A stretch of 64,000 bases of DNA, from contig NZ_WIAO01000018.1 of the NCBI RefSeq assembly GCF_009451885.1, positions 1 through 64,000 of the forward strand, given 5' to 3'. The notes under the pieces are model-generated. The model had not been told where the DNA came from. It saw only the letters and a program-made list of their open reading frames with translations, and searched no databases. Within the stretch, counting starts at the first letter, position 1, and the number at the start of each line of letters is the position of its first letter. Of the stretch, positions 1-64,000 are shown in pieces. The position numbers were made by a program, and so were the translations under genes. Origin of the DNA: Glycomyces albidus (GTDB taxonomy: Bacteria; Actinomycetota; Actinomycetes; Mycobacteriales; Micromonosporaceae).

Positions 1-483
1 GGGACGGGTGCGGCGGGCGCGGGGGGCGTCGATGTCGCCGGAGCGCAGGGCCGCGGCGACGGCGTCGCGGACGGCGGCGGCGCGGCGGGGGTCGCCGGAG
101 GCGGAGACGGCGACGCTGACGCCGTCGAAGGCGGCGCGCGCGAGCGTCCACGCGCTGGAGGCGTCGGCGTCGTCGCTGCGGACGCACCAGGTGCGGCGGG
201 CCTCGGCCTCGGCGGCGACGGCCGCGTTCACGGCGGGGTCGTCGGTCGCGGCGAGCACGAACCAGGCGTCGTCGCCGTCGCCGGAGCGCCATTCGCGCCG
301 CTCCCACTGGAGCTCGCCGGAGGCGGCCAGGTCGGAGAGGGTGGTGGTGACCTCGGGGGCGACCACGAGGACGCGGGCGCCCGCGTCGAGCAGGCGGGGC
401 ACGCGGCGCCCGGCGATGGTGCCGCCGCCGACGACGAGCACGGCCTTGCCGTTCAGCCGCAGTCCGACCTCGTAGACCGACAC
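1..483 (-). CDS. cysG: Siroheme synthase N-terminal domain (precorrin-2 dehydrogenase / sirohydrochlorin ferrochelatase), 5' part only
   Basis: The frame opens with GTG at 483 behind an AGGAGG Shine-Dalgarno about 5 nt away and runs off the left edge after 161 codons. The N-terminus holds a dinucleotide-binding glycine motif (VVGGGTIAGRR, about residues 18-28) preceded by a short 'VYEVGLRLNGK' strand, as in the Rossmann domain of CysG/Met8. This domain oxidises precorrin-2 with NAD and helps insert iron into siroheme, the cofactor of sulfite and nitrite reductases. Whether a C-terminal uroporphyrinogen methyltransferase domain follows cannot be seen. The gene is divergent from the penicillin-binding protein gene across a 227-bp gap. 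Confidence 0.85.
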   Translation of the reverse strand, partial: MSVYEVGLRLNGKAVLVVGGGTIAGRRVPRLLDAGARVLVVAPEVTTTLSDLAASGELQWERREWRSGDGDDAWFVLAATDDPAVNAAVAAEAEARRTWCVRSDDADASSAWTLARAAFDGVSVAVSASGDPRRAAAVRDAVAAALRSGDIDAPRARRTRP

Positions 484-710
484 GTGCGCCTCCTGTGGGT
501 TTACTCCGGGTCATCGGTTCCCGGCAAGCGTAGGCCGGTTTCGTCGCATGCGGCTAACCGGCGCGTTGCGAGCCTGTTACGCGAAACCCGCGTGGCGGAT
601 AGGCCTGGAGTGATGTGAGTCCGGTTTACGTTCCGGCCCTTGCCGAAAGCGGTGCCGGTACTGGTGAGGTTTTTCACCTTGGGGCCGGGCGTGTGCCCTA
701 GGCTGGATAT

Positions 711-2888
711 ATGCGTGATCGACCCCGCCAGCACCGTGTGCCCGGACTGTCCGCACGCGGGAGCGACCCGGAAGGCCCGCCCGCCGAAGGGGTGTACGCC
801 CTCCTGCGCACCAGCGTCCTCGCGGGGCTCGCGATCGCGGCCCTGCTGTTCCCGCTGGCCGCGATGGCCGGGCTCAGCGCGAAGGCCGGTTTCAGCGCGA
901 TCGACACGCTCTCCGTGGAGGTCACCGAGACCGACCCGCCGCTGACCTCCTACGTGTACGCCGCCGACGGCGAGACCCTCATCAGCCTCTTCTACGACGA
1001 GTTCCGCCGCCACGTCTCGCTCGACGAGGTCGCGCCCGTCATGCAGCAGGCGATGGTGGCCGCCGAGGACTCGCGGTTCTACCAGCACAACGGCGTCGAC
1101 TACCGCGGCATCGTGCGCGCGTTCGTCGCCAACAACAACTCCGGCGGCGTCCAGCAGGGCGCCTCGACCATCACCATGCAGTACGTGCGCGGCGCCCTCC
1201 AGCTCAACGCCGAGTCGATCGACGAGGTCATCGCCGCCACCGAGCAGACCGCGACCCGCAAGATCCGCGAGGCCCGCCTGGCGATGGCCGTCGAAGAGCA
1301 GCTCTCGAAGGACGAGATCCTCGAGCGGTACCTCAACCAGGCGTACTTCGGGCACAACGCGTACGGGATCTTCGCGGCCGCGCAGGTGTACTTCTCCAAG
1401 CACCCGTCCGACCTGAACCTCCAGGAGTCGGCGACGCTCGCCGGGCTCGTGCAGGCGCCGTCGGCGTACGACCCGATCGTCTCCGACCAGACCGACGCGC
1501 TCGCCCGCCGCAACTGGGTGCTCGACCAGATGGTCGAGATCGACTACCTCTCGCGCGGCGACGCCTCCGAGGTGCGGGGCCTGCCGATCGAGCTGAACGT
1601 GTCGGACCCGCCGAACTCGTGCATCGGCGTCGAGGGCACCACCTCCGAGTACGGGTTCTTCTGCGACTACTTCCGCCGTTGGTGGCGCGAGCAGGACGCG
1701 TTCGGGGAGACCCCGGCCGACCGGGAGAAGGAGCTGCGCCAGGGCGGGTACACGGTCATCACCACGCTCGACCCGGACATCCAGAAGCTCGCGAACGACA
1801 CCGTGAACAAGGCGAAGAGCCAGGAGTCGAAGTTCGCGCACGGCGCGGTGGTCATGGAGCCCGGCACGGGCCGGATCAAGGCGCTGGGCCTGAACCGCAC
1901 GTTCTCGTACGACCAGAGCGAGAACGGCCCGCACTCGAACCCGTCGTTCGACCGCAAGGGCAACTACCCGAACACGGTGAACCCGGTGCTCGGCGGCGGC
2001 GCCGAGGGCGGGTACCAGGCCGGGTCGACGTTCAAGGTCTTCACACTGCTCGCCGCGCTCGACGCGGGCTACCCGCTCGACTACGACATCCACTCGCCGC
2101 ACCGGGTCGCCACGAGCTTCGTCTCCTCCACGACCGCGTGCGGCGGCCGGTGGTGCCCCAAGAACGGCAACCCGCAGATGGCCGGCAACCGGGATATGTG
2201 GTCCGGGTTCGGCATGTCGGTGAACACGTACTTCGCGCAGCTCATCGACCGGGTCGGCGCCGACAAGACCGTCGAGATGGCCGAGCGGATGGGCCTGCAG
2301 TGGCGGAGTGAAGGCGACGCGTACTACGCCTCGGAGGAGCGGCGCGCCGGCTGGGGGCCGTTCACGCTCGGCGTCTCCGACGTGCAGCCCATCGAGATGA
2401 CGAACGTGTTCAACACGCTCGCGGCCGAAGGCGAGTACTGCGAGCCGATCCCGGCGCTGCGGATCATCGACCCGAACGGCCAGGAGCTCGACGCCGCCGC
2501 GCCCCGCTGCCACCAGGAGCTCGATGAGGACGTGGCGCGGGCCGCGACCGACGCGGGCCGGTGCGTGACCTGGACCCAGCGCAAGGGCGTGGACTGCGGG
2601 GAGTGGGGCACCTCGCGGAACGTCGGCGAGATCGCCGGGCGGCCCGTCGCCGGGAAGTCCGGTACGACCGACGACGACCGGACCTCGTGGTTCCTCGGCT
2701 ACACGCCGCAGATGACGATCGGGGCGTTCATGGCCGACCCGGACTACATCTTCAACTCGGTCGGCAAATCGAACACGACGGCCTCGAAGGAGACCGTGGG
2801 GACCATCCTCAAGGGCGCCCTCGAAGGGGAGCCGGTCATACCGTTCGAACCGCCGTCGAGACAGATCCAGTTCGAAGGCAAGGAATAG
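711..2888 (+). CDS. Class A penicillin-binding protein (bifunctional transglycosylase/transpeptidase)
   Basis: This 725-residue membrane-anchored cell-wall synthase has a basic cytoplasmic tail, one membrane segment at about 31-55, then a GT51 glycosyltransferase domain with the catalytic-Glu motif EDSRFY (E119) and GASTITMQ (150-157). A penicillin-binding transpeptidase domain follows with SxxK (S439-TFK), SxN (S503-VN) and KSGT (K649). All catalytic motifs are intact, so it should polymerise and cross-link peptidoglycan outside the membrane. ATG 711 is the first start that keeps the anchor helix. The length fits a PonA-like protein without a PASTA tail. It is convergent with the SURF1 gene. 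Confidence 0.93.
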   Translation: MRDRPRQHRVPGLSARGSDPEGPPAEGVYALLRTSVLAGLAIAALLFPLAAMAGLSAKAGFSAIDTLSVEVTETDPPLTSYVYAADGETLISLFYDEFRRHVSLDEVAPVMQQAMVAAEDSRFYQHNGVDYRGIVRAFVANNNSGGVQQGASTITMQYVRGALQLNAESIDEVIAATEQTATRKIREARLAMAVEEQLSKDEILERYLNQAYFGHNAYGIFAAAQVYFSKHPSDLNLQESATLAGLVQAPSAYDPIVSDQTDALARRNWVLDQMVEIDYLSRGDASEVRGLPIELNVSDPPNSCIGVEGTTSEYGFFCDYFRRWWREQDAFGETPADREKELRQGGYTVITTLDPDIQKLANDTVNKAKSQESKFAHGAVVMEPGTGRIKALGLNRTFSYDQSENGPHSNPSFDRKGNYPNTVNPVLGGGAEGGYQAGSTFKVFTLLAALDAGYPLDYDIHSPHRVATSFVSSTTACGGRWCPKNGNPQMAGNRDMWSGFGMSVNTYFAQLIDRVGADKTVEMAERMGLQWRSEGDAYYASEERRAGWGPFTLGVSDVQPIEMTNVFNTLAAEGEYCEPIPALRIIDPNGQELDAAAPRCHQELDEDVARAATDAGRCVTWTQRKGVDCGEWGTSRNVGEIAGRPVAGKSGTTDDDRTSWFLGYTPQMTIGAFMADPDYIFNSVGKSNTTASKETVGTILKGALEGEPVIPFEPPSRQIQFEGKE

Positions 2889-2900
2889 CGCCTGAGGGGC

Positions 2901-3677
2901 CTAGACCGGGCCGGCCGCTTCCGCATCGGAGGCGGCCGGTTCCGCGTCCCGGGCGGCCTCGTCGAGGTCCTTGCGCTCGCGGCGCACGAGCACGGTCCAG
3001 CCGATCGGGACGAGCGCGGCGAACAGCGCCCACTGGACGGCGTAGGAGTAGTTCTGCCAGTCCTTGAACGTCGGCGTCTCGAGCGCGGTGAGGCCCTCGG
3101 CCGGCTCGACGTCGGCGATCCACGCCGAACGGAGCTCGTAGTCGAGGTGGGGGCCGAGCATGTCGTCGCTGAGCCGCCGCGCCTCGATGTGCCCGTCGAC
3201 CTCGGTGACGCCGCCGGACGCCTCCTCATACTCGTAGACGCGGCCGGTGACCGCGACCTCGCCGGCCGGCGGGGCCGGGTAGTCGGGGACGCTGCCGGTG
3301 TTCTCGGAGGCCACGAAGCCGCGGTCGACGAGGACCGCGGTGCCGTCGGCGAGGACCAGCGGGGTGACGATCTCGAAGCCGTTGAGGCCCTCGTTCGTCT
3401 GGGCGCGGAGCACGACCTCCCCGTCGGCGTCGTACACGCCGACGGCCTCGACGAGCGTCCACCGCACGTCGGCGTCGAGCGCCTCGCCCGCCGGGAGCGT
3501 CTCGTCGATCGGGACGGTCGCGACGCTGGTCTCGATGACCTCGTTCGCGGCCGCGCGCTGCACGGCCCGGCCCCACTGCCACTGGGAGAGGAGGGCGCAG
3601 ACGACCATCACGACCACGCCCGCCAGCGTCAGGAGGACCCAGCGGGGCGTGAACACGAACCGGTATCGCTGCAGCAC
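2901..3677 (-). CDS. SURF1 family cytochrome oxidase biogenesis protein
   Basis: This 258-residue membrane protein has the SURF1 layout: a short N-terminus with FTPRWVLLTLAG and a first membrane helix (about 11-30), the QWQWGRA motif directly after it, a large extracytoplasmic loop, a second helix near 215-235 (YAVQWALFAALVPIGW) and a charged C-terminal tail. Family members assist assembly or haem insertion of aa3-type cytochrome c oxidase. The loop carries the typical 'VLVDRGFV' strand. The gene is transcribed alone, converges on the PBP gene and starts only 36 bp from the divergent M20 peptidase start. Confidence 0.9.
   Translation of the reverse strand: MLQRYRFVFTPRWVLLTLAGVVVMVVCALLSQWQWGRAVQRAAANEVIETSVATVPIDETLPAGEALDADVRWTLVEAVGVYDADGEVVLRAQTNEGLNGFEIVTPLVLADGTAVLVDRGFVASENTGSVPDYPAPPAGEVAVTGRVYEYEEASGGVTEVDGHIEARRLSDDMLGPHLDYELRSAWIADVEPAEGLTALETPTFKDWQNYSYAVQWALFAALVPIGWTVLVRRERKDLDEAARDAEPAASDAEAAGPV
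2911..2939. terminator. Hairpin between converging PBP and SURF1 genes
   Basis: CCGGCCGC at 2911-2918 pairs with GCGGCCGG at 2932-2939. Inner T/G and C/G pairs extend the stem around a GCATC loop. It lies at the convergent end of the two genes and overlaps the last SURF1 codons. No T-tract is obvious, so the call rests on position and stem strength. Confidence 0.45.
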
Positions 3678-3713
3678 GCCGCCGAGTCTAGCCCCGCTCT
3701 AGACTTGCGCCCC

Positions 3714-5054
3714 ATGAGCGATGTAGTGAATGCGGTGCGCGCCGCCCTCCCGGGTGTGCGCGCCGATCTGGAGGCCCTCGTCACGATCCCGGCGATCGCC
3801 TTCGACGGACTCGACCACGAGCCGGTCCGCAAGGGTGCGAACGAAGTCCAGCGGCTCCTCGAGGAGGCCGGCGCCGCCGAGGCGCGGCAGCTCTCGCACG
3901 GCGGCGGGCAGCCGAGCGTGTACGCGCACTTCCCCGCGCCGGAGGGGCAGCCGACGGTGCTGCTGTACGCGCACCAGGACGTGCAGCCGATCGGCGACCC
4001 CGCCAAGTGGGAGCAGGACGACCCGTTCACCGTCGTCGAGAAGGACGGGCGGCTGTACGGCCGCGGTGTCGCCGACGACAAGGCCGGGGTCATGGCGCAC
4101 ATCGCCGCCCTCCGGGCCTTCGGCGGGAGGCCGCCGGTCGGTGTGAAGCTCCTCATCGAAGGCGAGGAGGAGTTCGGCTCCCCGACCCTCGAGGGGCTGC
4201 TGCGCGAGCACCGGGAGCTGCTGGCCGCCGACGTGGTGGTCATCGCCGACTCGCAGAACTGGAAGACGGAGGTCCCCGCGCTCACCACCACCCTGCGCGG
4301 GGTGATCAACGTGTACGTCGAGGTCGCGGTCCTCAAGGGCGCCGTGCACTCGGGCATGTTCGGCGGGCCGGTCCCCGACGCGCTGACCGCGCTCGCCCGG
4401 CTCGTGGCGACCCTGCACGACGACGCCGGCGACGTGGCCGTCCAGGGCCTGGCCACCGGCCGCGGCTCGGATCTCGACTACGACGAGGCGGCGCTGCGCC
4501 ACGAGGCCGGGATGCTCCCGGGCACCGAGTTCATCGGGACCGGGCGGCTCACCGAGCGGCTGTGGTCGAAGCCGACGGCGACCGTGCTCGGCATCGACGC
4601 GCCCGGCGCGGCCGAGTCGGCGAACGCGCTCCAGCCGTCGGCGCGCGCGAAGATCTCGTTCCGGCTGGCGCCCGGCGACTCGGGCCAGAGCGCGCTCAAG
4701 GCCGTCCGCGAGCACTTCGCGGCGCACGCGCCGTGGGGCGCCGAGGTGACCGTGACACCCGAGGGCGGCGTCGGCGACCCGTGCGCGATCGACGCGACCG
4801 GCCCGGCCTTCGACGCCGCGAGGGAGGCGTTCACCGAGGCGTGGGACGGCACCGCGCCGGTCGAGATCGGCGTCGGCGGCTCGATCCCGATGATCGCGAC
4901 GTTCCAGGAGCTCTACCCGGAGGCGGCGATCCTCGTCACCGGCGTCGAGGACCAGTACTCGAACCCGCACGGCCCCAACGAGTCCCTCGACATCAAGATG
5001 TTCGAGCGGGTGTGCACGGCCGAGGCGCTCCTGCTGGAGAAGCTCAAGCGCTGA
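3714..5054 (+). CDS. M20 family metallodipeptidase
   Basis: This 446-residue zinc dipeptidase of the M20/CNDP2-like group is cytoplasmic with no signal peptide. The first metal histidine is H87 in LLYAHQDV. The bridging aspartate is in GRGVADDKAG (D121), and the catalytic and metal glutamates are in IEGEEEFGSP (E151/E152). A dimerisation-domain insert follows (about 205-330), and late motifs GGSIPM and GVEDQYSNPHGPNESL complete the site. ATG 3714 gives the canonical N-terminus; an upstream open extension lies antisense inside SURF1 and was excluded. A perfect hairpin terminator follows the stop. Substrates are probably dipeptides, by family only. Confidence 0.92.
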   Translation: MSDVVNAVRAALPGVRADLEALVTIPAIAFDGLDHEPVRKGANEVQRLLEEAGAAEARQLSHGGGQPSVYAHFPAPEGQPTVLLYAHQDVQPIGDPAKWEQDDPFTVVEKDGRLYGRGVADDKAGVMAHIAALRAFGGRPPVGVKLLIEGEEEFGSPTLEGLLREHRELLAADVVVIADSQNWKTEVPALTTTLRGVINVYVEVAVLKGAVHSGMFGGPVPDALTALARLVATLHDDAGDVAVQGLATGRGSDLDYDEAALRHEAGMLPGTEFIGTGRLTERLWSKPTATVLGIDAPGAAESANALQPSARAKISFRLAPGDSGQSALKAVREHFAAHAPWGAEVTVTPEGGVGDPCAIDATGPAFDAAREAFTEAWDGTAPVEIGVGGSIPMIATFQELYPEAAILVTGVEDQYSNPHGPNESLDIKMFERVCTAEALLLEKLKR

Positions 5055-5061
5055 GCGCGAT

Positions 5062-5114
5062 GACGGGCCCGGCCGCCGTCCACATCGCACATGTGGACGG
5101 CGGCCGGGCCCGTC
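5062..5114. terminator. Perfect 24-bp-stem bidirectional terminator
   Basis: The arms at 5062-5085 and 5091-5114 are perfectly complementary over 24 bp around a 5-nt loop (cgcac), 8 nt after the M20 stop and 8 nt before the M48 stop on the other strand. This is an intrinsic-type convergent terminator without a long U-tract, as is common in high-GC actinobacteria. Confidence 0.85.
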
Positions 5115-5121
5115 GGCGCGT

Positions 5122-6126
5122 CTAGAGCCCGTCGCGGAACTTGCGCAGGAGCTTCGCGAGCGGGTCGCCGGAGGTCTCGAAGAGGTCCTTGTAGGACTTC
5201 GCGGCGGCCTTGGCCTCGGCCGAGATCGAGGCGTCCGCGTCGCCGTCGCGGCGCGGGTACTCGCCGGCGAGGTACTCGCGGTACTCGCCCTCGTCGATCC
5301 AGGTCTTGATCGCGGCGGCGCGCGCCACCGCGAAGTCGTGGCTGCGCTGCTCCAGCAGGAGCAGCTTGAGGAAGCTGTCGCGCAGGTCCCCGCCGGTCTC
5401 GAACTCCTTGGCCTGCTCCAGGAACGCCGCGGTGTCCACATCGTGCAGGTCGCCGCCGCCGGCCAGCTTCGCCATGACGCGGATCGCCGCGGCCGGGTCC
5501 TGGACCGCCAGCGCGCCGGCCCGGTCGGCCGACAGCTCGGACTTGCGGCTCCACTCGTACAGCGCGGCGGTGATGACCCGCAGGCCCACGACGCCGACGG
5601 GGATCCATGCGACGGACGTGGTCAGGCGCAGCAGGACCATGAGGAGGGTCCGGTAGAGGCCGTGCCCGGAGAGGGCGTGGCCGAGCTCGTGGGCGAGGAG
5701 GAACCGCAGCTCGGTCTCGTCGAGGAGGTCGAGGGACCCCGAGTTGATGACGATGACCGGCTTGTCGATGCCGATGCACATGCCGCCGAGGTCGGGGTTG
5801 CGGGTGATGTAGAGGTCGGGGAGGTCGGCGGCGTCGAGGACGGCGCCGACGGCGAGGTAGGCGTCGTGAACGCGGGAGTACTGGTGCCGGTCGACCTTGA
5901 TCGAGGAGCCCAGGAGGCTCAGGCGCAGGGCGCGCTCGGAGATCATCCCCGAGAGCTTGCGCAGGACGATGTCGAAGCCGCGGAGTTCGCGCAGGGCCAC
6001 GAGCGCGCCGCGGTCGGCGGGGTGCTCCCAGGCCCGGGTCGATATGCCGCGCAGGATGACCGGTTCGCGGGTGGTTTCGCGTACTTCGTTCGGGGCGTCC
6101 TCGGCCGGTGGCCGCTCGTCGCTCAT
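5122..6126 (-). CDS. M48 family zinc metalloprotease (HtpX/Ste24-like)
   Basis: This 334-residue protein has the zinc motif HELGH at 146-150 (LLAHELGHALSGH). A downstream hydrophobic stretch (about 160-190) probably forms one or two membrane helices, and the third-ligand region SRKSELSADRAGALAV follows. A N-terminal domain of about 90 residues precedes the protease. Members of M48 act in membrane-protein quality control; this lineage with a C-terminal acidic tail is common in actinomycetes and has no assigned substrate. It starts at ATG 6126 and is followed by the shared terminator. Confidence 0.88.
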   Translation of the reverse strand: MSDERPPAEDAPNEVRETTREPVILRGISTRAWEHPADRGALVALRELRGFDIVLRKLSGMISERALRLSLLGSSIKVDRHQYSRVHDAYLAVGAVLDAADLPDLYITRNPDLGGMCIGIDKPVIVINSGSLDLLDETELRFLLAHELGHALSGHGLYRTLLMVLLRLTTSVAWIPVGVVGLRVITAALYEWSRKSELSADRAGALAVQDPAAAIRVMAKLAGGGDLHDVDTAAFLEQAKEFETGGDLRDSFLKLLLLEQRSHDFAVARAAAIKTWIDEGEYREYLAGEYPRRDGDADASISAEAKAAAKSYKDLFETSGDPLAKLLRKFRDGL

Positions 6127-6577
6127 GCCCGCTCCTCACAGTCGGCTCTGGTGCAAGTGTGGCACGGCGCCGCCAGCCGCGGCGGCCGCGGAAGTCGCGG
6201 CGGCCGGGGGCCGGCGGCCGGCCCGATCGCGCACGGAGCGTGCGCGATCGGTGCGTGCCGGATTTCACCCTGCGTGTCCGTTGGGGCGCTGAACAGTGGC
6301 GACGCATAGCGGGCATTGCCGCCCACTTAGGGCAAGATAACGAATCAGCGTCAACACGCCGTGCGCCGCTTGACACTGGAGCGCCCGAGGACTACTCATT
6401 GATGTGGGTCAGCAATTCCGGGGCGTCGTAGAGAATCGTTTGGGGTGTTCTTGCGACGCCCCGTATCCGTGCCCGCCCCCTGCCGCCCGGGCCCGCGGCG
6501 TCCCGCTCCCCGTCCCCCGGAGGGCCCCCGGGCCGGGTATTCTTGCGCTGGCGCGGCGCCGTGTGCGACCCCGCCGT
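6127..6577. other. Intergenic region, no gene seen
   Basis: The 451 bp between the protease and the tRNA gene hold no supported ORF. A GC-rich CGGCCG-type stretch (about 6165-6225) is followed by a 10-bp perfect inverted repeat (GATCGCGCAC at 6225-6234, GTGCGCGATC at 6240-6249, loop ggagc) that could be a terminator or operator. A less GC-rich stretch lies at 6300-6440. The tRNA promoter must lie within the last 100 bp. Confidence 0.5.
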
Positions 6578-6651
6578 GCCTCAGTAGCTCAGCTGGATAG
6601 AGCACCGGACTTCTAATCCGATGGTCGCAGGTTCGAATCCTGCCTGGGGCA
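6578..6651 (+). tRNA. tRNA-Arg (anticodon TCT)
   Basis: The cloverleaf is complete. The acceptor GCCTCAG pairs with CTGGGGC with discriminator A. The D-arm is GCTCAGCTGGATAGAGC, the anticodon stem CCGGA/TCCGG carries loop CTTCTAA (anticodon TCT, reading AGA), and the T-arm is GCAGGTTCGAATCCTGC. CCA is not encoded; the next bases are CAT. AGA is a rare codon in this GC-rich genome. Its 3' end runs straight into a fragment of the HTH repeat, so it marks the left border of the accessory region. Confidence 0.97.
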
Positions 6652-6682
6652 CATTATATTGATACGCTTGAATATCATTCAC
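6652..6682 (-). pseudogene. 5' scrap of the HTH repeat gene fused to the tRNA end
   Basis: Read on the minus strand from a GTG at 6682, the codons give MNDIQAYQYNV, matching the N-termini at 15857 (MKYIQDYQYNV) and 29691 (MKDIQDYQYNV). The DNA identity includes the cacattatattgata core and continues four to five bases into the tRNA acceptor end (ggggca). The rest of the gene is missing because the tRNA begins there. This is a remnant, not a functional gene. Confidence 0.75.
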
Positions 6683-6740
6683 GTTCTCGGAGTTCACTAC
6701 CAGCAGGAGTGTTCGCGGCCAAAGTGTGTGAAACGGACCC

Positions 6741-7368
6741 AACGGAACGGATCGCCAGGTGTACGGTTGCGGACAACCGGGGCCGCTTGACCTGGACGGT
6801 CAGCGTCAATTCCACGACCGTCCGCGCCCACCAGGCCGCGGCTGGAGCCCACTAGGCACCTATGCCCGGCGAGCCCGCCGATCACGCGCTCGGACGCTCG
6901 CGCGGGGGCTGGACCACGAAAATCCACCTCGCCGCCGACGCCAACCAGACCGTGCTGAGCCTCAAGCTCACCGCCGGGCAGCGAGGTGACTCGCCGCAGT
7001 TCGCTCCGGTACTGGAGGCGATCGGCGTGCCCTGGTGCGGACCCGGCCGCGCCAAGACCAGACCGCGGAAGGTCCTGGCCGACAAGGCCTACGCGAGCCG
7101 GGCCAACCGCGCCCACCTGCGCCGCCGCCGCATCCAGGCCGTCTTCCCCGAGAAGAAGGACCAGCACCGGAACCGGATCGCCAAGGGCCGCTCCGACGGG
7201 AGGCCCCCCGCGTTCGACCGCGAAGCCTATAAGGACCACACCGTCGAGCGGACCATCGGCCGACTCAAGCGCTACCGCGCCGTCTCCACCAGATACGACA
7301 AACTCGCCATCCGCTACGAGGCCGCCATCCAAGTCGCGATCCTCCTCGACCGCACCCCACATGCTTAA
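6741..7368 (+). pseudogene. IS5-family DDE transposase remnant with an internal amber stop
   Basis: From about 6741 the frame encodes ADNRGRLTWTVSVNST...VRAHQAAAGAH, the middle of an IS5-type transposase. A TAG at 6853-6855 then interrupts the same frame, which continues in APMPGEPADHALGRSRGG and onward for 168 codons to TAA at 7368. The C-terminal half retains the DKAYAS region and ERTIGRLKRYRAVSTRYDKLA, the usual Glu-containing C1 signature. About the first 100 residues of a normal transposase are absent. No terminal inverted repeats could be matched with confidence, so this is a dead insertion sequence. Confidence 0.85.
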
Positions 7369-7547
7369 ACGTGTCCTGGCCGCGGACGTGAGGATGCCGG
7401 AGCCGTTGCACGCGATGCCCGCTTCGAGGTCGGTCAGCGGGAACCCGAGGTGGTTGGCAGGCGACGGCTCGATTCAGGGCGCGTCTGCGGGCGCTGGCGG
7501 GTCGCCGGGGCGGGTGTCTGCGGCACCGGCCTGGGGTACTCGCGTGC

Positions 7548-8066
7548 ATGTTCTTCGATTCCTGGGGCGGGTTGCTGCGCGTGGCGGTCATCGGCGCGTG
7601 CGCCTATGTGTCGTTGGTGGTCGTGTTGCGGCTGTCAGGCAAACGGACGCTCGGAAAAATGAACGCGTTCGACCTGGTGGTGACGGTGGCGCTGGGCTCC
7701 ACGCTGGCCACCGTGCTGCTTTCCTCCGAGGTGGCGCTGGCCGAGGGTGTCCTCGCCCTGGCGGTGTTGGTCGGTTTGCAGCTCGCCGTTGCGTGGATTT
7801 CAGTGCGTTCGCAGCGGTTCCGAGCGGCGGTGAAGTCGAGGCCGACGCTGCTGGCGTGGCAGGGGCGCCTGCGCGACCGGGCGCTGCGGGAGCAGCGCGT
7901 CAGCCGGGCCGAAGTGCTGCAGGCGGTGCGCTCGAAGGGTCTGGGCGGGTTGGACCAGGTGACGGCGGTCGTGCTGGAGACCGACGGCACGTTCAGCGTC
8001 ATCCCGGCAGCGTCCGCCGGGAACCTCGGCGCACTCGGGGACGTGCCCGGTGCCACCGGGGAATGA
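7548..8066 (+). CDS. DUF421 (YetF-type) membrane protein
   Basis: This 172-residue protein has three N-terminal membrane helices (about 9-29, 42-60, 64-86) and the family signature LRLSGKRTLGKMNAFDLVVTVALGS, then the cytosolic DUF421 domain with RPTLLAWQGRLRDRALREQRVSRAEVLQAVRS split around residue 120. It is near the short end of the family. Function is unknown; in spore-formers relatives affect envelope or germination traits. ATG 7548 lacks a strong Shine-Dalgarno. It converges with the DUF305 gene. Confidence 0.85.
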   Translation: MFFDSWGGLLRVAVIGACAYVSLVVVLRLSGKRTLGKMNAFDLVVTVALGSTLATVLLSSEVALAEGVLALAVLVGLQLAVAWISVRSQRFRAAVKSRPTLLAWQGRLRDRALREQRVSRAEVLQAVRSKGLGGLDQVTAVVLETDGTFSVIPAASAGNLGALGDVPGATGE

Positions 8067-8157
8067 CCCTGCCAGCGGTGAGATCGCCTGGCGCCGGAAC
8101 GCCGGTATACCGACCCGGACCGGATCGGTCGGGCGTCAGGATGGCTCCGAAGCCGTG

Positions 8158-8748
8158 TCAGTCTGCCGGGCACTGGCGTTCGGCGGCTTCGGAGAAGTCA
8201 GGGACGGGTCGCTCCTGCGCTTCCTCGGGCGTCTCGGCCGGGCCGTTGCGCTCGATGTCCTCGATGAGCCATTCCATCTCGAGGATCTCGCGCCGCTGAG
8301 CCTCGCTGATCTGCACGGCCAGTTCGCAGACCCGCACGTCGGCGATCTGGGCGCGCTCGGAGCGGGTGATCGCCAGCGAGTGGTGCGGGATCATCGAGTT
8401 CATGAACGCGGTGTCGTCGACGGTGATTTGACTGCGGTCGAGGTAGGCACCGCCGCCGAGCAGGAGCAGGCTCACTGCGATGACGCCCACGTTCGCTTTG
8501 GCGTTGCGGAACATGTTCAGCATCCACGCGAGCATGAGCAGGCCCATGGCCCCGCCCATGGTGAGGGCCATGAACATGCGGCTCTGGCTCCAACGCACAT
8601 GCCCCCATTCCCAGGAGCCGACGAACATCAAGGCGTACATGAGAACCATGCCGGTCGCGATCATGGCCGCGAATCGCAGGTACATCTTCAAGTCGTGGGG
8701 TCGGCTCGTCTCGTGGCCGGTTTCGTTCGCGTCGTGCTGGTCCCTCAC
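8158..8748 (-). CDS. DUF305 domain membrane protein
   Basis: This 196-residue protein starts at GTG 8748 with GGAG 7 nt upstream. Three hydrophobic helices (about 24-44, 58-78, 85-103) precede a C-terminal DUF305-type helical domain with FMNSMIPHHSLAI (the histidine pair of the family) and LEMEWLIEDIE near the end. DUF305 proteins are often found next to copper or other metal-handling genes, and the histidine pair suggests metal binding. This is the membrane-attached variant rather than the secreted one. Function unknown. Confidence 0.82.
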   Translation of the reverse strand: MRDQHDANETGHETSRPHDLKMYLRFAAMIATGMVLMYALMFVGSWEWGHVRWSQSRMFMALTMGGAMGLLMLAWMLNMFRNAKANVGVIAVSLLLLGGGAYLDRSQITVDDTAFMNSMIPHHSLAITRSERAQIADVRVCELAVQISEAQRREILEMEWLIEDIERNGPAETPEEAQERPVPDFSEAAERQCPAD

Positions 8749-9099
8749 GGGAAGTCTCCGTTCGCTCGTCGTGGGTGCTGGGTGCCGTCCGGAGCGCTGC
8801 GAATCGGCATCGCGTGGCCGCGTCAGCTTGACAGCCTGTATCCCCGTTCGGAGGGATTAAACTGAACCGCCTCCATCGAGCTCCCGGCAGCGTCATCATC
8901 GACCAGATCGGACGGCTCTGGAAGACAGGGCGACTGACGCGTTCACCCGCCGGGAACGGCGTGGTTTGACGCACACGTTTCACGGGCACGCCGGCGTCGG
9001 ATTAACGGGGATCAGCGAGCTGGTCTCGCTGAGCAGCGACACGGCCCGCCGGCGCCGCCACACACTGCCGCGTCCTCGCGCCGACGACGGGGGGATCGA
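8749..9099. other. Intergenic region between divergent DUF305 and DUF1622 genes
   Basis: The 351 bp should contain two divergent promoters. I see no convincing ORF, RNA gene or strong hairpin. The segment 8820-8900 is slightly less GC-rich and may hold promoter sequences. Confidence 0.4.
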
Positions 9100-9468
9100 A
9101 TGGATTTCGAGAAAGCCGTGCATGCGGTGGGCACTGCGGTCGATCTCGCCGGGGTGGCCGCGATCATCGCGGGCGCGCTGGTGGCGACGTTCCTGTTCGC
9201 CGTCCGCATCAGGCGTTCGGGGGACTTCGCCGCGGCCTACCGCCACTACCGCCGGGGGCTCGGCCGGTCGATCCTCCTGGGCCTGGAGTTCCTCGTCGCC
9301 GGCGACATCATCCGCACCGTCGCGATCTCACCTACATTCGAGAGCGTGGGCGTGCTGGCCGCGATCGTCCTCGTCCGCACCTTCCTCAGCTTCGCCCTGG
9401 AGAAGGAGCTCCAGCACACCGGGGGCGGCGCTCCAGCGAACGCCGAATCACCGGACCGACCGGGCTGA
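9100..9468 (+). CDS. DUF1622 family membrane protein
   Basis: This 122-residue protein has three predicted membrane helices (about 14-34, 58-76, 80-100) and the family core RRGLGRSILLGLEFLVAGDIIRT followed by a third-helix VLVRTFLSFALEKEL. DUF1622 proteins are small inner-membrane proteins of unknown function. A GGGGGG run about 5 nt upstream of ATG 9100 serves as ribosome-binding site. The stop overlaps the start of the next gene (ATGA at 9465-9471 region), implying translational coupling with the channel-like protein. Confidence 0.85.
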   Translation: MDFEKAVHAVGTAVDLAGVAAIIAGALVATFLFAVRIRRSGDFAAAYRHYRRGLGRSILLGLEFLVAGDIIRTVAISPTFESVGVLAAIVLVRTFLSFALEKELQHTGGGAPANAESPDRPG

Positions 9469-10166
9469 TGAAGACCCCGACTGAAGCACAGGCGCGGGGG
9501 CGGCAGGAGTGGGCCGAGGAGCTGGCGGCGCGATTGGACCGGCCGATGAGCGTGCTGGGCGTGGTCTTCGTCCTGGTGGTGCTCGGCCAGGCCACCGCGC
9601 AAGGTCACGCCCTGGAGACGGCGTTCTCGGTCGCTGCTTGGATGTTGTGGCTGGTCTTCGCCGGGGAGTACGCGCTGCGCCTCTACGTCGCGCCCCGGCG
9701 CGGTCGGTTCCTGCGCCGGACCTGGTGGCAGTTGATCTTCCTCGCCGTACCGTTCCTGCGGATCGTGCGGGTCGCCCAGTTGGCCCGGGCCGCCCGGGCC
9801 GGGCGCGTGGTCTCTTCCACGGTGCGCGGCACCCGGTCCACCGGGCGGCTCCTGTCCAACCGGATCGGGTGGCTGGCATCGGTCAGTCTCATCGTGATCC
9901 TGGGCTCCAGCCAGCTCCTGCACGCCTTCTCGGGCTACGAGCGGTACGCCGACGCGCTGCACGAGGCGGCGATGGGCACCATCACCGGCGAGCCGCTGAG
10001 CGCCGACGACGGCTTCGCGCGGCTCCTCGAAGTCCTCCTCGCGGCCTATTCCGTCGTGGTGTTCGCGACCCTGGCAGCCGCGCTGGGCGCCTATTTCCTC
10101 AAACGCGGCGACCCGCCCCGAGCGGACCGCGGCAACGGCCCCTCGGGGCCGCCGCGCCGGGGATGA
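9468..10166 (+). CDS. Voltage-gated channel-like membrane protein lacking the K+ selectivity filter
   Basis: This 232-residue protein follows the layout of a small ion-channel domain: helices near 25-43 and 50-75, an S4-like basic helix (FLRIVRVAQLARAARAGR, arginines every third or fourth residue), then a helix at about 130-150, a pore-like re-entrant segment and a last helix (about 190-215). Where K+ channels carry TVGYG this protein has TITGEP, so potassium selectivity is unlikely. It could be a sensor, a non-selective channel or a partner of DUF1622, whose stop codon it overlaps. The C-terminus is short and basic. Confidence 0.7.
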   Translation: MKTPTEAQARGRQEWAEELAARLDRPMSVLGVVFVLVVLGQATAQGHALETAFSVAAWMLWLVFAGEYALRLYVAPRRGRFLRRTWWQLIFLAVPFLRIVRVAQLARAARAGRVVSSTVRGTRSTGRLLSNRIGWLASVSLIVILGSSQLLHAFSGYERYADALHEAAMGTITGEPLSADDGFARLLEVLLAAYSVVVFATLAAALGAYFLKRGDPPRADRGNGPSGPPRRG

Positions 10167-10244
10167 GGCGGCGCCGGTCGCCGCCGCTGACTCAGCGGTC
10201 GGCGAGGACGTGTCGATCCTGGCAGCCTCGGGTAGCCGGAGCCG

Positions 10245-11828
10245 GTGTCGCATCCATCCCAGCCTGAGCAGTCACCGCGCGCCTCCCGACCCCTGGCCGT
10301 CGACCGGGTGCTGTTCCCCGCCGGAGTCGCGCTCGTCCTGGCCGTGGTCGCGGTCGGCGCGTTCGCGCCCGAAGCGCTCCAGCGGTACACCTCCGATGCG
10401 CTGGACTGGGTCACCGTCCAGTTCGGATGGCTGTTGACCAGCGCGGTCAATCTCTTCGTCGTCCTCTGCGTGGTGTTGGCGCTCAGCCGGTACGGGCGCA
10501 TCCGCCTCGGCGGTGACGACGAGCGGCCCGAGTTCGCCACGCTCCCGTGGGTGGCGATGATGTTCGCCTCCGGCATGGGCATCGGCCTGATGTTCTACGG
10601 CGCGGCCGAGCCGCTGTCGCACCTCGCCGATCCGCCGCCTGGCAGCGGCGCCGAGGCGGGATCGGTGCAGGCTGCCGAGGACGCGCTGCGCCAGGCCGTG
10701 TTCCATTGGACGCTGCATCCGTGGGCAGTCTTCGGCATGACCGGCCTCGCCCTGGCCTACGCGACGTTCCGCAAGGGCCGACGCAACCGGATCTCGGCCG
10801 TCTTCACGCCCCTGCTGGGTCGCGGCGGCGCCGAAGGGTCGGCCGCGAAACTCATCGACCTGCTCACCGTCTTCGCCACCGTGTTCGGATCGGCGACGAG
10901 CCTGGGCCTCGGGGCACTCCAGATCACCTCAGGGCTCGGGTCGCTGACCGGCATACCGTCCTCGCTCGGCGTCCAGACGGTAGTGGTGGGGGCGCTGACG
11001 GTGGCGTTCGTGGCGTCGGCCTTCACCGGCGTCCACCGCGGCGTCAAGACGATGAGCACGGTCAACATCGTCCTCGCCGGAGCACTCCTGGCCTTCGTGC
11101 TGGTCCTGGGACCGACCACGTACCTCCTCGACTCGCTGCCGGCCGCCGTCGGCGCCTATCTCGACCGTTTGTCCTCCCTGGCGACGGCCACCGGCGCCTA
11201 CAGCGACGTTCAATGGCTTGGAAACTGGACGCTGTTCTTCTGGGCCTGGGCGCTGAGCTGGGCGCCGTTCGTCGGCACCTTCATCGCCAAGGTCTCCAGA
11301 GGACGGACCATTCGCGAATTCATCGTGGGCGTCCTGCTGGTGCCCAGCGCCGGCTGCGCGGTGTGGTTCACCGTCGTCGGCGGCACCGCCCTGCACACCC
11401 AGCGCAGCGGCGCGGCCGACCTGACCGCCTCCCTGGACGAGGGCCTGGAGGCGGCGCTGTTCCACCTTCTGGAGACGATGCCGCTGCACCAGATCACCAC
11501 TGGGATCGCGATCGTCCTGGTGGCGGTGTACTTCATCACCGGCGGTGACTCGGCCTCGGTCGTGCTCGGCACGCTGACCGGCCGCCTGCGCGAGCGCCCC
11601 AACCGGTGGACGGTGGCCATTTGGGGCGTGCTCATCGGCGCGGTCGCGGCGGTACTGCTGGCCGCAGGCGGCCTCACCGCACTGCAGAACGCGGTCGTGC
11701 TCGTGGCGTTGCCGTACACCCTCGTCCTGCTCGCGATGTGCTGGGCGCTGTTCAAGGAACTGCGGACCGACCGGGGATCGACACGAGTGTCCGAGGACCG
11801 TGAGCCCGCGCGTCGCGAGCACCCATGA
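10245..11828 (+). CDS. BCCT family betaine/choline/carnitine transporter
   Basis: This 527-residue protein has about 12 hydrophobic segments. The BCCT glycine-rich helix MFASGMGIGLMFYGAAEPLSH (about residues 105-125, split here) and the tryptophan-rich segment WALSWAPFVGTFIAKVSRGRTIREF are both clear. It probably imports compatible solutes such as glycine betaine coupled to sodium. The chosen start is GTG 10245, the first in frame after the previous gene. The C-terminal tail is short (about 25 residues), shorter than osmosensing BetP tails, so osmotic gating is uncertain. It sits in a run of envelope and stress genes. Confidence 0.93.
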   Translation: MSHPSQPEQSPRASRPLAVDRVLFPAGVALVLAVVAVGAFAPEALQRYTSDALDWVTVQFGWLLTSAVNLFVVLCVVLALSRYGRIRLGGDDERPEFATLPWVAMMFASGMGIGLMFYGAAEPLSHLADPPPGSGAEAGSVQAAEDALRQAVFHWTLHPWAVFGMTGLALAYATFRKGRRNRISAVFTPLLGRGGAEGSAAKLIDLLTVFATVFGSATSLGLGALQITSGLGSLTGIPSSLGVQTVVVGALTVAFVASAFTGVHRGVKTMSTVNIVLAGALLAFVLVLGPTTYLLDSLPAAVGAYLDRLSSLATATGAYSDVQWLGNWTLFFWAWALSWAPFVGTFIAKVSRGRTIREFIVGVLLVPSAGCAVWFTVVGGTALHTQRSGAADLTASLDEGLEAALFHLLETMPLHQITTGIAIVLVAVYFITGGDSASVVLGTLTGRLRERPNRWTVAIWGVLIGAVAAVLLAAGGLTALQNAVVLVALPYTLVLLAMCWALFKELRTDRGSTRVSEDREPARREHP

Positions 11829-11942
11829 ACGGGTCGAGCGGTGGCTTGTCACCAATCACCGCGGCCGGCTCGCCTGTTTCGAAGCCGTCACGACGGGTAT
11901 TCGCCCGGTGCTCAAGGTACGAAAGCGAATGAAGGGACCATC

Positions 11943-12365
11943 ATGGCTGATGAATTGACCACGCTCGTCCGGCTCGGCGACAGCGACTTGACCGTTGCCA
12001 ACGAAGCGGAGGACGTACGCGGCCACAAGGTCATCGATCGTAGCGGCGAGGAAACCGGCACCGTTGACGGACTGCTCATCGACGAGAGCGAGCGCAAGGC
12101 CCGCTTTCTGGAGATCGGCTCGGGCGGCTTCCTCGGCATGGGCAAGAAGCAGGTGCTCGTACCGGTCGACGCGGTCACCCGCGTCGACGATGACAACGTC
12201 TACATCGACAAGGACCGCCAGCTGGTGGCCTCGGGCCCCGAATACGACCCGGAACTGATGCCCGAACCTGACCGGCCTTACTTCGAGAACCTCTACGGCT
12301 ACTACGGCTACGCGCCGCACTGGGGCGCCGGGTACGTCTACCCCCGTTACCCCTACCGCCCCTAG
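11943..12365 (+). CDS. PRC-barrel domain protein
   Basis: This 140-residue cytoplasmic protein starts at ATG 11943 with GAAGGGA upstream. The PRC-barrel is recognisable in VRGHKVIDRSGEETGTVDGL and ARFLEIGSGGFLGMGKKQ, followed by LVPVDAVTRVDDDNVYI. The tail is rich in tyrosine, proline and glycine (YGYYGYAPHWGAGYVYPRYP). In actinobacteria such single-domain PRC proteins are often stress-induced; a precise role is unknown. An upstream 34-codon extension has no ribosome-binding site and was rejected. Confidence 0.85.
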   Translation: MADELTTLVRLGDSDLTVANEAEDVRGHKVIDRSGEETGTVDGLLIDESERKARFLEIGSGGFLGMGKKQVLVPVDAVTRVDDDNVYIDKDRQLVASGPEYDPELMPEPDRPYFENLYGYYGYAPHWGAGYVYPRYPYRP

Positions 12366-12469
12366 CCGCTTCCGCCGATCGTGTCCGAGTTCGCCCGCGC
12401 CGCATCGAGGGGGTCCCGCGGCGGCGCGCACCAGGCGAGCGCCCGCCGGAACCGGGGAAGGAATCAGCA

Positions 12470-13111
12470 GTGATCAGTGCAGCCGGCAAGGCGGTCGCGG
12501 TTCGGTACGCGGCCGCCGCCGTGATCGCGGGGACCGCCGCGGTCGCTGCGGCTGCTTGCGGTGCCGGTCCGGGGGCGCAAACCAGCGAGCAGCAGAGCCA
12601 CGTTGCGGGGGTCAATGTCGAGGCAGGAGATCTCCTCCTGCGCGACCTGAGAGTCGAATCCGGGGCGCCCGAGGGCTATGCCCCGGGGGACGACGCGGTC
12701 CTGCAGGTCTGGATCGGCAACGAGGGCACCGAGGCCGTGGCCCTGGTCGGCGTCGAGTCCCCAGACGGCACTATCACCTTCGCGACCGCTGAGCCCGAAG
12801 CAGACCCGACCGCAGACGTGGCTGCCGACGGTCCGGCGGCAACGAGCACGCCCGGCGGACCGGAGGCGATCGAGGGCGAGCGGAGCTTCGCGGCGATTCC
12901 GATCCCGATCGACGGTTATGTGCGCCTGGATCAAGGCCCCCAGCAAACCGGGTTCTTCCTGCTGGAGAACGTCGAGGAGCGACTGCTTGCCGGCGAGGAA
13001 GTCGAGGTCGCCTTCCACTTCTCCGACGGCACTGCAGTCACCGTGGACGTGCCGGTCGTCCCCCCGAAGGAACCGGTCGACCGCGAATATTACGAATCCG
13101 AAGAACCATAG
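12470..13111 (+). CDS. Secreted lipoprotein, possibly PCuAC/DUF461-like
   Basis: This 213-residue protein starts at GTG 12470 behind GGAAGGAAT. The signal peptide ends in AAAAC with the lipobox cysteine at residue 30, so the mature protein should be lipid-anchored outside the cell. The body has a beta-rich core (LQVWIGNEGTEAVALVGVESP...) resembling the copper-chaperone-like DUF461 lipoproteins of Streptomyces, with an acidic low-complexity insert (about residues 105-135). The metal-binding Met/His motif of true PCuAC is not seen, so metal binding is doubtful. Confidence 0.65.
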   Translation: MISAAGKAVAVRYAAAAVIAGTAAVAAAACGAGPGAQTSEQQSHVAGVNVEAGDLLLRDLRVESGAPEGYAPGDDAVLQVWIGNEGTEAVALVGVESPDGTITFATAEPEADPTADVAADGPAATSTPGGPEAIEGERSFAAIPIPIDGYVRLDQGPQQTGFFLLENVEERLLAGEEVEVAFHFSDGTAVTVDVPVVPPKEPVDREYYESEEP

Positions 13112-13266
13112 GCCACCGCAGCATGCGGAGTTGACCTGAGCAACCGACCGGCAAGAGCGCGTGGCCATGCGAAGCTGCGATCGTGAGGTCATGCAGCGGC
13201 GCCGGCGACCTATTTCCAGCTTCCTTGCCGGCCGATCTGGGGATCCAGTTCGCCGCGCATGACTCC

Positions 13267-15090
13267 TCAATCCTCCTCGTGGGAGGGGTCCTGTGGTGCG
13301 ATGGCGCGCGGCTCCGCGGCCCGGTGGGCGCCGCTGAGGTGCCGCGCGGCGTTCACCAGGCCCACATGGCTGTACGCCTGCGGGGTGTTGCCGAGGTGTC
13401 GGCCGGTCGCGGCGTCCAGCTCCTCGCTGAGCAGGCCCAGGTCGTTGCGCACGCCCAGCAGCCGCTCGAACAGGTCGTGGGCTTCGCGTTCGCGACCGAT
13501 CCCGTGCAAGCCCTCGACCAGCCAGAACGTGCACGCCAGGAACACGCCCTCGTCGCCGGGGAGGCCGTCGACGCCGCCGTCGGCGTCCGGGTCGTAGCGC
13601 AGGAGGAACCCGTCGCGGGCCAGCTCCCGCTGCACCGCCTCGACGGTGCCGACCACCCGCGGGTCGTCCCACGGCAGGAAGCCGACCTGCGGGATGAGCA
13701 GCAGCGCCGCGTCCAGGCCGTTGGAACCGTAGAACTGGGTGAAGGTGCCGCGCTCGGGGTCGAAGCCGCGCTCGCAGACCTGGGCGTGGACGCGGTCGCG
13801 CAGCTCGCGCAAGCGCCGCACGGGACCGTCGAGCCCGTAGTCCTCGACGGCCCGCACGGCCCGGTCGAAACCGGCCCAGGCCATGACCTTGGAGTGCACG
13901 AAGTGGCGCTGCTCGCCGCGGACCTCCCAGAGGCTGTCGTCGGGTTCGTCCCAGTGGTCCTCCAGGAAGTGCAGCAGCGCTTTCTGGAGGTCCCAGGCGT
14001 TCTGGTCCGCCTCCAGGTCCGCGTCGCGCGCCAGGTGCAGGGCGTCGAGGGTCTCGCCCCAGACGTCGAGCTGGAACTGGCCGGTGGCGGCGTTGCCGAT
14101 GCGCACCGGGGCGGAGCCCTCGTAGCCGGGGAGCCAGTCGAGTTCGAGTTCGGGGAGCCAGTGGCGGCCGTCGAGGCCGTACATGATCTGGAGTTCGGCC
14201 GGGTCGCCGGCGGCGGCGCGCAGCAGCCACTGCCGCCAGGCGTCGGCCTCGCTGATGAACCCGGTGCCCAGGAGGGCTTGGAGGACGAACGCGGCGTCGC
14301 GGAGCCAGCAGAACCGGTAGTCCCAGTTGCGGACGCCGCCGAGGTCCTCGGGCAGGGAGGTGGTCGCGGCGGCGGCGATGCCGCCGGTCGGGTGGTAGGT
14401 GAGGGCCTTGAGGGTGACGAGGGAGCGGCGGACGGCCTCGCCCCATTCGCCTTCGTAGCGCAGGGCCCCCATCCAGTCGGTCCAGAACGCCTCAGTGTGC
14501 TCGAGCGCCTCCAGCGGATCGGGCGGGAGCGGCCGGTCCTCATGAGACCGTTGGTGGACGAGGGTGAAGGCGACGCGCTCGCCGGCGGCGACAGTGAAGT
14601 CGGCGCGGGCGGCGGCGTCCTCGACAGAGAGGGGGACATCGGCGTCGAGCCACGCCGCGTCCGGTCCGGCGATCGCGGACAGGTGGCCGTCGTGGCAGCG
14701 GATCCAAGGCTCGACACGGCCGTAGCCGAAGCGCAGCCGCATCACCGTGCGCATGGGGACGCGGCCGCTCAGGCCCTCCACGACGCGGACGAGGTCGGCC
14801 TCGCCGTCGCGCGGGGGCATCGCGTCGGTGACGCGCACCGTGCCTTCGGGCGTCTCCCATTCGGTCTCGAGGATGAGCGTGTCGCCGCGGTAGCGGCGGC
14901 GGGTGCAGCGCCCGCCCGCGGCCGGGCCGAGCCGCCAGCAGCCGTGCCCGTCGTCGCCGAGCAGGGCCGCGAAGCAGGCCGGCGAGTCGAACCGCGGCAG
15001 GCACAGCCAGTCGATCGAACCGTCCGCGCCGACCAGCGCGGCCGTGTGCAGGTCCCCGAGCAGTCCGTAGTCCTCGATGCGCGAGGCCAC
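13267..15090 (-). CDS. Glycoside hydrolase family 15 (glucoamylase/trehalase-like)
   Basis: The 607-residue protein begins with ASRIEDYGLLGDLHTAALVGADGSIDWLCLPRFDSP, the typical N-terminus of actinobacterial GH15 enzymes (shown here only as a landmark at residues 2-20 and after). The (alpha/alpha)6 barrel motif NWDYRFCWLRDAAF and the later EVRGEQRHFVHSKVMAWAGFDRA region are present. Family members hydrolyse trehalose or alpha-glucans; trehalase activity is common in mycobacterial relatives. GTG 15090 is preferred because GAGGGGG lies about 8 nt upstream; ATG 15117 is in frame but has no such site. Confidence 0.9.
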   Translation of the reverse strand: MASRIEDYGLLGDLHTAALVGADGSIDWLCLPRFDSPACFAALLGDDGHGCWRLGPAAGGRCTRRRYRGDTLILETEWETPEGTVRVTDAMPPRDGEADLVRVVEGLSGRVPMRTVMRLRFGYGRVEPWIRCHDGHLSAIAGPDAAWLDADVPLSVEDAAARADFTVAAGERVAFTLVHQRSHEDRPLPPDPLEALEHTEAFWTDWMGALRYEGEWGEAVRRSLVTLKALTYHPTGGIAAAATTSLPEDLGGVRNWDYRFCWLRDAAFVLQALLGTGFISEADAWRQWLLRAAAGDPAELQIMYGLDGRHWLPELELDWLPGYEGSAPVRIGNAATGQFQLDVWGETLDALHLARDADLEADQNAWDLQKALLHFLEDHWDEPDDSLWEVRGEQRHFVHSKVMAWAGFDRAVRAVEDYGLDGPVRRLRELRDRVHAQVCERGFDPERGTFTQFYGSNGLDAALLLIPQVGFLPWDDPRVVGTVEAVQRELARDGFLLRYDPDADGGVDGLPGDEGVFLACTFWLVEGLHGIGREREAHDLFERLLGVRNDLGLLSEELDAATGRHLGNTPQAYSHVGLVNAARHLSGAHRAAEPRAIAPQDPSHEED

Positions 15091-15539
15091 GCGCCCACCC
15101 CCTCGTGTCGCCTTCATCGGTCCCGCACGGCTACCCGCCCGCGCGCCGCGTATACGTGCGGGGACGCGGGATCACCGCCCGACCGCCCCGGTCCGGCACA
15201 CCGCCGCACGGGAGCCACCGAGGCCGCCTTCGCCTTCCGGTTGTCCTGCTGCTCTTTCCGGTCTCCGACTCGGACAGATAGCCTCAACAACCCCCTACAC
15301 CCCATTAGCGACCTTCATCGTCCTGTCCTGCCACGAATCCGCGATGGCGAAAGCCTCTCTCGAATCCTCCATTCACAGCTGTACCAGGGAGCAACTTTCG
15401 GGTGATCGACGCGTGGGTTGGTTCACATCTCCTGGATGATCTCTTCGGCCTTGGTCATGAGGGCTCCTCTCGCCTACGAGAAGTAGAGCATGTGGAAATG
15501 CGAGGGGGTGGATGCACCAACTACCCCCTCCCCCCTCAG
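15091..15539. other. Intergenic region with a possible leader peptide remnant
   Basis: About 450 bp without a full gene. On the minus strand an 11-codon reading frame (15423-15458, MTKAEEIIQEM) has a good GAGAGGAG ribosome-binding site, suggesting the start of a gene lost by deletion or a leader peptide. The right part (15505-15540) is unusually rich in short C and T runs just beyond the 3' end of the HTH gene. Confidence 0.4.
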
Positions 15540-15857
15540 CTAACGCGACTCACGAGTCTGACGCACGAGCTTCTTGACGCTGGTCAGGCCGATGCTGTAG
15601 CGGTCGGCCAGCACCGGCTGCCGCACCCCCGCGTGGAACGCCGCGACGAGAGCTTCGACCTCGGTCGGCGTCAAGCGCTGGTGCAGGGACCTCGGCCTTC
15701 GGGGATCGGCCGCGAGGGCAGAACTGGACGCGACCTTGCACAGAGGCATGCCGAATCGGCGCTCCAACGCCTCGTGCAGGGCGACGACCTGCGCCAACGT
15801 GTTCGAATACGCGACCAAACGGGGCACATTATATTGATAATCTTGAATATACTTCAT
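15540..15857 (-). CDS. Small HTH protein, intact copy A of the island repeat family
   Basis: This 105-residue protein starts at ATG 15857. Its N-terminal half (MKYIQDYQYNV..., then AYSNTLAQVVALHEALERR) is probably alpha-helical. The C-terminal half is a Hin/resolvase-like helix-turn-helix: LTPTEVEALVAAFHAGVRQP, then VLADRYSIGLTSVKKLVRQ, where GLTSVKKL is the recognition helix. No catalytic recombinase domain is present. It lies between the GH15 and ArsR-rhodanese modules. It could be a regulator or a recombination-directionality factor; no function is established. Confidence 0.7.
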   Translation of the reverse strand: MKYIQDYQYNVPRLVAYSNTLAQVVALHEALERRFGMPLCKVASSSALAADPRRPRSLHQRLTPTEVEALVAAFHAGVRQPVLADRYSIGLTSVKKLVRQTRESR

Positions 15858-16001
15858 GTTTTGAGTGCCCGTCGACCAGCGGGATTGCCGACCACCCAAT
15901 CATCCACTGCCAGCGACTTCAAGCGGTTGTCCGCAGTCAAGCCCGTGGGCAATCGACTCATCTGGTCTCAGCGAGGCGCCCGCTCTCGCCCCGGAGCGCC
16001 C

Positions 16002-16667
16002 CTACGCACGCCCCGCGCTGGTGATGGGGAGTCCGGCGGCGTGCCACTCGGGGAGGCCGTCTTCGAGCCGGAAGGCTGAACGTCCTGAGCGGGTGAGCAG
16101 CTCGACCGCATCGTGAGCGAAAACGCAATAGGGGCCGCGGCAGTAGGCGACGATCTGCGTGTCGGCGGGGATTTCGTCAAGGCGAGCGGACAGCTCGTCG
16201 ATGGGGATGCTGAGTGCACCGGGAAGGTGCGCGGCGTCGTACTCCTCGACGGGGCGGACGTCGAGGACGGTGTAACGACCGGCTCCGATGCCAGCGAGGA
16301 GTTCGTCGCGGCTGATCTGACCGGGCGTGTCGCCAAGGTAGTCGGCGGCGACGCGCTCGACGTCGGCGATGCGGGCGGCGGCGGTGTCGCGGGCGAGGCG
16401 GTAGAGGGCCAGGACATCGTCCCCAGCAAGGGAGTAGTGGATCTTCTGGCCTTCGCGGCGGGTCGTGACCAGGCCAGCGGCTTTGAGGGTCTGAAGGTGC
16501 GCGGAGACGGTGGTCAGGCCGAGACCGCAGGCGGCGGTGAGAGATTCCACGGAGCGTTCGGACTGGGCGAGCAGATCCAGAAGTTCGAGGCGCTTGCCGT
16601 TGCCGAGGGCCTTGCCGACGCGGGCGAGCTGGTCGAAGAGCGCAGCCTTCTTCTCGGGGTCCGCCAT
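16002..16667 (-). CDS. ArsR-family regulator fused to a rhodanese domain
   Basis: This 221-residue protein has a winged-helix ArsR domain (about 5-90: LARVGKALGNGKRLELLDLL, then SVESLTAACGLGLTTVSAHLQTL) and a C-terminal rhodanese domain (about 115-215) with the active-site loop YCRGPYC (C166, C171). C47 lies in the DNA-binding region. Such fusions are candidate sensors of persulfide or thiosulfate. ATG 16667 has GGAAGG 7 nt upstream; an in-frame ATG at 16694 overlaps the operator palindrome. It is divergent from the MBL-rhodanese gene, which it probably controls. Confidence 0.87.
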   Translation of the reverse strand: MADPEKKAALFDQLARVGKALGNGKRLELLDLLAQSERSVESLTAACGLGLTTVSAHLQTLKAAGLVTTRREGQKIHYSLAGDDVLALYRLARDTAAARIADVERVAADYLGDTPGQISRDELLAGIGAGRYTVLDVRPVEEYDAAHLPGALSIPIDELSARLDEIPADTQIVAYCRGPYCVFAHDAVELLTRSGRSAFRLEDGLPEWHAAGLPITSAGRA

Positions 16668-16685
16668 GGTGTAGCCTTCCGATTT

Positions 16686-16709
16686 GTATTCCATAATTCC
16701 TTGGAATAC
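16686..16709. promoter_or_regulatory. Palindromic operator for the ArsR-rhodanese regulator
   Basis: GTATTCCA at 16686-16693 and TGGAATAC at 16702-16709 form a perfect 8-bp inverted repeat with an 8-bp spacer, inside which an ATTCC-TT-GGAAT dyad overlaps. It lies between the divergent regulator and MBL genes in an AT-rich patch, where an ArsR repressor would be expected to block both promoters. Confidence 0.7.
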
Positions 16710-16753
16710 TGTAACACTGTGGCGGAGAAACCGCCGGTCGAAGGAGGACTGCG

Positions 16754-18106
16754 ATGGCGGACTTGCGGTTGTCGACGCTGGTGGATGAGGGCCTGGGGAA
16801 CGCGGCGTACGTGCTGGATCTGGGTGACGGCGGCGCTCTCGTGGTGGACCCGTCCCGGGACCTGCGGCAGGTGCGGCAGGCGATCGAGCGGCAGGGGCTG
16901 CGGCCGCGGTTGACCGCCGAGACGCATCTGCACGCCGACTTCGTCTCCGGTGCGCGGCAGCTCGAGGCGACCGACCATGCCGAGATCCTTGCTTCGTCCG
17001 CCGGAGGTCGCGCGTTCGCGCACCGCGGCCTGGCCGACGGCGACGAAGTCGATCTCGGTGGCCTGACCCTGCGGGCGCTCGGTACGCCCGGGCACACCGA
17101 CGAGCACCTGTCCTATCTGCTGCTCGACGGCGCGAAGCCGTTGGGCGTCTTCACCGGCGGGTCCCTCCTCGTCGGCGCGGCGGCCCGGACGGACTTGGTG
17201 GACCCGGCCCGGACCGAGGAACTGGCCCGGGCCCAGTATCGGTCGATCCAGCGGCTGATCGAACTGCCCGACGAGGTCGCGGTGTGGCCCACCCACGGCG
17301 CGGGCTCGTTCTGCTCGGCCCCGGCCGGAGCTGACCGCACCTCCACCATCGGCGCGGAGAAGACCGGCAACGCCCTGCTCGCCGCCGACGGCGAAGACGA
17401 CTTCGTGGCCCGGCTGTTGGCAGGGCTCGGCGAGTACCCGACGTACTTCGACCGGCTCGGCGAAGTCAACCGGCGCGGCCCAAGTGTCACGGCCGAACCG
17501 CCAGCCCTCCAGCCCTTGACCGCAGGGGACGTCCGAGGGCTCACAGGAGCGGGGGCGGTGATCGTGGACGTCCGCACCGCCGAAGCCTTCGCGGACGCGC
17601 ACGTGCCCGGCGCAGTCGCGATCCCGCTGCGATCGGTGTTCGCCACCTGGCTCGGCTGGGTCGTCCCGCCCGCCACACCGGTCGTGATCGTGCGCGACCC
17701 AGGCCAAGATCCGGCCGAGATCGCCTGGCAGGCAACCAAGATCGGCCACGACCTCGCCGGAGAGCTCGACGGGGGCATGGCCGCCTGGGACGGGCCGGTC
17801 ACTGCGATCCCCTACCTCGACGCCACCGCCGCCGCCGACCGCCTCGATACGGCGACGGTGGTCGACGTCCGCCAAGAGGCCGAGTTCCGCGCCGGACACG
17901 TGCCCAGTGCGATCGGCATCGCCTTGGGCCACCTCGCCGAAGCACCGCTGCCGACCGGGCCGCTGCTCACGGTCTGCGGTCACGGCGAGCGCGCCATGAC
18001 CGGTGCGAGTCTGGCCGCCCGCCGGGGCGCCGAGGTCGCGGTCCTGTCCGGCGGTAGTGAGGACCTCGCGAAGGCCGCCGGGACGGTGCTGGAGACCGGC
18101 GCATGA
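16754..18106 (+). CDS. MBL-fold hydrolase with two rhodanese domains (persulfide dioxygenase-like)
   Basis: This 450-residue protein has an N-terminal metallo-beta-lactamase domain with THLHADF (57-63; H58, H60, D62) and GTPGHTDEHLSY, the ETHE1/Blh-type iron site. Two rhodanese domains follow. The first (about 255-350) has no cysteine in its active loop (VIVRDPGQD). The second (about 355-450) has VCGHGER with a cysteine. Family relatives oxidise glutathione or other low-molecular-weight persulfides to sulfite. Its stop overlaps the start of the MFS gene (ATGA). Confidence 0.88.
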   Translation: MADLRLSTLVDEGLGNAAYVLDLGDGGALVVDPSRDLRQVRQAIERQGLRPRLTAETHLHADFVSGARQLEATDHAEILASSAGGRAFAHRGLADGDEVDLGGLTLRALGTPGHTDEHLSYLLLDGAKPLGVFTGGSLLVGAAARTDLVDPARTEELARAQYRSIQRLIELPDEVAVWPTHGAGSFCSAPAGADRTSTIGAEKTGNALLAADGEDDFVARLLAGLGEYPTYFDRLGEVNRRGPSVTAEPPALQPLTAGDVRGLTGAGAVIVDVRTAEAFADAHVPGAVAIPLRSVFATWLGWVVPPATPVVIVRDPGQDPAEIAWQATKIGHDLAGELDGGMAAWDGPVTAIPYLDATAAADRLDTATVVDVRQEAEFRAGHVPSAIGIALGHLAEAPLPTGPLLTVCGHGERAMTGASLAARRGAEVAVLSGGSEDLAKAAGTVLETGA

Positions 18107-19368
18107 GCACGGCTGCGCCGATTCGGCTCGGGCTCAAGGAGAACCTCGCCCAGTTCAGCCTCCTTGTCGCGGTGAACGCCCTGGTGGGCGCGATGGTCGG
18201 CCAGGAGCAGACCGTGCTGCCGCTCATGGCCGAAGCCGAGTTCGGGTTGACCGGCTACACGTTCCTGTTCACCTACGTGCTCGCCTTCGGCCTCGCCAAA
18301 GCCGTCACCAACTACTTCGCGGGCACCTGGTCGGACCGGTTCGGGCGCAAGCCCGTCCTCATCGCCGGGTGGCTCCTCGCCCTGCCGGTCCCGCTCCTGC
18401 TCATCTGGGCGCCCGCCTGGGGCTGGGTGGTGGCCGCGAACGTGCTCTTGGGCGTCAGCCAGGGCCTGACCTGGTCGACCACCGTGATCATGAAGATCGA
18501 CCTGGTCGGCCCCCGGCAACGCGGTCTGGCCATGGGACTGAACGAAGCCGCCGGGTACGGCGCGGTCGCCGCCGCTTCCGCCCTGGCCGGATACCTCGCC
18601 GGGGAGTACGGGCTGCGGCCGGTCCCGTTCCTGGTCGGCCTGGCCTACGCCGTGCTCGGCATCGCCGTGACCGTCCTGGCGGTCCGCGAGACACGCGGCC
18701 ACGCGCGCTTCGAGACGGCCAACCACACCGGGCCGGCCCCGGCCGAGACCCTGACCGACCGCGAGGTGTTCAAGCGGACCACGCTGACCGACCCGGCCCT
18801 GTCCTCCGCCAGCCAGGCGGGCCTGGTCAACAACCTCAACTTCGGGCTCTCCTGGGGCCTGTTCCCCCTCCTGTTCGCCACCGCCGACCTCACCGTGCCC
18901 CAGATCGGCCTCCTCGTCGCCCTCTACCCCGCAGTCTGGGGCGCGGGTCAGCTCATCACCGGCGGCCTCTCCGACCGCCTCGGCCGCAAACGACTCATCG
19001 CCACCGGGATGCTCACCCAGGCCGCGGCACTGGCCGGGATCGCCCTCGCTGACGACTTCACCGCCTGGGCCGCCGCCACTGCGTTGCTGGGGGCGGGGAC
19101 GGCGATGGTCTACCCGACCCTGCTGGCCGCGATCGGCGACGTCGCCCACCCCTCCTGGCGGGCAAGGTCAGTCGGGGTCTACCGGCTGTGGCGGGACTCC
19201 GGCTATGCCTTCGGCGCGATTGTCGGCGGCGTCGTGGCCGACCTGTGGGACCTGCGCACCGCCGTCTGGGCCGCCGTCCTGCTAAGCCTCGCCTCCGGCC
19301 TCGCCGTCGCCTTCCGCATGCCCGAAACCCATCCCCGCGACCAACGCCAGACCCAGGAGATCCGATGA
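18103..19368 (+). CDS. MFS transporter in the sulfur operon
   Basis: The 421-residue protein has 12 predicted membrane helices and two MFS A-like motifs (GTWSDRFGRKPVLIAG at about 70-85 and GGLSDRLGRKRLIATG at about 287-302). It overlaps the MBL gene upstream and the cysteine desulfurase downstream by ATGA, so it belongs to the same operon. The cargo is unknown; given its neighbours an export or import role for a sulfur compound is a fair guess only. Confidence 0.88.
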   Translation: MSTAAPIRLGLKENLAQFSLLVAVNALVGAMVGQEQTVLPLMAEAEFGLTGYTFLFTYVLAFGLAKAVTNYFAGTWSDRFGRKPVLIAGWLLALPVPLLLIWAPAWGWVVAANVLLGVSQGLTWSTTVIMKIDLVGPRQRGLAMGLNEAAGYGAVAAASALAGYLAGEYGLRPVPFLVGLAYAVLGIAVTVLAVRETRGHARFETANHTGPAPAETLTDREVFKRTTLTDPALSSASQAGLVNNLNFGLSWGLFPLLFATADLTVPQIGLLVALYPAVWGAGQLITGGLSDRLGRKRLIATGMLTQAAALAGIALADDFTAWAAATALLGAGTAMVYPTLLAAIGDVAHPSWRARSVGVYRLWRDSGYAFGAIVGGVVADLWDLRTAVWAAVLLSLASGLAVAFRMPETHPRDQRQTQEIR

Positions 19369-20522
19369 CCCTTCCCGAAAACCTGCGTAGTGGGCCGGTC
19401 TACCTCGACTACAACGCCACCACGCCGGTCGATCCCCAAGTCGCTGCAGCGATGTGGCCATATCTGACCGCGCACTTCGCCAACCCCTCCAGCGACCACG
19501 CCTACGCCCGCGAGCCGCACCAGGCCCTGAACAGCGCACGCGTGCAGCTGGCCGACCTGATCGGCACCGAGCCCGGCGAGATCATCTTCACCGCATCAGG
19601 ATCGGAGGCGAACCTGCTGGCGATCCGCGGCGCGGTCCTCACATCCGGGCACACCCGCCCGCACGTGATCACCCAAGCCACCGAGCACCCCGCGGTCCTG
19701 GAGACCTGCCGGGCCATGGAGCGCCACCACAGCGCCCGCATCACCGTGCTCCCCGTCGACCGCCACGGCCTGGTCGACCCAGCGGCACTGGCGTCCGCGC
19801 TCAGCCCCGACACGGTGCTGGTGTCGATCATGGCCGCCAACAACGAAACCGGCGCCCTCCAACCGATCAGCGAACTCGCCGCGCTCGCCCACAGCGCCGG
19901 GGCGCTCTTCCACACCGACGCCGCCCAAGCTGCCGGGAAGATCCCCCTCGACGTCGGCGCGCTCGGCGTCGACCTGCTCACGCTCGTCGGCCACAAGATG
20001 TACGCGCCCAAAGGCATCGGAGCGCTTTACGTGCGCGAGGGCGTCGCGCTGGAGCCGGTGGTCTACGGCGGCGGCCAAGAACGCGGCCTGCGCGCCGGCA
20101 CCGAGAACGTCGCCCTCGCCGTCGCCCTCGGCACCGCCGCACGCCTCGCCGCTGCAGAGCTGGCGGGCGGGAAGGCGGCACGCCTGGCCGGGCTGCGCGA
20201 CGTTCTCCACGTTCGGCTCGAGACCGCGCTTCCTGGCCGCGTCCACCTGAACGGGCCGCCAGAGGCGCGGCTGCCGAACACGCTGAACATCAGCATCGAT
20301 GGGGCCACCGGCCACGACCTACTCGAAGCCGCGACCGGGATCGCCGCCTCGACGGGCTCGGCCTGCCACAGCGGCGACCACACGCCCTCCCCTGTCCTGA
20401 CCGCCATGGGCCTCGCACCGGATCGATCGCTCAGCGCGGTGCGGATTTCACTGGGCCGCTGGACTACCGAGGCCGACATTGCCACTGCCGCCGAGGTGCT
20501 GCATCGTGCCGTTACCGACTGA
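19365..20522 (+). CDS. Cysteine desulfurase (NifS/IscS family)
   Basis: This 385-residue PLP enzyme opens with VYLDYNATTPVDPQV. The PLP lysine is K211 (LVGHKMYAPKGIGAL), the histidine stacked on PLP lies in TEHPAVL (about H108), and the catalytic cysteine is C334 in STGSACHSGDH. It converts L-cysteine to alanine and a protein persulfide. ATG 19365 overlaps the MFS stop. With ArsR-rhodanese and MBL-rhodanese neighbours it probably acts in sulfane-sulfur handling rather than general iron-sulfur assembly, which is inference. Confidence 0.92.
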   Translation: MTLPENLRSGPVYLDYNATTPVDPQVAAAMWPYLTAHFANPSSDHAYAREPHQALNSARVQLADLIGTEPGEIIFTASGSEANLLAIRGAVLTSGHTRPHVITQATEHPAVLETCRAMERHHSARITVLPVDRHGLVDPAALASALSPDTVLVSIMAANNETGALQPISELAALAHSAGALFHTDAAQAAGKIPLDVGALGVDLLTLVGHKMYAPKGIGALYVREGVALEPVVYGGGQERGLRAGTENVALAVALGTAARLAAAELAGGKAARLAGLRDVLHVRLETALPGRVHLNGPPEARLPNTLNISIDGATGHDLLEAATGIAASTGSACHSGDHTPSPVLTAMGLAPDRSLSAVRISLGRWTTEADIATAAEVLHRAVTD

Positions 20523-20600
20523 CCCGGCCGGATTCCCGAACCTTCCCTGCTCGCGAATCCCCAGGGAGTCGGCAGGTTATTTCCGCTGCGGCTGTGTCGT

Positions 20601-20933
20601 TCAGGGTCTCGGGGCGTACATGATGACAGCGACGCCGACGAGGCAGATAGCGGCGCCGATCGTGTCCCAGCGGTCGGGGCGGAAGCCGTCCACGACCATG
20701 CCCCAGGCCAGGGACCCGGCGACGAAGATGCCGCCGTAGGCGGCCAGGACCCGCCCGAAGTTCGGGTCGGGTTGGAAGGCCGCGACGAACCCGTACGCGC
20801 CGAGCGCGATGATCCCCGCGGCGATCCACAGGATGCCCTTGTGTTCGCGCAGGCCCTGCCAGATCAGCCAGGCGCCGCCGATCTCGGCGAGGGCGGCGAG
20901 CAGGAACAGGCTGATCGAGCGGGCGGTGTCCAT
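20601..20933 (-). CDS. YnfA/UPF0060 family membrane protein
   Basis: This 110-residue protein has four predicted helices and the family signatures [40 protein letters not shown] and [23 protein letters not shown] near its C-terminus. YnfA belongs to the drug/metabolite transporter-like small membrane proteins, in some bacteria acting as an SMR-like efflux pump. Start ATG 20933. It is the last gene of a minus-strand operon behind MerR, 13 nt apart. Confidence 0.9.
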
Positions 20934-20946
20934 GGGCGCGAACCTA

Positions 20947-21384
20947 TCAAGCCCCGCGGGGCTCGGCCGGGTGAGTGGCCTCGAGGAACGGCAACGGGCA
21001 CGCAGGCGTTGCCGCGCAGACGTCCAGGTCGTCGCACCCGGCCGACACCGCATCGCGCAAGAGGCCGGCGACGGCCTGGAGGTCGGCGATGCGCGTTTCG
21101 ACCTGGTCGAGTTTCGCCCGGGCACCGGATTGCAGGCCGCCGTCACCGCGGCGGCGATGCGCACGGGGATCGGTGAGCTCGGCGATCTCCTCGAGCGTGA
21201 ATCCGAGGCGCTGGGCGGCTTTGATTGTGCGCAGCCTCGTGACGGCGGCAGCGGGATAGAGGCGGTGGCCGCCGAGGGTGCGCTCAGTCGGTTCGAGCAG
21301 GCCGCGCCGCTCGTAATAGCGCAGGGTCTCGCGTCCGACTCCGGCGGCGGCCGCGACTTGTCCCGCGCGCAGCCCGGCGGTCAT
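20947..21384 (-). CDS. MerR family metal-type regulator
   Basis: This 145-residue protein has the MerR DNA-binding domain ([23 protein letters not shown], split here at about residues 9-31, then [18 protein letters not shown]) followed by a dimerisation helix and a C-terminal cysteine cluster ([19 protein letters not shown], cysteines near 115, 121 and 127) where metal-sensing MerR proteins bind their effector. It overlaps the upstream small gene by ATGA and probably acts on the 19-bp-spacer promoter at 21796-21826. Confidence 0.9.
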
Positions 21385-21758
21385 GATGCGGCCCTCCGGG
21401 CCTGATCGGCCAGACCGTCGAGGACGCCAGCCCGCTGCGCGGGAACCGACACCTCCAGCGTCAACGTTCCCTGGGCGGCGGTGAGGGTGAAGGTGAAGAA
21501 GCCGCAGCAGTCGGCCTCGCGCAACGCCAGTTCCCCGACCCGGGCCGCCGTCTCGGGCTCGGCTTCGAGGTCCAATCGCAGCCGGGTCGGGGCGGTCCGC
21601 TCCACCGCGAGGACCTTGGTTGCGAACAGGTCCTCGAACGCGGCCAGGCGCATCGGCTGCTCATCGGTCGGCAGCCGGCAGGTGTCCACCGGTACCCACG
21701 CCAGACCAATCGGGGCGCCCGATGTTGAGGCGGGTTCGGGACGGTTCAGCAAGGTCAT
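21381..21758 (-). CDS. Conserved unknown protein of a MerR-controlled operon
   Basis: This 125-residue protein was not recognised. It appears to be one compact alpha/beta domain with LREADCCGFFTFTLT (about 80-95; a vicinal cysteine pair) and an earlier single cysteine in PVDTCRLP. It has no signal peptide or membrane helix. It is the first gene of the operon with merR and ynfA and is transcribed from a MerR-type promoter, so a role in metal or electrophile binding is plausible but only inferred. Confidence 0.75.
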   Translation of the reverse strand: MTLLNRPEPASTSGAPIGLAWVPVDTCRLPTDEQPMRLAAFEDLFATKVLAVERTAPTRLRLDLEAEPETAARVGELALREADCCGFFTFTLTAAQGTLTLEVSVPAQRAGVLDGLADQARRAAS

Positions 21759-21795
21759 TTCAGCAGTCCTCCAGGTCGGGGTGGTTCCATTCCAA

Positions 21796-21826
21796 CCGTA
21801 AACCCGTACCCGGGTACCGGATGCAA
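21796..21826 (-). promoter_or_regulatory. MerR-type promoter with 19-bp spacer and central palindrome
   Basis: Read on the minus strand: -35 TTGCAT (21826-21821), a 19-bp spacer and -10 TTACGG (21801-21796). The spacer holds the perfect palindrome GTACCCGGGTAC (21806-21817). An over-long 19-bp spacer carrying a dyad is the hallmark of promoters activated by MerR family proteins, and it stands 38 nt upstream of the first gene of the merR operon. Confidence 0.75.
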
Positions 21827-21854
21827 CCTGAACGCGACCGAAACCGCTCGCTGA

Positions 21855-22445
21855 TCAGTTCTCGGTGCGGGCGGCCTCGATGACACCTTCGACCGTGCGG
21901 CGGATCCGGGCCGCGACGAGGCCAGGGTCGGGCTGTCCGGCGTCGAGCCAGGCCAGGACCGCGCCGATCGCGGTGGTCGCAGCCATCTGCGCCGCCCATA
22001 CCGCCCAGGCCGGGTCCTTGACGACCTCCACCAGGTATCGGTGGGCGGCCTTCGTCATGTTGTCGCGGAAGCGGAGCATCTCGGCCGCGAACTCGGGCTC
22101 ACGCGCAGCCCGGTCGAACAGCAGCCGAAACCCGTCCGGATCCTGCGCCGCCGCCCGCACCAGGCCGTCAATACTCGCCTGCGTGTACTCGCCCTCGCCG
22201 GTCTCGGCATACAGCCGCTGACACACCCGGTCGAGCACCTGCTGGTACAGCTCGGCCTTGGAGTCGAAGTGCCGGTAGAGGATCGCCCGGCTGATCCCCG
22301 CCGCCGCCGCGATGTCTTCCAGTCCGGTCGCCGTGTACCCGGATCGGGAGAACGCGCTCGTGGCCGCGTCCAGGATCTGCTCGCGCCGCTCAGCGCGCTT
22401 GAGCCGCCTGACCGGTGCCACCGCCTCAGCCTCGCCCGCCATCAC
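21855..22445 (-). CDS. TetR family regulator
   Basis: This 196-residue protein has a TetR N-terminal domain (REQILDAATSAFSRSGYTAT, then GISRAILYRHFDSKAELYQQVL, about residues 20-65) and a helical ligand-binding domain. It is divergent from a DrrA/DrrB-type ABC exporter and probably represses it. Start ATG 22445 or the ATG one codon downstream. Confidence 0.88.
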   Translation of the reverse strand: MMAGEAEAVAPVRRLKRAERREQILDAATSAFSRSGYTATGLEDIAAAAGISRAILYRHFDSKAELYQQVLDRVCQRLYAETGEGEYTQASIDGLVRAAAQDPDGFRLLFDRAAREPEFAAEMLRFRDNMTKAAHRYLVEVVKDPAWAVWAAQMAATTAIGAVLAWLDAGQPDPGLVAARIRRTVEGVIEAARTEN

Positions 22446-22466
22446 GCCTCCCGTGGTTCAGTGCCC

Positions 22467-22494
22467 TTGAGTCTAATACTCCCGTATGTATACT
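22467..22494 (+). promoter_or_regulatory. Promoter of the ABC exporter
   Basis: TTGAGT (22467-22472), a 16-bp spacer and TATACT (22489-22494) form a good sigma-70-like promoter 42 nt before the exporter start. ATACTC occurs twice across it (22476-22481 and 22490-22495), a possible binding pattern for the divergent TetR. Confidence 0.5.
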
Positions 22495-22536
22495 CTGACA
22501 TGTACTTGACGGAGTTCATATATGAGAGGCATCGCC

Positions 22537-23475
22537 ATGACCCCCATAGTCGAGGTCAATGACCTGCGCAAACGATTCGGCAAGGAGGTCACCGCGCTCG
22601 ACGGTGTCGACCTCGCAATCCCCGCCGACGGCGTGTTCGCCCTGCTCGGCCCCAACGGCGCGGGCAAGACCACCCTCATCCGCGTCCTCGCCACGCTGCT
22701 GAAGCCCGACTCGGGTTCTGCTCGGGTCGCGGGCATCGACGTCGCCGCCGACCCCGAAGCGGTGCGGGCGAAGATCGGCTTGGCCGGGCAGTACGCGGCG
22801 GTCGACGACTACCTCACCGGCGCTGAAAACCTCGAGATGGTCGGACGCCTCTACGGCCTCACCGCAAGGGAAGCCAAGCGCCGCAGCAGCGAGATCCTCG
22901 ACCTCTTCGGCCTCGCCGACGCCGCAAGCCGGTACGCCAAGACCTACTCGGGCGGCATGCGACGTCGCCTCGATCTCGCCGCGTCCCTCGTCGGGCGCCC
23001 AGCACTGCTCATCCTCGACGAACCCACCACCGGCATCGACCCGGCCAACCGCCGCGAAGTCTGGAACCTGGTCGAACGGCTCGTCGCCGACGGCACCACC
23101 GTCCTGCTCACCACCCAGTACCTCGAAGAAGCCGACCGGCTCGCCGACCGCATCGCCGTCATCGACCACGGCCGCATCATCTCCGAAGGCACCAGCGACG
23201 AACTCAAGCAGCGCACCGGCCCCGCCGTCATCGAGCTCGACCTGCCCGAAGCCGACCGCGACGCCGCCGCTGCCGCCCTCGGGCTCGATCAAGTGGCGAG
23301 CGGCGACCTGGTGCTGCCCGCCCCCGACGGCTACGCCGACCTGCGCGCCGCCCTGACCGCCTTGGACACCAAGGGCCTCCACCCCACCGGCGTGAACCTG
23401 CGGAAACCCACCCTGGACGACGTCTTCCTCGAACTCACCGACCACCGCCCGGCCGCAGTCCGGGCCGAGAGCTGA
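22537..23475 (+). CDS. DrrA-type daunorubicin-resistance ABC transporter ATP-binding protein
   Basis: This 312-residue ATPase has Walker A GPNGAGKTT (about 37-45), signature YSGGMRRRLDLA, Walker B LLILDEPTTGID and a C-terminal DUF4162-like domain typical of drug exporters. The start at ATG 22537 has GAGAGG 7 nt upstream; ATG 22522 is in frame but lacks a site. The permease follows 11 nt later. Together they likely export hydrophobic drugs. Confidence 0.92.
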   Translation: MTPIVEVNDLRKRFGKEVTALDGVDLAIPADGVFALLGPNGAGKTTLIRVLATLLKPDSGSARVAGIDVAADPEAVRAKIGLAGQYAAVDDYLTGAENLEMVGRLYGLTAREAKRRSSEILDLFGLADAASRYAKTYSGGMRRRLDLAASLVGRPALLILDEPTTGIDPANRREVWNLVERLVADGTTVLLTTQYLEEADRLADRIAVIDHGRIISEGTSDELKQRTGPAVIELDLPEADRDAAAAALGLDQVASGDLVLPAPDGYADLRAALTALDTKGLHPTGVNLRKPTLDDVFLELTDHRPAAVRAES

Positions 23476-23486
23476 AAGACCGCACC

Positions 23487-24311
23487 ATGACCGCCATCGC
23501 CGCTCCCACGAACCCGAGTACGGGCCGCCTGTTCACCGACACCGCCGTCATCACGCGCCGGAACCTGCGCCACACCCTTAGAATCCCCGGCGTCCTGCCA
23601 CTCTCGGCCGTCATGCCGGTCATCTTCATCCTCATGTTCACCTACGTCTTCGGCGGCGCCGTCACCGGATCGCTCCCGCCCGGCGCTGAGGACGAGTACG
23701 TCAACTGGCTCATCCCCGGCCTCATCGCCCAGTTCGCACTCTTCTCCGGCGAGAACACCGCCGCAGGCATGGCCGACGACCTCCAGCGCGGATCGGTCGA
23801 CCGGTTCCGGTCCCTGCCCATGGCCCGCCTCGCCGTCCCCGCCGGACGCACCATCGCCGACCTCGTCCGCGCCGTCTTCACCATCCTCGTCATGCTCGGC
23901 GTCGGCGCGCTCATTGGCTTCCGCTGGCAGACAAGCGCACTCGAAGTCCTGGCCGCCATCGGCCTCGCGCTCGCCTTCGCCTTCAGCATCGCCTGGATGA
24001 TGGTCACCCTCGGGCTCCTCATCCGCTCCGCCGAAGCCGTCCAAGCCGCTGTCTACATGCTCGTCTTCCCGCTCGGGTTCACCAGCGCCGTGTTCGTTCC
24101 CGTCGAGACCATGCCCGCCTGGCTTCAGACCTTCGCCGCCCACCAACCGGTCACCGTAGTCGCCAACGCCCTGCGCGGCCTCATGCTCGGCCCCGACGCA
24201 CTCCCGGGCGGGCACACCGTTGGAGGCGACGTCCTCTGGACCCTCGGCTGGTCGGCAGGACTGATCCTCCTGTTCGCGCCGCTGGCGGTGAGGGCCTACA
24301 AGCGCGCCTGA
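23487..24311 (+). CDS. ABC-2 type drug exporter permease (DrrB-like)
   Basis: This 274-residue protein has six predicted membrane helices, with the N-terminal RRNLRHTLRIPGVLPLS and the ABC-2 signature YMLVFPLGFTSAVFVPVETMPAWLQ split across about 190-215, followed by FAAHQPVTVVANALRGL. It partners the DrrA-like ATPase directly upstream. Confidence 0.92.
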   Translation: MTAIAAPTNPSTGRLFTDTAVITRRNLRHTLRIPGVLPLSAVMPVIFILMFTYVFGGAVTGSLPPGAEDEYVNWLIPGLIAQFALFSGENTAAGMADDLQRGSVDRFRSLPMARLAVPAGRTIADLVRAVFTILVMLGVGALIGFRWQTSALEVLAAIGLALAFAFSIAWMMVTLGLLIRSAEAVQAAVYMLVFPLGFTSAVFVPVETMPAWLQTFAAHQPVTVVANALRGLMLGPDALPGGHTVGGDVLWTLGWSAGLILLFAPLAVRAYKRA

Positions 24312-24371
24312 TGCCAGGACGTCGCCGGTGCCGAGCGCTCTCCGAAGACTGGCGAATTCGTGTCGTCGAGT

Positions 24372-24399
24372 TGTCGAATTCGGGACCGGCCCGTTCGTC
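24372..24399 (+). promoter_or_regulatory. Putative ECF42-type promoter
   Basis: TGTCGA (24372-24377) and CGTC (24396-24399) are separated by 18 bp and stand 39 nt before the VOC gene. From memory, ECF42 sigma factors recognise TGTCGA at -35 and CG(A/T)C at -10. The operon ends in such a sigma gene, so this fits autoregulation. Confidence 0.65.
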
Positions 24400-24437
24400 T
24401 CGAGTATGAGAGGCCATTCACGAGAAGGAGCAGACCC

Positions 24438-24908
24438 ATGACGGCCACACCTGACCCGATCCCGTCCACCTACCCGCGCGTCACGCCCGCCCTCGTCGTC
24501 GACGGCGCGGACAAGGCGCTCGCGTTCTACCGGGAGGTCCTCGGCGCCACCGAGCGGATGCGGGTCCCCGGGCCCGGCGGCACCATCGCCCACGCCGAGA
24601 TCCAGATCGGGGACTCGGTGGTCATGGTCGACGACGCCTCGCCGGTCGCCGGCACCAAGGCCCCGCCCGAGGGCGGGTTCAGCGGCACGCCATGCTCGCT
24701 GTTCGTCTACGTTGAGGACGTGGACGCGGCGGTGTCACGTGCCGTCGAGCTCGGCGCGAGCCTCGACGGTGCGGTCGAGGACCGCTTCTACGGCGACCGC
24801 ACCGGATCGATCATCGACCCGTGGGGGCACGCCTGGACCGTCGCCACCCACGTCGAAAACGTGGACGATGACGAGATGATACGGCGCCTGGCCGACCTGT
24901 ACGGGTAG
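24438..24908 (+). CDS. VOC superfamily (PhnB-like glyoxalase fold) protein
   Basis: This 156-residue protein has two betaalphabetabetabeta repeats: RVTPALVVDGADKALAFYRE near 20-38 and CSLFVYVEDVDAAVSRAVELGA near 100-120, then RTGSIIDPWGHAWTVATHVE. The start ATG 24438 has GAAGGAG upstream. VOC proteins bind a metal and act on small ketones or epoxides or as antibiotic-binding proteins; no substrate can be named. It leads the ECF42 operon. Confidence 0.88.
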   Translation: MTATPDPIPSTYPRVTPALVVDGADKALAFYREVLGATERMRVPGPGGTIAHAEIQIGDSVVMVDDASPVAGTKAPPEGGFSGTPCSLFVYVEDVDAAVSRAVELGASLDGAVEDRFYGDRTGSIIDPWGHAWTVATHVENVDDDEMIRRLADLYG

Positions 24909-24918
24909 GAGGAGACCG

Positions 24919-25260
24919 ATGAAGTACGTGCTGATGTTCGTCGAGACCGAGCAATTCGCCAAGGACCTCGAGGCCATGGCGCCCGCGGACCGCGACCGCG
25001 CCTACGCCCTGGTCGGCCAGTGGATGGCAACGCACACAGACAAGATCCGCGGCCACAGCAAGCTCATGGGGCCGCACACCGCCACCACCGTCCGCCTCGA
25101 CCAGGGCGCACCGGTCGTGACCGACGGCCCCTTCGTCGAAGGCAAGGAGGTCGTCTCCGGCTTCGTCGAAGTCGACGTCGCCGACCTCGACGAAGCGCTC
25201 GGGATGGCCCGGACCTGGCCCGGCTGCCCGGTCGTCGAGATCCGGCCGCTCGAGTCGTGA
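24919..25260 (+). CDS. YCII-related (DGPF domain) protein
   Basis: This 113-residue protein has the DGPF motif in VVTDGPFVEGKEVVSGF (about 72-88) and an N-terminal KYVLMFVETEQF strand. Proteins of this family are the usual neighbours of ECF42 sigma factors. The function is unknown. Its stop overlaps the GTG start of the sigma gene (GTGA), giving tight coupling. Confidence 0.9.
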   Translation: MKYVLMFVETEQFAKDLEAMAPADRDRAYALVGQWMATHTDKIRGHSKLMGPHTATTVRLDQGAPVVTDGPFVEGKEVVSGFVEVDVADLDEALGMARTWPGCPVVEIRPLES

Positions 25261-26471
25261 CCGAACCTGCGGCAGACGAGCTGGCCCGCATCGTGCGCGA
25301 GCACGCGGGCCGGCTCGCCGCCGTGCTCGTCCGCCTCACCGGCGACTTCGCCACCGCCGAAGACCTCGTCCAAGACGCCGTCGTGTCCGCCCTCGAACGC
25401 TGGCCTGTCGAAGGCATGCCGGACCGGCCCGATGCCTGGCTGTTCACCGTCGCCCGCAACAGGGGCCTGGACCTGCTGCGCCGCGAGAGCAATCACCGCG
25501 CCAAACTCGCCCAGCTGCAGTGGCCTCTCCGGACCGAACCGGACGACCGCCTCCGCCTGGTCGTCACCTGCTGCCACCCGGCGCTGCCACGCGCGGCGCA
25601 GATCGCGCTCACGCTCAGGGTCGTCTGCGGCCTCACCACTGCTCAGATCGCCCGCGCGCTCCTCGTCCCCGAGGCCACGGTCGCGCAGCGCATCACCCGC
25701 GCCAAACGCAAGATCGCCGAGGCCGGCATCCCCTACCGGATTCCGACCGGTGACGACCTTACCGAACGGCTCGAGCAGGTCCGCACCGTCATCTATCTCG
25801 TGCTCAACGAGGGCTACCTCGCCACCGCCGACCGTTCCCACTCGCAGCGCCTGGTCGGCGACGCCGTCTGGCTCGCCGCGTTCCTGCGCGAACTGGTCCC
25901 CGACGACCCCGAGACCGTCGGACTGCTTGTGCTCGCCCGGCTCCACCAAGCCCGCGCCGACGCCCGTTTCACGATTGACGGCCGCATCGTGCTCCTGGCC
26001 GACCAGGACCGCTCGCAGTGGGACCGCGCCGCCATCGAGGAAGCGACCGCCCTCCTCGCCCGCGCCGCCCGCCGCCGGCGACCCGGTCCTTTCCAGCTTC
26101 AGGCCGCCATCGTCGCCTGCCATGCGGAAGCACCGGACTGGGACTCGACCGATTGGGAACAGATCGTCCTGCTCTACGACATGCTCTTCCGCCTGGCTCC
26201 GTCGCCCCTCATCCGGCTCCACCGCGCGATCGCCCTGAGCCACACCAGAGGTTCCGCGGCCGCGCTGGCCGAGATCGAGCTGCTCGCTGGCGACCTCGAC
26301 GGCCATCACCTGTTCCATGCCGCCCGCGCCGAACTGCTCCGGTCGCTCGGCGGCACAGAGGCGGCCCGGGCTGCCGACGAGCGCGCGCTGGGCCTCACCG
26401 CCAACCCCGCCGAGCAGGCGCTACTCCAAGGACGAATCGACTGGGCTGGCGAGACTAACCCGATAGGCTGA
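25257..26471 (+). CDS. ECF42-type RNA polymerase sigma factor with C-terminal extension
   Basis: This 404-residue sigma factor has sigma2 (about 15-80: AAVLVRLTGDFATAEDLVQDAVVSALERW split), sigma4 (about 115-165: AQIALTLRVVCGLTTAQIARAL and EATVAQRITRAKRKI) and a roughly 230-residue TPR-like C-terminal domain (LVLNEGY, DRSQWDRAAIEEA, GPFQLQAAIVACHAEA). That domain replaces an anti-sigma factor in ECF42 proteins. GTG 25257 overlaps the DGPF stop. It probably transcribes its own operon. Confidence 0.92.
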   Translation: MTEPAADELARIVREHAGRLAAVLVRLTGDFATAEDLVQDAVVSALERWPVEGMPDRPDAWLFTVARNRGLDLLRRESNHRAKLAQLQWPLRTEPDDRLRLVVTCCHPALPRAAQIALTLRVVCGLTTAQIARALLVPEATVAQRITRAKRKIAEAGIPYRIPTGDDLTERLEQVRTVIYLVLNEGYLATADRSHSQRLVGDAVWLAAFLRELVPDDPETVGLLVLARLHQARADARFTIDGRIVLLADQDRSQWDRAAIEEATALLARAARRRRPGPFQLQAAIVACHAEAPDWDSTDWEQIVLLYDMLFRLAPSPLIRLHRAIALSHTRGSAAALAEIELLAGDLDGHHLFHAARAELLRSLGGTEAARAADERALGLTANPAEQALLQGRIDWAGETNPIG

Positions 26472-26925
26472 TTCGTCCTAGACGTTACCGCCGAGAGCGA
26501 AGCCGGAACTGGGAACTATGCCCATCAACGACCCGGACCTGGCTGACGGGCCTCGCGAATCAGCTTCTTGACACTGGAAAAGCCGACGCCGTACCTCTCG
26601 GCCACCAGCGGCTGACGCATCCCCAGCGTCGCCTCGAAGTTCTGCGAGCCGATCAAGCACTACGACCGTTTCTGGATGGATCGCCCCGAGAACTCTCACG
26701 AAATCGGTAAGCAAAAGTCTTCAACCCGTCGGCCTCGAGAGAGCAGAAAGCCCTTATTGGTTCCGCTGCAACGCGAACCGGTGACTTTCGGGCCATCGGC
26801 TAACACCAGCGCGGCGGTCGTGAAGTACCGCAGTCTCCGCTTTCACGGATGCGGCTTGTCGCACCTGGAACGTAGGCTGCACGAACGTGACTCACTGAGT
26901 TGTTCAAAGACGAGCGCAGGGAGCA
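26472..26925. other. Intergenic region with a repeat scrap and no intact gene
   Basis: The left part holds the 3' scrap of the HTH family (26533-26636, separate entry). The remaining 290 bp, from 26637 to the nuclease start, is less GC-rich than its surroundings and probably contains the nuclease promoter. No hairpin or RNA gene was recognised. A plus-strand reading frame across 26640-26700 resembles a truncated coding piece but matches no family I know. Confidence 0.4.
26533..26636 (-). pseudogene. 3' scrap of the HTH repeat gene (copy B)
   Basis: On the minus strand the codons from 26636 read EATLGMRQPLVAERYGVGF, then SSVKKLIREARQPGP, colinear with the HTH of the intact copies (VRQPVLADRYGIGLTSVKKLIRQ). 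The first two-thirds of the gene, including all of the N-terminal helical part, is missing and no start codon is present. It marks the border between the ECF42 operon and the nuclease. Confidence 0.75.
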
Positions 26926-29292
26926 GTGGTGCGCCTCCACGAGATCTGGATCCGGTTCTACAAGTCCTTCAACTTCGACTATGAACTCAAGGCGTCGCCG
27001 AAAGCGAAACCGCGGCCCTGGCAGGACTCCCCTGAGGGCTGGCTGCCGCACGTCAAGATCCCGATCGAGCCTGATGTTACCGCCGTCGTTGGTGCGAACG
27101 AGTCGGGCAAGTCGCATCTTCTGGATGCGATCAAGATCGTGCTCACGGGTGAGGGACTGCGGCAGCGCGACTTCTGCCGGTCGTCGGCGCTGTTCTCGGT
27201 CGAACGCGGTTCAAGGCTCTTCCCCGAGGTCGGGGCGACCTTCCACCTTGATGCGGCCGATCGCAGTGCCTCGGAGGGCCTTGCAATCCCCTTGCTTCGC
27301 AACGGCGACCTGTTGATGCTGCGACCCGCACCTGGCGTTATTCACGTCGTCGATGCCGACGACCAGCCGATCTCACTTGCGGCAGACCAGGTTGAAGGAC
27401 TGACCAGTCTGCTGCCCGTCCCGCGCGAACTCCGCACCGACCTGGCACTTCCCGACTCCGTCTCGATCAACGCACTTGCGAAGGGGAAGACCAAGCTAGC
27501 CACCCGCAAGCAACGAGGCTGGATTATGTCGCTTCTCGAGGGGATCGCTACCGTCGAGGATGTCAACAGCAAGGCAGCGGCCATGGTCGACATGCTGGGC
27601 AACGGCGATGCTCTACCCGAGGCGCAGCGCCTCGGCATGGATCTACTGCTCAAGGTCGCCCGAATCGAGGAGTCAAGCTTCGACGAGCTCCGCAAGGCCA
27701 TCGCCGAGGAACGGGAAGGCCTTGTCAACGGACTCATCCAGGAGATGAACCGCTCGATCGCGCGCCATCTGAACGTTTCCCGATGGTGGAGCCAGGATCC
27801 CGACTTCCAGCTCCGAGTTTCTCCGCGCGAGCACGAGCTCGTGTTCACCATCCGCGACCGCACCGGAACGGATTATTCCTTTAGCGAACGCAGCCGTGGA
27901 CTGCAGTACTTCCTGAGCTACTACGTGCAGCTACTCTCTCAGGCTCCAGCCGATGACCGTCCGGAGATCTTGCTGATGGACGAGCCGGACGCCTACCTCT
28001 CCGCTTCTGGGCAACAGGACCTCCTCCGCGTGCTTGAGCACCACGCCCGCCCCGACGATTCAGATCGGGAGGACCAGGTCATCTACGTGACCCACTCTCC
28101 GTTCCTCATCAACCGGAACGCCGGGCACCGCGTGCGCGTAGTCGACAAGGGCACTCGGGATGAGGGCACCCGCGTTGTCAAGGACGCCACCCGAAACCAC
28201 TATGAGCCACTGCGCACCTCGCTAGGTGCCTTCGTCGCCGAGACCGCCTTCATCGGCGGCGACAACCTCTTCGTCGAGGGCATTGCCGACCAAGTCATGC
28301 TTGCCGGGATGAACTCGCGCCTGCTGCGAGCCGGGCGTCCCCCAAGCCAGTGTCTCGATTTGAACGAGGTCACCATCGTGCCTGGCGGAGCCAGCATCCC
28401 CTACATGGTCTATCTCGCGCGTGGACGCGACCAAATCAAACCCGCCTGCGTAGTGCTCCTGGACGGCGACTCTGCCGGACAGACCGCTAGGAAACAACTG
28501 AGAAGTGCCGGACCGTATAAGAAACCGATCATCGATGAGAAGCTCGTCGTGGTGCTCTCGGAGTGGGCCGATTCGGCTGACCTCCAAGTCACCCAAGGCG
28601 TTGTCATCCGTGAAACCGAGGACCTCGTTCCAGTACAGGTCGCCGTCGCCGCAGGCCAGCGATACGCTCGGACCTTCCTGGGCCTCGATGAGCTCGAGGC
28701 AAAAAAGCTCACCGAAGGCGCCGTCACAGCCCTGCTGGCCGACAATGACGGCAGCCTGTGGGACGCACTCGCAGCGGCCTTCTCGCAAGTTTTTGGTACC
28801 AGTATCAGCAAGGCCGGGTTCGCCAAGGAACTGCTCGCCTATCTGGCCTACTCCGAGGAGGACCGCCAGCGTCCTCACGGGGTTCCCGCACTCGATCAAA
28901 ACTTCGCGGCGCTGCTTCAACACCTTGCCGAAACCCTTCGCAATGCGGGCGAACGCGAGGCCGAAGCTCGCCGCAATCAGCGCCTGACCCGCATCATCAA
29001 AGCGTTCGAGGATGACTTCCCCGAAGGATGCATCCGCGACCGCGCCCTGGTGCTTCTACACAGCATCGACGCGGCCGCCGACGACACTTCGGCTGGAGAC
29101 TTGATTAAGGCCCACACCGCGAGTATGCGCCGGACCTACAAGCTCGCAACCAGCCCGAGAGAGAACATCGACGACTACGCACAGTTCCTCGTCGAACTCA
29201 GGCGGACTCGCTATTTGGAAAGACTCTCACAGCAGGGGGATCCAGCTGCTCAGTCTCTTGGAGCATCAGCGAAGGCTGGCTCCGGATCGTAG
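26926..29292 (+). CDS. OLD-family ATP-dependent nuclease (ABC-type ATPase plus TOPRIM), candidate defence gene
   Basis: The 788-residue protein has an N-terminal ATPase with Walker A GANESGKS (56-63) and Walker B LLMDEPDAY (D352, E353). Its late H-loop sequence is YVTHSPFLINRN. A TOPRIM nuclease domain follows with FVEGIADQ (E451) and VVLLDGDSAG (D513, D515), and then a long helical C-terminal region of about 250 residues. OLD-family nucleases act as phage-defence effectors alone or with partners. The start may be GTG 26926 or GTG 26929; the AGGGAG site favours 26929. It stands alone between two HTH copies and is less GC-biased than its neighbours. Confidence 0.88.
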   Translation: MVRLHEIWIRFYKSFNFDYELKASPKAKPRPWQDSPEGWLPHVKIPIEPDVTAVVGANESGKSHLLDAIKIVLTGEGLRQRDFCRSSALFSVERGSRLFPEVGATFHLDAADRSASEGLAIPLLRNGDLLMLRPAPGVIHVVDADDQPISLAADQVEGLTSLLPVPRELRTDLALPDSVSINALAKGKTKLATRKQRGWIMSLLEGIATVEDVNSKAAAMVDMLGNGDALPEAQRLGMDLLLKVARIEESSFDELRKAIAEEREGLVNGLIQEMNRSIARHLNVSRWWSQDPDFQLRVSPREHELVFTIRDRTGTDYSFSERSRGLQYFLSYYVQLLSQAPADDRPEILLMDEPDAYLSASGQQDLLRVLEHHARPDDSDREDQVIYVTHSPFLINRNAGHRVRVVDKGTRDEGTRVVKDATRNHYEPLRTSLGAFVAETAFIGGDNLFVEGIADQVMLAGMNSRLLRAGRPPSQCLDLNEVTIVPGGASIPYMVYLARGRDQIKPACVVLLDGDSAGQTARKQLRSAGPYKKPIIDEKLVVVLSEWADSADLQVTQGVVIRETEDLVPVQVAVAAGQRYARTFLGLDELEAKKLTEGAVTALLADNDGSLWDALAAAFSQVFGTSISKAGFAKELLAYLAYSEEDRQRPHGVPALDQNFAALLQHLAETLRNAGEREAEARRNQRLTRIIKAFEDDFPEGCIRDRALVLLHSIDAAADDTSAGDLIKAHTASMRRTYKLATSPRENIDDYAQFLVELRRTRYLERLSQQGDPAAQSLGASAKAGSGS

Positions 29293-29691
29293 TCCCGGAA
29301 TGACTCCAGTACCTCTCTTTGGCTCCGCCCGGATCCGTGACAAGGACCCAGATAACGACCCAAACGTACTCGTCAAGTCCTCCACACGGGCTTGGCGGAT
29401 CAACTTCTTTACGCTGGTCAATCCGATGCCGTAGCGGTCAGCCAGAACCGGCTGCCGGACTCCGGCATGGAAGGCCGCGACCAGGGCTTCAGCATCGGCT
29501 GGCGTCAATCGCTGGCGGAGCGACCTGGGCCGCCGGGAATCGGAAACGAGGGCAGAACTGGACGCGAAATCGCAGAGCGGCGTGCCTATTCGCCGTTCCA
29601 ACCCCTCATGCAGGGCGACTACCTGCGCCAATGTGTTCGAATACGCGACCATACGGGGCACATTATATTGATAGTCTTGAATATCTTTCAT
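29266..29691 (-). CDS. Small HTH protein, intact copy C of the island repeat family
   Basis: This 141-residue frame opens at ATG 29691 with MKDIQDYQYNVPRMVAYSN (first 19 residues) and has ALHEGLERRIG and the same HTH (LTPADAEALVAAFHAGVRQP, then VLADRYGIGLTSVKKLIRQ). Beyond the recognition helix it carries a 40-residue tail not shared with copy A, running antisense into the last 27 bp of the nuclease gene. This tail is probably flanking DNA read by chance. It interrupts the trxB gene of the arsenic operon. Confidence 0.7.
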   Translation of the reverse strand: MKDIQDYQYNVPRMVAYSNTLAQVVALHEGLERRIGTPLCDFASSSALVSDSRRPRSLRQRLTPADAEALVAAFHAGVRQPVLADRYGIGLTSVKKLIRQARVEDLTSTFGSLSGSLSRIRAEPKRGTGVIPGLRSGASLR

Positions 29692-29699
29692 GTTTCGAC

Positions 29700-29764
29700 T
29701 GTGCGGCCATGTACCCGGCCGGGCCCGCGCCGATGATGACGTCGCGGACCTCGGTGGTGCTCAT
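29700..29764 (-). pseudogene. Truncated thioredoxin reductase gene (trxB 5' end)
   Basis: An ATG at 29764, overlapping the arsC stop as ATGA, encodes MSTTEVRDVIIGAGPAGYMAA, the start of a thioredoxin reductase (FAD-binding GAGPAGY). After about 21 codons homology ends within CAGTCGAAACATG and the HTH repeat begins. The rest of trxB is gone. In arsenic operons trxB regenerates thioredoxin for ArsC, so the operon has lost its third enzyme. Confidence 0.8.
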
Positions 29765-30216
29765 GCTTTCTGGTCCTCGGGGAAGAGTTCGGCGAGCAGG
29801 CCCTCAATGCGGGTCTTGATCTCGTCGCGGATGGGGCGGACGGCTTCGACACCTTGCCCGGCGGGGTCGTCGAGTTTCCAGTCGAGGTAGCGCTTCCCGG
29901 GGAAGACCGGGCAGGCGTCGCCGCAGCCCATGGTGATGCACACGTCGGAGGCTTCGACGGCGTCGTAGGTGAGGATCTTCGGTTTCTGGTCGGCGATGTC
30001 GATGCCGACTTCGGCCATGGCCTCGACCGCGGCCGGGTTGACCTGGTCGGCCGGGGCGGAGCCGGCGGAGCGGACCTCGACGCGGTCCCCGGCGAGGTGG
30101 GCCAGCCACCCGGCGGCCATCTGGGAGCGGCCGGCGTTGTGGACGCAGACGAAGAGCACGGACGGCTTCTCGGACATGACGTTTTCCTTTGCGGTGTCGG
30201 GCATTTGGTTGTTCAT
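29761..30216 (-). CDS. arsC: Thioredoxin-coupled arsenate reductase ArsC
   Basis: This 151-residue protein has the low-molecular-weight phosphatase P-loop CVHNAGRS (C24-S31) and the second cysteine region VCITMGCGDACPVFPGKRY, which together form the redox triad. It reduces arsenate to arsenite. ATG 30216 has AGGAAG upstream; an internal ATG at 30177 has AAAGGA and gives the usual shorter N-terminus. It lies 2 nt after acr3 in the arsR-acr3-arsC-trxB' operon. Confidence 0.92.
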   Translation of the reverse strand: MNNQMPDTAKENVMSEKPSVLFVCVHNAGRSQMAAGWLAHLAGDRVEVRSAGSAPADQVNPAAVEAMAEVGIDIADQKPKILTYDAVEASDVCITMGCGDACPVFPGKRYLDWKLDDPAGQGVEAVRPIRDEIKTRIEGLLAELFPEDQKA

Positions 30217-30218
30217 GG

Positions 30219-31304
30219 TCAGGCTTCCTGGAGTTCAGGTGTGCGGAAGAACCGGCGCGCCCACAGACTGACGTAGACGAGGGCGACGAGGACCGGGACT
30301 TCGATGAGCGGGCCGACCACACCCGCGAGGGCTTGACCGGAGGCGGCGCCGAAGGTGGCGATGGCGACGGCGATGGCGAGCTCGAAGTTGTTGCCCGCGG
30401 CAGTGAAGGCGAGGGTCGTCGTGCGCCCGTAGCCCAGGCCGACAGCCTTGCCGAAGGCGAACGACCCGGCCCACATGATCGCGAAGTACGCCAGGAGCGG
30501 GAGCGCGATGCGGACGACGTCCATGGGCTGGGCGATGATCGCCTCGCCTTGCAACGCGAAGAGCACGACGATGGTGAACAGGAGGCCGTAGAGCGCGAAC
30601 GGCCCGATCTTGGGGAGGAACTTCGACTCGTACCAGTCGCGGCCCTTGCGGCGCTCGCCGATCCGTCGCGTCAAGTACCCGGCGGCGAGCGGGATGCCGA
30701 GGAAGACGGTGACGTTGAGGGCGATCTCCCAGCCCGAGACGTCGAGTCCGGTGGCGTCGAGGCCGAGCCAGCGGGGCAGGGCGTCGAGGTAGAGCCAGCC
30801 GAGGGCGCCGAAGGCGATGACCTGGAAGACCGAGTTCAGGGCGACGAGGACGGCGGCGGCTTCGCGGTCGCCGCAGGCGAGGTCGTTCCAGATGATGACC
30901 ATGGCGATGCACCGGGCGAGCCCGACGATGATGAGCCCGGTCCGGAACTCGGGCAGGTCGGGCAGGAAGATCCACGCGAGGGCGAACATGAGCACGGGCC
31001 CGATCAACCAGTTGAGGACGACCGAGGAGACCAGGAGCCGCTGGTCGGCGGTGACCGAGTCGAGCTTGTCGTAGCGGACCTTCGCCAGGACCGGGTACAT
31101 CATGATCAGCAGCCCGGCCGCGATCGGGAGCGAGACGCCGCCGATCTGGATCGCGTTCAGTGCCTTACCCACGGCTGGGATCCACTGGCCCAAAGCGATG
31201 CCGGCGAGCATGGCAGCGCCGATCCAGACGGGCAGGTACTTGTCGAGGGTCGAGAGCCGTCCGCCCATCGCCGTCTTCTGCTCGGCGGCGGTGTGGGCGG
31301 TCAT
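30219..31304 (-). CDS. acr3: ACR3 family arsenite efflux permease
   Basis: This 361-residue protein has about ten membrane helices and the ACR3 marks LDKYLPVWIGAAMLAGIALGQ near its N-terminus, the fourth-helix cysteine in GLARCIAMVIIWNDLACGD, and ALFAGNN-like conserved AAGNNFELAIAVAIATFG. It expels arsenite made by ArsC. It overlaps arsR by ATGA and is followed at once by arsC. Confidence 0.95.
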   Translation of the reverse strand: MTAHTAAEQKTAMGGRLSTLDKYLPVWIGAAMLAGIALGQWIPAVGKALNAIQIGGVSLPIAAGLLIMMYPVLAKVRYDKLDSVTADQRLLVSSVVLNWLIGPVLMFALAWIFLPDLPEFRTGLIIVGLARCIAMVIIWNDLACGDREAAAVLVALNSVFQVIAFGALGWLYLDALPRWLGLDATGLDVSGWEIALNVTVFLGIPLAAGYLTRRIGERRKGRDWYESKFLPKIGPFALYGLLFTIVVLFALQGEAIIAQPMDVVRIALPLLAYFAIMWAGSFAFGKAVGLGYGRTTTLAFTAAGNNFELAIAVAIATFGAASGQALAGVVGPLIEVPVLVALVYVSLWARRFFRTPELQEA

Positions 31305-31672
31305 GCGTTCACGCCCTGCGGGACCGAGAGGACGGTGGAGAGCAGGTCGAGAGCGGGCTGCTCGGCGCGGTAGTAGACCCAGGTGCCGCGGCGTTCGGCG
31401 GTGACGAGGCCGATCTCCTTGAGGACTTTAAGGTGGTGGGAGATGGTCGGGGCGGTCAGGTCGAACGCCTCGGTCAGATCGCACACGCACGTCTCGCCGC
31501 CCGCATGGGAGGCGATGAGCGAGAGCAGCCGCAGCCGCACCGGGTCGCCGAGCGCTTTGAACGAGGGGGCCAGGCGCTCGGCCTGGTCGGCGGTGAGAGG
31601 TTCGGCGACCAGGGGGACGCGGCAGTCCTCCAGGTCCGCGCCGCCCACGAGTTGAACAGGCTGTTTCGACAT
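31301..31672 (-). CDS. arsR: ArsR arsenic-responsive repressor
   Basis: This 123-residue protein has a winged HTH (VRLRLLSLIASH, DLTAPTISHHLKVLKEIGLV) and the metalloregulator motif TCVCDL with C62 and C64, plus C17 near the N-terminus. This pattern matches arsenite sensors that bind through cysteines near the DNA-binding helix. It heads the arsR-acr3-arsC operon and probably represses it as well as the divergent ArsC gene. Confidence 0.92.
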   Translation of the reverse strand: MSKQPVQLVGGADLEDCRVPLVAEPLTADQAERLAPSFKALGDPVRLRLLSLIASHAGGETCVCDLTEAFDLTAPTISHHLKVLKEIGLVTAERRGTWVYYRAEQPALDLLSTVLSVPQGVNA

Positions 31673-31860
31673 GCGTCTAGTTTGACGACCGTCTAGGCAA
31701 TCGACAAGCCGAGCGGCCGTGCCTTCGGCCCACCCTCACGGACCGGAGCTGGCATACGTCGGCGGTGACCAGCAACGCCGCCGCCACACCTGCCCCAGCG
31801 GGTGCGCGAGCGCCGATGAGATGTCGCCCTGAGTTCAGCCAGGGTTCATCTCGACAGGTC

Positions 31861-31888
31861 TCTAATTAGAGCAACATCTACTTAGATG
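31861..31888. promoter_or_regulatory. Putative ArsR operators upstream of the second arsC
   Basis: TCTAATTAGA (31861-31870) is a perfect 10-bp palindrome and CATCTA-CT-TAGATG (31875-31888) is a perfect 6+6 dyad, both in an AT-rich patch 38 to 65 nt before the arsC start at 31926. The arsR promoter side has CGTCTAG twice near 31674-31696, which may be the matching site. Confidence 0.55.
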
Positions 31889-31925
31889 AGCATCGCATTC
31901 ACTCCTCGGCGAAAGGAACGCTGTC

Positions 31926-32570
31926 ATGCCTGCTGAGAGCCTGACCATCCCGCCCGAAGCGGCCCGGCTGCTGCGCCATTCGGCCGAGCGCCTGGCTGAA
32001 CGTTTCGCGGACGCGTTCTCCCCTGAGACCGTGGCCGAGTGCCTTGACGACTCCTACATCGTTCTGGCCGCGACCGCCCGGGTCCGCGACCACCTGTACG
32101 TCCTGGCTGAGCGGTTCGCGGCCGAGCGCTTGGCCGCCACCGCCAAGGCCACCGGGCTCGCGGTCGCGGACGTGCCGGAGGTGCTGTTCGTGTGCGTCCA
32201 CAATGCCGGACGCTCCCAGATGGCCGCCGCGCTCCTGGCCCACCATGCCGCCGGGCGCGTGGTGGTCCGCTCGGCCGGCTCGGCTCCGGTCGACCAGGTC
32301 AACCCGGCGGTCGTCACAGCGATCGAGGAGATCGGCCTGGACGTCTCACAGGAGTTCCCCAAGCCGTTGACCGACGAGACCGTGCGAGCTTCGGATGTCG
32401 TGGTCACCATGGGCTGCGGCGACGCCTGCCCGATCTACCCGGGCAAGCGCTACCTGAACTGGGAACTCGACGACCCGGCCGGGCAGAGCCTCGAGACCGT
32501 GCGCGGCATCCGCGACGATCTCGACGCGCGCGTCCAGACCCTGCTGCGCGAGCTCCTCGGCCAGGCGTGA
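31926..32570 (+). CDS. arsC: Arsenate reductase with N-terminal three-helix domain (mycothiol type)
   Basis: The 214-residue protein has about 80 helical N-terminal residues (EAARLLRHSAERLAERFADA, ATARVRDHLYVLAERF) followed by a low-molecular-weight phosphatase domain with CVHNAGRS (C90-S97) and TMGCGDACPIYPGKRY. This architecture is that of actinobacterial arsenate reductases which use mycothiol and mycoredoxin in place of thioredoxin. It is divergent from arsR and separated from the flavoprotein by a terminator. The window also holds mshB, consistent with mycothiol. Confidence 0.9.
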   Translation: MPAESLTIPPEAARLLRHSAERLAERFADAFSPETVAECLDDSYIVLAATARVRDHLYVLAERFAAERLAATAKATGLAVADVPEVLFVCVHNAGRSQMAAALLAHHAAGRVVVRSAGSAPVDQVNPAVVTAIEEIGLDVSQEFPKPLTDETVRASDVVVTMGCGDACPIYPGKRYLNWELDDPAGQSLETVRGIRDDLDARVQTLLRELLGQA

Positions 32571-32598
32571 GACCGACCGCCCCGGCGGGCAAGGGAAC

Positions 32599-32624
32599 GG
32601 CCGGGACACTGGTGCGTCCCGGCC
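32599..32624. terminator. Convergent hairpin terminator
   Basis: GGCCGGGAC (32599-32607) and GTCCCGGCC (32616-32624) form a perfect 9-bp stem around an 8-nt loop, between the second arsC and the flavoprotein, which converge here. Confidence 0.65.
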
Positions 32625-32649
32625 CGGTCTCCCTAGCCCGTGTTCAGGA

Positions 32650-34164
32650 TCAGCCGCAGCAGCTGCCTGTGGCGGGCTGGAGTTGCGGCAGTTCGCGGCG
32701 CTCGCCGGAGTAGCCGTGCAGGACGCCGGTCGCCAGGCCGCGCCCGACCGAGACCGGCTCCGGAGCGGCCGTGCCGCAACCCGAACCGGCCGCAGCGGTG
32801 TCACTCGTGCCGCAACCGGCGTCGGCATTCGCGGTCGAGCCGCAGCAGCCGCCGGCCTCGCCCGCTTCGGCGATCGAGGTGGCCTCCAGGGACCGGCTGG
32901 AAGAGCACACGCCGGTCTCGGGCAGCTCCAGCTCCACCTTGTCGGCGGCCTCGCGGTCCCCGGCCAGGGCGGCGGCGATGGAGCGGACCTGCTCGTAGCC
33001 GGTGGCGAGCAGGAACGTCGGCGCCCGGCCGTAGGACTTCATACCGACCAAGTAGAAGCCCTCGTCGGGCTGGGCGAGGTCGGCCTCGCCGTGCGGGGGC
33101 ACGGTGCCGCAGGAGTGGAAGTTCGGGTCGATGAGCGGCGCGAGCTTCGCGGGAGCTTCGACGGTGCTGTCGATCTCGAGCCGGACTTCGCGCAGCATGT
33201 CGAGGTCGGGCCGGAATCCGGTCGCGGCGGCGACGTGATCGGTCTCGATGATCTGCTCGACGCCGGCGATGTTGCCCACCACCGCGACCGAGCCATCCGC
33301 ATGCGGCTCGAATCGGTCGATGGTGAACCCGGTGACGAGTTCGATCGCACCCGATTCGACCAGTTCCCGCAGGCGGGTGCCGATCGTGCCGCGCGCGGGG
33401 AGCGCGTCCGCTGACCCGCCGCCGTAGAGGCGGGTCGGGGAGTCGCCGCGGATCGCCCACACCACAGTCGTGTCCGCTTCCTGCTCGGCGAGCTGGGCGA
33501 GGTTCAGCAGGGTGTTCGCCGCGGAGTGGCCCATGCCGACCACGAGGGTCCGCTTGCCCGCGAACCGGTTCCGCTCGCTCCCGAGGACGTCTGGCAGCGG
33601 CCCGGCCGCCCACGCAGCGTCTGCGTCTTCGCCGGGTGCGGCGAGGCCGTGGGCGCCGAGAGGGTTGCGCTGTCCCCAGGTGCCGGAGGAGTCGATGACC
33701 GCGTCGACGACCAGGTCCGCCCATTCGCCCTCGGTGGTGCGGGTGCGCACCAGGTAGGGGCGGCCGTCGCGGCCGATGGTGCGGGTCTTGTCCACCCCCA
33801 GCCGCGCCACCGCCGTCACGCGGGTCCCGTAACGAATGTGCTCGGCCAGCTCGGGGGTCTTCGCGAGCGGGGCGAGGTAGGCGTCGATGAGTTCGGCGCC
33901 GGTGGGGAGGGCGTCGGGGTCGGGGGCGATCCAGCCGTGCGATTCGAGGAGCCGGCGGGCGGCCGAGTCGATGTCGAAGCGCCACGGGGAGAACAGGCGC
34001 ACGTGCCCCCACTGGCGGATCGCGTCGGCCGGTCCTTCCCCGGCTTCGAGGACGATCGGGGTCAGGCCGCGCTCGATCAGGTGCGCGGCGGCGGCGAGTC
34101 CGACCGGGCCCGCGCCGATCACGGCGACGGTGGTGGTGGCGGGGTGCTCGTTGCGGTTGGACAT
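32650..34164 (-). CDS. NAD(P)/FAD-dependent flavoprotein with cysteine-rich C-terminal tail, arsenic-linked
   Basis: This 504-residue protein starts with TTTVAVIGAGPVGLAAAAHL, a first dinucleotide-binding motif, and has a second at RTLVVGMGHSAANTLL (about 205-220). From about residue 418 a low-complexity tail contains seven cysteines (420, 440, 441, 451, 463, 502, 503) including CCGS and a terminal CCG. The catalytic part resembles flavoproteins of actinobacterial arsenic islands, of unknown reaction. The cysteine tail may bind arsenite or another thiophilic metal. It is divergent from an ArsR gene with a dyad between them. Confidence 0.8.
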   Translation of the reverse strand: MSNRNEHPATTTVAVIGAGPVGLAAAAHLIERGLTPIVLEAGEGPADAIRQWGHVRLFSPWRFDIDSAARRLLESHGWIAPDPDALPTGAELIDAYLAPLAKTPELAEHIRYGTRVTAVARLGVDKTRTIGRDGRPYLVRTRTTEGEWADLVVDAVIDSSGTWGQRNPLGAHGLAAPGEDADAAWAAGPLPDVLGSERNRFAGKRTLVVGMGHSAANTLLNLAQLAEQEADTTVVWAIRGDSPTRLYGGGSADALPARGTIGTRLRELVESGAIELVTGFTIDRFEPHADGSVAVVGNIAGVEQIIETDHVAAATGFRPDLDMLREVRLEIDSTVEAPAKLAPLIDPNFHSCGTVPPHGEADLAQPDEGFYLVGMKSYGRAPTFLLATGYEQVRSIAAALAGDREAADKVELELPETGVCSSSRSLEATSIAEAGEAGGCCGSTANADAGCGTSDTAAAGSGCGTAAPEPVSVGRGLATGVLHGYSGERRELPQLQPATGSCCG

Positions 34165-34225
34165 GATGATCCTTCGTTGGTCAGCGGGTCGCGCCAGTCG
34201 CGATCACATCAACTCACCTAATTAA

Positions 34226-34246
34226 TATCAGCGTTTGCTGTTGATA
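34226..34246. promoter_or_regulatory. ArsR-type operator between flavoprotein and its ArsR
   Basis: TATCA (34226-34230) and TGATA (34242-34246) form a dyad with an 11-bp spacer in an AT-rich stretch 26 nt before the ArsR start. It lies where it could control both divergent genes. Confidence 0.55.
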
Positions 34247-34271
34247 GCAAGTTCTGTGGTTTACTTGACTC

Positions 34272-34631
34272 ATGACCCGCACGATCGAACTCACTCCGGC
34301 CTCGATCGCCGCCGAGCCCGACGGCGACCTCATCGACCGCGCCCGCGAGCTCGCCCCGCAGTTCAAGGCCCTCGCCGACGAGAACCGCCTCGCGATCGTC
34401 CTGCTGCTGTCCGAGCGCGACCGCACCGTCCGCGAACTGACCGACGCCACCGGCCTGGCGCAGACCCTCGTCTCCCACCACCTCGCGCCGCTGCGCGAAC
34501 TCGGCCTGGTCACCGTGACCCCCAAGGGCCGCAGCAACGTCTACTCCTTGTGCTGCGACGCGTTCACCGCACCGATGCGCGCCCTCGCCGGCCTGTCGAA
34601 CAACACCGAATCCACCGGCTGCGGCTGCTGA
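34272..34631 (+). CDS. ArsR family regulator with two C-terminal cysteine pairs
   Basis: This 119-residue winged-helix protein (PQFKALADENRLAIVLLL, then LAQTLVSHHLAPLRELGLV) carries a vicinal pair C94-C95 (YSLCCDAF) and a C-terminal CGC (C117, C119). The first-helix CxC of classical ArsR is absent, so metalloid sensing would use the C-terminal cysteines as in other ArsR subgroups. It is divergent from the cysteine-tailed flavoprotein. Confidence 0.88.
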   Translation: MTRTIELTPASIAAEPDGDLIDRARELAPQFKALADENRLAIVLLLSERDRTVRELTDATGLAQTLVSHHLAPLRELGLVTVTPKGRSNVYSLCCDAFTAPMRALAGLSNNTESTGCGC

Positions 34632-34641
34632 CCCGGGAGCG

Positions 34642-35187
34642 GTGAGGACCATGGCGCAGCCGCCGACCATCGACCGCGAGGCACTCCACGCGGAGATGGA
34701 GCGGGCCCGCACCGAGTTCCACCGCTTCCTGGGCGCGGCGGACGCCGAAGCGCTGCGCCGCCGCACCGACGGGACCCGCTGGACCAATGAGCAGATGCTG
34801 TTCCACATGCTCTTCGGCTACTTCCTGGTCCGCGCACTCCGGGTCCTTGTGGTCGGCATGGACCGCGCACCCCGCTGGTGCTCGCGGAGCTTCGCTGGGG
34901 CGTTGAACGCCACGACCCGGCCGTTCCACACCGTCAACTACCTCGCCTCGTGCGCCGGGGCCACGGTGATCGACCACCGTCGGGCCGGGCGCCGCTTCGA
35001 CCGGACGGTCGCCGCCCTCCACCGCCGCCTCGACGCCGAAACCGACACCGACCTCGCCCGCGGTATGCACTTCCCGCCCGGCTGGGACCCGTTCTTCAAG
35101 CGCTACATGACCCTCGCCGAGCTCTACCACTACGCGACGGTGCACTTCGACTTCCACCAGCGCCAACTCACCATCGACCGCGGCTGA
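34642..35187 (+). CDS. DinB-like protein
   Basis: The 181-residue helical protein has WTNEQMLFHMLFGYFLVRAL and a C-terminal YHYATVHFDFHQRQL, whose histidine spacing (H..HxxxH) suits the metal site of the DinB/YfiT superfamily. GTG 34642 has a GGGAG site close by; an ATG at 34651 is equally possible. It lies 10 nt downstream of arsR and is probably cotranscribed. Relatives act as thiol-dependent S-transferases, which could fit mycothiol chemistry, but this is inference. Confidence 0.72.
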   Translation: MRTMAQPPTIDREALHAEMERARTEFHRFLGAADAEALRRRTDGTRWTNEQMLFHMLFGYFLVRALRVLVVGMDRAPRWCSRSFAGALNATTRPFHTVNYLASCAGATVIDHRRAGRRFDRTVAALHRRLDAETDTDLARGMHFPPGWDPFFKRYMTLAELYHYATVHFDFHQRQLTIDRG

Positions 35188-35217
35188 TCGGGCGTCGCTC
35201 GGCCGCGCCGTCGCCGG

Positions 35218-35532
35218 TCAGCAGCACCCGTCCAAGAATCCTCGCAACCGGTCGAGCGCGGCGCCGATCCGCTCCTTGTCCGCCCGGTAGTAGACCGTCT
35301 TCGCCTCACGGCGGCTGGCCAGCAGACCGCCGTCCTTGAGCTGCGCCAACTGCTGCGAGGCCGTCGACTGGCCGATCCCCAGTCGCTCGGCGACCTCGCC
35401 GACGCTCAACTCACCGCCGCCGGCGAACAGCAGCATCACCTGCTGGCGCGCCTCGGAAGCGAGGGCCTTCAAGAACCGGCCCGTCGCCTCGTCGGGCACG
35501 GGCACAGCGGGATCGGAGTTCGCGGTCGCCAT
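35218..35532 (-). CDS. ArsR family regulator (third in the arsenic island)
   Basis: This 104-residue winged-helix protein (LKALASEARQQVMLLF, then GIGQSTASQQLAQLKDGGLL) ends in DGCC (C103-C104). Start ATG 35532. It is divergent from the FAD monooxygenase gene across a 13-bp perfect inverted repeat. Confidence 0.87.
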   Translation of the reverse strand: MATANSDPAVPVPDEATGRFLKALASEARQQVMLLFAGGGELSVGEVAERLGIGQSTASQQLAQLKDGGLLASRREAKTVYYRADKERIGAALDRLRGFLDGCC

Positions 35533-35548
35533 GAGCCCCAGCCTAGAC

Positions 35549-35588
35549 TCATATCGTCATTTCATGAAATCGTGGAATGACGATATGA
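35549..35588. promoter_or_regulatory. Perfect 13-bp inverted repeat operator
   Basis: TCATATCGTCATT (35549-35561) and AATGACGATATGA (35576-35588) are perfectly complementary with a 14-bp spacer, and lie between the divergent ArsR and monooxygenase genes, ending 7 nt before the monooxygenase start. The long arms make this the best operator in the window. Confidence 0.8.
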
Positions 35589-35595
35589 TGCGGGC

Positions 35596-36768
35596 ATGGA
35601 CCTCATCGACACCCTCGTCATCGGCGCCGGGCAATCCGGCCTCGCCACCGCCCACGCCCTTGGCCAGCAAGAGATCGCACCGGTGCTCCTCGAAGCGGGC
35701 GACGCCCCGACCGGAGCATGGCCCAACTACTACGACTCGCTCACCCTGTTCTCCCCGGCCCGCTATTCCGCCCTGCCCGGCATGCCCTTCCCCGGGGAGC
35801 CTGACCGGTACCCCCACCGCGACGAGGTCATCGCCTACCTCGCCGCCTACGCCGAGCGCCTCGACGCCGACCTCCGCACCGGCCACCGCGTGCAGACCCT
35901 CACGCACGACGATGGGATCTTCACCGCGCACCTGGCCGACGGCCGCGCCCTGCACGCGCGTACCGTCGTCGCCGCCACCGGCGGCTTCACCAACCCCCAC
36001 CGGCCCGCACTCCCCGGCCTCGACACCTTCACCGGCACCGTCCTCCACGCCGCCGACTACCGCAGGCCCGAACCTCTCACCGGGCAACGCGTCATAGTGG
36101 TCGGCGGCGGCAACTCCGCCATCCAGATCGCCGTCGAACTCGCCGAACGCGCGCGGGTCACCGTCACCACCCGCGGGAGGCTCCGCTTCGCACCCCAACG
36201 ACCCCTCGGCCGGGACCTGCACTTCTGGTACACCATCACCGGCCTCGACACCGCCCCCATCGGACGCTTCCTCACCCACCCGCCCACCGTCCCGGTCCTC
36301 GACACCGGCCGCTACCGCCGCGCCATCACAGGGGGACGCCCCGACCACCGGCCCATGTTCGCCCGCCTCGACGGCGACCGGGTCCACTGGAGCGACGGCA
36401 CCACCGAGCAAGTCGACGCGATCATCCTCGCCACCGGCTACCGCCCCGCCCTCGACTACCTCACCGGACTCAACCTCCTCGACCAGCACGGACACCCACG
36501 CCACCGGAGCGGCATCGCCACCAGCCTGCCGGGACTGGGCTTCGTCGGCCTCGAATGGCAACGAAGCCTCTCCTCCGCCAGCATCCGCGGCGTCGGCCGC
36601 GACGCCGCCCGCATTGCAAGCTCCCTCGCGAAGGTGGCAGGCTCGCCAAATCCCGTATTCCCTCAAGTCGTCCTCGATGCTGCCGCCAAGCGAAAAGCCG
36701 GTACTAAGAACGATCTCCCACTCACCGGGCTGGATCTGCCTGACGGTCCTCGCGAATCAACTTCTTGA
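35596..36768 (+). CDS. FAD-dependent monooxygenase (flavin-containing, ArsO-like)
   Basis: This 390-residue protein has FAD motif VIGAGQSGLATAHAL (about 7-21), NAD(P)H motif VVGGGNSAIQIAVEL (about 165-180) and an ATG-type third motif IILATGYRPALDYLTGL. It resembles ArsO-type flavoproteins next to arsenic genes. The last 40 or so residues (from SPNPVF onward) run into the 3' side of the HTH copy and differ in character, so the native C-terminus was probably lost or replaced when the repeat recombined there. Confidence 0.85.
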   Translation: MDLIDTLVIGAGQSGLATAHALGQQEIAPVLLEAGDAPTGAWPNYYDSLTLFSPARYSALPGMPFPGEPDRYPHRDEVIAYLAAYAERLDADLRTGHRVQTLTHDDGIFTAHLADGRALHARTVVAATGGFTNPHRPALPGLDTFTGTVLHAADYRRPEPLTGQRVIVVGGGNSAIQIAVELAERARVTVTTRGRLRFAPQRPLGRDLHFWYTITGLDTAPIGRFLTHPPTVPVLDTGRYRRAITGGRPDHRPMFARLDGDRVHWSDGTTEQVDAIILATGYRPALDYLTGLNLLDQHGHPRHRSGIATSLPGLGFVGLEWQRSLSSASIRGVGRDAARIASSLAKVAGSPNPVFPQVVLDAAAKRKAGTKNDLPLTGLDLPDGPRESTS

Positions 36769-37048
36769 CGCTGGTCAGGCCGATGCCGTAACGCTCGGCC
36801 AGTATCGGCTGGCGCACGCCAGCGCGATATGCCGCCACCAGCGCCTCGATCTGAGTTGGAGTCAGGCGCTGGTGCAGCGAGCGCGGCTGGCGCGGCTCCT
36901 CGGCGGAGGCGGGACTGGACGCAACTTGGCCGATCGGCGCGCCCAATCGCCGTTCCAACGCCTCATGCAGGGCGACTACCTGCGTCAACGTGTTCGAATA
37001 CGCGACCAAACGGGGCGCAGTTCACTGATGCACTTGAATGTCATTCAC
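36722..37048 (-). pseudogene. HTH repeat copy D with damaged 5' end, right border of the island
   Basis: From TTG 37009 the frame reads MVAYSNTLTQVVALHEALERR and an HTH LTPTQIEALVAAYRAGVRQP then ILAERYGIGLTSVKKLIRE. The upstream part, homologous to the intact N-terminus (GTG 37048, MNDIQVHQ), meets a TGA after eight codons, so the native start is broken. A shortened protein from the TTG is possible. Its 3' end overlaps the monooxygenase gene by 47 bp. Confidence 0.7.
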
Positions 37049-37085
37049 GTTCTGCCAGTGGTTGCGGCCTGGAGTAGGAGTGGCG

Positions 37086-37916
37086 ATGGGGCTCGCGAAG
37101 CCGGTCGAGGCCTGGGCGCGCAAGACCGATGCGGCCGAATGCGAATGGGCGCGCGACGCGGTCGACTCCTGGGCCCGGGACATGGCGTTCCCGCAGCCGT
37201 TCAGTTGGGGCGAGGCCGAGGCGGCGGTGCTCTCGCGCGACTACCCGCCGCTGCCCGGATCCTTCGTCATGCGCCTGGTCGGCGTCATCGCCTGGGCCCT
37301 CATCGCGATCCTCGCTGCGCCGACCCTCGGCGGCGCTGTGGCCGGCTTCGCGGCGATCGCGGCCGCCGCCGCCCAGGACGGCCAGGCGGCCGCCGACGAC
37401 TGGCTCTCCTCCGCGACGCTCCTGTACGGGCTCGGGGCGGCCAGCGTCGGCGCGTACCTGAGCATGTGGTTCCAGACGCGGCGCCGGAGCCCGGTGCTGC
37501 TCGTCGTCTCCAGAGCGAGCGCGCTCGCCGCCGGTGCCTCCTGGGCGGTGCTCGCGCGCTCGCCCGTCACCGCTGAGGGCTGGCTGCCGCTGCTGATCAT
37601 CGCGACCGCCGTCATCGGAACGGTGACGTTCGTGCTCGGCGCGTTCTCGAAACCCGAAGGGCGGCCGAAGCACCGCAGGCCCCCGCCGCGCGGGCCGAGG
37701 GGCGACCGGCGGGCGCGCGCCGTGAAGGCGCGCCAGCGGCTGCTGGAGGTCGTCGTCCACCGCGGATTGGTCGACCTCGACGATGCCGACCGGATCCGGG
37801 TCGGCGAGATGCCACTGGGGTACTGGAACGAGCTCGACGGCCTCAGCGATCGCGAATGGCGGCGGGTGCTCGAGCGGCGCCACGTCGGCTGGCGCGAATT
37901 CGACGCGAAAGGCTGA
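37086..37916 (+). CDS. Unknown multi-pass membrane protein (first of a pair)
   Basis: This 276-residue protein starts at ATG 37086 behind GGAG. The first 60 residues are soluble and tryptophan-rich (CEWARDAVDSWARD). Four helices follow (about 62-85, 105-125, 130-150, 160-185), then a basic cytosolic tail with KARQRLLEVVVHRGLVDLD. The family was not recognised. The tail motif KARQRxLxxxxHRxxV recurs in the next protein, so the two may be distant paralogues. Confidence 0.7.
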   Translation: MGLAKPVEAWARKTDAAECEWARDAVDSWARDMAFPQPFSWGEAEAAVLSRDYPPLPGSFVMRLVGVIAWALIAILAAPTLGGAVAGFAAIAAAAAQDGQAAADDWLSSATLLYGLGAASVGAYLSMWFQTRRRSPVLLVVSRASALAAGASWAVLARSPVTAEGWLPLLIIATAVIGTVTFVLGAFSKPEGRPKHRRPPPRGPRGDRRARAVKARQRLLEVVVHRGLVDLDDADRIRVGEMPLGYWNELDGLSDREWRRVLERRHVGWREFDAKG

Positions 37917-37955
37917 GACCCGCATGCCCGCCGCCACCGAGATCGAGGAAGTCTG

Positions 37956-38672
37956 ATGCCCAAGGCCGCCGCCGTCCAGCCCAGCGAATGGGCGACGATC
38001 CACGACAGCTTCACCCCGTTCGACATCGGCGCGCTGAACCGGGTCGTGCTCGACTACGCGCACGTGGAGCTGACGCTGGCGGGGCGCTGGTACCGGCGCA
38101 CGGCCCTGGGGAGGGCGGTCGCCGCGGCCGGCTTCGCCTTCACGATTCTCTCCCTGTGCGCGGCCGTGGCGCTGGGTCTCATCATGCTCACCGGCGCCGT
38201 CGACAATGCGGCGCTGCTCCCGGTGGCGTGGGCGGGCGCCGGCCTGTCCGCCTGCGCGATCCTCGGGTTCTTCGTGCCGTGGGCGCTCACGCCCTACCGG
38301 CAGTGGGACCGGACCCTGAACGGCATCGCGGTGATGATCGTCGTGATCGCGGCGCTGTCGCTCGGGGCGGCGCTCGTCCGGCGATGGGAGGCCGCCTCGA
38401 ACGCGGCACTGGCCGTACCGTTCATCCTGCTGGCGGCGTTCGCGGTCGGCGTCATCGTCGTCCACGCCCGACTGCGGGCCACCGGGAAGCCACCGGCGGT
38501 GGACGTCGCCTCCCTGTCGCCGAGCGACATCGCGATCCTGCGGAAGGCCCGGCAGCGGGCGCTGAAGATCCTGCGGCACCGGAACGTCGTGGCGTACAAG
38601 GACTTCGACGGATACGACAACGCCCCCTTCGACACCGCAGGCGACGCGGGCACCGCCTACCGGTCGCCCTGA
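37956..38672 (+). CDS. Unknown multi-pass membrane protein (second of a pair)
   Basis: The 238-residue protein starts at ATG 37956 with GAGGAA upstream. It has four helices (about 52-75, 85-110, 120-140, 150-170) and a cytosolic tail with KARQRALKILRHRNVVAYKDFD similar to the tail of the preceding gene (KARQR...HR). Thirty-nine base pairs separate the two genes, so they are likely cotranscribed. No function is known. Confidence 0.7.
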   Translation: MPKAAAVQPSEWATIHDSFTPFDIGALNRVVLDYAHVELTLAGRWYRRTALGRAVAAAGFAFTILSLCAAVALGLIMLTGAVDNAALLPVAWAGAGLSACAILGFFVPWALTPYRQWDRTLNGIAVMIVVIAALSLGAALVRRWEAASNAALAVPFILLAAFAVGVIVVHARLRATGKPPAVDVASLSPSDIAILRKARQRALKILRHRNVVAYKDFDGYDNAPFDTAGDAGTAYRSP

Positions 38673-38764
38673 CCCGCGAAGGCGCCCGCACCGCCCCGCC
38701 GATCACTGCGCCCGCCGGGCCGGTGTGCGTCGGCTAGGATCGACGGGCTTTCGAACCCCGCCCG

Positions 38765-39583
38765 ATGGGATCAGGTCTCGCCATGTCAGGTAGGTCATTC
38801 AGCGGTCAGCGCATGGAGTCGCGAATCGGCTCGCTCCTCGGCCCCGAGCGCACCTCGATCTTCGTCCGCCGCATGCGGATCGTGGGGGCCTGCCTCGGGA
38901 TCGCCCTGATCGCGGTGTCCGTGGTGCTGGGGACCGTGAACGGCGGATTCGAGTGGACCGACTACCACAGCTCGACCGCCCGCAGCAGCGGCGGAACCGG
39001 GCTGTCGTACGAGGGCACCGGCGTCGTGTTCGGGCTCGTCTTCCTGATCGGCCCCATCGGTTTCGGCTACGCGCTCCGGGCCGGCGCGGGTGAACTGCTG
39101 TACCTCGACGGCACCGAGCTGACCGTCGTGAAGCCCGGACGCCGCGCACCGAAAGTCTTCGACCTCGCCCGGGTCCGCTCGGAAGTGCGCCTGGAGCGAG
39201 TGCCCGGTTCGCGGCCGGGCAGCGCCGCGGCGCGCGAGCGATCCGGCAGCTACCGGCCGGTCCTGGTGGTGCGCTCCGAGACCGGCCGCCGCGAAGCCGT
39301 CATCGAACTCGCCGACCAGCGCAGCCGCGCCATGCGCCTCTCAAGTGAGACCCGGGCGCTCGAAGCCGCCATGCGCTTCGGCGTCGACCCCGCGAACCAG
39401 CGCGCCGCGGGCCAGCTCCGCACCCTGCTGCGCTGGACGAGGCTGCCGGTCATCCACGACGCCGCGCCCGACGCGATCCCGGTGAGCCCGGATGGTGCGA
39501 CATCGGCGCCGATCCCGCGAACCCGGGTCGCCAGCGGTGTCGAGGGACCGGAGATCGAGGTCGTGGGAGCGGGCCGCGGCTGA
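38765..39583 (+). CDS. Unknown membrane protein with two N-terminal helices
   Basis: This 272-residue protein has helices at about 39-59 and 84-104 and a long soluble C-terminal part of beta-rich character (LTVVKPGRRAPKVFDLARVRS) resembling a membrane-anchored bacterial PH-like domain, though I cannot confirm this. An in-frame ATG at 38783 is an alternative start. It follows the membrane-protein pair by 92 bp. Confidence 0.65.
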   Translation: MGSGLAMSGRSFSGQRMESRIGSLLGPERTSIFVRRMRIVGACLGIALIAVSVVLGTVNGGFEWTDYHSSTARSSGGTGLSYEGTGVVFGLVFLIGPIGFGYALRAGAGELLYLDGTELTVVKPGRRAPKVFDLARVRSEVRLERVPGSRPGSAAARERSGSYRPVLVVRSETGRREAVIELADQRSRAMRLSSETRALEAAMRFGVDPANQRAAGQLRTLLRWTRLPVIHDAAPDAIPVSPDGATSAPIPRTRVASGVEGPEIEVVGAGRG

Positions 39584-39726
39584 GCGTCCGGTGAGAGCAG
39601 GTCCGCCACGCCCCGCAGAGCAGCCTGGAAGGCTCCTTCCACCGACGGCCTTCACCACTGGCGACCGGTCAGGCCATCGGACCCTCGGCCGGCCGAACGA
39701 CCCGGCGCTTCGAGCAACCGACGGCC

Positions 39727-39756
39727 GAGGACCCCCCGGCGGTCCAGGGGGTCCTC
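39727..39756. terminator. Convergent hairpin terminator
   Basis: GAGGACCCCC (39727-39736) and GGGGGTCCTC (39747-39756) form a perfect 10-bp stem with a 10-nt loop, between the converging membrane-protein and alcohol dehydrogenase genes. Confidence 0.75.
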
Positions 39757-39786
39757 TCGCCTCCAGGCATCAACAGTCCACTGTGG

Positions 39787-40803
39787 CTAGTTTCCGGTGG
39801 TGAGGACGACGCGGAAGCGGGCGTCGCCGGAGATCATGCGGTCGTACGCGGCGTTGATATCGTCGAGCGCGTAGGTCTCGGTCATCGGCCGCACGCCGGT
39901 CAGCGAGGCGAACCGCATGGTGTCCTCGACGTCCTTGGCGGTGCCGGACGGGTGCCCGTGGATCGTCCTGCTCGTCGGCAGGATCTGGAAGGGGCTGACC
40001 TCGATCGGCTCGGGCGCGGCGCCGACGACGAGCAGCTCGCCGCCCGCCCGCAGACCGTCGACGCAGGCCGACATCGCCGCCGAGTTCATGGCCGTGGCGA
40101 GCACGACCTTGGCGCCGCCGAGCTCCTGCAGCCGCGCGGACGCGTCGCCGGCGGTGGAGTCGATGTAGTGGTGCGCTCCGAGCCGCTTGGCCAGGTCGGC
40201 CTTCCCTTCGCCGCGGGCGATGGCGACGACCTCGAAGCCCATCTTGGCGGCGAACTGGACCCCGAGGTGCCCCACCCCGCCGATGCCGAGCACGGCGACC
40301 AGGTCGCCGGCGCGTGCGGCGCTGCGGCGCAGCGAGTTGAAGGCGCTGACCCCCGCGCAGCCGAGCGGCGCGGCCTCCACGGCGCTCACGTCCTCGGGGA
40401 TGCGGGCCAGCGCGCTGACGGGCACCACGGTCGTGTCGGCGTACCCGCCGGGGTACTGCCACCCGGGCACCTTGACTTCGGCGCAGTGGATGAAGTCGCC
40501 TTCGCGGCAGGCGCCGCAGCGGCCGCAGTTGCCGCCGAACCAGCCGACCGCGACGCGCTCGCCGACGTTCCAGCCCTCGACGCCCTCGCCGAGGGCGTCG
40601 ATGCGGCCGGCGATCTCGTGGCCGAACACCGCGGGCCACTCGACGGGGTAGCCGCCGTTGATGAAGTAGTGGTCGGTGTGGCAGACCCCGACCGCCTCCA
40701 CCGTCAGGCGGACCTCGCCCCGGCCGGGCTCGGCGCTCTCGCCGGCGACCACGTCGAAGGACCCGCCGACTTCGGCGACCTGGGCAGAACGGATGGTGGA
40801 CAT
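39787..40803 (-). CDS. Zinc-dependent alcohol dehydrogenase (AdhP-like MDR)
   Basis: This 338-residue enzyme has the catalytic zinc cysteine in VGVCHTDHYF (about residue 37), the GHE motif FGHEIAGRID, the structural-zinc cysteines CGRCGACREGDFIHC (about 87-101) and the Rossmann motif VLGIGGVGHLGVQFA (about 170-185). It oxidises alcohols or reduces aldehydes with NAD(H). It is divergent from an XRE/MmyB-like regulator, a common actinobacterial pairing. Confidence 0.93.
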   Translation of the reverse strand: MSTIRSAQVAEVGGSFDVVAGESAEPGRGEVRLTVEAVGVCHTDHYFINGGYPVEWPAVFGHEIAGRIDALGEGVEGWNVGERVAVGWFGGNCGRCGACREGDFIHCAEVKVPGWQYPGGYADTTVVPVSALARIPEDVSAVEAAPLGCAGVSAFNSLRRSAARAGDLVAVLGIGGVGHLGVQFAAKMGFEVVAIARGEGKADLAKRLGAHHYIDSTAGDASARLQELGGAKVVLATAMNSAAMSACVDGLRAGGELLVVGAAPEPIEVSPFQILPTSRTIHGHPSGTAKDVEDTMRFASLTGVRPMTETYALDDINAAYDRMISGDARFRVVLTTGN

Positions 40804-40879
40804 GGGAACTCCCTTTCGAGCCTCGCCGGCGGCGGTCGTCGGCGGGATGACTCCAACCTAGGCTTCGCAAGGCTCGGAC

Positions 40880-40941
40880 AGGGCCGCTCAAAAGGCCCTC
40901 TGAGCCCTGGGACGCGGCCGCCTAGGACTCGCAGTCCCAGG
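40880..40941. promoter_or_regulatory. Two inverted repeats between ADH and its regulator
   Basis: AGGGCC-(8)-GGCCCT at 40880-40899 and CCTAGGACT-CGC-AGTCCCAGG at 40921-40941 (one mismatch) stand between the divergent genes. They are candidate operators for the XRE-type regulator. Confidence 0.5.
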
Positions 40942-40973
40942 CAGAGGACTTGGGGCGCTGGCATGATGGAGGA

Positions 40974-41864
40974 ATGACGACGGTCAACCGCGAGCTCGCC
41001 GACTTCCTGCGGCGAGCTCGGAGCAAAGTGGACCCCGCGCGGGCCGGGCTCCCTCACGACGGCCGGATCCGGAGGGTCCCGGGGCTGCGCCGCGAAGAGG
41101 TGGCGCTGCTGGCCGGCGTGTCGACCGACTACTACACGCGACTGGAGCAGGGCCGCCGGATCACACCGTCGGACGGCGTCCTGGACGCCATCGCCCGGGC
41201 GCTCGGTCTCGACGGGACCGGCCGGGCCCACCTGGGCCACCTGGTCGGCGCTCCGGCGGGCGCGGCGCGCCGGCGCCGGCCGACGGTCCAGCGCGTGCGG
41301 CCGGGCCTGCACCAGCTCCTGGACACCTTGGAGGGCCATCCGGCGCTGATCCTGGGGCGGCGGACCGACGTGCTGGCGAGCAACCGCCTGGCGCGGGCGC
41401 TGTTCGCCGATTTCAACGCGATGCGGCCACCTGAGCGCAACTACGCCCGCTGGATGTTCCTGAGCGAGCAGGCGCGGGCCCTGTTCATGGACTGGGACGA
41501 GCACGCGAGGGCCTGCGTGGAGAACCTGCGGCTCGACCTCGGCACCTACCCGGACGACGAGCTGGCCCTCGGTCTGGTCGCCGAGCTGGTCGAGCAGAGC
41601 CCGGAGTTCCGGGCCTGGTGGGAGGAGCACGGCGTCTTCCAGCGGACGTTCGGCACCAAGCGGCTGCGGCACCCGGTCGTCGGCGAGCTGGCCGTGCAGT
41701 ACGAGACGTTCACGATGCCCGGCGACCGCGACCAGGCGCTCTTCCTCTACACGACCGAGGCCGGCACGTCGTCGCGGGAGGCGATGGACCTGCTCGGCAG
41801 CTGGGTCCTCGCGGAGTCGGGGACGCCGGGTCCGTCGGCTCCGGACCCCGACCCGGAGCCCTGA
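40974..41864 (+). CDS. XRE family regulator with MmyB-like ligand-binding domain
   Basis: This 296-residue protein has an N-terminal HTH (about 30-75: GLRREEVALLAGVSTDYYTR, LEQGRRITPSDGVLDAIARALGL split) and a C-terminal MmyB-like PAS-type domain (from about 105; RTDVLASNRLARALF, NYARWMFL). Such proteins usually control a neighbouring oxidoreductase. Start ATG 40974; GGAGGA touches it directly, so the exact start is slightly uncertain. Confidence 0.9.
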   Translation: MTTVNRELADFLRRARSKVDPARAGLPHDGRIRRVPGLRREEVALLAGVSTDYYTRLEQGRRITPSDGVLDAIARALGLDGTGRAHLGHLVGAPAGAARRRRPTVQRVRPGLHQLLDTLEGHPALILGRRTDVLASNRLARALFADFNAMRPPERNYARWMFLSEQARALFMDWDEHARACVENLRLDLGTYPDDELALGLVAELVEQSPEFRAWWEEHGVFQRTFGTKRLRHPVVGELAVQYETFTMPGDRDQALFLYTTEAGTSSREAMDLLGSWVLAESGTPGPSAPDPDPEP

Positions 41865-41927
41865 TCGGCGCGTCCGGCGCGTCCAGCGCTGCCGGGGCTT
41901 CCTGGCGGCCGGTCGCGTCGGCGCGGC

Positions 41928-42617
41928 TCAGAGGCCGCCGTTGATGACGTGCTCCTGGAAGGTGACCGCCGTGATGCCCTCCTTCGCGCTGAGCCGGGCG
42001 GTCAGCTCCTTGATGGAGCCGCGGCCGGCGAGCATGAGGTCCGTCGAGCGCTCGTCGCTCTCGCCGTCGTGGTTCTCCTCCTCGATCTCGACCACGGTGA
42101 AGCCGCGCTCGGTGCAGGTCGAGAGGGCTTCGGTGAGGGCCGCGGAGGTCGTGTACCGCAGGTGCAGCCGGCCGGAGTGCTTGGCGTGGCGGGCGATCAT
42201 GTCCTCGACGGGGGCGAGGCCGGCGACGACGAGCAGGTGCATGAGGGCGACCGCGGCCGCGATCCAGTAGAGGCCGGCGGCGCAGGAGACCGCGATGGCC
42301 GTGGTGGACCAGATCGAGGCGGCGGTGGTCATGCCGAAGACGAGGTTCCGGTGGAAGAAGATGACGCCCGCGCCGAGGAAGCCGACGCCGGTCACGACCT
42401 GTGCGGCGATGCGGGCGGGGTCGACGCCGGGGGTGCCGGGTTCGATGCCGCCGAAGCCGTAGCGGCCGGCGAGGACGAAGAGGGCGGCGCCGACGGCGAT
42501 GAGCGCGTGGGTGCGCATGCCGGCGGGCTTGCCCTGCCATTCGCGTTCGGCGCCGACGAGGATGCCGAGTGCGAGCGCGAGGGCGACGGGCCCGAGCTGG
42601 GTGAGGAACTCGTTCAT
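41928..42617 (-). CDS. MgtC/SapB family membrane protein
   Basis: This 229-residue protein has the MgtC core ALALGILVGAEREWQGKPAG (about 13-32) and GVGFLGAGVIFFHR with several membrane helices, and a C-terminal ACT-like soluble domain (about 150-229). MgtC proteins support growth at low magnesium and virulence in some bacteria, partly through effects on F-type ATPase. Confidence 0.9.
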   Translation of the reverse strand: MNEFLTQLGPVALALALGILVGAEREWQGKPAGMRTHALIAVGAALFVLAGRYGFGGIEPGTPGVDPARIAAQVVTGVGFLGAGVIFFHRNLVFGMTTAASIWSTTAIAVSCAAGLYWIAAAVALMHLLVVAGLAPVEDMIARHAKHSGRLHLRYTTSAALTEALSTCTERGFTVVEIEEENHDGESDERSTDLMLAGRGSIKELTARLSAKEGITAVTFQEHVINGGL

Positions 42618-42842
42618 AGTGCCGGGGTGGGTACCCGCGCCCGCCGTCGTGAATCCTGCGAGGACCGACGGGAAGGCGACTGCTCCGGTTCTGCCGGTCA
42701 GGCCCGTCCTGTGGGCGGGGCGGTATCCGAGTCCGTTCCCCCGCCCGGCGGAGGGCCTTGCGATGCCGGAGCCGCGTCGGAAGCCCGGCGGCGCGGCGGG
42801 CGGCGTACGGGCCGGAACGGCGGCCGTGCGGACGCCCGGGTC

Positions 42843-43724
42843 CTACGCGAGGAGGTCGGACTCCCACTCGTTCGGGCCTTCGCCGGGGCCGCGCCGGCCT
42901 TTGACGAGGATGTAGTACTCGGCGGCGACCGCGCCGTCGCCGAGCTTGTCGCCGAGGAGGTCGAGCCAGTCGCCGGGGGCGATCTGGGTGGCGTACGCGG
43001 CCATGGCCTCGCGCTTCTGCTGCGCGGCGGTCGGGCCGGCCGTGATGCACGCGTGGATCTCGTCGTCGGCGGAGCCGAAGGGGAGGTCGTCGACGGAGGC
43101 GGCGCCGGCGAAGGGGTTGTCGCTGGCGCCGGCGAAGGCCGCGAACTGGGCCTCGATGACGGCGCGGGGGACGGTGGTCCAGTAGACCTTGCGGATCTCG
43201 TGGGCTTCGCCGAGGTCGGGGCGGTACGACGCGTCGGCGGCGAGGTCGGCGGCGCGCATCGCGACGCGGTGGGCCTGGATGTGGTCGGGGTGCCCGTAGA
43301 ACCCGTCGGGGTCGTAGGTGACGAGGACGTCGGGGCGGCGGTCGCGGACGACGGCGACCAGGTCGGCGGCGGCCTCGTCGACGTCGGCGCCCCAGAAGGC
43401 GCGCGGGTGGTCGTTCGAGGGCAGGCCCATCATGCCGGAGTCGCGCCAGCGGCCGACGCCGCCGAGGAAGTGGGTGTCGGTGACGCCGAGGGCGGCGGTG
43501 GCCTGGCGGTACTCCCAGTACCGGTAGCCGCCGAGCTGGTCGGCCTGGTCGGCCGCGAGCTGCGCGAGGTGCGGGACGCGGATCTCGCCCTCCTCGCCGA
43601 GGGTGCAGGTGACGACGGTGAGCCGGACGTCGGGCCTGGCGGCGTAGTGGGCGAGGGTGGACCCGGTGGAGACGGTCTCGTCGTCGGGGTGGGCGTGGAC
43701 GAACAGGATCCCGCGTGCGCTCAT
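42843..43724 (-). CDS. mshB: GlcNAc-Ins deacetylase MshB (mycothiol biosynthesis), PIG-L family
   Basis: This 293-residue zinc deacetylase has HAHPDDE near the N-terminus (H10, D13, D14 region) and TYDPDGFYGHPDHIQAH, the metal and substrate motifs of MshB. MshB removes the acetyl group from GlcNAc-Ins in mycothiol synthesis. ATG 43724 is chosen by alignment with family N-termini; a 41-codon upstream extension is rejected. The paralogue Mca cannot be excluded, but the GHPDH region fits MshB. Confidence 0.88.
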   Translation of the reverse strand: MSARGILFVHAHPDDETVSTGSTLAHYAARPDVRLTVVTCTLGEEGEIRVPHLAQLAADQADQLGGYRYWEYRQATAALGVTDTHFLGGVGRWRDSGMMGLPSNDHPRAFWGADVDEAAADLVAVVRDRRPDVLVTYDPDGFYGHPDHIQAHRVAMRAADLAADASYRPDLGEAHEIRKVYWTTVPRAVIEAQFAAFAGASDNPFAGAASVDDLPFGSADDEIHACITAGPTAAQQKREAMAAYATQIAPGDWLDLLGDKLGDGAVAAEYYILVKGRRGPGEGPNEWESDLLA

Positions 43725-43832
43725 GGCCCCAAGCCTAACGGCGCGCGGCCGCCCCATGCGCCCCAGCGGACGCCCCGACCGCTCACGCGAAACTTTGCAC
43801 TCTACAGCCCCAGTAAGAGGAAAGCTCGTAAT

Positions 43833-43861
43833 TGTGATGTACCCCATGGACTTACGTCACA
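43833..43861. promoter_or_regulatory. Inverted repeat upstream of sdhC
   Basis: TGTGATGTA (43833-43841) and TACGTCACA (43853-43861) form a dyad with one mismatch and an 11-bp spacer, 22 nt before the sdhC start. It is a candidate redox or carbon-status operator. The arms resemble CRP and Rex half-sites but the spacing fits neither. Confidence 0.45.
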
Positions 43862-43883
43862 GCTTCGGGGATATCCTGCGCTG

Positions 43884-44690
43884 ATGACCACGACCGAAGA
43901 CAGTGCCGTCTCGTCGCCCCCGCGGGCCGCCATCAAGGCGCGGAACCTGCGGATCGACAACTGGCGGCGGGGCCCCATCCTGACGGTTCTCGGCATCACC
44001 GCCTGGGTCGCGTACGCGACCTTCCGGGTCTTCTACCAAGGCGACTACTGGGTCGCCGACTACCACTACCTGACGCCGTTCTACTCCCCGTGCGTCTCCG
44101 ACGGCTGCGTCCCCGAATCCGCCCACTTCGGACGGTTCCTGCCGGACCACCCGCTCATCCCGTACGCGGCGCTGAGCCTGCCGTTCCTGCTCGCGTTCCG
44201 CCTCACCTGCTACTACTACCGCAAGGCGTACTACCGGTCCTTCTGGCTCTCGCCGCCCGCGTGCGCCGTCCCCGACGGACACGCGAAGTACACCGGCGAG
44301 ACCCGCTTCCCGCTGATCCTCCAGAACTTCCACCGGTACTTCTTCTACGCCGCGTTCCTCATCTCCGTCATCAACACCTGGGACGCGATCCTGGCCTTCC
44401 ACTCCCCCGACGGCTTCGGCCTCGGCCTGGGGAACCTGATCCTGTGGGCCAACGTGATCCTGCTGTGGTGCTACACGCTCGGCTGCCACTCGTGCCGCCA
44501 CGTCATGGGCGGGCGCCTCCGGCACTTCTCGAAGCACCCGGTCCGGTACCGCTTCTGGACGCTCTCCAGCGCGCTCAACGCCCGCCACATGATGTGGGCC
44601 TGGATCACGCTCGCGTCCCTGGCGCTCACCGACTTCTACATCATGGCCGTCGCCGCCGGCTGGATCACCGACCTCAGGTTCATCGGGTAA
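43884..44690 (+). CDS. sdhC: Succinate dehydrogenase membrane (cytochrome b) subunit
   Basis: The 268-residue protein has five predicted helices with histidines in QNFHRYFFYAAF, GCHSCRHVMGG and ALNARHMMW that could ligate haem. It is the membrane anchor of the actinobacterial long-form succinate dehydrogenase/fumarate reductase and is followed by its flavoprotein and iron-sulfur subunits. Start ATG 43884. An open frame far upstream is antisense to other genes and is not part of it. Confidence 0.88.
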   Translation: MTTTEDSAVSSPPRAAIKARNLRIDNWRRGPILTVLGITAWVAYATFRVFYQGDYWVADYHYLTPFYSPCVSDGCVPESAHFGRFLPDHPLIPYAALSLPFLLAFRLTCYYYRKAYYRSFWLSPPACAVPDGHAKYTGETRFPLILQNFHRYFFYAAFLISVINTWDAILAFHSPDGFGLGLGNLILWANVILLWCYTLGCHSCRHVMGGRLRHFSKHPVRYRFWTLSSALNARHMMWAWITLASLALTDFYIMAVAAGWITDLRFIG

Positions 44691-44701
44691 AGGGGAATCG
44701 C

Positions 44702-46597
44702 ATGAGCGACAACGCCATCCACGACGTCGAACGCCTCGCCTGCGACGTCCTCGTCATCGGCGCCGGCGGCGCCGGCCTCCGCGCGGCCGTCGAGGCCCGC
44801 CTCGCGGGCAAACGCGTCATCGTCATCTCCAAGTCCCTGTTCGGCAAGGCGCACACCGTCATGGCCGAAGGCGGCGCGGCCGCCGCCATGGGCAACGTCA
44901 ACGCGAACGACAACTGGCAGGTCCACTTCCGCGACACCATGCGCGGCGGCAAGTTCCTCAACAACTACCGGATGGCCGAGATCCACGCCCAGGAGGCGCC
45001 CGACCGGATCTGGGAGCTCGAGACCTACGGGGCCCTGTTCGACCGCACCGCCGACGGCAGGATCAGCCAGCGCAACTTCGGCGGCCACGAGTACCCGCGC
45101 CTCGCCCACGTCGGCGACCGCACCGGCCTCGAACTCATCCGCACCCTCCAGCAGAAGCTCGTCTCGCTCCAGCAGGACGACGAGGCCGCCGGAGAAGGCC
45201 CCGACAAGCTCCAGGTCATCGACGAGACCACCATCACCGAGCTGTTCGTCGAGCAGGGCGCCGTCAAGGGCGCCTTCGGGTACCGGCGCGGGACGGGCCG
45301 CTTCATGGCGATCGCCGCGCCCGCGATCGTCCTCGCCACGGGCGGCATCGGCCGGTCCTTCAAGGTCACATCGAACTCGTGGGAGTACACCGGCGACGGG
45401 CACGCGCTGGCGCTGCGCGCCGGGGCGAGCCTGATCAACATGGAGTTCATCCAGTTCCACCCGACCGGGATGGTCTGGCCCCCTTCGGTGCGCGGCATCC
45501 TGGTGACCGAGTCGGTCCGCGGCGACGGCGGCGTCCTGAAGAACTCCGAGGGCCGGCGGTTCATGTTCGACTACATCCCCGAGGTGTTCAAGGCGCAGTA
45601 CGCCGACAACCCCGAGGAGGCCGACCGCTGGTACACCGACCCCGACCACAACCGGCGGCCGCCCGAGCTGCTCCCCCGCGACGAGGTCGCGCGGGCGATC
45701 AACTCGGAGGTCAAGGCGGGCCGGGGCACCGAGCACGGCGGCGTCTACCTGGACATCGCGTCGCGGCGCAGCGCCGAGTACATCACCGAGCGGCTGCCGT
45801 CGATGTACCACCAGTTCAAGGAGCTCGCGGACGTCGACATCACGGCCGCGCCGATGGAGGTGGGCCCGACCTGCCACTACATCATGGGCGGGGTTGAGGT
45901 CGACGCCGAGACGGCCGCGTCGAAGGTGGTCGGCCTGTACGCGGCCGGGGAGGTCTCCGGGGGCATGCACGGGTCCAACCGGCTCGGCGGGAACTCGCTC
46001 TCGGACCTGCTGGTGTTCGGCAAGCGCGCCGGGGAGTTCGCCGCCGAGCACGCCGCGGTGACCCCGGCGCCGGAGCTGTCCGAGGAGGAGATCGCGGCGG
46101 CCGCGCAGGACGCGCTGCGGCCCTTCGCGAACGACGGCGAGAACCCGTACGAGCTGCAGGCCGCGCTCCAGGCGGTCAACGGCCGGCTCGTCGGCATCAT
46201 CCGCAGGGCCGAGGAGCTCGAGGAAGCCCTCGCCGAGCTGGAGACGCTGCGGCCGCGCATCGCGAACGTCACCGCGGCCGGCGGCCGCGCCTACAACCCC
46301 GGCTGGCACCTCGCCCTCGACCTGCGGAACATGCACCTGTGCTCGGTCGCGACGGCGAAGGCCGCGCTGGAGCGCGACGAGTCGCGCGGCGGGCACACCC
46401 GCGAGGACGCCCCGGGGATGGACCCCGCGTGGCGACGGATCAACCTGGTGGCCTCGCTGGACGGCGACGAGCTGGTGCTGACGCGCCAGGACGTCCCGGC
46501 CATGACGCCGGAGCTGCTGGGGCTGTTCGACCCGAGTGAACTGGCCAAGTACATGACCCCTGAGGAATACCGGTCGACGGAAGCGGAGGACGCCTGA
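44702..46597 (+). CDS. sdhA: Succinate dehydrogenase/fumarate reductase flavoprotein subunit
   Basis: This 631-residue flavoprotein has FAD motif VIGAGGAGLRAAVEA, the AEGGAAAAMGN loop, the covalent-FAD-type histidine region (HTVMAEGG), IQFHPTGMVWPP with the active-site histidine and PMEVGPTCHYIMGGVEVD. It oxidises succinate to fumarate and passes electrons to SdhB. It overlaps sdhB by ATGA (46595-46598). Confidence 0.95.
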   Translation: MSDNAIHDVERLACDVLVIGAGGAGLRAAVEARLAGKRVIVISKSLFGKAHTVMAEGGAAAAMGNVNANDNWQVHFRDTMRGGKFLNNYRMAEIHAQEAPDRIWELETYGALFDRTADGRISQRNFGGHEYPRLAHVGDRTGLELIRTLQQKLVSLQQDDEAAGEGPDKLQVIDETTITELFVEQGAVKGAFGYRRGTGRFMAIAAPAIVLATGGIGRSFKVTSNSWEYTGDGHALALRAGASLINMEFIQFHPTGMVWPPSVRGILVTESVRGDGGVLKNSEGRRFMFDYIPEVFKAQYADNPEEADRWYTDPDHNRRPPELLPRDEVARAINSEVKAGRGTEHGGVYLDIASRRSAEYITERLPSMYHQFKELADVDITAAPMEVGPTCHYIMGGVEVDAETAASKVVGLYAAGEVSGGMHGSNRLGGNSLSDLLVFGKRAGEFAAEHAAVTPAPELSEEEIAAAAQDALRPFANDGENPYELQAALQAVNGRLVGIIRRAEELEEALAELETLRPRIANVTAAGGRAYNPGWHLALDLRNMHLCSVATAKAALERDESRGGHTREDAPGMDPAWRRINLVASLDGDELVLTRQDVPAMTPELLGLFDPSELAKYMTPEEYRSTEAEDA

Positions 46598-47367
46598 TGA
46601 GCACGAGGACCTTCCGGGTGTGGCGCGGCGACGCCGAGGGCGGCGACTTCGCCGAGTTCGACGTCGCCGTCAACGAGGGCGAGGTCGTCCTCGACGTCGT
46701 CCACCGCATCCAGGCCGAGCACGCCCCCGACCTGGCAGTGCGCTGGAACTGCAAGGCCGGCAAGTGCGGTTCGTGCTCGGCCGAGGTGAACGGGATGCCG
46801 CGGCTGATGTGCATGACGCGCATGAACCTCTTCGCGGAGGGCGAGCCGGTCACGATCACGCCCCTGCGGACGTTCCCGGTGGTGCGCGACCTGGTCACCG
46901 ACGTCTCGTTCAACTACGAGAAGGCGCGGCGGATGCCGGCGTTCGCGCCGCCCGCCGACCTGAAGCCGGGCGAGTACCGGATGCAGCAGGTCGACGTGGA
47001 GCGCAGCCAGGAGTTCCGCAAGTGCATCGAGTGCTTCCTGTGCCAGAACACCTGCCACGTCGTGCGCGACCACGAGGAGAACAAGCCGCCGTTCGCGGGG
47101 CCGCGCCTGTTCATCCGCGCGGCCGAGCTCGACATGCACCCGCTCGACGCGCGGGACGACCGGCGCGAGGCGGCGCAGGACGAGCAGGGGCTCGGGTACT
47201 GCAACATCACCAAGTGCTGCACCGAGGTGTGCCCTGAGCACATCAAGATCACCGACAACGCGATCATCCCGATGAAGGAGCGCGTCGCCGGCGACCGGTA
47301 CGACCCGCTGGTGTGGCTGGGACGCAAGATCTTCCGCAAGGGCAGGAGCGGGAGCGCGGCCGGATAG
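46597..47367 (+). CDS. sdhB: Succinate dehydrogenase/fumarate reductase iron-sulfur subunit
   Basis: This 256-residue subunit has the [2Fe-2S] cysteines in NCKAGKCGSCSAEV and a later MCMTRM, the [4Fe-4S] motif CIECFLCQNTC and the [3Fe-4S]-type CNITKCCTEVCP. It carries electrons from SdhA to the membrane quinone site. A strong terminator follows the stop. Confidence 0.95.
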   Translation: MSTRTFRVWRGDAEGGDFAEFDVAVNEGEVVLDVVHRIQAEHAPDLAVRWNCKAGKCGSCSAEVNGMPRLMCMTRMNLFAEGEPVTITPLRTFPVVRDLVTDVSFNYEKARRMPAFAPPADLKPGEYRMQQVDVERSQEFRKCIECFLCQNTCHVVRDHEENKPPFAGPRLFIRAAELDMHPLDARDDRREAAQDEQGLGYCNITKCCTEVCPEHIKITDNAIIPMKERVAGDRYDPLVWLGRKIFRKGRSGSAAG

Positions 47368-47380
47368 GCCGCGCTCGCGC

Positions 47381-47416
47381 GCGAGGGCCCCGCATCGGGT
47401 GATGCGGGGCCCTCGC
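47381..47416. terminator. Terminator after sdhCAB
   Basis: GCGAGGGCCCCGCATC (47381-47396) and its complement (47401-47416) form a perfect 16-bp stem with loop gggt, 13 nt after the sdhB stop and before the converging ohr gene. Confidence 0.88.
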
Positions 47417-47463
47417 GGCGTTCCGGCGGCCGGCTCCCGGACGGGGTCCGGCCTCGGGGTCGT

Positions 47464-47892
47464 CTAGTCGTCGGCCGCTTGGACCAGGTCGATCTCGACG
47501 ATGATGTTGCCCCGGGTGGCGTTGGAGTACGGGCAGATCATGTGGGCCTTCTCGACGAGGCCCTCGGCCACGTCGCGGGTGGCGCCGGGGGTCGCGACCT
47601 CGAGGATCGCGTTGAGGGCGAAGCCCTCGCCCTCCTGGCCGATGCCGACGCTGGCCTCCACCGAGGACGCGCCGAGGTCGACCTTCGCGGTGCGGGCGAC
47701 GGCCTGGAGTGCACTGTGGAAGCAGGCGGCGTAGCCGGCGGCGAAGAGCTGCTCGGGGTTGGCCTTGCCTCCGGGGCCGCCGAGCTCCTTCTGGATGGCG
47801 AGGTCGAGGTCGATGATGCCGTCATCGGTGGCGACGTGGCCGTTGCGGCCCTCGCCGGAGGAGACGGCGTGCGCGACGTACAGCGGTTCCAT
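47464..47892 (-). CDS. ohr: Organic hydroperoxide resistance protein (Ohr)
   Basis: This 142-residue OsmC-fold peroxidase has the catalytic cysteine pair C57 (AACFHSAL) and C120 (HMICPYSNATRGN). It reduces organic hydroperoxides using lipoylated or thiol donors. It is 21 nt downstream of the OhrR gene and cotranscribed with it. Confidence 0.95.
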   Translation of the reverse strand: MEPLYVAHAVSSGEGRNGHVATDDGIIDLDLAIQKELGGPGGKANPEQLFAAGYAACFHSALQAVARTAKVDLGASSVEASVGIGQEGEGFALNAILEVATPGATRDVAEGLVEKAHMICPYSNATRGNIIVEIDLVQAADD

Positions 47893-47913
47893 GTGGTTTC
47901 CCCTTCGGTGGTG

Positions 47914-48360
47914 CTACTCAGTGGTGGTTTCGCGGGTGCGGATCGCTTCGGTGAACTCGTTGAGTCTGTCGCGCAGGGCGACCAGTTCCTCGTAGGACAT
48001 GCCGGAGGCGGAGCCGACGACTCTGGTGATGTCGCAGCCCTGGCTCTCGAGCGCGGCGCCGGCTTCGGTGAGGTGGACGGTGACGCGCCGCTCGTCGTCC
48101 GATTCGCGGCGGCGTTCGACGAACCCGCCGGCTTCGAGGCGCTTGAGCAGCGGCGAGACGGTGCCGGAGTCGAGCTGGAGCTCGTCGCCGAGCTCGGTGA
48201 CCGTGCGGCCGTCGGTCTCCCACAGCGCCATGAGGACCAGGAACTGCGGATAGGTGAGCCCGAGCCGGTCGAGCAGCGGCCGGTACAGCCCGATCACCGC
48301 GCGCGAGGCGGTGTACAGGGCGAAGCAGGCCTGCTCGCGGAGTCTCGGTGTCGCGTCCAT
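47914..48360 (-). CDS. ohrR: MarR-type regulator OhrR
   Basis: This 148-residue winged-helix protein has the redox cysteine near its N-terminus (EQACFALY, C12) and the MarR motifs LTYPQFLVLMALWE and ELQLDSGTVSPLLKRLEAGGFVERR split across residues 55-85. Oxidation of C12 by organic peroxide would release it from the palindrome at 48374-48394. ATG 48360 is chosen because the start 36 bp upstream lies inside the operator. Confidence 0.92.
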   Translation of the reverse strand: MDATPRLREQACFALYTASRAVIGLYRPLLDRLGLTYPQFLVLMALWETDGRTVTELGDELQLDSGTVSPLLKRLEAGGFVERRRESDDERRVTVHLTEAGAALESQGCDITRVVGSASGMSYEELVALRDRLNEFTEAIRTRETTTE

Positions 48361-48373
48361 GTAGAGAACCGTA

Positions 48374-48394
48374 GCGCACAACCGAGTTGTGCGC
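48374..48394. promoter_or_regulatory. OhrR operator
   Basis: GCGCACAAC-CGA-GTTGTGCGC (48374-48382, spacer 48383-48385, 48386-48394) is a perfect 9+9 inverted repeat 14 nt before the ohrR start, where a MarR/OhrR dimer would bind. Confidence 0.88.
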
Positions 48395-48411
48395 AACCTA
48401 CTTGCTCCGGC

Positions 48412-48975
48412 CTACTCCTTGCCGATGCCGGTGGCGGCGGCGACCGCCTTGAAGGCCGCCTCGGGGTCGTCGATGACCGCGCGGGAGAAGTTCCCGGCGA
48501 TGAGGAGTTCGGCGAAGCCGTGCGCGAGCGACCAGGCGGCCAGCGCGCGGGCGTTGAAGCCGGCGTCCGGATCGGCGCCGCCGGAGCCGCGGTGGAGGGC
48601 CGCGCCGGAGCGGGCCTCGGCGCGCAGGAGGTCGGGGTCGTCGACGTGGAGCAGTTCGGGTCGGAACATGATCGCGAAGTAGGCCCGGTGGTCGATGGCG
48701 AAGCGGACGTAGGCGGCGCCGACGGCCGAGAAGTCGCCGGTGGTGGCCCAGGCGCGTTCGAGGGCGTCGGCGAGGCGGTCGAACCCTTCGGCGGCGACGG
48801 CCGTGAGGAGGCCGGCCTTGTCGCCGAAGTGGTGGGCCGGTGCGGCGTGCGAGACGCCGGCGCGCTTGGCGACGGCGCGGAGGCTCAGGGCGCTCGGGCC
48901 GGTCTCGGCCACGGCCGCGACGGCCGCGTCGATGAGGGCCCGGCGGAGGTCGCCGTGGTGGTAGCGGTCGGTCAC
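48412..48975 (-). CDS. TetR family regulator
   Basis: The 187-residue protein has a TetR DNA-binding domain (HHGDLRRALIDAAVAAVAE, then AGVSHAAPAHHFGDKAGLL) and a helical effector domain. GTG 48975 is chosen: an in-frame ATG at 49014 would lie inside the operator, while the minus-strand promoter TTGACA-16-TAGAGT puts transcription close to GTG 48975. It is divergent from a small membrane protein it probably represses. Confidence 0.88.
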   Translation of the reverse strand: MTDRYHHGDLRRALIDAAVAAVAETGPSALSLRAVAKRAGVSHAAPAHHFGDKAGLLTAVAAEGFDRLADALERAWATTGDFSAVGAAYVRFAIDHRAYFAIMFRPELLHVDDPDLLRAEARSGAALHRGSGGADPDAGFNARALAAWSLAHGFAELLIAGNFSRAVIDDPEAAFKAVAAATGIGKE

Positions 48976-48997
48976 GCGGACCACTCTAGCGCGGATC

Positions 48998-49053
48998 TTG
49001 ACAGTGTCAACCACTGCGCGCTATTCTCCATGCAATAACTTGACAATGTCAAG
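48998..49053. promoter_or_regulatory. Two TetR operators overlapping divergent -35 boxes
   Basis: TTGACA-G-TGTCAA (48998-49010) and CTTGACA-A-TGTCAAG (49039-49053) are two near-identical palindromes. Each includes a TTGACA -35 box, on both strands, so one protein can block both divergent promoters. Downstream boxes such as TATTCT (plus strand) and TAGAGT (minus strand) lie at 16-18 bp. Confidence 0.8.
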
Positions 49054-49093
49054 ACCGCTGTGCACCACCAGCACTCCGAGATTGGAAGCCCCG

Positions 49094-49516
49094 ATGTTCG
49101 AGTCCGCCTTCGCCCTGAGCGACGCCTCCCGCCTCCTGGCCGGGATCGTCCTGCTCACCGTCGTCACCATCGAGTTCGGCGGCACCTTCCTGGTCCGGAT
49201 CGCCAGCGGCAAGGTGCCCTTCACCGAATTCCAGAAGTCGTTCTCCCGCGCCGGGCACGCCCACGCCGGCGTCCTGGTCATCCTCAGCCTCATCGGGCTG
49301 GTCCTGGCCGACGCGACCGGCCTGGACGGGTTCTGGGGCTGGACCGCCCGCGCCGCGATCCCGCTCGCGGCGATCCTCATGTCCGGCGGGTTCTTCGCCG
49401 CGATGGCCGGCAAGGGCCGCACCGAGCCGAACCGGGCGATCGCGGTCCTCTACGCCGGCGCCGCGAGCCTCGCCGCGGGAACCCTGACGCTCGGGATCGG
49501 CCTCCTGGCCGCCTGA
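49094..49516 (+). CDS. Unknown four-helix membrane protein controlled by TetR
   Basis: This 140-residue protein has four predicted helices (about 12-35, 52-70, 78-98, 115-138) and a conserved-looking FSRAGHAHAGVLVILSLIGL at helix 2. It has no signal for a known transporter family. ATG 49094 is chosen because an upstream extension crosses the operators. It is the divergent target of the TetR gene. Confidence 0.75.
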   Translation: MFESAFALSDASRLLAGIVLLTVVTIEFGGTFLVRIASGKVPFTEFQKSFSRAGHAHAGVLVILSLIGLVLADATGLDGFWGWTARAAIPLAAILMSGGFFAAMAGKGRTEPNRAIAVLYAGAASLAAGTLTLGIGLLAA

Positions 49517-49639
49517 GGCCGGCGGCGCCCGCCGCGGGACCGGACCAGCCGCCGAAACCCCCGCGCCCCCGGTGGGCGCCCCCTCCTTCCGAGGTCGCGC
49601 CGCACGGGCGCGGCGCGGGCCCGCCTACACTTGACTCTC

Positions 49640-50713
49640 GTGAAACTCAGCATCGGTATCGTCGGCCTGCCCAACGTCGGCAAGAGCACGCTGTTCAACG
49701 CGCTGACCCGCTCGGACATCCTCGCGGCGAACTACCCGTTCGCGACGATCGAGCCGAACGTCGGCGTCGTCGCCGTCCCGGACGACCGGCTGCCGAAGCT
49801 GGCCGAGATCTACGACTCGGAGAAGATCCTCCCGGCGACGGTGACGTTCGTCGACATCGCCGGGCTCGTCAAGGGCGCCTCGGAGGGCGCGGGCAAGGGC
49901 AACCAGTTCCTGTCGAACATCCGCGAGACCTCGGCGATCGCGCAGGTCGTGCGGGTCTTCGAGGACGGGAACGTCACGCACGTCGACGGCAAGGTCTCGC
50001 CGGTCGACGACATCGAGACCATCAACACCGAGCTGATCCTCGCCGACCTCCAGACCGTCGAGAACGCCCTCAAGCGCCTGGAGCGCGAGGCGCGCATGAA
50101 CAAGGACGCCCGGGCCAAGCTCGAGGCCGTCCAGACCGCGCAGGAGGTCCTCAACGGCGGCAGGACGGTCTTCGCCGCCGGGCTTGACACCGAGCTGCTG
50201 TACGACCTGCACCTGCTCACGGCCAAGCCGTTCATCTACGTGTTCAACGTCGACGAGGACCAGGTCGCCGACGAGGAGCTGGCCGCGAAGCTGCGCGCGC
50301 TGGTGGCCCCGGCGCAGGCCGTGATCCTCGACGCGAAGTTCGAGTCCGAGCTCATCGACCTCGACGAGGCGGAGGCGCGCGAGCTGCTCGAGTCGACCGG
50401 CCAGACCGAGCCGGGCCTCGACCGCCTCGCGAGCGTCGGCTTCGAGACGCTGGGTCTGCAGACGTACCTGACGGCCGGCCCGAAGGAGTCGCGGGCGTGG
50501 ACCATCAAGCAGGGCGCGACCGCCCCGGAGGCGGCCGGCGAGATCCACACCGACTTCCAGCGCGGCTTCATCAAGGCCGAGATCGTGTCGTTCGACGACC
50601 TGATGGAGGCCGGCTCGATGCAGGCGGCCAAGGCCGCCGGCAAGGTCCGCATGGAAGGCAAGGACTATGTCATGGCCGACGGCGACGTGGTGGAGTTCCG
50701 CTTCAACGTGTGA
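49640..50713 (+). CDS. ychF: Redox-regulated ATPase/GTPase YchF
   Basis: This 357-residue protein starts [19 protein letters not shown] (G1 P-loop at 10-18), has [20 protein letters not shown], the atypical YchF nucleotide-specificity motif NVDE (FNVDEDQ) and a C-terminal TGS domain (about 275-357, [15 protein letters not shown]). It binds ribosomes and is conserved in nearly all bacteria. GTG 49640 is the canonical start. Confidence 0.95.
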
Positions 50714-50755
50714 GCAGTGGCGTTCCGCTCCAACTGGGAACCCGTGCAAGCAAAG

Positions 50756-50778
50756 AGGCCCGCACCTGGTGCGGGCCT
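50756..50778 (+). terminator. Terminator after ychF
   Basis: AGGCCCGCAC (50756-50765) and GTGCGGGCCT (50769-50778) form a perfect 10-bp stem with loop ctg, preceded by AAAG and followed by TTTC, a good intrinsic terminator. Confidence 0.9.
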
Positions 50779-50849
50779 TTCGCTTGTTCGGCGGATCGCC
50801 GGGAGGTGGGGTTCCCGGCGGTCCGCCGCGCCTGTGCCGCCTGCGGCGG

Positions 50850-51206
50850 CTAGTCGCCTCGCCGGAGCCAGCGGAAGCGGCCTCTGGAGAGGTGGGTCTC
50901 CTCGGCCGCGAGGTCTCCGGCGATGGTGATGTAGGCGGTCTCGACGCGGCCGGCGAAGGTCACGTCGGTGAGGCTGAACCCGCCTTCTTCGCGGGCGAGC
51001 ACGATGAGCGTGGCATCTCCGATGCGCCGCACGTCCGCGTGGACGCCGAGCGTGTCGGCGAAGATCTTGATCTGCTCGGCGAGCTCGGCGTGCTGGGAGT
51101 CGTCGAGCGGCAGCGACCGCGAGAGACGGCCGTCGTCCGCTACCCAACCGTTGAGCTCCCTCAATGCGTCCAGCAGCACGTTGTCGTCTTGCTCCGTTCT
51201 CCCCAT
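50850..51206 (-). CDS. Pterin-4a-carbinolamine dehydratase-like protein with degenerate active site
   Basis: The 118-residue protein fits the PCD/DCoH fold: LLDALRELNGWVADDGRLSRSL, a central helix (SQHAELAEQIKIFADTLG) and GGFSLTDVTFAGRVETAYI. The catalytic HHP that follows the helix in PCDs is replaced by GVHADVR with a single histidine. It may therefore be a structural or binding homologue. ATG 51206 gives the usual length; an upstream extension lacks support. It converges with ychF. Confidence 0.65.
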   Translation of the reverse strand: MGRTEQDDNVLLDALRELNGWVADDGRLSRSLPLDDSQHAELAEQIKIFADTLGVHADVRRIGDATLIVLAREEGGFSLTDVTFAGRVETAYITIAGDLAAEETHLSRGRFRWLRRGD

Positions 51207-51710
51207 GGCACCGTCGCCATTCGTCGTCGCCGTTCCGAAGTGCCGCGTCCAGCAGAGCTGCGCCCTGCCGGAGCAGGACCGCGACCGATCAGTAAGGTTG
51301 GTCTGACAGCGACCCGGCAGCACGAGGGGCGTTCGTGTCTGAATTGTCGCCGGATCTTTATCATTTCTGAACCGAGTCTTCCGCGTTGTTCAGCTTCTGT
51401 CCAGACCGGCAAACGGGATTAATCGGGTATACCGGTTATCAAGGGACAGTTCTTGTCTGGTTCTGTGCCGACGGACACGATTCCTGACCGCCCGGTCCAT
51501 GCAAGATCAGCCGAACGTATGAGCAACAGGGTGCTCATTGATGTTCACGCATCGTCATTGTTCGCACGAAAGATAACGAAACGCCTTCATCCCGGCAACA
51601 GCCGTCAGGCGCCGCTTCAGCTCCCCTTCAGGTACTCCCGGCTACCGTCGAGACCGGGGGTCCTTTCCCAGCCGCCGCATGGGCTTCCGGCGTGCCTTAG
51701 ACTCCGGCCG
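51207..51710. other. Intergenic region, comparatively AT-rich
   Basis: About 500 bp without a supported gene between the PCD-like and NUDIX genes. From 51340 to 51600 the DNA is clearly less GC-rich than its neighbours and contains a weak dyad (gggacagttcttgtctgg at 51442-51459). It should hold the NUDIX promoter. No RNA gene or repeat was recognised. Confidence 0.45.
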
Positions 51711-52121
51711 GTGAGCGAACCCAGCACCGCCGGACCCCGCATCGTCGTCGCCGCCGCGATCCGCGACGGCCGCGCGGTCCTGGCCGCGGCCCGCGCCTAC
51801 CCGCCCGAGCTCGCCGGCCTCTGGGAGTTCCCCGGCGGCAAGCTCGAACCCGGCGAGACCGAGGCCGAGGCGCTCCGGCGCGAATGCCGCGAGGAGCTCG
51901 GCGTCGAGATCACGGTCGGCGACCGCGTCACCGGCGACCTCGCCACCGGCGGCGGCCGGTTCCTGCTGCGCGTCTACTACGCCGGTCTCGCGAGCGGCGA
52001 ACCGCACCCGAAGGAGCACGCCGAGCTGCGCTGGCTCCTCCCCGAGGAGATCGACTCGGTCCCGTGGCTGCCGGGCAACCGGCCCGCGGTCGAGGCGATC
52101 CGGGAGGCGCTGGGCGCCTAG
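51711..52121 (+). CDS. NUDIX hydrolase (MutT-like)
   Basis: This 136-residue protein has the Nudix box GGKLEPGETEAEALRRECRE followed by ELGV (about 41-64) with all catalytic glutamates. Upstream GLWEFPGGKLE and the short length are MutT-like, so 8-oxo-dGTP cleanup is likely. GTG 51711 is the start; a longer in-frame upstream extension has no ribosome-binding site. It converges with the PLP enzyme gene and overlaps it by 4 bp. Confidence 0.9.
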   Translation: MSEPSTAGPRIVVAAAIRDGRAVLAAARAYPPELAGLWEFPGGKLEPGETEAEALRRECREELGVEITVGDRVTGDLATGGGRFLLRVYYAGLASGEPHPKEHAELRWLLPEEIDSVPWLPGNRPAVEAIREALGA

Positions 52122-53548
52122 AAGAAGGTGCGGATCGCGTCGACCACTCGGCCCGTCTCCTCGTCGACGACCGGGATCAGGCGCCACTTGTCGAAACCGG
52201 TGCACGGGTGGGAGAGGCCGAGCCGCACGATGTCGCCGACGCCCAGGTCCTCCGGTGCGCCGGTGAGGAACAGGTGCTGGTCGCTGATCTGCGGGCATCC
52301 GCTCCCTTTGAGGCCCAACGGGATCGGCAGGTCCTGGTCGTAGGGGAAGTCGCGCCGGCCCCCGTCGAGGATCGCCAGTCCCGGCTCGGGGCGCGAGAGG
52401 ACCTGCGCGCGGCCTTCGAGGGCGGGGCGGAACCCGGGACCGTCGCCGCCGCGCGCGGCGGGGGTCATGCGGGCGTAGAAGCCGTGGTCGTGGACCAGGT
52501 AGGAGCCGGAGCGCAGGAGCACCTCGGCCTCGCCCGCGAGCGGCCCGAGGACCGCCGCGACCCGGTCGAAGTACGCGCTGCCGCCCGCGGAGATCACCGG
52601 CCGGTCGGTCTCGAAGTCCAAGGCGGCGTAAAGGGTCGCGAGGTCGCCGAGGTAATCGTCTACGGCCGCGAGCGAACCCGGGTCGGTGCCCGACGCCACC
52701 GACCCTTCGTATCCGGCGACGCCCGCCAGGCGCAGGTTCGGCGCGGCCGCGACGCGCGCGGCTACCGCGAGCGCGGCCTCGACGCTCCGCGCCCCGCCCC
52801 GCCCGCCCGGGGTGCCGAGCTCGACGATTACGTCGATGGTCGTAAGCGCGGCGGCCGAAACCCTGTCGATGGTCACCTCGGAATCGGAAAAAAGTGCGAT
52901 GTGGGTGCCGTTCTGCGCCCATACGCTTAGTCGTGCGAGCGCAGCAGGATCGGCGATCTGGTTGGCGACGAGGATGCGCGGCACGCCGAAATGGCGCGCC
53001 ACGCCGGCCTGAAAGGGGGTGGCGACAGTGATGGCGGCGGCGCCGGCTTCGAGCTGGCGGCGCCACAGTTGGGGGGCCATGGTGGCCTTGCCGTGAGGGG
53101 CGAGCGCGAGGTTCCGATCGGCGCACCACGCGGCCATGGCGCGGAGGTTGTGTTCGAGGGCCTGCGCCGAGAGGGTGACGACGGGTGTGGAGAGCTCGGC
53201 GGCGAGCGGACCGGTGGTAAGCCGCCGGGTCCCGGCCGGGCCGCCGCCGCGGGGCGGCCCGGCACCGGGGACACGGGCGAGCGCGTCGGCTGCGGCGCCG
53301 GTGCCCGACGGAGCGACGGGTCCCCGGGCGAGGGCCGGGTCATGACCGGCGATCGGGTCGGCAGGGCCGCCCGGGGTGGAGCGGGCGGGAGCGGGCGGCG
53401 GCGCAGTGGCGGGGTGGGTGGGGGTGGGGGGCGGGGGGCCCGAAGCCAGCCATTCGGCGATGGTCAGGCCGTGGGCTGCGGCGGGGATGCCCTTGTGGCG
53501 CCAGTCGAGGACCTCGTCGTGGAGGGCGGCCAGCCGGGTCGTGTCCAT
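52118..53548 (-). CDS. D-serine/D-threonine deaminase-type PLP enzyme (alanine racemase-fold type)
   Basis: The 476-residue enzyme has the PLP lysine K154 in PHGKATM and, near the C-terminus, a zinc-type pair SDQHLFL and SHPCTGFDKW as in DSD1-type D-serine dehydratases. An odd proline/alanine/glycine-rich segment fills about residues 36-110, between an N-terminal helix (WLASGPPP onward) and the barrel. ATG 53548 has GGGGAA upstream. It is divergent from RidA and a D-aminoacylase, consistent with D-amino-acid catabolism. Confidence 0.82.
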   Translation of the reverse strand: MDTTRLAALHDEVLDWRHKGIPAAAHGLTIAEWLASGPPPPTPTHPATAPPPAPARSTPGGPADPIAGHDPALARGPVAPSGTGAAADALARVPGAGPPRGGGPAGTRRLTTGPLAAELSTPVVTLSAQALEHNLRAMAAWCADRNLALAPHGKATMAPQLWRRQLEAGAAAITVATPFQAGVARHFGVPRILVANQIADPAALARLSVWAQNGTHIALFSDSEVTIDRVSAAALTTIDVIVELGTPGGRGGARSVEAALAVAARVAAAPNLRLAGVAGYEGSVASGTDPGSLAAVDDYLGDLATLYAALDFETDRPVISAGGSAYFDRVAAVLGPLAGEAEVLLRSGSYLVHDHGFYARMTPAARGGDGPGFRPALEGRAQVLSRPEPGLAILDGGRRDFPYDQDLPIPLGLKGSGCPQISDQHLFLTGAPEDLGVGDIVRLGLSHPCTGFDKWRLIPVVDEETGRVVDAIRTFF

Positions 53549-53584
53549 CGTTCCCCGCAATCAATAGGAAGGTATCTTCACTAT

Positions 53585-53992
53585 ATGACCGAGAAACTCG
53601 CGATCCGCACCGACGCCGCCCCCGCTCCCGCGCACGCCTTCCCGCAGGGCGTGCGGAAGGGCCCGCTGCTCACCGTCTCCGGGCAGGGCCCGGTGGACCC
53701 GGCCACCGGGGAGTACCTGTACCCGGGGGACGTGAAGGCGCAGACGCGGCGGACGCTCGAGAACGTGGCCGCGATCGTCGAGGCGGGCGGCGCCGCGTTC
53801 GCGGACGTGATGATGCTCCGCGTGTACCTCGCCGACCGCGGGGACTTCGCCGCGATGAACGAGGTCTACGAGGCGTTCCTCGCCGAGCGGATCGGCGGCG
53901 CCGCGCCCTACCCGTGCCGCACGACGGTGGTCTGCACGCTCCCGAGGGCCGAGATGCTGGTGGAGATCGACGCCCTGGCCTGCGTAGACTGA
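53585..53992 (+). CDS. RidA family enamine/imine deaminase
   Basis: This 135-residue protein has the RidA fold with QGVRKGPLLTVSGQGPVDPATG, QTRRTLENVAAIVEAGGA and the C-terminal AEMLVEIDALA (the arginine near CRTTVVCTLPRAEML contacts substrate). RidA hydrolyses reactive 2-aminoacrylate released by serine/threonine dehydratases. It lies divergent from such an enzyme. Confidence 0.9.
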   Translation: MTEKLAIRTDAAPAPAHAFPQGVRKGPLLTVSGQGPVDPATGEYLYPGDVKAQTRRTLENVAAIVEAGGAAFADVMMLRVYLADRGDFAAMNEVYEAFLAERIGGAAPYPCRTTVVCTLPRAEMLVEIDALACVD

Positions 53993-54036
53993 CCCGGCTT
54001 GCCGGTCGGGGAAGGCATGTTCGGAGGGGGCGCCTG

Positions 54037-55650
54037 GTGGCTGCAGAGGACTTCGTGATCCGGGGCGCCGAGATCGCGGACGGGACCGGCGCGCCGCGCT
54101 ACCGAGCGGACGTCGCGGTCCGCGACGGGCGCATCGCCGAGATCGGCGAACGCCTCGCCGATGGCTCGGGGCGCGCGAGGACGGTCGACGCCGGCGGGCT
54201 CGTGCTCGCGCCCGGCTTCATCGACATGCACGCCCACTCCGAGCTCGCGCTCCTCACCGACCACGACCACCTCGCGAAGCTCGGCCAGGGCGTCACGCTC
54301 GAAGTGCTCGGGCAGGACGGCCTCTCCTACGCGCCCGTGGACGACGCGACCGCACCCCAGATGTGGAAGGCCATCGCCGCCTGGAACGGGCGCCTCGACG
54401 TGGACTACGACTGGCGCACGGTCGGCGAGTACCTCGACCGGCTCGACCGCGGCATCGACGGCCGCGGCATCCCCGTGAACGCCGCCTACCTGGTCCCCCA
54501 CGGGACCGTCCGGATGCTCGCCATGGGCTGGGACGACCGGCCGCCGACCCCCGCCGAGCTCGATGCGATGAAAGCCCTTGTCGCCCAAGGCATGGAAGAA
54601 GGCGCCTTCGGGCTCTCGGCCGGGCTCAGCTACACGCCGGGGATGTACGCCGGCACCGCCGAGCTCGTCGAACTGTGCGCAGTCGTCGCCGAGTACGGCG
54701 GGTACTTCGGGCCCCACCAGCGCAGCTACGGCGCCGGCGCCATGGAGGGCTACGCGGAGATGATCCAGATCTGCCGCCAGGCCGGCTGCGCCCTGCACCT
54801 CGCGCACGCCACCTTGAACTACGACGTGAACGCGGGCCGCGCGGCCGAGCTGCTCAAGCTCGTCGACGAGGCGCTCGACGAGGGCGTGCCGGTCAGCCTC
54901 GACACCTACCCCTACCTGCCGGGCATGACGATGCTCGCGGCGCTCCTGCCGAGCTGGTCGCTCGCGGGCGGCTACGGGGCCCTCCGCGAACGGCTCGAGG
55001 ACGCGGACGCGCGGGCGCGGATCGTGCACGAGCTCGACGTGACCGGCACCGACGGCGCGAACGGGGTGCCCGCCGACTGGGCGAAGTACGAGATCGCGAG
55101 CGTCGCCAATCCCGAACTGCGCGAGTACGTCGGCAAGCCTGTCGCCGAGGCCGCCGGAGGGCGGCGGCCCGCCGAGTTCTTCCTCGACCTGCTCGTGCGC
55201 GACGACTTCGGCACCGGCTGCCTCATGCACGTGGGCAACGAGGAGAACGTGCGCGCCATCATGCGGCACGGCGTCCACACCGGATCGTCGGACGGCGTGC
55301 TCGCCGGCGAGAAGATCCACCCCCGGGCGTGGGGCTCGTTCGCCCGCTACCTCGGCCACTACACGCGCGAGCTGGGGCTGTTCAGCGTCGAGGAGTGCGT
55401 GGCGCACCTGAGCGGGCGCCCGGCCGCGGTCCTCGGGCTCGGCGACCGCGGACTCGTCAAGGAGGGATACGCGGCCGACCTCGTCCTGTTCGATCCGGAC
55501 ACTGTGGACGCGATGGCGACGTTCGCCGAGCCGCGCCGGCAGGCCGCGGGGATCCCGTACGTGTTCGTCAACGGCGCCTTGGCGGTCGACGAGGGGCGGC
55601 GGACCGAGGTCCTGCCCGGCCGCTCGGTCCGCCGCCCCGGCTCCCGCTGA
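54037..55650 (+). CDS. N-acyl-D-amino-acid deacylase-like amidohydrolase
   Basis: This 537-residue amidohydrolase starts at GTG 54037 behind GGAGGGGG. It has IDMHAHSEL (first metal histidines), the later LHLAHATLN and GTGCLMHVGNEENV, and GSSDGVL with the metal aspartate. It resembles D-aminoacylases releasing D-amino acids from N-acyl forms. The usual SHD at the first motif is MHAHSE here. Confidence 0.85.
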   Translation: MAAEDFVIRGAEIADGTGAPRYRADVAVRDGRIAEIGERLADGSGRARTVDAGGLVLAPGFIDMHAHSELALLTDHDHLAKLGQGVTLEVLGQDGLSYAPVDDATAPQMWKAIAAWNGRLDVDYDWRTVGEYLDRLDRGIDGRGIPVNAAYLVPHGTVRMLAMGWDDRPPTPAELDAMKALVAQGMEEGAFGLSAGLSYTPGMYAGTAELVELCAVVAEYGGYFGPHQRSYGAGAMEGYAEMIQICRQAGCALHLAHATLNYDVNAGRAAELLKLVDEALDEGVPVSLDTYPYLPGMTMLAALLPSWSLAGGYGALRERLEDADARARIVHELDVTGTDGANGVPADWAKYEIASVANPELREYVGKPVAEAAGGRRPAEFFLDLLVRDDFGTGCLMHVGNEENVRAIMRHGVHTGSSDGVLAGEKIHPRAWGSFARYLGHYTRELGLFSVEECVAHLSGRPAAVLGLGDRGLVKEGYAADLVLFDPDTVDAMATFAEPRRQAAGIPYVFVNGALAVDEGRRTEVLPGRSVRRPGSR

Positions 55651-55691
55651 CGGGCCGGCCGGAGATTCCTCCACGAGAGATTGAGGTTCCC

Positions 55692-56837
55692 TTGAACATC
55701 GCCAGAATCGAGACCTTCCTCGTACCGCCCCGGTGGCTGTTCGTGCGCGTCGAGACCGACGACGGGATCGTCGGCTGGGGCGAGCCGATCGTCGAAGGGC
55801 GCGCCGAAGCCGTGGCCGCGGTCGTCGCCACCCTCGCCGAGCGGCTCGTCGGCGCCGACGCCTCCCGGATCGAGGACCACTGGCAGGTCATGACCAAGGG
55901 CGGGTTCTACCGCGGCGGCCCGGTGCTCTCCAGCGCCGTCGCCGGGATCGACCAGGCCCTGTGGGACATCAAGGGCAAGGCCCTCGGCGTCCCGGTGCAC
56001 GACCTGCTCGGCGGTGCCGTCCGCGACAAGGTCCGGGTCTACACGTGGATCGGCGGCGACACCGTCGAAGCGCTCGCCGAGGACGCCCTGCGCGCCAAGG
56101 AGAACGGGTTCGACGCCGCCAAGTGCAACGCCGCCGCGCAGCTCGGGCCCATCGAGTCCCCCGCGGCCGTGCGCGCGATCGTCGACCAGTTCACCGAGCT
56201 CCGGGCGGCCGTCGGCGACGGCTTCGACATCGCGATCGACTTCCACGGCCGCTTCTCGACCGCGATGGCCCGCCGCGTGCTGCCCCTGCTCGAGCCGCTG
56301 CTGCCGCTGTTCGTCGAGGAGGTCGTGCTGCCGGAGTTCTCACGGGACCTGGCGGCCGTCACCGCCGGCACGTCGATCCCGATCGCCACCGGCGAGCGCC
56401 TGTACTCGCGCTGGGACTTCCGGGACGTGCTCCCCGCGGGGATCGCGGTCGCGCAGCCGGACCTCTCGCACGCGGGCGGGATCTCCGAGGTCCGCCGGAT
56501 CGCGGCGATGGCCGAGGCGTACGACGTCGCGATGGCGCCGCACTGCCCGCTGGGGCCGATCGCCCTCGCGTCGAGCCTCCAGGTGGACTTCGCGACCCCG
56601 AACTTCCTCATCCAGGAGCAGAGCCTCGGCATCCACTACAACCAGGGCAACGACCTGCTCGACTACCTCGTGGACCCGTCGGTGTTCGCGTTCACGGACG
56701 GGTACGTGGAGCGGCCGACGGCCCCGGGCCTGGGCATCGAGGTCGACGAGGCGGCGGTCCGCAAGGCCGCCGAGGACCCGCACCGGTGGCGCAACCAGGT
56801 GTGGCGGCTCCGGGACGGCACCTTCGCCGAGTGGTAG
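55692..56837 (+). CDS. dgoD: D-galactonate dehydratase family protein (mandelate racemase/enolase superfamily)
   Basis: The 381-residue protein matches E. coli DgoD over its whole length: PPRWLFVRVETDDGIVGWGEP, GFYRGGPVLSSAVAGIDQALW, the metal/catalytic DFHGR, LPEF, QPDLSHAGGI, MAPHCPLGPIALAS and LIQEQSLGIHYN. It dehydrates D-galactonate to 2-keto-3-deoxy-galactonate. The start is TTG 55692, 41 nt after the deacylase. Why a sugar-acid enzyme follows D-aminoacylase is unclear; another acid substrate is possible. Confidence 0.9.
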   Translation: MNIARIETFLVPPRWLFVRVETDDGIVGWGEPIVEGRAEAVAAVVATLAERLVGADASRIEDHWQVMTKGGFYRGGPVLSSAVAGIDQALWDIKGKALGVPVHDLLGGAVRDKVRVYTWIGGDTVEALAEDALRAKENGFDAAKCNAAAQLGPIESPAAVRAIVDQFTELRAAVGDGFDIAIDFHGRFSTAMARRVLPLLEPLLPLFVEEVVLPEFSRDLAAVTAGTSIPIATGERLYSRWDFRDVLPAGIAVAQPDLSHAGGISEVRRIAAMAEAYDVAMAPHCPLGPIALASSLQVDFATPNFLIQEQSLGIHYNQGNDLLDYLVDPSVFAFTDGYVERPTAPGLGIEVDEAAVRKAAEDPHRWRNQVWRLRDGTFAEW

Positions 56838-56870
56838 GCGCCCGCGGGGCGGGTCGCGTCCCGCCCCGTC

Positions 56871-57242
56871 CTACCGCGCCGGTTCGGGGAGCGCCGCGGT
56901 GGCGATCACCTCGTCCAGGATGGACCTGGTGCGCTGGAGGTCGGCGATGGTGCGGTCGATCCGGTCGCGTTCGGCCATGAGCTCGCGGGCGAGGCTCTCC
57001 GTGGTGTGCTCGTTGGGGCCGCCGTCCTCGTCGTGGATGCACGGCAGGACCGAGGCCACAGTGGTCGAGTCGAGCCCGGCGGCGAACAGCACCTGGATGC
57101 GGATGACCCGGTCGACGGCCTTCTCGGCGTACTCGCGGTGGCCCCCGGGCGTACGCTCGGAGGCGAGGAGGCCGCGCTCCTCGTAGTAGCGCAGGGACCT
57201 GACGCTGACCCCGGTCCGCTTGGCGAGCTCCCCGATTCGCAT
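56871..57242 (-). CDS. MerR family regulator of the Old Yellow Enzyme
   Basis: This 123-residue protein has RIGELAKRTGVSVRSLRYYEERGLL (split by the 20-residue rule at about 2-26) with PGGHREYAEKAV and a C-terminal dimerisation helix. One cysteine lies at VLPCIHDE. ATG 57242 is chosen four codons inside an alternative. It is divergent from the OYE gene with a shared dyad. Confidence 0.88.
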   Translation of the reverse strand: MRIGELAKRTGVSVRSLRYYEERGLLASERTPGGHREYAEKAVDRVIRIQVLFAAGLDSTTVASVLPCIHDEDGGPNEHTTESLARELMAERDRIDRTIADLQRTRSILDEVIATAALPEPAR

Positions 57243-57260
57243 GGCGTGCCTCACAATCCC

Positions 57261-57298
57261 TTGAACCTCACATCGGTGTCAGGTTCTACCGTACCCGT
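57261..57298 (+). promoter_or_regulatory. MerR-type promoter of a probably leaderless OYE gene
   Basis: TTGAAC (57261-57266) and TACCGT (57287-57292) are 20 bp apart, with the dyad GAACCT...AGGTTC around the spacer. The -10 box ends 6 nt before ATG 57299, which implies a leaderless transcript. A long spacer and dyad fit activation by the adjacent MerR protein. Confidence 0.6.
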
Positions 57299-58405
57299 AT
57301 GACGAACGAAACGACGGCCCGGCGCCTCTTCGAGCCGGTGAGGCTCGGCGCCCTGGAGCTCCCCAACCGCATGGTCATGGCCCCGATGACGCGCAACCGC
57401 GCCACGTTCGCGGGCGTCCCGCTGCCGCTCATGGCCGAGTACTACGGCCAGCGCGCCACCGCCGGCCTCATCGTGGGCGAGGCGTCCACGCCGAGCCCGG
57501 TCGGGTTCACGTACCCCGAGATCGCGGGCCTCTACGACGACGAGCAGGTCGAGGGCTGGCGGGCCGTGGCCGCGGCCGTGAAGGCCGGCGGCGGGCGCCT
57601 GTTCCTGCAGATCGAGCACGGCGGCCGGATCGGCCACCCCGACAACAACCCCGGCGGGCACCTGCCGATGGCGCCCTCGCCGGTGCGGCTCCCGGGCGGG
57701 ATCCACACCCCGACCGGGCACCAGGAGGCGCCGGTCCCGGTCGAGATGACCGAGGCCGAGCTCAAGAACACGGTGGTCGAGTTCGCGACCGCGGCCCGGA
57801 ACGCGCTCCGGGCCGGCGCGGACGGCGTGGAGGTCCACTCCGCCAACGGGTACCTGCTCAACCAGTTCCTGGCCACGAGCGTGAACCGGCGCACCGACCG
57901 GTACGGCGGCTCGGTCGAGAATCGGATCCGGTTCGTCGTCGAGGTGGTCGAGGCCGTGGTCGCGGAGGTCGGCGCGGAGCGGACCGGGCTTCGGATCTCG
58001 CCGTGGAACACCACGAACGGGATCGACGTGGCCGACAAGGACGAGCTGTTCCCGGCGCTGCTGGACGCGGTGTCGCACCTGGGCCTGGCGTACCTGCACG
58101 TGGCGTACGCGCGGCCCGAGGAGCCGCTGTTCGCGGTGATCCGGAGGCGCTGGGCCGGGCCGCTGATCGCGAACCCGGACCTGGGCGAGGAGCTTCCGAT
58201 CCCCGCCGACGGCGGGCTCGCGAAGGGCGTGGCGCTGCTGGAGGCGGGCGCGGACCTGATCGCGTTCGGGCGCGCGTTCCTGGCGAACCCGGACCTGGTC
58301 GAGCGGTACCGGACCGGCGCGGCGCTCAACCCGGTCCGGGAGGACCGGTCGCTGTACGGCGGCGGCGCCGAGGCGTACACGGACTACCCGTTCCTCGACT
58401 CCTGA
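57299..58405 (+). CDS. Old Yellow Enzyme family NADH:flavin oxidoreductase
   Basis: This 368-residue FMN enzyme has LELPNRMVMAPMTRNRA (about 18-34), IEHGGRIGHPDN, VEVHSANGYLLNQFL and LIAFGRAFLANPDLVERY. It reduces activated C=C bonds of electrophiles with NAD(P)H. It is divergent from its MerR regulator, a common electrophile-stress arrangement. Confidence 0.93.
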   Translation: MTNETTARRLFEPVRLGALELPNRMVMAPMTRNRATFAGVPLPLMAEYYGQRATAGLIVGEASTPSPVGFTYPEIAGLYDDEQVEGWRAVAAAVKAGGGRLFLQIEHGGRIGHPDNNPGGHLPMAPSPVRLPGGIHTPTGHQEAPVPVEMTEAELKNTVVEFATAARNALRAGADGVEVHSANGYLLNQFLATSVNRRTDRYGGSVENRIRFVVEVVEAVVAEVGAERTGLRISPWNTTNGIDVADKDELFPALLDAVSHLGLAYLHVAYARPEEPLFAVIRRRWAGPLIANPDLGEELPIPADGGLAKGVALLEAGADLIAFGRAFLANPDLVERYRTGAALNPVREDRSLYGGGAEAYTDYPFLDS

Positions 58406-58422
58406 ACGGCGCCAATGGAAAC

Positions 58423-58450
58423 GGGGCTCCCCGCGGTGGCGGGGAGCCCC
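58423..58450. terminator. Bidirectional hairpin terminator
   Basis: GGGGCTCCCCGC (58423-58434) and GCGGGGAGCCCC (58439-58450) form a perfect 12-bp stem with loop ggtg, between converging OYE and subtilase genes. It is preceded by AAAC and followed by TT. Confidence 0.88.
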
Positions 58451-58465
58451 TTGGCGTCCGCCGGG

Positions 58466-61195
58466 TCAGGCTTCGGCGGTCAGTTCGGCGTCGGCGCCGG
58501 TGACGGCGCCGTCGGCGACCTCGGCGGTCGCGGCGGCGGCGGCGTACCCTTCGGCGCTGACCTCCAGGGTGCGTTCACCGGCGTCGGTGAACAGGACGTA
58601 CTCGCCGTCGGCGGCGGTGACGGCCGCGGCGCCCGAGGCCGCGTCGTACACGCGCGCGCCCGCGACCGGGTCGCCCGTCTCTGCGTCGGTGACGGTGCCG
58701 CGCACCAGCCCGCCGTCGAGGGCGTCGCAGCCGCCGACGCGGACGTTGTCGACCATCCACCAGAACGCCCACGTGGCGTTGTCGGTGAAGTGGAACTTGA
58801 GCTGGACGGCGGTCTGGTCGGCCCACTCGGACAGGTCGACGGTCTCGACCGTGGCCTCGAGGTCCTCGTTGGTGTACCAGACCTGCTCCCAGGTGGCCCC
58901 GCCGTCGGCGGACACGAGCACCTCGGCTTCGGAGCCGATCCCGCCGTCCACGAAGAAGTTCGCGAAGGACAGGGTCGGTTCCGCGGCGGCGCTCAGGTCG
59001 AACGGCGCGGTGATCATGTCGGTGTCGGTGAGCAGCTCGATGTCGGAGGCGTCGGAGTTGGCCTCCGCGTACCCGCCCGAGCCGGGGGTCATGTTGCCGT
59101 AGTCCCACGGGTCGTCGAACACCCACGGGAAGTCGTCCTCGCCGTTGTTGACGACCTCCCAGCCGGGCGGCGCGGCGAGGGACTCGAAGCGCTCGTCGAG
59201 CACCTCGGATCCGAAGCCGGGCGCCAGGCAGCCCTCGGCGAGCGGCACCTCGATCAGTGCGGCGTCGTCCGGGTCCACGGTGAGGGCCCGGTAGCCGGGG
59301 TAGTCGGTCTCGACGGTCAGCGGCCAGTCGCCTTCGGCGGGGATGACCAGGCTGTACTCGCCGGTGAACGGGTCGGTCTCGGCGACGGCCTCGCCGCCGG
59401 CGGTCTCGACCGTGGCGTCGAGCGGCCAGCCCTGGCCGCCGCCGTCGACGACCTGCCCGGCGACCGTGCGGGTCTCCAGGCGCTCGATCTCGGCGTCGAA
59501 GACCGCGGCGCCGTTGCGGCCGACCCGCACGGAGCCGGTGGTCTCGCCGTAGAGGAACTTCGAGACGGTGACGTGGTAGCGCCCGGCGGGGATCCGCTCG
59601 AACGCGTACGCGCCGTCGGCGTCCGTGGTCGCTTCGCGGACGACGCCGCCCTCGAAGACGAGCCGGGCGCCGGCGACCGGGTCGCCGTGCTGGTCGGTGA
59701 CGGTCCCCGACAGGGACCCGAACTTCCCGGCGGGCGCCTCGTCGACGGCGTCCTCGACGTCGATGCGGCCGTGGCCGTAGACGTTGTTGGCCTCGGCGTC
59801 GCCGGTGCACTGGTCGTCGGCGGTGTCGACGGCCGTGCCGGTGATCGTCTCGTAGACGGCCTCGTAATCGCCCTCCAGTGTGGGCGATGCGGACATCAGG
59901 AGCGCGATGGAGCCGGCGACGTGCGGCGCGGCCATGGAGGTGCCGTCGCCGGTGCCGTACTCGTCGCCCGGGAGGGAGGAGAGGACCTCGACGCCGGGTG
60001 CGGACACGTCCGGTTTGAGGGTCCCGTTGAGGCCGTGGCCGCGCGAGGAGAAGTCGGCGATCGCGTGGTCCTCGTCGTACGCGCCGACGGCGATCACGTT
60101 CTCGTACACGCCGGGGGTGCTCATGGTCAGGCACGCGGAGCCGTTGTTGCCGGCCGCGAACACCGGGATGATGCCGGAGGCGTGCCACAGGTCGACGACC
60201 TCGGCGTAGATCGGGTCGTACCCGGGGATCGTGGTGCCCCACGAGTTGTTGACGACGTGCGGCGCCTTCAGCGGGTCGGGGTTGCGGCCCTCCGCGTCGG
60301 TGGGCGCGGCGATCCACTGGCCGGCGAGGATGAGCGTCTCGATGCTCGGGCAGCAGCCGTTCACGGCGATCCACTCGGCGTCGGGTGCGACGCCGATGCC
60401 GTCGTTGCCGACCATGGTGCCCATGGTGTGGGTGCCGTGGCCGTCGTCGTCGCAGGGGGCGTCGCCTTCGCAGACGTCCTGGATGTCGTAGAAGTTGTAG
60501 TCGTGCGTGTAGGTCCCGTCGCCGTTGCTGCCGCGGTAGGAGTCCTCGAGCGCGGGGTGGTCGAACTGCACGCCGGTGTCGATGTTGGCGACGACGATGC
60601 CCTCGCCGGTGAAGCCGTCCTCCCAGACCTCGGGGGCGCCGACGTCGGCGACGCCCCATTCGGCGGCGGCGGACTGGACGGCGTCCCAGGTCTGGAACCC
60701 GCCGCTCGCCTCCTCCTTGCCGCCGGGGGCGATCGGCTCGATCATGTCGTACTCGGGTGCGGCCACGACCTGCTCGACGCTGTCGAGCGCGACGAGGTCG
60801 GCGAGGAGTTCCTCGTCGGCCTGGACCTTGATCGTGGAGGCGCCCCAGAAGGTCTCGAAGTCGGCGCCGGCCGCTTCGAGGGCGGCGACGGCCTCCTGCT
60901 GCGAGGATTCGGCGTACGCCTTGGCGGCCGCGACCGCGGCGACGCCCTGCTGCTCCTTGGTGTCGGCGGCGAGCGCCGCGTCGTAGTCGGGGGAGCCGGT
61001 GAAGAGGAGCCACAGCTCCGCGTCGCCCGCGTCGGCGATCTCGGCGACGAGTTCGGGGGCGACTTTCTCGGCTATCAGGGCTTCGGTGGTCTCGGCCTCC
61101 TGGGCGGCCGCACCGGAGGCGACGGCCCCCGGGACGAGCGCGCCGGCGAAGGCGGCGGCGAGGATGCGGCGCGTGCGCCGCTGTGCAACTGTCAC
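58466..61195 (-). CDS. Secreted subtilisin-like (S8) serine protease with C-terminal carboxypeptidase-like domains
   Basis: This 909-residue protein starts at GTG 61195 behind AAAGGAG. A signal peptide (about 1-31, ending AAAQ) and an I9-type propeptide precede the catalytic domain with D206 (NIDTGVQFD), H253 (DGHGTH), oxyanion N350 and S420 (GTSMAAPH). It is followed by two carboxypeptidase-regulatory-like beta repeats (GSLSGTVTDQHGDPVAGARL and later), an extracellular MAM/lectin-like module (WADQTAVQLKFHFTDNATWAFWWMVDNV split) and a final GTVTDAETGDPVAGARVYD repeat. No sortase anchor is seen. Confidence 0.9.
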   Translation of the reverse strand: MTVAQRRTRRILAAAFAGALVPGAVASGAAAQEAETTEALIAEKVAPELVAEIADAGDAELWLLFTGSPDYDAALAADTKEQQGVAAVAAAKAYAESSQQEAVAALEAAGADFETFWGASTIKVQADEELLADLVALDSVEQVVAAPEYDMIEPIAPGGKEEASGGFQTWDAVQSAAAEWGVADVGAPEVWEDGFTGEGIVVANIDTGVQFDHPALEDSYRGSNGDGTYTHDYNFYDIQDVCEGDAPCDDDGHGTHTMGTMVGNDGIGVAPDAEWIAVNGCCPSIETLILAGQWIAAPTDAEGRNPDPLKAPHVVNNSWGTTIPGYDPIYAEVVDLWHASGIIPVFAAGNNGSACLTMSTPGVYENVIAVGAYDEDHAIADFSSRGHGLNGTLKPDVSAPGVEVLSSLPGDEYGTGDGTSMAAPHVAGSIALLMSASPTLEGDYEAVYETITGTAVDTADDQCTGDAEANNVYGHGRIDVEDAVDEAPAGKFGSLSGTVTDQHGDPVAGARLVFEGGVVREATTDADGAYAFERIPAGRYHVTVSKFLYGETTGSVRVGRNGAAVFDAEIERLETRTVAGQVVDGGGQGWPLDATVETAGGEAVAETDPFTGEYSLVIPAEGDWPLTVETDYPGYRALTVDPDDAALIEVPLAEGCLAPGFGSEVLDERFESLAAPPGWEVVNNGEDDFPWVFDDPWDYGNMTPGSGGYAEANSDASDIELLTDTDMITAPFDLSAAAEPTLSFANFFVDGGIGSEAEVLVSADGGATWEQVWYTNEDLEATVETVDLSEWADQTAVQLKFHFTDNATWAFWWMVDNVRVGGCDALDGGLVRGTVTDAETGDPVAGARVYDAASGAAAVTAADGEYVLFTDAGERTLEVSAEGYAAAAATAEVADGAVTGADAELTAEA

Positions 61196-61364
61196 GAACT
61201 CTCCTTTGGGGGGTGGCCCCGGCGGCGCCGGGGCCGTTGGGTATCGCAGGATTGCATCGGGTATTGACAGGTTGTCTGGGTAGATCCACTTTGGGATCCC
61301 CAAACGACGTACGCACCGAAGGCCCGTCACGGTTGCATTAGTTCTGATTTAGGCACAAGCGAAA

Positions 61365-61393
61365 GCCCCCTGCCGCTTCGGGCGGCAGGGGGC
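61365..61393 (-). terminator. Terminator of the second subtilase gene
   Basis: GCCCCCTGCCGC (61365-61376) and GCGGCAGGGGGC (61382-61393) form a perfect 12-bp stem with loop ttcgg, followed on the minus strand by TTTCGC. It lies between the two tandem subtilase genes, 17 nt past the second stop. Confidence 0.85.
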
Positions 61394-61409
61394 GGTCGTC
61401 ACTCGCGCA

Positions 61410-64000
61410 TCAGCAGTTGAGCTCCTCCAGGGTGAAGCTCAGGTCGGCGGTGTCGCCGGCCGGGAGCGCGATGCTCCCGAAGTCGGCGGCGTAGCCGTCC
61501 TTGGAGGCGATGATCGTGAAGTCGCCTTCGGGGAACCAGTACGAGTAGTTCCCGTCGGCGTCCGTCCAGAAGTGGAAGGACTCGCCGTCGGCGCTGCGGA
61601 CCTGGACCTGGGCGTCGCCGATCGCGGCGGTGGCGCCGTCGCAGGTCTCGGCGAGGACGGATCCGGTCAGCTTGCCCTGCTCGACCGTGGGGACGACGAG
61701 CATGGACACGTTCACGACGGGCGCCTCGCCGGGGCCGACGTAGTCGGCGGTGAGGGTGGCCGTGTAGGTGCCCGGCTGGTCGACGCCGCCGGCGGCGGTG
61801 GCGCTGGTCTTCACGGTGACGCTCACGGACTGCCCGGCCGGGACGGTCACGGAGTCGACGCTGGTGGTGAGCCAGGACGTGTCGCCGGGGTAGCCGTAGC
61901 CGAGGATCGCGAACCCGCCGCCGCCGGTGGTGAAGGTGACCTCGCCGTCGGCGGTGCCCGTGTTGGTGAGCGTGAGCCGGGTCGACCACGAGGCGCCCTG
62001 CTGGACGTAGGTGCTCAGGGTCGTGGTGGCGACGCTGATCTCGGCGACGCCGATCGCGAAGTCGGCCGCGGCGATCCCGTCGGGGACGATCGCGACCTCC
62101 TCGGTGGCGGCGCCGTATTCGGCGACGACGGCCGTGAACTCGGACGCTCCCGAGCCGGGCGCGAACATCCAGTAGGAGCCGTCGGCGGCGGTCGCGGCCT
62201 GGTGCCCGGAGGCGGTGTGGGTGACGGTGGCGCCTTCGAAGGGCTCGCCGGTCTCGAGGTCGGTGACGGTGCCGCGCACGAGGCCGCCTTCGATCGGGGA
62301 GCATTCGCGGTCGGTGCCGACGAAGACGTCGTCGACCTCCCACCACCAGGCCCAGGTCCGGTTGTCGTTGTAGTGGAACTTGACCTGCGCCTCGGTCGCG
62401 TGGGCCCATTCGGACAGGTCGACGGTGACGGTCTGGTTGCGCGCGTTGGCCGTCGGGGCCCACACGGTCTCCCAGGTGGCGCCGCCGTCGGGGCTGAAGA
62501 GGACTTCGGCGACGGTGTTGTAGGAGCCCTTGTAGTAGTCGGTCGCGAAGCTCAGGACCGGTTCGTCGGCGGCGGACAGGTCGAATTCCGGCGAGATGAG
62601 GTCGGAGTCGAGCAGCTTGTTGCCCGAGCCCTGCTCGTCGGAGTCGGCGACGGCGAACCCGCCGGAGCCGGGGGTGCGGTTGCCGCGGGCGCCCGGGTCG
62701 TCGAACTCCCACGGGGTGGCGCCGCGGTCGACGACGGTCCAGCCTGCCGGGAGGGTCCCGCCCTCGAAGCGGTTGCCGAGCGGCTCGTACCCGTATCCGG
62801 GTGCGGTGCAGTTCTCGGCGATCGGGACTTCGATGGTGAGGTCGGCGGCGGCGACCGCGTCGACGGTGACGTCCTGGTAGCCGGGGTAGTCGGCGTCGAC
62901 GAGCAGCTCCCATTCGCCGACCGGGAGGGTCAGCGAGAACGCGCCGGTGACCGGGTCGGTGGTGGTGGTGACTTCACCGCCGGTGGTGCTCACGGTCGCC
63001 GCGAGCGGCCAGCCGTGGCCGCCGCCGTCGACGACGGTGCCGGTGACGGTGCCCGATTCGACCGCGGTGAGGACGGCGTCGTAGACGGCGGCCTGGTCGG
63101 CTTCGACGGTGACGGCGCCGGTGGTCTCACCGTAGCCGAACTTGTTGACGGTGACGCCGTACTCACCGGTCGGGACGACCGGGATCGTGAACGCGCCGTC
63201 GGCGCCGGTGGTGGCGGTGCGGGTGAACTCGCCGGTGAAGACGAGGTCGGCGTCCGCGACGGGTGCGCCGTCCTGGTCGACGACGGTGCCCGTGATCGAG
63301 CCGGTGTCGCCGATCGGGGAGGCGAGGACCGCCGCGAGGGCGTCGAGCTTGCCGTGGCCCCAGACGTTGTTGAGGTCCTCGGTGCCGCCGCATTCGCCGT
63401 CGGCGGTGGGAACGGCCGATCCGACGAGCGCTTCGTACACGCCGTCGTAGTCGCCGTCGAGCGCCGGAGCGGCCGAGAGCATCAGCGCCACGGCGCCCGC
63501 GACGTGCGGGGCGGCCATGGAGGTGCCGCTCTTGAGGCCGTACCCGGTTCCGGGGACCGCTGAGCGGACCGAGACGCCGGGGGCGGCGATGTCGGGCTTG
63601 ACCTGGCCGTCGCGGCCGGGGCCGCGGGCCGAGAAGTACCCGATCTCGCCGGCGGCGTCGAAGGCGCCGACGCCGATGACGTTCGGGTACAGGCCGGGCG
63701 AGCCGGCCGATTCGCAGCCGTCCTCGCCGTTGTTGCCCAGGGACACGACCGGGATGATCCCGGCGGCGTGCCACAGCGCCACGATGTCCTCGTAGAACGG
63801 GTCGTCGACGGACTGGGTGGTGCCCCAGGAGTTGTTGACGACGTCGGGCGCCTTGGACGGGTCGGGGTCGGAGCCGTCGGCCTTGGTGGGCGCGGCGATC
63901 CACTGCCCGGCGTCCAGGAGCGCGTCGGCGCTGGGGCAGCAGCCGTTCACGGCGATCCACTCGGCGCCGGGGGCGACGCCGATCTGGTTCTGGCCGCCGT
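61410..64000 (-). CDS. Second secreted S8 protease, tandem paralogue, N-terminus beyond the window
   Basis: The frame enters from the right edge (GGQNQIGVAPGAEWIAVNGCCPS) and runs 863 codons to TGA 61410. It keeps NNSWGTT, the oxyanion region SLGNNGEDG and the catalytic serine GTSMAAPHVAGA, followed by the same modules as the neighbouring protease (GSITGTVVDQDGAPVADADL, MAM-like AQVKFHYNDNRTWAWWWEVDDV) plus extra immunoglobulin-like repeats and a C-terminal LEELNC. The Asp and His of the triad lie outside the window. Confidence 0.9.
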   Translation of the reverse strand, partial: GGQNQIGVAPGAEWIAVNGCCPSADALLDAGQWIAAPTKADGSDPDPSKAPDVVNNSWGTTQSVDDPFYEDIVALWHAAGIIPVVSLGNNGEDGCESAGSPGLYPNVIGVGAFDAAGEIGYFSARGPGRDGQVKPDIAAPGVSVRSAVPGTGYGLKSGTSMAAPHVAGAVALMLSAAPALDGDYDGVYEALVGSAVPTADGECGGTEDLNNVWGHGKLDALAAVLASPIGDTGSITGTVVDQDGAPVADADLVFTGEFTRTATTGADGAFTIPVVPTGEYGVTVNKFGYGETTGAVTVEADQAAVYDAVLTAVESGTVTGTVVDGGGHGWPLAATVSTTGGEVTTTTDPVTGAFSLTLPVGEWELLVDADYPGYQDVTVDAVAAADLTIEVPIAENCTAPGYGYEPLGNRFEGGTLPAGWTVVDRGATPWEFDDPGARGNRTPGSGGFAVADSDEQGSGNKLLDSDLISPEFDLSAADEPVLSFATDYYKGSYNTVAEVLFSPDGGATWETVWAPTANARNQTVTVDLSEWAHATEAQVKFHYNDNRTWAWWWEVDDVFVGTDRECSPIEGGLVRGTVTDLETGEPFEGATVTHTASGHQAATAADGSYWMFAPGSGASEFTAVVAEYGAATEEVAIVPDGIAAADFAIGVAEISVATTTLSTYVQQGASWSTRLTLTNTGTADGEVTFTTGGGGFAILGYGYPGDTSWLTTSVDSVTVPAGQSVSVTVKTSATAAGGVDQPGTYTATLTADYVGPGEAPVVNVSMLVVPTVEQGKLTGSVLAETCDGATAAIGDAQVQVRSADGESFHFWTDADGNYSYWFPEGDFTIIASKDGYAADFGSIALPAGDTADLSFTLEELNC

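What the first reader, a model, noticed from the sequence alone, without database searches (positions are those of the whole stretch)
32650..34164. Flavoprotein with a seven-cysteine C-terminal tail in the arsenic island
From residue 418 an alanine/glycine-rich tail carries C420, C440-C441, C451, C463 and C502-C503, ending CCG. It follows a two-dinucleotide-site oxidoreductase and has its own cysteine-rich ArsR (CC and CGC motifs) and dyad. The tail could bind As(III) or deliver it to the active site, a possible arsenic redox or sequestration enzyme.
Basis: partly seen in the sequence, partly recalled or inferred. Interest (0 to 1): 0.6.

Follow-up and report, generated by a model that had tools for sequence, protein, structure and literature searches.

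The report
Arsenic-island flavoenzyme with cysteine-trap tail
This is a widespread bacterial flavin enzyme, nearly always found beside arsenic-resistance genes, whose floppy end keeps a conserved set of three cysteines that probably catches trivalent arsenic or antimony and presents it to the enzyme; that chemistry has not yet been tested.

Summary
In detail: the 504-aa protein (minus strand) has tail cysteines C420, C440-441, C451, C463 and C502-503; its only other cysteine is C352. The tail is conserved. In 116 one-per-genome class homologues, all keep C420 and 113 a later CC; C352 is kept in 129 of 129, plasmid homologues included. Seven cysteines is a Glycomyces elaboration of a three-cysteine unit. 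An ArsR-type or other ars gene lies nearby in 115 of 116. Of neighbouring proteins, 3 of 385 have CC in the last 60 residues, against 112 of 116 here. Six tail-less relatives lack the C352 motif and recognised ars neighbours. The core fold is YpdA/thioredoxin-reductase/FMO-like without core CxxC, CxxxxC or FMO fingerprint. Best reading: a flavin enzyme for trivalent metalloid, probably oxidising MAs(III) or Sb(III) as reported for ArsV, with the tail as a three-thiol trap feeding the active site, comparable to mercuric reductase's C-terminal CC. Binding, delivery and direction are untested. Identity with ArsV could not be checked (papers not held).

The parts
32650..34164 (-). FAD/NAD(P)-type flavoprotein, 504 aa, ATG start at 34164, TGA stop 32650-32652
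   Evidence: a paralogue of about 85% identity on G000:C11
34099..34116 (-). FAD-site GAGPVG, residues 17-22
   Evidence: sequence; G17, G19, P20, G22 invariant in 27 rows
33520..33537 (-). NAD(P)-site GMGHSA, residues 210-215
   Evidence: sequence; G210, G212, S214, A215 invariant in 27 rows
33109..33111 (-). core cysteine C352 in the H[ST]CG motif, inside a stretch absent from a YpdA-like relative (L014)
   Evidence: 129 of 129 homologues; insertion seen in alignment A3
33025..33039 (-). KSYGR, residues 376-380, in the last FAD-contact segment (placement inferred from the fold)
   Evidence: 127 of 129 homologues
32653..32913 (-). Ala/Gly/Ser-rich C-terminal tail, residues 418-504
   Evidence: residues 409-504 at pLDDT under 50 in a weak full-length model
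32905..32907 (-). tail cysteine C420 (LPETGVC)
   Evidence: 116 of 116 class loci and 13 of 13 plasmid loci
32842..32847 (-). tail vicinal pair C440-C441
   Evidence: a CC in the tail in 113 of 116 class and 11 of 13 plasmid loci; C440 invariant, C441 at least 90% in A1
32812..32814 (-). C451, lineage-specific
32776..32778 (-). C463, lineage-specific
32656..32661 (-). terminal pair C502-C503 before the final Gly
   Evidence: a CC in the last 6 residues in 31 of 116 class loci; kept in 9 of 9 named Glycomyces loci
34226..34246 (.). dyad TATCAGC-N7-GTTGATA between the divergent genes, candidate ArsR operator
   Evidence: same place in the other Glycomyces loci, 5 of 9 strictly
34272..34631 (+). 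divergent ArsR with C94-C95 and C117-x-C119
   Evidence: arsR-flavoprotein pair in 9 of 9 named Glycomyces loci and at the C11 paralogue
31926..32570 (+). ArsC-type arsenate reductase (LMW phosphatase fold) with N-terminal three-helix domain, convergent with the flavoprotein
31301..31672 (-). ArsR beside acr3 and arsC
30219..31304 (-). ACR3 arsenite efflux transporter
   Evidence: TIGR00832, 442.9 bits, cut-off 282.8
29761..30216 (-). second ArsC-type arsenate reductase

Best explanation
An ArsR-controlled, NAD(P)H- and FAD-dependent enzyme acting on trivalent metalloid. Proposed cycle: (1) the disordered C-terminal arm catches As(III), MAs(III) or Sb(III) with C420 and the C440-C441 pair, like the Cys12/13/18 site of ArsD; (2) the arm folds back, on its own or a partner subunit, and hands the metalloid to the active site, perhaps through C352; (3) reduced flavin plus O2 oxidises it to the pentavalent form, as reported for ArsV; (4) neighbouring ars proteins deal with the product. 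In Glycomyces, C451/C463 and the terminal C502-C503 would be extra capture sites. Because the same island has two ArsC-type reductases and ACR3, oxidising inorganic As(III) would be undone, so MAs(III) or Sb(III) is the likelier substrate. Shown: cysteine conservation, ars linkage, fold class, absence of a core dithiol. Inferred: binding, hand-over, oxidative direction, substrate and ArsR control.
For: C420 in 116 of 116 and CC in 113 of 116 class homologues; 13 of 13 and 11 of 13 plasmid homologues from Actinomycetota, Pseudomonadota and Bacillota. C352 in 129 of 129, the only core cysteine in 109 of 129. Short tails shrink to little more than the three cysteines (L119: ALPATGVCDVDGGGCC). Beyond the LPxTGV start of the tail, only cysteine columns are invariant (27 chosen rows). 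ArsR-type or other ars gene near 115 of 116 class loci, 89 of 116 with one other than arsR, and near 12 of 13 plasmid loci. Matched control: 3 of 385 neighbour proteins with CC in the last 60 residues. Six tail-less relatives, among them L217/L218 at 48-50% identity, lack the C352 motif and recognised ars neighbours; Pfam on 6 chosen neighbour ORFs of L217 (of 29 ORFs listed) gave pyruvate-formate-lyase-like, radical-SAM, Usp, nitroreductase and cNMP-binding proteins and one without a match. Fold: YpdA Z 27.4, rmsd 3.2, 320 aligned; a putative FMO and TrxR chains next. Two Ensifer adhaerens plasmids carry arsR-flavoprotein-arsK; ArsV, a flavin monooxygenase oxidising organoarsenicals and antimonite, is cited in PMC11719878 (passages). 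ArsD Cys12/13/18 form an As(III) site (PMC4562236, passages). MerA's C-terminal cysteine pair delivers Hg(II) to the active site (PMC10587081, passages).
Against: No binding or activity data exist here. The region holding C352 is not resolved (residues 327-360 pLDDT under 50), so its nearness to the flavin is a guess. The FMO fingerprint FxGxxxHxxx[FY] is in 0 of 129 cores. Three class homologues keep C420 but lack a tail CC (L092, L097, L101), and two Bacillota members have spaced cysteines instead of CC (L081, L082). The closest fold match is a disulfide reductase, which favours a reductive rival. Tail-bearing members without a recognised ars gene in the stretch held: L151 and L078, L212 and L216 (L216 is only 5.4 kb). 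The tail-less relatives may stand for as few as two events. Calling it ArsV rests on recall and gene order, not on a sequence comparison.
Confidence: 0.5

Rival explanations
1. Thiol relay: the tail cysteines carry electrons, not metalloid. The flavin reduces a tail disulfide, which then reduces a partner such as an ArsC disulfide, a low-molecular-weight thiol disulfide or a thiol-arsenate adduct, in the manner of high-Mr thioredoxin reductase with its C-terminal Cys pair (recalled).
For: Closest folds are the bacillithiol disulfide reductase YpdA and, in part, thioredoxin reductases. ArsC-type genes lie near 74 of 116 class homologues. The terminal CC-G of the Glycomyces form resembles such tails by eye.
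Against: No core CxxC or CxxxxC to pass electrons from flavin to the tail and no Cys after the GxGP loop, each in 0 of 129 cores. 42 of 116 loci have no ArsC match nearby. The tail CC is terminal (last 6 residues) in only 31 of 116.
Confidence: 0.22
2. Sequestration, safety catch or sensor: the tail binds metalloid to buffer it, to protect the flavin site, or to switch activity on, but does not feed the catalytic site; the enzyme's substrate could be something else made under arsenic stress.
For: The tail is low-complexity and varies from 16 to 95 residues in 116 class loci, and the spacing from the first tail Cys to CC varies from 6 to 41, which is loose for a precise hand-over. Extra cysteines accumulate in some lineages.
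Against: C352 in the core and the tail cysteines are kept together in 129 of 129 (the CC in 124 of 129) and missing together in 6 relatives, suggesting one joint task. A pure buffer would not need an invariant C420 next to the core.
Confidence: 0.18
3. Primary target is another thiophilic ion, such as Hg(II) or an organomercurial, rather than arsenic.
For: One plasmid homologue sits beside merR-merA (L081) and one near an alkylmercury lyase family gene (L083).
Against: MerA matches occur near only 5 of 116 class loci and all are weak (46-79 bits), against 115 of 116 with ArsR-type or other ars genes.
Confidence: 0.05
4. The cysteine tail is a by-product of GC-rich, low-complexity drift with no function.
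For: The rest of the tail is Ala/Gly/Ser-rich and poorly conserved.
Against: Cysteines kept across three phyla, invariant columns in A1, and 3 of 385 neighbour proteins as control.
Confidence: 0.02

Closest known systems
ArsV (flavin monooxygenase of organoarsenicals and antimonite, Zhang et al. 2022 Environ Microbiol; ArsV/ArsW, Chen et al. 2021; both seen only as cited titles)
   Same: Flavin enzyme described in its title as widely present in soil bacteria. In two Ensifer adhaerens strains (M8, E-60) this family sits as arsR-flavoprotein-arsK. I recall that ArsV was described from Ensifer adhaerens ST2; one review table lists it for Paracoccus sp. SY.
   Different: Not tested: neither primary paper is held and no ArsV sequence was available, so it is unknown whether ArsV is this family and whether its tail has been described.
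Mercuric reductase MerA
   Same: Flavin enzyme whose C-terminal vicinal cysteine pair delivers a thiophilic ion to the active site (PMC10587081, PMC8261052, passages). The window protein ends CCG.
   Different: No active-site CxxxxC pair (0 of 129); the conserved tail unit is C...CC and usually not terminal. Dihydrolipoamide dehydrogenases, the class MerA belongs to (recalled), appear in the fold rows at Z about 20.5, below YpdA; MerA itself is not in the rows listed, which excludes nothing.
YpdA/Bdr bacillithiol disulfide reductase
   Same: Best fold match, Z 27.4 over 320 residues; 27 of 27 members of A1 hit TIGR04018 at E up to 0.001.
   Different: 46.1 bits against cut-off 339.9 for the window protein; no Cys after GxGP; carries an insertion with C352 and the tail.
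ArsO flavin monooxygenase (NF040505)
   Same: Flavoprotein of ars clusters; N-terminal half homologous (47.1 bits).
   Different: Far below cut-off 425. Streptomyces plasmid pFRL5 has an annotated ArsO and a member of this family as separate genes.
ArsD As(III) metallochaperone
   Same: Three-cysteine As(III) site that includes a vicinal pair, Cys12/13/18 (PMC4562236, passages).
   Different: Unrelated protein; similarity is only in the chemistry proposed.

Membership tests
ArsO (NCBIfam NF040505) | Score above curated cut-off 425 | tested here: not met
   47.1 bits over residues 12-228
YpdA/Bdr (TIGR04018) | Score above curated cut-off 339.9 | tested here: not met
   46.1 bits
YpdA/Bdr (TIGR04018) | Cysteine following the GxGP loop (recalled as the catalytic Cys) | tested here: not met
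   0 of 129 cores
Thioredoxin reductase (low Mr) | CxxC in the core (recalled) | tested here: not met
   0 of 129 cores
[quoted passage not shown]
   C502-C503 in the window protein; but CC in the last 6 residues in only 31 of 116 homologues
Mercuric reductase | Redox-active cysteine pair spaced CxxxxC (positions 207 and 212 in PMC8261052) | tested here: not met
   0 of 129 cores
Class B flavin monooxygenase | FMO fingerprint FxGxxxHxxx[FY] (recalled) | tested here: not met
   0 of 129 cores
Class B flavin monooxygenase | Two-dinucleotide fold like solved FMOs | tested here: met
   4a9w Z 21.5, rmsd 4.0, 306 aligned; 3d1c Z 23.6, rmsd 3.8, 315 aligned; shared with YpdA and TrxR, so not specific
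ArsV | Sequence homology to E. adhaerens ST2 ArsV | not testable with these tools
   papers not held; no model named ArsV among the NCBIfam rows shown
ArsV | Gene in an ars operon with arsR and a transporter (recalled) | tested here: inconclusive
   MFS gene directly downstream in 7 of 13 plasmid loci, after one small ORF in an eighth; an MFS match in 38 of 116 class loci; none adjacent in the window
ArsV | Oxidises MAs(III) or Sb(III) with NADPH | not testable with these tools
   needs enzymology

The most novel reading that the evidence does not exclude
A widespread class of metalloid flavoenzymes in at least Actinomycetota, Pseudomonadota and Bacillota that independently arrived at the mercuric-reductase trick: a disordered arm with a three-thiol trap (GVC...CC) that captures trivalent As or Sb and passes it, via a single conserved core cysteine, to a flavin that oxidises it, on a scaffold without any catalytic disulfide.
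Probability: 0.4. Interest if true: 0.7.

Novelty: new variant of a known kind. Interest (0 to 1): 0.52.

Why it matters
In the class-wide draw 123 of 394 genomes, own included, have a match at E up to 1e-30 (at least one of them, G371, is a tail-less relative), yet the plasmid records seen name it only generically, mostly as FAD-dependent oxidoreductase or NAD(P)-binding protein. A conserved, mutable three-cysteine arm plus one core cysteine gives a direct test of how a flavoenzyme could capture trivalent metalloid, and natural tail-less relatives provide built-in controls. The signature H[ST]CG + LPxTGVC + CC can be used to name the family in ars islands.

Tried and rejected
ArsO assignment: rejected, 47.1 bits against cut-off 425. 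Disulfide reductase of TrxR, GR/MerA or YpdA type by core anatomy: disfavoured, no core CxxC, CxxxxC or loop Cys in 129 cores. Canonical FMO: fingerprint in 0 of 129. Tail as chance: rejected. Seven cysteines as the functional unit: rejected in favour of three. MerA is not among the rows listed; that absence is not evidence against a shared fold.

Structure: the full-length AlphaFold model from 11 sequences was poor (pLDDT 53.0). A core-only model from 13 sequences reached 69.9 but left residues 327-360, which hold C352, under 50, so no distance from C352 to the flavin could be argued. IMG/VR gave 0 relatives with the single sequence and 1 with the alignment. The tree does not settle whether L217/L218 lost the tail or branch before its origin.

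Literature: among the rows listed (several lists were capped) I saw no title or abstract start describing this tail. I read passages, not whole texts, of ten papers. The two ArsV papers are not held, so I do not claim the tail is unpublished.

Sampling notes: of 122 class genomes with a match besides G000, 116 were fetched, one best place each (checked). Left out of the counts were G008, G204, G225, G347 (partial matches), G371 (distant, 38%) and G259 (an oversight). G225 and G371 were read later: G225 has HSCGTV and then leaves the family's frame, with an arsR and an arsC nearby; G371 is tail-less with no HSCG and no recognised ars gene. Further copies in the same genomes were not counted. 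The 13 plasmid loci were my choice for diversity from 138 matching records, two of them near-identical Ensifer loci. The 27 rows of alignment A1 were also my choice and left out L092, L097 and L101, which lack a tail CC. The loci lean towards the closest homologues and were not used for counts. One search uses BLAST (E up to 1e-5) to a small reference set in stretches of about 4.4 kb on each side, some shorter at contig ends; ArsR there can include ArsR-type regulators that are not ars, and the distances printed are stop-to-stop and were not used. The control takes frames matching that reference set at E up to 1e-20.

Full report
What is there. The ORF at 32650-34164 reads on the minus strand and encodes 504 residues. 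Its eight cysteines are 352, 420, 440, 441, 451, 463, 502 and 503. Upstream, 107 bases separate it from a divergent arsR (34272-34631, +) with C94-C95 and C117-G-C119. Between them is a dyad, TATCAGC-N7-GTTGATA (34226-34246), found in the same place in the other Glycomyces loci, as TATCA..TGATA in 5 of 9 and with TGGTA in the other 4. Downstream it converges on an arsC (31926-32570, +), followed by arsR, acr3 and a second arsC on the minus strand. Of 11 related loci found in the named-genome collection, 9 are Glycomyces. The host genome G000 has a second copy of about 85% identity on contig C11, also beside arsR, acr3 and arsC. The arsR-flavoprotein pair is present in 9 of 9 named Glycomyces loci.

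Is the tail real signal? I fetched 116 homologous loci, one per genome, from the 122 other matching genomes of a class-wide draw of 394, and 13 plasmid loci from Actinomycetota, Pseudomonadota and Bacillota. C420 is present in 116 of 116 and 13 of 13. A CC pair follows in 113 of 116 and 11 of 13. C352 in an H[ST]CG motif is present in 129 of 129 and is the only core cysteine in 109 of 129. Tail cysteine content is 7.4% against 0.29% in the core for the class set. In alignment A1 (27 rows of my choice), from residue 417 on the invariant columns are T417, G418, V419, C420 and C440, with C441 at 90% or more. Some of the shortest tails, for example ALPATGVCDVDGGGCC, keep just the three cysteines. 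As a matched control, 385 neighbouring proteins from the same loci have a CC in the last 60 residues in 3 cases; the family has it in 112 of 116. The 43 neighbouring matches to ArsO and to a second ars-linked flavoprotein have none. The Glycomyces seven-cysteine form adds C451, C463 and a terminal CC to this unit.

Exceptions. L092 keeps C420 plus one later Cys; L097 and L101 keep only C420 in the tail. Two Bacillota plasmid members, L081 and L082, have spaced cysteines rather than CC.

Arsenic linkage. Within about 4.4 kb on each side, an ArsR-type regulator is found in 113 of 116, another ars-type gene (arsC, acr3, aquaporin, arsO, arsA) in 89 of 116, and one or the other in 115 of 116; L151 has none. 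In the plasmid set 12 of 13 have one; L078 has none. There an MFS transporter gene follows directly in 7 of 13, and after one small ORF in an eighth. In two Ensifer adhaerens plasmids that gene is annotated arsK, and genes annotated as azurin-type arsenate reductase (the arsenite-oxidase type) lie nearby.

A natural experiment, with limits. A profile search of 296 genomes of the phylum and the family search turned up further relatives that I then read. Five (L212-L216) keep HSCG, GVC and a later CC; ArsR matches lie beside three of them (L213-L215), while L212 and the short stretch L216 show no recognised ars gene. L217 and L218 (48-50% identity to the window protein, from two related genomes) have RPRGGP where the HSCGT stretch should be, no cysteine tail and no recognised ars gene nearby. 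Pfam on 6 chosen neighbour ORFs of L217 gave a pyruvate-formate-lyase-like enzyme, a radical-SAM protein, a universal stress protein, a nitroreductase and a cyclic-nucleotide-binding protein, and one without a match. Four more distant relatives (L209, L210, L211, L219; 34-38%) also lack the tail, HSCG and recognised ars neighbours. So the core C352 motif and the tail cysteines are missing together, and where they are missing I saw no ars gene; the converse holds in most but not all tail-bearing loci. A tree of 142 cores leaves open whether L217/L218 lost these features or branched off earlier; the six tail-less rows need as few as two events.

Fold. The core-only model (pLDDT 69.9, pTM 0.68) best matches YpdA (Z 27.4, rmsd 3.2, 320 aligned), then a putative FMO (3d1c, Z 23.6) and thioredoxin reductases (5mh4, Z 23.3). 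The alignment to a YpdA-like relative (L014) shows that C352 sits in a stretch of about 17 residues absent there, before the last FAD-contact segment (that segment is named from recall of the fold). That C352 faces the flavin is inference; this region is not resolved. Core CxxC, CxxxxC, a Cys after GxGP and the FMO fingerprint are each found in 0 of 129. The tail is modelled at pLDDT under 50, but in a poor full-length model.

Mechanism. With no disulfide in the core, a thioredoxin-reductase-like electron path into the tail is hard to draw. A three-thiol set with a vicinal pair is the kind of site that binds As(III): ArsD uses Cys12, Cys13 and Cys18 (PMC4562236, passages). A flexible C-terminal cysteine pair that delivers a thiophilic ion to a flavin active site is known from mercuric reductase (PMC10587081, passages). 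Flavin oxidation of organoarsenicals and antimonite is reported for ArsV (title and citing passage in PMC11719878; PMC10080717, passages). Putting these together, I propose capture by C420 and C440-C441, hand-over with C352, and flavin-dependent oxidation. Because arsC and acr3 sit beside it, inorganic As(III) oxidation would be futile here, which points to MAs(III) or Sb(III). The first two steps rest on conservation and chemistry, the third on analogy. The main rivals are a thiol relay and a buffer or switch.

What it is called. It is not ArsO (47.1 of 425 bits) and not YpdA (46.1 of 339.9) by NCBIfam cut-offs, and not TrxR or MerA by core motif. No curated family specific to it appeared among the NCBIfam and Pfam rows shown. 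It may well be ArsV: same type of enzyme and setting, and (recalled) same host species as two of the plasmid loci. The ArsV papers are not held, so neither identity nor prior description of the tail could be checked.

Verdict. The interest lies in a clean, widely conserved and easily mutated candidate metalloid-capture arm with natural tail-less controls.

Noticed in passing
35596-36768 (+) and 35218-35532 (-): A second flavoprotein (390 aa, no cysteine at all) matches ArsO at 251.9 bits, below the cut-off of 425, and has its own divergent ArsR with C103-C104 at its end.
   Followed up: partly
34642-35187 (+): A DinB_2-family protein follows arsR directly; DinB matches also lie near 3 of 116 class homologues. 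It could be a thiol-transferase-type partner (guess).
   Followed up: no
31926-32570 (+): This ArsC carries an N-terminal three-helix domain (PF21234, NF046112) fused to the reductase.
   Followed up: no
L064, L068, L072 (and L097, which ends inside it): Some homologues carry an inserted, apparently helical stretch of roughly 60 residues in the tail between GVC and the terminal CC.
   Followed up: no
L083 4004-4888 and the ArsR neighbours of many class loci: A long ArsR-type regulator (about 290 aa) sits divergently beside the flavoprotein in many loci, with an unidentified extra part.
   Followed up: no
L081 (Staphylococcus arlettae pSA-01): A family member lies beside merR-merA on a plasmid.
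   Followed up: no
L203 (IMGVR_UViG_3300032896_000074): One IMG/VR contig encodes a family member with an Ensifer-like tail.
   Followed up: no
L209, L210, L211, L219: A tail-less sister group (34-38% identity) keeps KSYGR-like motifs and has its own conserved [EQ]CYA...DCLA cysteines; function unknown, no recognised ars neighbours.
   Followed up: partly
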